Source of the DNA: Candidatus Thioglobus sp.
GTDB lineage: Bacteria > Pseudomonadota > Gammaproteobacteria > PS1 > Pseudothioglobaceae
Direction: 5' to 3'
DNA: 19,368 nt
Assembly (NCBI GenBank): GCA_015163925.1
Contig: JAAOIF010000003.1
Span: 1-19,368, forward strand
The translations under genes were made by a program, and so were the position numbers. Under the pieces are notes generated by a model. The model was not told the DNA's origin. It was given only the letters and a program-made list of their open reading frames with translations, and did no database searches. Below, piece by piece: positions 1-19,368 of the stretch. Positions within the stretch are counted from its first letter, which is position 1. Every line of letters starts with the position of its first letter.

Positions 1-12
1 AGTGAGTTCTGA

Positions 13-171
13 GAAAATCCCGCTACGCCCGGGAGTGCAGAGGTAGGAAAAATTAAGCACGAGCATTACACCGCTATTATCACTTACAGAGATTCAAATA
101 TTCGGATTATTTCAATCCGTTCATCCAGAAAAAATGAGGTAGTTTTTTATGAAAACAACAAAATTAGATAA
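13..171 (+). pseudogene. BrnT-family toxin, C-terminal fragment
   Basis: Reading frame 1 is open from base 13, after a TGA at 10-12, to a TAA at 169-171. From about base 43 it encodes residues ending VGKIKHEHYTAIITYRDSN then IRIISIRSSRKNEVVFYE. The block of a beta strand followed by IRIIS and a basic helix is the typical C-terminal half of BrnT ribonuclease toxins, as I know the family. No start codon with a ribosome site precedes it, and the first 40 bases do not read as BrnT, so the N-terminal half is absent or lies across a junction. It overlaps the start of the following antitoxin by 23 bases, the usual toxin-first BrnT-BrnA order. The fragment is unlikely to be active. Confidence 0.6.
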
Positions 172-379
172 AAAATTTGACGACAATCAGCAAGATATTT
201 TGCAACATTTTGACATATCAAATGTGCGGCTTGTGAATGAAAAACCCAAACGCATTAATATTGATTTTCCAACATGGATGGTGCAAAGTTTAGACAAAGA
301 AGCCAAGCATATCGGCATTAGCCGTCAAGCTGTGATTAAAACCTGGGTCGCTGAAAGGTTAAACTCCAGCATTCGTTAA
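149..379 (+). CDS. BrnA-like / CopG-type antitoxin
   Basis: A small basic protein of 76 residues. Residues 36-72 form a ribbon-helix-helix: a strand RINIDF, then helix TWMVQSLDKEAKHIG, a turn, and helix SRQAVIKTWVAERL. This fold binds operator DNA as a dimer and, in BrnTA and related type II systems, neutralises the toxin encoded just upstream and represses the pair. Here the preceding frame ends with a BrnT C-terminus that overlaps this gene by 23 bases, which supports the assignment. The toxin is incomplete, so the antitoxin may be an orphan. leuC follows after 12 bases and may be read from the same transcript. The start at 149 is the first ATG of the frame; a purine-rich stretch (GAGGTAG) lies about 8 bases upstream. 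Confidence 0.75.
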   Translation: MKTTKLDKKFDDNQQDILQHFDISNVRLVNEKPKRINIDFPTWMVQSLDKEAKHIGISRQAVIKTWVAERLNSSIR

Positions 380-391
380 GATTTTATAATT

Positions 392-1783
392 ATGCCGCAA
401 ACACTTTACGACAAACTTTTTTTGGCACATTCGGTGCGTTCCGATGGCGGCAATCACCTTTTGTATATTGACCGGCAGCTGATTCATGAGGTTACTTCGC
501 CGCAGGCTTTTGAGGGTTTGAAACTCGCCAAACGGAAACTCTGGCGGGTGGCTACTAATCTTGCTGTGCCGGACCATAATGTGCCGACCACCGAGCGCTC
601 ATCAGGGGTTGAAGGCATTGCTGACCCGATTTCAAAATTGCAAATTCAAACTCTGGATAAAAACTGCGCTACTTTTGAGATTGATGAAATCAAAATGAAC
701 GATATTCGGCAAGGAATCGTCCATGTGGTCGGGCCGGAACAGGGGGCGACTTTGCCCGGAATGTCCATTGTCTGCGGCGATTCCCACACTTCCACTCACG
801 GCGCGCTCGGGGCGTTAGCATTCGGAATTGGCACCTCAGAAATCGAACATGTGCTGGCAACCGGTTGCTTGTGGCAGGCGAAATCCAAAAATCTGAAAAT
901 CCAAGTCAGCGGCAAACTCCAGCAAAGCGTTAGTGCCAAAGACTTAGCACTTTACATCATCGGGCAAATCGGCACTGCTGGTGGCAGCGGCTACGCCATA
1001 GAATTTGCCGGAAATACTATTGAAAATCTGTCCATTGAAGGCCGAATGACCCTTTGTAATATGGCGATTGAGGCTGGCGCTCGGGTCGGAATGGTGGCAG
1101 TTGATGAAAAAACTATTGAATATATCAAAGGCCGCCCGCTCGCCCCGACAGGTAAGGCTTTGGAGGCGGCGCTGAAATATTGGCAAACTTTGCATTCTGA
1201 CGCTAATGCCGATTTTGACAAAACTATTAGCTTTGATGCTCTGAAAGTCAAGCCACAAGTGACTTGGGGCACTTCTCCGGAAATGGTAATTGCTATTGAT
1301 GAGTGCGTGCCGAATCCGGCAAATGCTAATAATTCTGTGCAGAAAACCAGTTGGCAAAATGCTCTGAATTACACGAATCTAAAGGCCGGCAGCAAAATCA
1401 CCGACATCAAAATTGACAAAGTATTTATCGGCTCTTGCACTAATTCCAGAATTGAAGATTTGCGCATCGCCGCCGCCGCCCTCAAAGGCAAACACATCGC
1501 CGCAAACATCAAGCTAGCCTTAGTCGTCCCCGGCTCCGGCTTGGTAAAACAGCAAGCCGAAAGTGAGGGCTTGGATGAAATTTTCATCAACGCCGGATTT
1601 GAGTGGCGTGAGGCCGGCTGCTCAATGTGTCTGGCGATGAATGCCGATAAATTAGCAGCCGGCGAGCGCTGTGCTTCAACCTCCAACCGCAACTTTGAAG
1701 GCCGGCAAGGACAAGGCTCATTCACCCATCTCGTCAGCCCCCACACCGCCGCCAACAGTGCGATTTGTGGGAGTTTTTGTTAA
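392..1783 (+). CDS. leuC: 3-isopropylmalate dehydratase large subunit
   Basis: LeuC (463 residues, normal length about 465) with LeuD isomerises 2-isopropylmalate to 3-isopropylmalate in leucine biosynthesis, using a 4Fe-4S cluster as in aconitase. It aligns almost end to end with the E. coli protein as I remember it: start [48 protein letters not shown], and [14 protein letters not shown]. The three expected cluster cysteines are present at C349, C410 and C413 (the latter two in GCSMC). The C-terminus (ending ICGSFC) is two or three residues shorter than usual but otherwise normal. No clear Shine-Dalgarno precedes 392; the start is chosen by alignment. The usual partner leuD is not next to it: a DUF4160 gene follows after 17 bases and the sequence then breaks, so leuD and leuB must lie elsewhere. 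Confidence 0.96.
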
Positions 1784-1800
1784 ATAATTAGGGGTAAAAT

Positions 1801-2971
<1,171 letters not shown>

Positions 2972-3003
2972 TTAACTCTCCGTTATTGATTAAAAGAACC
3001 GCT

Positions 3004-3032
3004 ATGATACAAGAGCAATTAAATAATGTAAA
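3004..3032 (-). promoter_or_regulatory. Probable sigma70-type promoter of cbbL
   Basis: Read on the minus strand, TTTACA (bases 3032-3027) and TATCAT (3009-3004) are separated by exactly 17 bases, a good match to -35 and -10 hexamers. The transcript would start about 25 bases before the cbbL ATG, whose GGAGAG ribosome site lies between. The 95-base gap between cbbL and cbbR contains no better pair. Prediction from pattern only. Confidence 0.5.
3019..3031. promoter_or_regulatory. Possible CbbR operator
   Basis: TTA-N7-TAA fits the TNA-N7-TNA half-site pattern described for CbbR proteins. It overlaps the -35 element of the predicted cbbL promoter in the gap between divergent cbbL and cbbR, where a LysR activator is expected to bind. 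The gap is AT-rich, so chance matches are likely. Confidence 0.3.
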
Positions 3033-3066
3033 ATAATATTTTTTTAACAAATCATCAATTTTACTT

Positions 3067-3945
3067 ATGATTAATTACACACTTAAGCAACTGTATAGTT
3101 TTGAGGCGGTTGTGCGGCTGAAAAGTTTTACCAAGGCCAGCAAAGAGCTAAATATCACTCAGCCAGCGGTTTATATGCAAATTCAGCAGCTGCGGAAAAA
3201 TATTAATTCGGACTTGATAAATATTCAAGGAAAAGCCGTCAGCCCGACTTTTATCGGCAAAAAATTCTACCAAACCTGCTTGGATATTATTACTAAATTA
3301 GAGCAAAGTAAATCCGAAATTGAGCAAACTTTGGACCCCAAATCTGGGCATTTGCAAATCTCTGTTGCCACTACTACTAACTCGTTTGTCAGCCGGATTT
3401 TGGCAAAATTTAAACAACAAAATCCGCAAATGACATTTTATTTGGAGGTTACAAATCGCAAATCTTTGTTAGAAAAACTCAAAAATAATCAAACTGATTT
3501 AGTGATTATGGGCGAGCCGCCAGCGGATATGCCGCTTGCCACTCAGCCGTTTATGGAAAATCCGCTAATTGCCATTGCCCACCCGGCGCACCCCTTGCTA
3601 AAAAATAAAAATAATTCTATTAAGGCGTTAAATAAAGAAACCCTAATTACTCGTGAGCAAGGCTCTGGAACCCGCATTACCATTGAGCGAATGACCGGAA
3701 TGGGCTTTAATTCTGATATTGAAATCAACTCAAATGAGGCAATTATTCAAGCAGTTCAGGCGGGCTTAGGGATTGGTTTTGTCTCCAAACACACGGTCAA
3801 ATTAGAGCTGCAAAACGGTATTATTCAGCAGCTAAATGTGGATAAATTTCCCATCACTCGGCACTGGTTTGTGGTGCATACTAAAACCCAGCTTTCGCCG
3901 ATAGCACAACGCTTTAAGGCTTTTATTCTTGAAAATGGAGACTGA
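3067..3945 (+). CDS. cbbR: LysR-family regulator, CbbR type
   Basis: A 292-residue LysR-type regulator of normal length. Residues 3-62 form the winged helix-turn-helix (YTLKQLYSFEAVVRLKSFT, then ASKELNITQPAVYMQIQQL). The VYMQIQQL recognition helix, in place of the more common VSxQI, is typical of CbbR and its relatives. Residues 90-290 are the two-lobed effector-binding domain (HLQISVATTTNSFVSRIL, ITREQGSGTRITIER, AVQAGLGIGFVSKHTV). CbbR activates Calvin cycle operons in response to metabolites such as RuBP or NADPH. The divergent position to cbbL with a 95-base shared control region strongly supports this role. It ends 3 bases from the convergent purU stop, leaving no space for a terminator. 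There is no strong Shine-Dalgarno, so the start is chosen by alignment. Confidence 0.88.
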   Translation: MINYTLKQLYSFEAVVRLKSFTKASKELNITQPAVYMQIQQLRKNINSDLINIQGKAVSPTFIGKKFYQTCLDIITKLEQSKSEIEQTLDPKSGHLQISVATTTNSFVSRILAKFKQQNPQMTFYLEVTNRKSLLEKLKNNQTDLVIMGEPPADMPLATQPFMENPLIAIAHPAHPLLKNKNNSIKALNKETLITREQGSGTRITIERMTGMGFNSDIEINSNEAIIQAVQAGLGIGFVSKHTVKLELQNGIIQQLNVDKFPITRHWFVVHTKTQLSPIAQRFKAFILENGD

Positions 3946-3948
3946 GAT

Positions 3949-4800
3949 TTAAGCAAAAATCACGGTTTTATTATTACAAATTAAAACTCGGTCTTGGAGA
4001 TGATATTGCAAGCCTTTTGCAAGAGTAATTTTCTCAATATCTTGCCCCATTTTTTGCATCTCTTTAGCACTATTTGTATGATTTACGCGGACCACATCTT
4101 GCTCAATAATCGGCCCTTCATCCAAATTAGAAGTTACATAATGGCAGGTCGCCCCAATCAGTTTCACTCCCCTCTCAGCCGCCCTCTGGTAAGGGTTTGC
4201 GCCCACAAACGCCGGCAAAAATGAGTGATGAATATTAATAATTTTGCCAGCAAATTTAGCACATAAATCCTCAGGAATAATTTGCATATATCTCGCCAAA
4301 ACTATCACATCTGGTGCAAAATCAATCGCCGCTTGGCTCATATTAGCAAGGTCGGCAGCCTTAGTCTCAGGGCGAATTTCCACCTGCTGAAAATCCACAT
4401 CGTACCAGCTGGCAAGTTTGGCGAGTTTTGGATGATTTGCAAGCACTCCGACCACTTCTGCCTCAAGCTCATTTTCATGATTTCTATGCAGCAAATCCGC
4501 CACGCAATGGGAATTCTGAGACCCCATCAGCAAAATCCGCTTGAGTTTTGCAGCATCATTTAACTGCCAAATCATCGTATATTTTTTGGCAATATTAGCA
4601 AAATCCGCAGAAAAATCCGCAATGGAACAAGACAAATCGCCAGATTCAATCTCAATTCGCATAAAAAATCGCCGATTTTCAGCGTCCAAATGGTGATGAG
4701 CCTCTTTAATATTCCCGTTGCGCTGGAAAATAAACTGGCTGACTTTCGCCACCAAACCCTGTGCGTCAGGGCAAGAAATCAATAAGCGATAAATTTTCAT
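3949..4800 (-). CDS. purU: Formyltetrahydrofolate deformylase
   Basis: PurU (283 residues, family about 280) hydrolyses 10-formyl-THF to formate and THF, balancing one-carbon pools and feeding PurT. An N-terminal ACT domain (residues 1-80: YRLLISCPDAQGLVAKVSQF) precedes a formyltransferase domain. The catalytic trio is visible as N189 and H191 in INIHHSFLPAFVGANPYQRA and D227 in NLDEGPII. GATCHYVT is also conserved. The ATG at 4800 overlaps the argJ stop by four bases (ATGA), so the two are translationally coupled. The stop lies 3 bases from the end of convergent cbbR. This is the last gene of the minus-strand group that begins with the toxin-antitoxin pair. Confidence 0.95.
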   Translation of the reverse strand: MKIYRLLISCPDAQGLVAKVSQFIFQRNGNIKEAHHHLDAENRRFFMRIEIESGDLSCSIADFSADFANIAKKYTMIWQLNDAAKLKRILLMGSQNSHCVADLLHRNHENELEAEVVGVLANHPKLAKLASWYDVDFQQVEIRPETKAADLANMSQAAIDFAPDVIVLARYMQIIPEDLCAKFAGKIINIHHSFLPAFVGANPYQRAAERGVKLIGATCHYVTSNLDEGPIIEQDVVRVNHTNSAKEMQKMGQDIEKITLAKGLQYHLQDRVLICNNKTVIFA

Positions 4801-6068
4801 GTGCGATAATCGGTATTTATTTTGATATAATCAAATGATAAATCGGTGGTCCAAACGCTTTCGCAAGTGGTATTTTTGCCGATTTTAATATCAATTAAAA
4901 TTTCACTTTTTGCCATTTCCTCAGCCCCCTGTTTTTCGGTGTAATTTTGGTTCAATTCGCCGTTTTTAATCAAGCAAACCGCGCCCAAATAAATATCTAC
5001 ATCTGCCACTTTTAAGTCCGAAATATTTGCCCGACCGACCGCTGCCAAAATCCGCCCCCAATTAGCATCAGCGGCAAAAATCGCAGTTTTCACCAAAGGC
5101 GAATGTGCCACAGTATAAGCCACTTCCAAGCAATCTGCACTGGATTTTCCCGCCACCCGAACCTCCACAAATTTAGTCGCCCCCTCGCCGTCTTTGATAA
5201 TTTGCTGCGCCAAAGACTTCGTAACTGCGTTCAAAGCTGATTGAAATTCATCCAAACAATCCGCCAGCCGAACCTCCAAAACCCCCGTAGCACTAAGCGT
5301 GCAAGCATCATTCGTGGAAGTATCGCCATCAACAGTAATGCGATTAAACGACTGATTTACCGCTATATTTAAGCAATTTTGCAGCTCAGATTTCTTCGCA
5401 GAAATATCAGTAAAAATGAAACTCAGCATCGTTGCCATATCCGGTCGAATCATTCCAGAACCCTTAGCAATCCCAGTGATACTAACGGTTTTGCCGTTAA
5501 TTTCAAATTGACTATTAGCAGTTTTTTGCTTCAAATCGGTGGTCAAAATCGCAGCCGCCACCTGCGGTAAATTATCAACTGAAATTCCAGCAGCTAATTG
5601 CTTAATATTATCCTCAAAACACGCCATCGGTAAGGGTTTGCCAATTACTCCGGTGGAAAACGGCAACACTTCAGACGGCTCAATTCCTAATTCATCAGCC
5701 ACCATTTTGCAAGTCTCAAAAGCATTTTCCAGCCCCACCGTGCCACTCGCCAAACCCGTGCCAGCGTTAGCATTGCCGGTATTTATCAGCAAAGCTCTGA
5801 TGTCATTTTGCAAGTGATTTTTTGCCACTAACACCGGTGCGGCGCAGAAAATATTCTGAGTAAAAACCGCCGCTGTGGTGGTATTTTCAGCCAATAAAAT
5901 TACTGATAAATCCAATTTTTTAGTATCATCAGGCTTTGAATTTGTATCTGAATTTATGCCCAAATCTATGCCTGAATTTTTGTCTAAATCTGTGCCTGAA
6001 TTTTGGGCGTTTTTAATCCCAGCATTCAACGCATTAGATTTAACACCTTTGATTTTTAATAAATTCAT
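4797..6068 (-). CDS. argJ: Bifunctional ornithine acetyltransferase / N-acetylglutamate synthase
   Basis: ArgJ transfers the acetyl group of N-acetylornithine to glutamate, closing the acetyl cycle of arginine synthesis; bifunctional forms also use acetyl-CoA. The precursor cleaves itself before a threonine, here T213 in RPDMATMLSF. Other family marks are VFTQNIFCAAPV (68-79), LLINTGNANAGTG, the oxyanion segment STGVIG (138-143), TTDLK, and TVDGDTSTNDACTL. Length is 423 against about 405 because residues 22-48, before the first conserved core strand, are a low-complexity Asn/Ser/Asp/Lys insert made of 8-residue repeats. The ATG overlaps the toxin stop by 4 bases and the TGA overlaps the purU start by 4 bases. 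I cannot tell from sequence whether it is mono- or bifunctional. Confidence 0.95.
   Translation of the reverse strand: MNLLKIKGVKSNALNAGIKNAQNSGTDLDKNSGIDLGINSDTNSKPDDTKKLDLSVILLAENTTTAAVFTQNIFCAAPVLVAKNHLQNDIRALLINTGNANAGTGLASGTVGLENAFETCKMVADELGIEPSEVLPFSTGVIGKPLPMACFEDNIKQLAAGISVDNLPQVAAAILTTDLKQKTANSQFEINGKTVSITGIAKGSGMIRPDMATMLSFIFTDISAKKSELQNCLNIAVNQSFNRITVDGDTSTNDACTLSATGVLEVRLADCLDEFQSALNAVTKSLAQQIIKDGEGATKFVEVRVAGKSSADCLEVAYTVAHSPLVKTAIFAADANWGRILAAVGRANISDLKVADVDIYLGAVCLIKNGELNQNYTEKQGAEEMAKSEILIDIKIGKNTTCESVWTTDLSFDYIKINTDYRT
5950..6009. repeat. 24-bp tandem repeat inside argJ
   Basis: Two and a half copies of a 24-base unit starting GAATTT at 5950, 5974 and 5998. Each unit is itself built from two similar 12-base halves (GAATTTATGCCC / AAATCTATGCCT). 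In the argJ frame the unit encodes 8 residues (NSGTDLDK, NSGIDLGI, then a degenerate NSDTNSKP). The length keeps the reading frame. Confidence 0.7.
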
Positions 6069-6394
6069 TGCCTTGAAAGTGTATCAAATAAAATATCTTT
6101 AAAATCCCGACTGCTATCAATAATCAATAAAATTATCACTTGATTGGCGGATTTAATTTGGTAAATAATTTTCCAACGCTGGTGCATTACAAATTTGTAA
6201 TCCGACTGATTAAATGATTTTAATTCGTCAATATTGCGTCCGCGTTCAGGCATCAAACACAATTCGTTAGCCGCTTGCTCTATGTTTGTTAAAATTTTAT
6301 CAGCAATACTAACGCTGTCAGCAACAGCAATATAGAGAATTATTTCTTTTAAACTTGTTTTTGCCGTGTCAGACCATTTGATTTTATGTGTCAT
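6065..6394 (-). CDS. RelE/ParE-family toxin
   Basis: A 109-residue protein with the compact RelE/ParE fold pattern: IKWSDTAKTSLKEIILYIA (first strand and helix), a second helix ADKILTNIEQAANELCLMPERGRN, then the strands YKFVMHQRWKIIYQI and VIILLIIDSSRDF. The PERGR turn and the R-x-IYxI strand are typical. RelE types cut mRNA on the ribosome and ParE types poison gyrase; the sequence does not settle which. The antitoxin gene upstream overlaps it by four bases (ATGA), as expected for a pair, and its own stop overlaps the argJ start by four bases. Confidence 0.85.
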   Translation of the reverse strand: MTHKIKWSDTAKTSLKEIILYIAVADSVSIADKILTNIEQAANELCLMPERGRNIDELKSFNQSDYKFVMHQRWKIIYQIKSANQVIILLIIDSSRDFKDILFDTLSRQ

Positions 6395-6669
6395 TTAAGT
6401 AAATCTAACTTTTGTCTGATTTCTTCAAAAACTTCCTCTTGCGGCGTCCAATTGCCTTTTTCAACCTGTGCTTCGCTGATTGTAATCAGCTTGGATAAAG
6501 CCGCCATTTCTTGCACATCGTCATAACTTTTAATGTCTTGCACCACGGCTTTGGCTTCGCCGTTTTGAGTAATAATCATCGGCCGTTTGTTTTCAGTAAT
6601 GGTTTTGATGACTTTTGCAGCGTTGTTTTTCAGGTAGCTGATGGGTTTGATGTCTTCACTGAGTCGCAT
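6391..6669 (-). CDS. Phd/YefM-family antitoxin
   Basis: A 92-residue protein starting MRLSEDIKPISYLKNNAAKV, then ENKRPMIITQNGEAKAVVQDI, which is the N-terminal DNA-binding and dimerisation fold of Phd/YefM antitoxins. The acidic C-terminal tail (from about residue 70) would wrap the toxin. I chose the ATG at 6669 because GGAG sits 6 bases upstream; a longer TTG start at 6681 would place that ribosome site inside the gene. It is the first gene of a four-gene chain (antitoxin, toxin, argJ, purU) joined by ATGA overlaps. A TATAAT box lies upstream. The complex with its toxin probably represses this promoter, as in other type II systems. Confidence 0.85.
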   Translation of the reverse strand: MRLSEDIKPISYLKNNAAKVIKTITENKRPMIITQNGEAKAVVQDIKSYDDVQEMAALSKLITISEAQVEKGNWTPQEEVFEEIRQKLDLLK

Positions 6670-6692
6670 AATTTTCTCCAAAAAAAGATGAG

Positions 6693-6698
6693 ATTATA
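6693..6698 (-). promoter_or_regulatory. Probable -10 box for the antitoxin-toxin-argJ-purU operon
   Basis: A perfect TATAAT on the minus strand, 24 bases before the antitoxin ATG, in the 95-base gap behind the peroxidase gene. No convincing -35 hexamer is seen at 16-18 bases; the region there is AT-rich. Confidence 0.45.
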
Positions 6699-6764
6699 AC
6701 CTAAATTTGAGACTTAATTAATGACTTTTTGTAATACTTTTTATAAGACTAATTTATTTCATTA

Positions 6765-7880
6765 TTACAAAAAATGCTCAAAGCGTTTGTCGGTTAAGGT
6801 TTTTAAAAATGCAATAAGTGCTTGAATTTCCTCATCATTTAAGCCTAAATCTCCAAGTTCTTCGGTGTTTTTAGTTTCATCAACTTCCGCCGCCCGCCAT
6901 GGTTTTTTCGTCTCCGGATTTATGCCATTTTCAACATCTCGAGTGTTGTAAAACTCAATCACCGTCTGCAAATCATTGAAAATTCCATTATGCATATATG
7001 GCGCAGAAACGGCAATATTTCGCAAACTGCTGACCCGAAAAGCACCCTTCAGCTCGGCATTTTTGACCTTGGAATTATCAAATAATCCGTTATCAATAAA
7101 ATCATTTCCCTTGCTATTATGCCGTCTGACAAGGGAATTTGCCGGCACGCCGAGATTATCATAACTGAAATCTGTAAAAATACTTTCGGCTTTGGATGAG
7201 CTTTTTTCTGGCACCGGATGGCAGGCGGCGCAGTTGGCTTTTTCCTCGTCCTTAAAGAGTTTCAAGCCTAATTCCTCTTGCTCGCTGAGGCTAATTTTGC
7301 CATGCAGAAATTCATCAAATTTGGAGTCAAAAGAGGCAAAAGTTTGGCTTTTTTCAAAATTTACAATCGCATCAGAAACCGCTTTTACAACACTATTTTC
7401 ATCTTCAAAAACGCTTTTGCCATAAATTTTTATCAACTGTTTTTGGTATTTTTTCTGCATAGTTTTGAACAAATTTTCTTTGTTATTTTGCATTTCAAGT
7501 TGGTCAAATATTGGAGCTGAGGCTTGTTCTAATAAGGTTTTTGCCCGACCATTCAAAAATAAACCGCCAAGAAATAATCCATCATTCCATTCAAAATGAA
7601 ACTCCGGAACGAAGCCGACATAAGTGATATTTGGCACATTTATATCGCCTAAGGATTTGTCGTCTTGCCCCAAGGAAACCGCGCCAGCACCGGACAAACT
7701 GCTGGTAATATTACTTCTGGAATCACCAAATGCGGATTCTGGCTGATGGCAAGTGGAACAGGATTGTTTGGCGTTTTTGGATAAGGATTTGTCAAAAAAT
7801 AATTGCTTGCCAAGCCCGACCTTATCAGCATTTGCCCAGCAATTTCCAGAAAATATTAGTAATAAAATTAGCGTTTTCAT
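6765..7880 (-). CDS. Di-haem cytochrome c peroxidase (CcpA/MauG family)
   Basis: A 371-residue periplasmic protein. Residues 1-16 are a signal peptide (MKTLILLLIFSGNCWA). Two CXXCH haem sites are present: C41-C44-H45 (CSTCH) and C217-C220-H221 (CAACH), and PYMHNG near residue 307 is the conserved family motif after the second haem. Such enzymes reduce hydrogen peroxide with electrons from c-type cytochromes, while MauG relatives oxidise protein side chains. Its ATG overlaps by four bases the stop of an FTR1-like iron permease remnant. Related peroxidase genes occur beside FTR1 and imelysin genes in iron-uptake clusters, so a role in periplasmic iron handling is possible. No ribosome site is needed if it is translationally coupled to the permease. 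Confidence 0.9.
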   Translation of the reverse strand: MKTLILLLIFSGNCWANADKVGLGKQLFFDKSLSKNAKQSCSTCHQPESAFGDSRSNITSSLSGAGAVSLGQDDKSLGDINVPNITYVGFVPEFHFEWNDGLFLGGLFLNGRAKTLLEQASAPIFDQLEMQNNKENLFKTMQKKYQKQLIKIYGKSVFEDENSVVKAVSDAIVNFEKSQTFASFDSKFDEFLHGKISLSEQEELGLKLFKDEEKANCAACHPVPEKSSSKAESIFTDFSYDNLGVPANSLVRRHNSKGNDFIDNGLFDNSKVKNAELKGAFRVSSLRNIAVSAPYMHNGIFNDLQTVIEFYNTRDVENGINPETKKPWRAAEVDETKNTEELGDLGLNDEEIQALIAFLKTLTDKRFEHFL

Positions 7881-8128
7881 TTGGAATTTTTGGCATTTTT
7901 AATACTAAATGACCAGTAAAAAAACATTGAAAAAGTGAATAAATATTGCACTAAAAATTGCACCCATTCAGGCTTTGAATACCAGCCAAACAGTATATGC
8001 AGCGGGATTCCGAGCGTGCCGTTTTTGTGATTTAGCCAAGTTTTTGATGCGTTAAAAGCCTTCTCAAAAATCCAATGATTGCCATCAATTATGCCATAGC
8101 CTTTGAGCGCTGAAATGCCCTCGGATTC
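7877..8128 (-). pseudogene. C-terminal remnant of an FTR1-like iron permease
   Basis: An open frame of 83 codons with no start codon of its own, read from 8128 to a TGA at 7877-7879. It encodes LKGYGIIDGNHWIFEKAF, then a short loop and GTLGIPLHILFGWYSKPEW, then a hydrophobic helix VQFLVQYLFTFSMFFYWSF. The pattern of a helix end, a tryptophan- and asparagine-containing loop, a LFGY/W motif and a last membrane span resembles the C-terminus of FTR1/EfeU permeases. A TAA at 8129-8131 and the absence of the earlier spans show that the 5' part, about two-thirds of the gene, is missing. The TGA overlaps the peroxidase ATG by four bases. Family assignment is by resemblance only. Confidence 0.5.
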
Positions 8129-8154
8129 TTACATAATCTTGATTTTTTGCAACT

Positions 8155-8901
8155 ATGACTTTTTCTCATACTGAATTTTTATTGCTTGGGCTGATTTTTG
8201 TGTGGACTGGTTTTGTGCGCACGGGGCTTGGATTTGGCGGGGCGGCGTTGGGGTTGCCGTTGTTGTTGCTGCTGGGCGGCTCGCCGGTGTATTGGTTACC
8301 GCTGATTGGCATTCATCTTTTGTTTTTTGCCTCGCTGACTTTGAAAAAATCGCTCAAAAAAGTGGATTGGAATTACCTGAAAAAGTCGCTGGCGTGGATT
8401 ATTTTGCCGGCTTTGGCTGGGGTTTTTGGCTTGATTTCTCTGCCGGATAAATTGGTGATTATTTTTGTATATTTGATTACTATTTTTTATGGATTTATTT
8501 GGAGTTTGGGCATCAAAATTGCCTCGCACAGGGCTTGGATTGATAAAATTTTATTGCTGCTCGGAGGCTATGTGGCGGGCATTTCGCTGACCGGAGCGCC
8601 GCTGATTGTGGCAGTTTTTATGCGTCATATTACTAAGGAAAAATTGCGCAATACTTTGTTCGTTTTGTGGTTTATTTTGGTGAGTTTGAAGATGGCAACT
8701 TTTGTGGCATTTGAGGTTTTTATTGATTGGAAATTGTCCCTGAGCCTGCTTCCGGTGGCGGCGATTGGGCATATTATCGGACTAAAATTGCACCAGAAAA
8801 TTATCCAAAATGATGCTTTATTTAAGCGCATGACAATTTCCACATTAATAGTATCCAAAAACGCCTCAAACATCGTAAAAGATTCGCGTTTGTATTCCTG
8901 A
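8155..8901 (+). CDS. TauE/SafE-family permease, 3'-truncated
   Basis: A polytopic membrane protein of the TauE/SafE family, which includes exporters of sulfite, sulfoacetate and related anions. Family marks are the N-terminal FVRTGLGFGGAALGLPLLLL (residues 21-40), with its GFGG motif, and the internal pseudo-repeat GYVAGISLTGAPLIVAVFM. Five or six hydrophobic spans can be seen. The native sequence runs to about residue 226 (LFKRM); after that the frame reads the antisense of a secA fragment, giving STLIVSKNASNIVKDSRLYS. Only the last short helix is likely lost, since relatives are about 245-250 residues long. There is no Shine-Dalgarno before 8155, but a TGA at 8140 in frame excludes a much longer form. 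The substrate cannot be told from sequence. Confidence 0.8.
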   Translation: MTFSHTEFLLLGLIFVWTGFVRTGLGFGGAALGLPLLLLLGGSPVYWLPLIGIHLLFFASLTLKKSLKKVDWNYLKKSLAWIILPALAGVFGLISLPDKLVIIFVYLITIFYGFIWSLGIKIASHRAWIDKILLLLGGYVAGISLTGAPLIVAVFMRHITKEKLRNTLFVLWFILVSLKMATFVAFEVFIDWKLSLSLLPVAAIGHIIGLKLHQKIIQNDALFKRMTISTLIVSKNASNIVKDSRLYS

Positions 8902-9494
8902 GCCGGATTTTTCTGCGCATAGCCCCTGAGATTCACGCTTTGGCGCAAATAATCCATCGCCGCCAGATGCTCTTTCCAGTAATGGTCCAAAGTTTGCAGC
9001 ATCACCGCTTTTTCAAAAGCCCGCATTTGCTCAGAGCCGACAAGATTTTCCTTATCAGCGCAAATTTGGCTCAAATTTTGAATGATTTTTGCCTCTAATT
9101 CGTCAATATTAATTTTCTCATCAAGCCACTTTTGCAGCTCAAAATCCGCCGCATAATCGGATTTCAAGGCATTTTGCAAGCCCTCCACATTCCATTCCTC
9201 TTCGGCAGTTTCAGTGGAAATATAGTCTGCAAGCAGCGCCGTTACAACACTTTTGCGAATGCTAATAAATCTGTCCTGCACATCATCCACGCTCATCAGC
9301 TCATCACGCAGCTGATACACAACCTTGCGCTGGTCGTTAGCAACATTATCGTATTCTAATAGGTTTTTGCGGGCATCATAATTCATTCCCTCAACCTTTT
9401 TTTGCGCATTTTCAATCGCCCGATTAACCATTTTATGCTCAATCGCCTCGCCGTGTTCCATGCCCAGCCGTTGCATCATTGCTGAGTAACCCAA
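8625..9494 (-). pseudogene. secA: SecA ATPase, internal fragment
   Basis: The native part spans about 9486 to 8817 and matches roughly residues 600-830 of the 900-residue preprotein translocase motor: SAMMQRLGMEHGEAIEH, KNLLEYDNVANDQRKVVY, MLQTLDHYWKEHLAAMDY, then LRGYAQKNPAQEYKRESF. This covers the end of the second nucleotide-binding domain and the helical scaffold and wing. The DEAD motor domain, the protein cross-linking domain and the C-terminal zinc-binding tail are missing, so it cannot be a working SecA. The codons before SAMM (TTG GGT TAC) belong to the fibre gene, and those after about LNK (8817) are antisense to the TauE gene. SecA is normally essential, so a complete copy should exist elsewhere in the genome if this is not an assembly error. 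Confidence 0.85.
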
Positions 9495-12400
9495 GCACTG
9501 ACATACAAAAAGCCGCTAATATAGCCAGTATTACTGCCAACAAAGGCTCAATTGCCATTGATACCGTGCAAGGCAATTTATACATTAAAAGAACCGATGG
9601 AGTGGCTAGTGAAGATATTCCGGGCTGGTTTGTCATTCCGAATGCCTCTGGTGTATTTTTACAAGGCGGCAATATATTTGGCGATACCGCCAGATTAGGA
9701 AGTAACAATGCGCAGAGTTTAGAATTGGAAACCAATAACACCGTAGCCCTGACTTTAGACACCAGCCAAAATGCCAGTTTTGTTGGCAATATCACTCTAA
9801 ATAATAAAAATATCAGCGGCGTGAATGAGCTAAAAATCAACACTCTCAAGCCGCAAACTGACACTTTGGATTTTGTCCTAAATCCCAACCAAACCGATGC
9901 TTTGCGGATTACTGACGGCACTACCGAGTTTTTAAATTTCAACACTGAGGGCGGAACTATCACCGTTGGAGCAGCCTTAGAACTCGGCACTAACGAAATC
10001 AGCGGCTCAAATTTTGCCATCAGCGGCGGCACTATTGACAATGTGGTAATTGATAATGTAACCTCATTAAATGTCGGCGATTTGCAACTCATCAGCAATT
10101 CCATCACCTCCACTCACGCAGACGGAATCAGCTTCGGCGATGAAAACCTTACCACCAGCGGCAATTTAACGGTCGGAGGCTTAAATGTCAGCGGCAGCAA
10201 TATAGACAATTTAGGCGATTTATCACTCAGCAGCCTCAGCCCAGTTTCCACCGGAACAATCGCCATCAACCTCAACAACACCCAAGCAAAAGCCCTTGTT
10301 ATCAAGCAAGGCGATAAGGAATATTTGACTTTTGACACTTCCACCGGAGCAGAAAAAATCACAGTCGGGCAAAATTTAGTTTTAGGCGACAAAAACATCA
10401 GCGGCTCGGATTTCACCATAACCGGCGGCACAATTAATAATACTATTATCGGCGCTACATCACCAGCCGCCGCCAAATTCACCTCTTTAGGATTTGATAC
10501 TTTAACCGCCCCAGCCGACCTCGGTAGCCAAACTCTCACCCATGTAAATATTGATTCCGGCACTATTGACGGCGTAACCATCGGCTCTGACACTGCATTA
10601 ATAAGCCTAAAAGTCGGAATGTTTTCCATCAGCGGCAACTCAATCAATGTAAGCGGCGATACGATTGATTTCGGCGACAATCATTTGCAAACCTCCGGCA
10701 CTTTGACAGTCAGAACGCTTGACATAAGCAAAACCTCAATTGCGAGTATTGGTTCAATCGCGCTAAATAGCTTGTCTGCCCACGGCGACACTATTGATAT
10801 TAACCTGAAAAACAACCAAGCCGAAGCCTTGAAAATTACTCAAGGCACAGATACTTTCCTAACTTTTGATACTGAGAATGAGAAAATAATTTTAGGGCAA
10901 ACGCTCAATTTTAACAATAAAACACTTGAAAATATTGCCCTGACATCAGGCACTATAAATGGCGTTTCAATCGGCACCGGTACTGCAACTGGTTCTGCTA
11001 CCACCGCCAGATTCACCGATTTAGCCTTTACTACTTTAACCGCACCAGCCGACCTTAGCAACCATGCCTTAAACAATGTAAATATTGATTCCGGCACACT
11101 TGACAATGTTTATATCACTGCCAACAGCCTAACAATCGGCAGTATTTCCATTAACGATAATCAAATCACCTCCGGCCACGCAGACGGAATTAGTTTTGCT
11201 GATGAAAACTTAACCACCAGCGGCGCCATCACCTCCGGCAGCCTCTCAGCCCCTACTATCAGCGGAGTTGATGAAATCACTTTAGATAATATTTTCGCAA
11301 ATTCCAGCGGCTCAATCGCCATCGGAGTTGACGGAAATGCTATAAATCTCGCCGCTGATGCCTTAAAAATTGAGGGCGGAAATGTTACAACCAAAGCAAA
11401 TTTAACAGTCGGCGGCACTTTCAACGCCGGCACAGTTACCATCACCGGCGGCAACATTGACGGCGTAGCAATCGGCGCTGATGTGGCAGCCAGCAGCCTA
11501 AAAGTCGGAATGTTTTCCATCGGCGGCAACTCCATAATTTCCTCCAACGGCACAATTGATTTCGGCGCTGCAACCCTTACCACAACTGGCAATTTAGTGG
11601 TCGGCGGGCAGGATTTCAACAATGAAAATGTGGCAAATATTAACAACATTTCCCTGAATCAAATTTTAGCCCGAACCTCCGGCAATATCAGCATCGGTGC
11701 TGCTGGAAATACTATAAATCTCGCCACCGATGCCTTGCAAATCGCCGCTGATAAAAATATCACTTTGAGTAATAATTTGACGGTAAATGCCGGAAATCTC
11801 AACGCCAACGCAGTCGCCATCACCGGCGGCGACATTTCCAATGTTGCTATCACTGCCACAACTCTGACGGTTGATGATATTACCATTGATAACGGCAATC
11901 AAATCACCTCCAGCCACGCCAACGGCATTAGTTTTGACGATGAAGCCCTAACCACTACCGGCTTAATCACCGCCGGCAGTCTCACAGTTCCAACAATTAC
12001 TGGCGGCAGCATTAGCCTCAGCAGTATCAGTGCCAATAGCGGTTCAATCGCCATCGGTATTGCTAACGACAGCATAAATATCGCCGGAACAGCCCTCACA
12101 GTCAACAGCGGCAATGTTTCCACAGCAAGGGATTTAACAGTTACTGGCACTTTCAACGCCGGCACCGTTGATATAAACGGCGGCAACATTGACGGCGTAG
12201 CAATCGGCGCTGATGTGGCAGCCACCAGCCTAAAAGTCGGAATGTTTTCCATCGGCGGCAACTCCATAATTTCCAGCACTAATGTGATAGATTTCGGCGG
12301 CGCAACCCTTACCACAACTGGAAATTTAGTGGTCGGCGGGCAGGATTTCAACAGTGAAAATGTGACTGGAATCAACGACATTTCCCTGAATCAAATTTTA

Positions 12401-14017
12401 GCCCGAACCGGCAATATCAGCATCGGCGCTGCCGGAAATACTATAAATCTCGCCACCGATGCCTTGCAAATCGCCGCTGATAAAAATATCACTTTGAGTA
12501 ATAATTTGACGGTAAATGCCGGCACTCTGACCGCCAACGCAGTCGCCATCACCGGCGGCGCAATTTCCGGCGTAACCGTTGCCGCCACAACTCTGACAGT
12601 TGATAACATTACCATTGACGGCAACACCATCACTTCATCCACCGGCGGAATTAGTTTTGCTGATGAAAACCTAACCACCAGCGGCGCCATCAACGCCAAC
12701 AGCCTCACAGCCCCTACTATCAGCGGAGTTGATGAAATCACTTTAGATAATATTTTAGCCAAAACTGACAACTCAATCGCCATCGGAGTTGACGGAAACG
12801 CCATAAATCTCGCCGCCGATGCCTTAAAAATTGAGGGCGGAAATGTTACAACCAAAGCAAATTTGACGGTCGGCGGAACTTTCAACGCCGGCACAGTTAC
12901 CATTACCGGCGGCACGATTGACAATGTGGAAATAAATGCCACCAGACTTGCCGTTGATAATATCCTAATTGACGGAAATTCCATCACCGCTGTGAGCGGC
13001 GGAAATATTGATTTCGGCGCTGCAACCCTTACCACAACTGGCTCAATCAGCGCTAACGGCTTTGATGCAAATGAGCAAAATATTAGCAATGTCGGCGAAA
13101 TTTCGCTGGATTCCATCGCCGCCGACCAAAATATTGCCATAAATGCCATCGGAGAAGTCAATATTCAGTCCGGCAAATTGGTCATAAATGCCACGAATGT
13201 GACGGTAAATAACACTTTGGACATCAATACTACCGAGCTGACTAAAATCACTTTCGGCGGCTCTCCGACTGGCGTAATTGCCATAAATAACGACAATCAA
13301 TATGCGCTGATGAACGCATCAGACCGGCGTGTGAAGCAAAATATCCAAAATACTCGGCATAATGCCAGCAATATTCTGAATGCTTTTCGGGTCGTGGATT
13401 TCCGCTACATCGCCCATCCGACCAGCAATCTCATCACCGGATTTATCGCTCAAGAGGCGCGTGAGATTTATCCGGCGATGGTCAGCGAGCTGAAAAAAGA
13501 CTTACTCGGCATCAGCAGCAGCACTCTAATTCCGATTTTGGTGAAAGGTTTTCAAGAGCAGCAAACCGATATAAACAGCCTCACAGCGGCGATTGAGGTA
13601 AATCAAAATGATATAAATCTAAATAAAAATCTGAAAATTAATAACAAAATTTTGGCTGATGAGCAGAATAATTTATACGCAAATAGCCTCAAACTTGAAA
13701 GTAATATTGAGCTGGAAAATGATGAATTTAGCATCAAGCGTTCTGACACAATGAGTGATTTAATGAGCCTGAGTGCTGATAAAATAAGCAATGTAGATGT
13801 TGAGGGGTATTTGTCGGTGAAGGATGTTTATCTGGCGGATGGCAAGCGCTGGGCGAGTAATACCTCACAATTTAATGTGTTTGTAACCGAGCCGAATGTT
13901 AGCGATTGCATATTTGCCGAGCATGCTGGCAGTATTGGAATTTTGGCAAATACCGAGAAACTCTATATTTGTAGCGGCGTGAAGGGCTGGCAAATATTGG
14001 AAATGAAGGATATTTAA
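9479..14017 (+). CDS. Giant repetitive fibre protein with C-terminal S74 self-cleaving chaperone, 5'-truncated
   Basis: A very long protein (1512 codons from a TTG that is itself in the junction). Residues 50-1260 are a beta-rich repeat shaft of Asn/Ser/Thr/Gly/Ile-rich strands, with recurring blocks such as SLKVGMFSIGGNSIISS, ISFADENLTTSG and GTFNAGTVTITGG. Residues 1281-1375 are a peptidase S74 intramolecular chaperone: SDRRVKQNIQ with the catalytic dyad S1281 and K1286, GFIAQEAREIYPAMVSE, and TLIPILVKGFQEQQ. In phage fibres this domain drives trimerisation and then cuts itself off. A predicted coiled coil (1376-1440) and a small domain with a cysteine pair (C1477, C1498) follow. There is no phage gene nearby. 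The frame is followed after one base by a membrane protein and then a secretin gene, suggesting a secreted surface fibre. The true N-terminus, and any export signal, is lost at the secA junction near 9486. Confidence 0.8.
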   Translation: MLSNPSTDIQKAANIASITANKGSIAIDTVQGNLYIKRTDGVASEDIPGWFVIPNASGVFLQGGNIFGDTARLGSNNAQSLELETNNTVALTLDTSQNASFVGNITLNNKNISGVNELKINTLKPQTDTLDFVLNPNQTDALRITDGTTEFLNFNTEGGTITVGAALELGTNEISGSNFAISGGTIDNVVIDNVTSLNVGDLQLISNSITSTHADGISFGDENLTTSGNLTVGGLNVSGSNIDNLGDLSLSSLSPVSTGTIAINLNNTQAKALVIKQGDKEYLTFDTSTGAEKITVGQNLVLGDKNISGSDFTITGGTINNTIIGATSPAAAKFTSLGFDTLTAPADLGSQTLTHVNIDSGTIDGVTIGSDTALISLKVGMFSISGNSINVSGDTIDFGDNHLQTSGTLTVRTLDISKTSIASIGSIALNSLSAHGDTIDINLKNNQAEALKITQGTDTFLTFDTENEKIILGQTLNFNNKTLENIALTSGTINGVSIGTGTATGSATTARFTDLAFTTLTAPADLSNHALNNVNIDSGTLDNVYITANSLTIGSISINDNQITSGHADGISFADENLTTSGAITSGSLSAPTISGVDEITLDNIFANSSGSIAIGVDGNAINLAADALKIEGGNVTTKANLTVGGTFNAGTVTITGGNIDGVAIGADVAASSLKVGMFSIGGNSIISSNGTIDFGAATLTTTGNLVVGGQDFNNENVANINNISLNQILARTSGNISIGAAGNTINLATDALQIAADKNITLSNNLTVNAGNLNANAVAITGGDISNVAITATTLTVDDITIDNGNQITSSHANGISFDDEALTTTGLITAGSLTVPTITGGSISLSSISANSGSIAIGIANDSINIAGTALTVNSGNVSTARDLTVTGTFNAGTVDINGGNIDGVAIGADVAATSLKVGMFSIGGNSIISSTNVIDFGGATLTTTGNLVVGGQDFNSENVTGINDISLNQILARTGNISIGAAGNTINLATDALQIAADKNITLSNNLTVNAGTLTANAVAITGGAISGVTVAATTLTVDNITIDGNTITSSTGGISFADENLTTSGAINANSLTAPTISGVDEITLDNILAKTDNSIAIGVDGNAINLAADALKIEGGNVTTKANLTVGGTFNAGTVTITGGTIDNVEINATRLAVDNILIDGNSITAVSGGNIDFGAATLTTTGSISANGFDANEQNISNVGEISLDSIAADQNIAINAIGEVNIQSGKLVINATNVTVNNTLDINTTELTKITFGGSPTGVIAINNDNQYALMNASDRRVKQNIQNTRHNASNILNAFRVVDFRYIAHPTSNLITGFIAQEAREIYPAMVSELKKDLLGISSSTLIPILVKGFQEQQTDINSLTAAIEVNQNDINLNKNLKINNKILADEQNNLYANSLKLESNIELENDEFSIKRSDTMSDLMSLSADKISNVDVEGYLSVKDVYLADGKRWASNTSQFNVFVTEPNVSDCIFAEHAGSIGILANTEKLYICSGVKGWQILEMKDI
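11261..12912 (+). repeat. About 730-bp in-frame repeats of the fibre shaft
   Basis: The block beginning GGCGGCAACATTGACGGCG occurs at 11447 and again at 12179 (offset 732) and stays nearly identical for over 100 bases. The block TCCCTGAATCAAATTTTAG at 11651 and 12383 has the same offset. A third pair, AGCGGAGTTGATGAAATCAC at 11261 and 12722, is two periods apart (1461). All offsets except one 3-base deletion keep the frame (about 244 residues per unit). More diverged units extend the pattern back to about 10030. Confidence 0.8.
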
Positions 14018-14018
14018 G

Positions 14019-14828
14019 ATGAATTTAGTCGTTAAAATTATTATTGTTGGAGTTGTGGTTTTTGGATTTTTGCTGAATTTTATTTGGCAAAAAACCGATG
14101 CGGTAATTATTGATAATCAATATCATTTTAGCAATGAAGATATTGATAAACTTTTTGATGTAGAAGTGCAACTCGGCGAAATTATTGGCACTTCTGTGGT
14201 GCAAAAAAAGGCTGATGTTTTGTATAATTTGGTGATTAGTTCATTGCAAAAATCAATCCTAAATAAACATAATATTGAGCTTGAAAAAGCAAATGCTACT
14301 GAATTTGTGGAAAAAAATCAGCAAAATTTTAAAGGCTTTTATAAGAAATTTAAAGAGCAGATGGGAGTTGATGACTATTATCAATTACTGATTGAGCCGG
14401 TGGCAATTAATGGTAAATTTTTAAGTTTTTATAATGCCGTTGAGCCAGCAAAACAAAGGGCTAACGCGGCATTGGCGCTGGCTCAAAAAGATGGCTTGGA
14501 GGCTGCGGCAAAACAGCTTAATAAGGAAATTAAAGAGGTTAATATTAATGAAAATAACAGCGCTTTGAAGGCTGAATTTTTGCAATTTAAGACTAAAGAT
14601 TTATTAAGCGTTATTTACCCTAAACCAGTAAAAATAGGCGATAATATTGCTGTTTTGGATTTGGATTTTAAGGAAGATACGATTTCTGCTAAGGCATTGG
14701 TTTTTAAAATAATTCCTTATCAGAATTTTTTGGTTCAGTTGTCAAAGAAAATTAGTATACAATTTCCATTTTTTTCACGCTACAATTTAGCAGATATTCA
14801 TAATAAAAAAGGAAGCATATTAAAATGA
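14019..14828 (+). CDS. Single-span membrane protein, possibly SurA-like periplasmic chaperone
   Basis: A 269-residue protein I cannot name with certainty. Residues 3-21 are a hydrophobic anchor ([18 protein letters not shown]) with a short cytoplasmic N-terminus; the rest would be periplasmic. Next comes [18 protein letters not shown] and a helical segment ([20 protein letters not shown]) that resembles the N-terminal domain of SurA-type and anchored parvulin-like chaperones. No parvulin isomerase domain can be recognised after it. Charged alpha-helical sequence continues to the C-terminus. It begins one base after the fibre stop and its TGA overlaps the secretin ATG by four bases, so all three should be made together. 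A role in guiding the fibre through the periplasm or seating the secretin fits this place but is inferred. Confidence 0.6.
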
Positions 14829-16081
14829 AAGAATTAAAATTAAAAGTTATTGTCGTAAGTGCCTTGAGTATGGCTTTTTTGAGTGGCTGTGTTAGTTATT
14901 CGTCTGAGCAAATTAAGGCCCATCGGGACAAAGTGGATCGGTTGAGCAAAGTGTATGAAAATGCCCCGAGCGTCAAGCGAAAGCCGATTGTTGAGCATGA
15001 GGTTGAATTGTTTAATAGAAAAGTAAGTTTGACTCTATTTAATCAGCCTTTAGTCTCGGTTTTGCCGACTTTGGTTGGCGAGGTAAATTACTCAAAAGGC
15101 ATTAATACTAATGATTTAGTGTCTTTGGAGGTTGAAAATTTACCGGTCAGCAAGGCTTTGCATAGAATCCTCAAACCGATTGGATTATCCTATATTCGCA
15201 CCACCGGCGGCATTCTCGTCATCAAGCAAAAACGCATTACTTTTAGAGCATTCAGTCAGCCGTTAGATATTGTTTTAAACTCTATGCTCGGGGATATTTC
15301 TTATATTGTAAAAGACGGCGCTGAGAAGAGTTTGCAAAAATTAGTAAGTGTTGAATTTGAGGATTTGCCGATTGAATTAGCGTTAGATAGATTGCTGGCA
15401 CAGCTGAATATTAGCTGGAAAAAACAGGCAAAAGACTATGTTATTTTCCGCGATAAGGAACAATTATTTACCGTTAATTTTCCATTGATTGAGCAATCTT
15501 TTGATGTTAATTCATCCAGAGAATCGGTTGATGTGAATAAGAAAAATGAGAAAAACAAAGATGGCGCAATTTCTTTTTCATCCAGCAAAGCTACTTCAAG
15601 TGCGAAAACTGACAGTTTGGCAAATTTAACCAAAACCATTGAGCAATTTTTGACCGATAGCGGCAAGGTTATTATTCATAAAGAATTGGGTATGATATGG
15701 GTTCAGGACCGAGCTAATGTGGTTGATAGGGTTGGTGATTTTCTGGCCAGTGTGAATAAATCTCTGTCTACAAATGTCTCAATTAACGGCGTGATTACTG
15801 AGGTTGATTTGAACGAGGGCGATAAATTTGGGATTGATTGGGCTGTGGCAGCTGGCGATTTGGTTCGTGCTGGGGCGGCAATCGCCTCTACCGGCTCGGT
15901 GCTTGGCGGCACTAATGGTTCTAATTTTACTATTCAATTTGAAAACGGCAACGGCGCAAATGTTACTCGGTCTTACATCAATGCTTTAAAGCAATTTGGC
16001 GATGTGAGAGTGATATCTCGCCCCTCCATTCGGGTGGCTAATAACGCCATCGGCTCGCTGATTGTTGGGCGAAATATCTCG
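14825..16081 (+). CDS. Lipoprotein secretin (type IV pilus / type II-like), 3'-truncated
   Basis: About 419 native residues. Residues 1-22 are a lipoprotein signal with lipobox LSGC, so C22 would be acylated. Two STN-type domains follow (about 64-133, [20 protein letters not shown]; and 139-214, [20 protein letters not shown]), then a Ser/Lys-rich linker (235-265), an N3-like domain ([20 protein letters not shown]), and the first part of the secretin barrel ([32 protein letters not shown]). Secretins form the outer-membrane channel of type II secretion and type IV pili; a lipidated form with STN domains suggests a PilN/MshL-like pilus secretin. The frame breaks off after [10 protein letters not shown] and continues without a stop into the hppA leader and hppA. 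About half of the barrel is missing. It overlaps the preceding gene by ATGA. Confidence 0.8.
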
Positions 16082-16099
16082 AAAACCAAGGAGAAAAAA

Positions 16100-18085
16100 A
16101 TGATACTTCAATTTGCCATATTAGCGTCAATTATTGCTGTTTTATACGGCTTATTCACCATCAGCTGGATCAACAAACAGCCGGCAGGAAACGAGAAAAT
16201 GCAAGAAATTTCAGCCGCCATCGCCCAAGGTGCAAGCGCATATTTGAACCGGCAATACAGCACAATTGCCATAGTTGGCGCGGTTTTGCTGCTGCTGATT
16301 ACTTACTTTTTAGGCGTTGCAGTCGGGCTGGGATTTTTGCTTGGCGCAATCCTCTCGGGCGCTACCGGCTATATCGGTATGAATGTCTCGGTCAAATCTA
16401 ATTGCCGCACTGCACAGGCGGCGGCGGACGGTATGAATGCTGCATTTCAAGTGGCTTTCAAAGGCGGGGCAGTTACCGGAATGTTAGTGGTGGGCTTGGC
16501 ATTGCTTGGCGTTTCGGGCTATTATTACGGAATGTTGGCTTTTGGAGTGGCACAAGCCGATGCCCTGCACGCACTGATAGGACTGGCTTTCGGCGGCTCG
16601 CTGATTTCTATTTTTGCACGCTTGGGCGGCGGAATTTTCACTAAAGGGGCTGATGTCGGCGCTGATATTGTCGGCAAAGTTGAGGCTGGAATCCCCGAGG
16701 ACGACCCCAGAAATCCGGCTGTAATTGCTGATAATGTTGGCGATAATGTTGGCGATTGTGCTGGAATGGCAGCGGATTTGTTTGAAACTTATGCGGTCAC
16801 AATCATTGCTACAATGCTACTTGCCGGAGTTTTGAACTTGGGCGAAAATGCGATTTTATATCCATTAGCACTCGGCGCGGCTTCAATTATTGCCTCAATT
16901 ATTGGTACATTTTTTGTCAAAATCTCAGCAAACGGTTCAATTATGGGCGCTCTGTATAAGGGTTTAATCGCATCTGGCGGCTTGGCGGCGATTGCATTTT
17001 ATTTCATCAGCAAGGAAATGGGAATGGATTTGGCGCTATTTTACGCCTCACTCATCGGCTTGGTTTTGACGGCGGCAATGGTAATTATTACCGAATATTA
17101 CACCTCCACCGAGTATCAGCCGGTGCAACACATCGCCAAAGCCTCAAAAACCGGAGACGGCACAAATGTAATCGCCGGATTAGGTTTGAGTATGAAATCA
17201 ACCGCCTTGCCGGTATTGGCAGTTTGCCTCAGCATCTGGGCAGCGCACGCGCTCGGCGGCTTATACGGAATCGCCATTGCAGCCACGGCGATGCTATCAA
17301 TGACCGGTATGATTGTCGCCTTAGATGCGTATGGACCGATTACCGATAACGCCGGCGGCATCGCTGAAATGGCTGAATTGCCAGCAGAAATTCGCAATAT
17401 TACCGACCCATTAGACGCAGTCGGCAATACCACAAAAGCAGTTACAAAAGGCTATGCCATCGGCTCTGCGGGCTTGGCGGCGTTAGTATTATTTGCTGAT
17501 TTCACTCACTCCCTCGGCGGCAGCGCAGAAGTATTTTTTGACCTCTCAGACCACCGAGTAATTATCGGCTTGTTTTTAGGCGGACTGGTGCCTTACCTTT
17601 TTGGGGCAATGGCAATGGAGGCAGTCGGTCGGGCAGCCGGTGGTATCGTTGAAGAAGTGCGCCGGCAGTTTCGGGAAATGCCCGGAATTATGGATTACAG
17701 CCAAAAACCTGATTATTCCAAAGCGGTGGATATGCTGACAAAATCCGCCATTCGGGAGATGATATTACCATCGATTTTGCCAATTTTATTTCCGCTGGCA
17801 GTCGGCTTATTATTAGGCAAAGAGGCACTCGGCGGCTTGCTAATCGGCTCAATTACCACCGGAATTTTCGTGGCAATCTCAATGACTACCGGCGGCGGCG
17901 CTTGGGATAATGCCAAAAAATATATTGAAGATGGCAACTGCGGCGGCAAAGGCTCAGACGCTCACAAGGCAGCAGTAACGGGCGATACAGTCGGCGACCC
18001 ATATAAAGATACTGCCGGTCCGGCAATCAATCCACTTATTAAAATCATTAATATTGTGGCAATTATGATTATTCCTTTGCTGTAA
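16100..18085 (+). CDS. hppA: Membrane-bound proton-pumping pyrophosphatase, K+-independent type
   Basis: A 661-residue integral membrane enzyme with about 16 hydrophobic spans, complete for the bacterial family. It couples pyrophosphate hydrolysis to ion export. The motifs [11 protein letters not shown] (D185 onward), [19 protein letters not shown] (D211 onward) and [19 protein letters not shown] make up the pyrophosphate-magnesium site. In [10 protein letters not shown] the lysine K446 with T449 is the signature of the K+-independent, proton-pumping subfamily; K+-dependent enzymes carry alanine at the lysine position. I start it at 16100, where AAGGAG (16088-16093) lies six bases before the ATG. 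The frame is open upstream into the secretin, so an automatic caller would report a false 1086-residue fusion. In autotrophs this enzyme salvages pyrophosphate energy. A hairpin terminator follows. Confidence 0.95.
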
Positions 18086-18105
18086 TTATCTTGGATTTTT
18101 TGCAT

Positions 18106-18135
18106 AAAAAAGGCGAACCTAAATTCGCCTTTTTT
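18106..18135. terminator. Bidirectional rho-independent terminator between hppA and the EF-hand gene
   Basis: A perfect 12-base inverted repeat AAAAAAGGCGAA / TTCGCCTTTTTT with a 6-base loop CCTAAA. The GC core plus A-run on one side and T-run on the other serves both convergent genes. It starts 20 bases after the hppA stop and ends 19 bases from the EF-hand stop. Confidence 0.9.
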
Positions 18136-18154
18136 ATTATTTATTACTTATTTC

Positions 18155-18553
18155 TTAGTTCTTCCAAATGTCCAACTCGCCGGTTAGCTCGTCAATAGAA
18201 AGATAACCGTCTCTATTTTTGTCCATTTTGTGCATTTTGCCATGCAAAACTTTGGGCAATTCCTTAGAAGAAAGCTTTCCATCTTTGTTAAAGTCAAACA
18301 TCGCCATCCAATGGTTATAATTTTCCTGATGCTCTAACTCTTGCTTAGAAATGAAATGGTCGCCATCTTTGTCCATGCTAACCACTTTAATCATAGCTTC
18401 AATGACTTCCGTCATAGAAATTTTGCCATCACTATTAGCATCAAAAATAGAAAATACATCTGATTCGCCGCCAATGCTATCGTTAAAACCAGCATTCACG
18501 CCCATAGTAGCTGTGGAAATTAATGCTACTGCAAATAATTTTTTTAAACTCAT
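18155..18553 (-). CDS. Secreted EF-hand calcium-binding protein
   Basis: A 132-residue protein with a signal peptide (MSLKKLFAVALISTATMGVNA, cleavage about residue 21). Four 12-residue EF-hand loops follow: D38-E49 (DANSDGKISMTE), D61-E72 (DKDGDHFISKQE, with His where Gly is usual at position 6), D87-E98 (DFNKDGKLSSKE) and D111-E122 (DKNRDGYLSIDE). All keep Asp at position 1 and Glu at position 12, so each should bind calcium. They are spaced as two pairs, as in calmodulin-like folds. Periplasmic EF-hand proteins of this size are common in gammaproteobacteria and their function is mostly unknown. AAGGAG at 18560-18565 precedes the ATG, and a TATAAT box lies further upstream. It appears to be transcribed alone. 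Confidence 0.9.
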   Translation of the reverse strand: MSLKKLFAVALISTATMGVNAGFNDSIGGESDVFSIFDANSDGKISMTEVIEAMIKVVSMDKDGDHFISKQELEHQENYNHWMAMFDFNKDGKLSSKELPKVLHGKMHKMDKNRDGYLSIDELTGELDIWKN

Positions 18554-18613
18554 TTGTTACTCCTTATATTAAAAAAAAAATCAAACTTACAACCTTAAAA
18601 GATTGATAAGGCT

Positions 18614-18619
18614 ATTATA
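18614..18619 (-). promoter_or_regulatory. Probable -10 box of the EF-hand gene
   Basis: A perfect TATAAT on the minus strand about 60 bases before the EF-hand ATG, in a 125-base gap after yeeE. The -35 region is weak. The distance allows an untranslated leader of about 50 bases containing the ribosome site. Confidence 0.45.
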
Positions 18620-18678
18620 AACACTATTTTTATCAGTTGTGCATTGTTTTACTCATCTATTTATTTAATAGTTTCAAA

Positions 18679-19368
18679 TTAATCCGCGCTCGGCACTCGG
18701 TGTTCTAACAGAAATTTGCTTTGCAGGCGAATCCCGATGTAAGCCCCAAGCAGCAAGGCAAACAAGTCCACAAACGAGCCGAGTGATAGGGTAGAAGTGC
18801 CGGCAATGCCTTGTCCTATCGTTCCGCCCATGCCCAAAATACCGCCAATTCCGACCATAATTCCGCCAAGCCCATAGCGTAAAAACTCGCCGATTGAGGA
18901 AAACCAGACGATTTTGAAGCCGCCGCTGAAAATGCAAATTAGCACCGAACCCACGCCCACGCCCAAAAATGCCACCAAACCAAAGGTAAGAAAATGCCAC
19001 TGCGGATTGACGCTCAGATGCAGCAAATCACCCAGCGGACGAATAAAAGTGTAGGATTGCACGCCCAGCCCGTTTTGCGGATTACTAAAATCAGCCGCCT
19101 GTTTTGCTAATTCTCCCAGCGGACCAGCGGAAATATAAAACGCCGCCACAATCAAAGCTCCAATCACAAAACCGCCAATCCAATTATTTCGCCTTTGCAT
19201 AAAATCATTACTTTTAAAAACTAAAATCATAATAATTAATGACAATAATAGGCCAATTACCATTCGCGTATTTGACATTTCAAAGCCGAAAAGACCGCTG
19301 ATAATTGTGCCTAAATCCTGATGTTCCAAGCCGTAATTATTCAGATTAGGCGAGGCCGGCAGCACCCA
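18679..19368 (-). CDS. YeeE/YedE-family sulfur transporter, partial at window edge
   Basis: The frame is open to the end of the window, so the N-terminus lies beyond it; 230 codons are visible. Six or so hydrophobic spans are seen, with the family's Gly-rich signature in the last third: RYGLGGIMVGIGGILGMGGT, then IGQGIAGTSTLSLGSFVDLF. YeeE/YedE proteins take up thiosulfate or related sulfur compounds, the best studied being TsuA, which uses conserved cysteines. Here the position where I expect Cys in the GCTIGQG-type motif is Gly (GGTIGQG). A single cysteine (ICIFSGG) remains in the visible part. A link to sulfur metabolism fits the supposed lifestyle. The end at 18679 is a normal C-terminus. 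There is no clear terminator before the EF-hand gene. Confidence 0.8.
   Translation of the reverse strand, partial: WVLPASPNLNNYGLEHQDLGTIISGLFGFEMSNTRMVIGLLLSLIIMILVFKSNDFMQRRNNWIGGFVIGALIVAAFYISAGPLGELAKQAADFSNPQNGLGVQSYTFIRPLGDLLHLSVNPQWHFLTFGLVAFLGVGVGSVLICIFSGGFKIVWFSSIGEFLRYGLGGIMVGIGGILGMGGTIGQGIAGTSTLSLGSFVDLFALLLGAYIGIRLQSKFLLEHRVPSAD

Follow-up and report, generated by a model that had tools for sequence, protein, structure and literature searches.

The window analysed here, a stretch of 19,368 nt from a Candidatus Thioglobus sp. contig, carries three consecutive genes: a large fibre gene (ORF 9479-14017), a gene for a small membrane protein (14019-14828) and a secretin gene (from 14825). 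As in the original prediction, a spacing of 1 nt separates the first two, and the second and third overlap in an ATGA. The features of the locus are as follows (G027 and G069 are related genomes, and C37 is another contig of the window's own assembly, G000).

9484..9485, no strand: assembly join between secA and the fibre gene; the minus-strand SecA_SW match stops here, and from 9485 on, 74 nt match C37 exactly.
9485..14017, plus strand: fibre B, C-terminal ~1510 aa, with a repeat-rich shaft, S74 domain and tail (ORF as listed from 9479).
13319..13483, plus strand: Peptidase_S74 domain with the SDRRVK motif (profile match and motif).
13667..14014, plus strand: C-terminal tail after the S74 domain, containing two invariant Cys and also conserved in both G069 and G027.
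14019..14828, plus strand: membrane-anchored SurA/PpiD/PrsA-like protein, 269 aa, with a hydrophobic N-terminus (predicted model at pLDDT 85; VIA-align rows 1-18).
14825..16085 (end approximate), plus strand: MshL/PilN-like secretin, N-terminal ~420 aa only, with a lipobox-like start and two STN domains.
16085..16100 (approximate), no strand: assembly join between the secretin and an H+-pyrophosphatase; in the fused ORF, the H_PPase model aligns from its first position onward.

Sequence overlap with C37 marks the window as a chimeric contig. Positions 9485-9558 form a 74-nt exact overlap with C37, which runs on upstream, in frame, into the fibre N-terminus. This identity, together with the continued fibre frame, is direct proof that 9484/9485 is an assembly join. 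The N-terminal 557 aa of fibre B lie on C37, outside the window; also on C37 are a short ZorA/ZorB-like pair and the last part of another fibre gene, located upstream. Another contig, C39, was ruled out as the fibre B N-terminus, since its identity to a homologous part is 80% over 304 nt, against 100% over 74 nt for C37. We assign C39 to the beginning of fibre A, the upstream gene. The contigs C88 and C37 overlap by 124 nt at 100%; a C39-C88-C37 link, which would cross the shaft repeats, is inferred.

At its other end, the locus breaks off within the secretin, at about 16085 and ahead of the pore domain, and the ORF then enters the start of the H+-pyrophosphatase. Of the predicted outer-membrane secretin, the two STN stretches and a start resembling a lipoprotein signal (by eye) stand; the fused ORF does not represent a whole secretin. 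A full-length relative is present in G027. In agreement with the type IVb kind proposed originally, MshL and PilN were the best-scoring models in both the window and G027, though the scores were below both cut-offs; the G027 protein missed the equivalog cut-offs with 186.1 vs 250.2 for MshL and 137.8 vs 287.65 for PilN. The middle protein had been described as SurA_N-like. This held for its predicted model, the core fold of which resembles SurA, PpiD and PrsA (VIA-align), but not for its sequence: Pfam gave no match at 0.001 and none relevant at 1, so that a parvulin (PPIase) domain was not detected by sequence. A PDB sequence search with the protein returned nothing at E <= 10, and a plain Foldseek search with the model nothing at E <= 0.001. 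From its fold and position, the middle protein is presumed to be a chaperone for the fibre.

The middle gene was found at three loci: in the window, in an eroded locus of G069 (a genome in one contig, 99% complete, with the locus near C1:1.49-1.51 Mb, where the ORFs of ~26 kb were examined), and in MEX2-MAG4 (G027), which belongs to another family. The order of fibre tail, middle gene and secretin is kept in all three, across two families, and the middle protein was found only within this fibre-secretin cassette. Neither of the two outcomes that would have refuted the original prediction was seen: fibre and secretin occur together in both relatives, and the ~26 kb examined in G069 showed no phage structural gene. 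The linkage of fibre, chaperone and secretin is real and conserved, beyond chance. A match to the middle-protein profile in a further genome, G015 (E 2.5e-5, residues 3-68 only), was taken as a chance transmembrane match, since tblastn with the window protein gave nothing at E <= 0.01 on that stretch, which holds prepilin-like genes. Downstream of the secretin, G027 and G069 share a gene order as well: genes for proteins of 139, 176, 209 and 202 aa, and a gene for an FGE-fold protein that closes the locus in both and counts GldK as one of its sub-cut-off NCBIfam matches. The 209-aa protein is weakly PilP-like: Hydrogenophaga PilP ranked second of 1806, with one shuffle higher, and the NCBIfam GspC/PilP matches had E 0.02-0.09. 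The 202-aa protein was tried as GspC/PilP-like and rejected, as shuffles ranked top. The secretin and these downstream genes form a conserved run of their own, and the G027 locus also holds a stand-alone pilin-like ORF of 191 aa. Both observations would suit a secretin that shares the operon but exports other cargo, such as a pseudopilus or a pilin-like protein that stands alone, with the fibre surfacing by another route. The MAT fibres of Bdellovibrio are also surface-located, and the main text of PMC10769870 does not use the word secretin. However, fibre and chaperone directly adjoin the secretin in two families, and the genes stay coupled among the loci, either overlapping or spaced by 1-6 nt; we regard this explanation as unlikely.

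The S74 domain reported in the first gene was confirmed by a Peptidase_S74 match of 43.4 bits (cut-off 22) at ORF residues 1281-1335, and by the Ser-x4-Lys catalytic motif, which reads SDRRVK at residue 1281 in the window and SDRRTK in G069. Fibre Y of G027 scored 25.0 bits against the same cut-off of 22, and its S-x4-K pattern, assigned by eye, is SLGALK. S74 domains in general nucleate a trimer and then cut themselves off; the self-cleavage site here is presumed, from the sequence, to lie just ahead of Ser1281 of the ORF. The tail behind the domain is recognizable in the G027 fibre, with a score of 167 vs <=49 among 1000 shuffles. Tandem fibre genes exist in G000 and in G027. Searched against proteins, the S74 end retrieved, among the best 7992 candidates scored, the window's own protein and two general S74 proteins. 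The S74 part is similar to 105 phage records, all at <60% identity and <80% query coverage, and phrog_1980 (tail fiber protein) matches the fibre at E=2.5e-9, which makes a phage ancestry of this part possible. Is the locus then what is left of a prophage, or of an extracellular contractile injection system? We consider this extremely improbable. The viral contigs scanned gave no confirmed relative of the middle protein or the fibre tail; as in the original prediction, no phage structural genes were seen, here in the examined stretches of G027, G069 (~26 kb), C37 and C39; and Sec signals and a secretin speak against such an origin.

On C37, fibre B starts with a signal peptide of the Sec type instead of a prepilin leader, followed by a pilin-like domain. 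Inspection by eye revealed Sec-type signal peptides at four of four fibre starts (fibres A and B of G000, fibre Y of G027, whose start codon is uncertain, and the G069 fibre), and a prepilin leader at none of these. The first four matches of the N-domain outside the locus were pilin-class, and GspG ranked above 1800 shuffles in the comparison; the domain thus appears to be pilin-like and related to GspG and PilV. Pfam did not recognise a pilin-like domain in the fibres, a PDB sequence search with the fibre A N-domain returned nothing at E <= 10, and the predicted structure of the N-domain reached a pLDDT of only 44. These results bear on the possibility of a type IVb pilus with the fibre at its tip as a PilV-like adhesin, the major pilin, ATPase and platform being encoded elsewhere in the genome or missing from the assemblies. 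The secretin closest to MshL/PilN, the apparent relation of the N-domain to GspG and PilV, and a layout of pilin domain, shaft and tip as in the PilV of a Hydrogenophaga locus all favour this reading, but it is weakened because the fibre, PilV-like in layout, has no prepilin leader. The locus stretches examined showed no prepilin with a leader, no PilB/PilT and no platform gene near the secretin, where the original prediction had proposed to look for them, and no GspE/F/L/M. No T2SSE ATPase match was obtained on the G027 locus contig (C12) or near the G069 locus; the one above-cut-off T2SSE ATPase of G027 lies away from C12, on C43, in a GspC-D-E cluster with GspC and GspD. The G000 and G027 genomes each have a T2SSE ATPase, either GspE itself or a GspE-like one. 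The fibre tail (YLSVKDVYLADGKRWAS) resembled part of the Hydrogenophaga plasmid PilV and was tried as a tip module of that kind; hmmsearch in both directions was no better than shuffles, hhalign gave a probability of 0.1%, and the comparison was dropped as evidence. We therefore find a pilus tip rather unlikely. The original interpretation is supported in part: a bacterial fibre in a conserved fibre-chaperone-secretin cassette, a secretin nearest to the type IVb models and a SurA-like fold of the middle protein survive, but a prepilin leader is not supported.

The ZorA/ZorB-like proton-motor pair on C37 (290 and 122 aa) is coupled to fibre B by overlapping codons. The ZorA-like match reached 119.5 vs an NCBIfam cut-off of 190 bits, and Pfam gave no MotA/ExbB match. 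In most matches the models span 383-729 and 232-293 positions, respectively; the long ZorA tail and a full-length ZorB are missing. No ZorC, ZorD or ZorE lies beside the pair on C37, where fibre genes flank both sides. The coupling of such a motor to the fibre, and the FGE-fold protein with its GldK match, could suggest a proton-driven machine for surface motility or pulling, in which the motor moves secretin-anchored fibres. This is very improbable: many FGE-fold proteins can be expected to match GldK, the motor was seen in one locus only and does not occur in the stretches examined of G069 and G027, and no other gliding gene was recognised.

What may be the function of the cassette? We give about even chances to a dedicated system by which the cell would make giant trimeric S74 adhesive fibres, export them and anchor them at its surface. 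Its parts would be of the type IVb pilus/T2SS-like kind, complemented by a chaperone and a secretin of its own. Each fibre chain would reach the periplasm via Sec, as the signal peptides suggest, and the membrane-anchored SurA-like protein, judging from its fold and position, may hold the chain unfolded. The S74 domain, whose motif is present, would then nucleate the trimer and cut itself off along with the tail, as is known for S74. The fibre would pass through the adjoining MshL/PilN-like secretin, with the pilin-like N-domain as a possible docking or retention base in the envelope. Instead of a PilB-type ATPase of its own, the system could draw on the coupled ZorAB-like proton channel or on the T2SS motor of the cell for power. 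Fibre genes arranged in tandem and nearly identical at their S74 ends would provide a set of adhesins. A possible, if doubtful, extension is a distinct form of secretin-based export, neither type IV pilus nor T2SS, in which the cargo fibre brings its own pilin-like domain, is fed by the SurA-like chaperone and trimerised by S74, and a short ZorAB-type proton channel, with no hexameric ATPase, drives the passage or the anchoring of the fibre by way of a private MshL-like secretin.

Searches of the open-licence PMC literature returned nothing pairing S74 with a secretin or a chaperone of endosialidase with type IV pili, and nothing on SUP05 with type IV pili and a secretin. Several known systems share parts with the proposed fibre-export system. 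The ZorA/ZorB-like pair is related by sequence to the membrane channel parts of Zorya, but is short, lies next to fibre genes and has no ZorC/ZorD on C37. The middle protein is like SurA, PpiD and PrsA in predicted core fold, and like PpiD in its N-terminal membrane anchor, but has no detectable parvulin domain or sequence similarity. The T2SS (GspC/D/E/G) is likewise secretin-based and has a GspG-like domain, and a T2SSE ATPase of GspE or GspE-like type occurs in G027 and G000; here, by contrast, the secretin is the locus's own and of another family, and the GspG-like domain is part of the cargo. With the R64-type type IVb pilus (PilV tip adhesin, PilN secretin) the locus shares a related secretin and a pilin-like domain with a long repetitive shaft behind it; it differs in having no prepilin leader, no ATPase, platform or major pilin in the stretches examined, and in the addition of an S74 chaperone and the SurA-like protein. 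Finally, the mosaic adhesive trimer (MAT) S74 fibres of Bdellovibrio bacteriovorus, set beside ours by description, are alike in the signal peptide, the long beta-rich trimeric shaft, the C-terminal S74 domain with its Ser-Lys motif and the several fibres per genome (PMC10769870). The MAT superfamily shares a beta-rich N-terminal domain of ~130 aa behind the signal peptide, and the surface element bound by this domain awaits identification (PMC10769870). How large bacterial S74 fibres cross the outer membrane and are anchored is the question that the cassette addresses: in it, fibres are linked with a chaperone and a secretin, and in one genome also with a proton motor, which puts an export route within reach of testing. 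If our reading is true, pilus-machine parts have been reused for phage-tail-like adhesins. As far as the MAT account goes, the locus stands apart from Bdellovibrio in encoding secretin, SurA-like chaperone and, once, motor beside the fibre, and in the pilin-like N-domain and the conserved tail behind the S74 domain.

The original prediction placed an S74 fibre gene, a gene for a SurA-like membrane protein and a secretin gene in one operon, and all three open reading frames, with their 1-nt gap and ATGA overlap, were found as described. The fibre (hereafter fibre B) matched Peptidase_S74 with 43.4 bits against a Pfam cut-off of 22, and its S74 domain contains the Ser-x4-Lys pattern. The secretin fragment carries two STN stretches and scored 85.5 bits with the PilN model and 77.8 bits with the MshL model, both under the model cut-offs. 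Gene order and coupling, the S74 motif and the secretin family are shown here, and the 269-aa product of the middle gene has a predicted chaperone fold.

The window corresponds to contig C164 of the assembly G000, which is fragmented (1.17 Mb, 230 contigs, 86% complete), and this contig is a chimera:

Window about 2023: RuBisCO large subunit cut at about residue 316; putative join at a truncated gene
Window 8816-8854: putative join of TauE and the end of SecA, from Pfam match limits and truncated genes
Window 9484/9485: join of secA and fibre, directly proven by overlap with contig C37
Window about 16085: putative join of the secretin to the start of an H+-pyrophosphatase, from truncated genes

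The secA/fibre join is proven because 74 nt of the window (9485-9558) recur without mismatch on C37, another contig of G000, on which the fibre frame continues upstream. Elsewhere in the window, two overlapping small ORFs (6065-6681, minus strand) resemble by eye a ParE-type toxin and a Phd/YefM-type antitoxin, and a small protein (18155-18553, minus strand) contains EF-hand calcium-binding motifs and probably has a signal peptide.

On its minus strand, C37 (locus L069, 3300 bp) has the order C-terminal tail of fibre A, short spacer, ZorA-like gene, ZorB-like gene and fibre B start. It supplies the opening 585 codons of fibre B, which overlap the ZorB-like gene by ATGA and the last of which belong to a ragged contig end; joined to the window part, fibre B totals about 2067 aa. 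On contig C39 a protein with two TM segments and a Wzz-like topology (Wzz itself gave no match at E <= 1) precedes a further fibre start, which we take as that of fibre A. The S74 end of fibre A lies on C88 (L070) and is followed by sequence reading like ribosomal protein S1; this contig is presumed to be another chimera, and fibre A is a putative assembly of separate contigs. S74 or tail DNA is nearly identical between tandem fibres: 90.7% over 377 nt between C88 and fibre B (window 13449-13825) and 125 identical nt between contigs C8 and C12 of G027, a genome of another family (MEX2-MAG4). This hints at gene conversion, and such sharing explains the contig breaks.

Between the two fibre genes lies an additional pair:

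G000 C37 (L069) 1755-2991, minus strand: pair of short ZorA- and ZorB-like genes, a proton-channel motor outside the Zorya defence setting

The overlapping genes encode a ZorA-like protein of 290 aa and a ZorB-like protein of 122 aa. The former matched NCBIfam NF033914 (E=1.3e-34; 119.5 bits, under the cut-off of 190) and PADLOC ZorA (2.5e-34), its best PDB match being a MotA/TolQ/ExbB-domain protein (1.1e-7). The latter matched PADLOC ZorB (1.9e-9) and NCBIfam ZorB1 at just 0.05, and gave no PDB match. MotA/ExbB was not matched in a Pfam scan of the pair, the top hit being Cytochrom_C_asm (3e-4, under the cut-off). The pair was absent from the other loci examined and is a single sighting in a chimera-prone assembly; the start and stop codons overlapping across it speak for a genuine C37 at that stretch.

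The middle protein is rare. Among 5.8 billion proteins a single-sequence search gave 8 members, the window's own included, and a profile 9. Genome searches gave matches in 3/83 genomes of the order (the window's, G069 of the same family, and G015, whose match was rejected), 2/369 in the class sample (window and G027) and 1/398 in the phylum sample (window), the samples overlapping; plasmids gave no match. G069, a one-contig genome of 1.54 Mb, has the locus eroded in the same gene order: an S74 fibre, a middle-gene remnant and a secretin split over several frames with stops. At C1:1493500-1504200 of G069, where the locus is decaying, the neighbouring grpE-, nadK- and accB/C-like genes look open. 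G027 has open frames for the middle gene and a 605-aa secretin, and the 99 codons preceding the middle gene, reaching the contig edge, encode the conserved fibre tail (38% identity to the window's over 89 aa; score 167 against at most 49 in 1000 shuffles). The tail lies directly upstream of the middle gene in all three loci; the window and G027 have open junctions, G069 eroded ones.

S74 was present in 2/83 genomes of the order, both carrying the locus. A tail profile matched 2/369 genomes of the class, G000 at three places (those on C37 and C88 overlap as one fibre) and G027 at two. Contig C8 of G027 carries a second tail, X, whose 125 nt closest to the edge of the contig are the same as in the first, together with another fibre, Y, that has S74 above cut-off and a possible GTG start overlapping the stop of X. 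As a single-sequence query, the N-terminal part of the G069 fibre found G000 (C39) and missed G027, so the fibre N-terminal regions diverge strongly. After the secretin, G027 encodes proteins of 139, 176, 209 and 202 aa and an FGE-fold protein, with counterparts in the same order in a 35-kb G069 stretch (E of 3e-5, 5e-5, 4e-11, 4e-9 and 2e-20, respectively):

L004 (G027) 13093-14013 and G069 C1:1493545-1494021: protein of FGE/SUMF1 fold, closing the locus on its 3' side

We read the locus as a candidate export and anchoring system for giant trimeric S74 adhesins; one rival is a type IVb pilus with a fibre tip. By eye, all four fibre starts (A, B, Y and G069; the start codon of Y is uncertain) have signal peptides, made up of a short hydrophobic stretch and a site resembling Ala-x-Ala, and none shows a prepilin leader. 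The domain behind the signal peptide comprises a helix, a WPT-like turn, and GGYLP and PWG-like motifs, and it has a stand-alone relative:

L004 (G027) 13919-14494, plus strand, inside the locus: 191-aa homologue of the pilin-like N-domain of the fibres

A five-sequence profile including this ORF ranked K-12 GspG first of 1806 sequences (6 real proteins, 1800 shuffles), at 12.2 bits against 4.7 for the best shuffle. A second profile, built from just the four fibre domains, was searched against 809 stop-to-stop segments (80 aa or longer) of the collected loci, 30 loci with own or duplicate copies excluded (some duplicates remain), 19 segments being pilin-class by PilV annotation or a leader motif. 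After the G069 training row came the 191-aa ORF (E=8.3e-11), a G001 GspG-like protein (0.003), K-12 GspG (0.09) and two PilV (0.14, 0.27), ahead of the first non-pilin at 0.71. Of 100 column-shuffled profiles, 1 had at least two pilin-class segments in the top five (three observed), and their best pilin score was 8.0 bits against 13.6 observed. Other results count against the pilin likeness. Fibres B and Y alone gave a weaker profile (best pilins 0.14 and 0.40, non-pilins from 0.55). Pfam T2SSG did not match the fibres and scored 15.7 bits with the 191-aa ORF, under the cut-off of 21.

S74 domains are common to phages and bacteria. The S74 part of fibre B resembles phage tail fibres, matching phrog_1980 (2.5e-9) and 105 phage records of which none spans 80% of the query, and this speaks against an exclusively bacterial history. 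Viral contigs yielded no confirmed relative of the middle protein or of the fibre tail.

In the proposed export system, the middle protein may chaperone the fibre, S74 would drive its trimerisation and cleavage, the fibre would exit via the secretin, the pilin-like domain could dock it, and power might come from the ZorAB-like pair or a T2SS motor. A study of Bdellovibrio MAT fibres (PMC10769870) gives the S74 fibre tip of Bd3182 as 40 A across. At that width a folded trimer could fit through the lumen of an open secretin. The study describes the surface partner of the MAT fibres as still to be identified, its main text does not contain the word secretin, and no paper joining S74 and secretin was found in the open-licence literature. 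The MAT fibres are the closest known biology.
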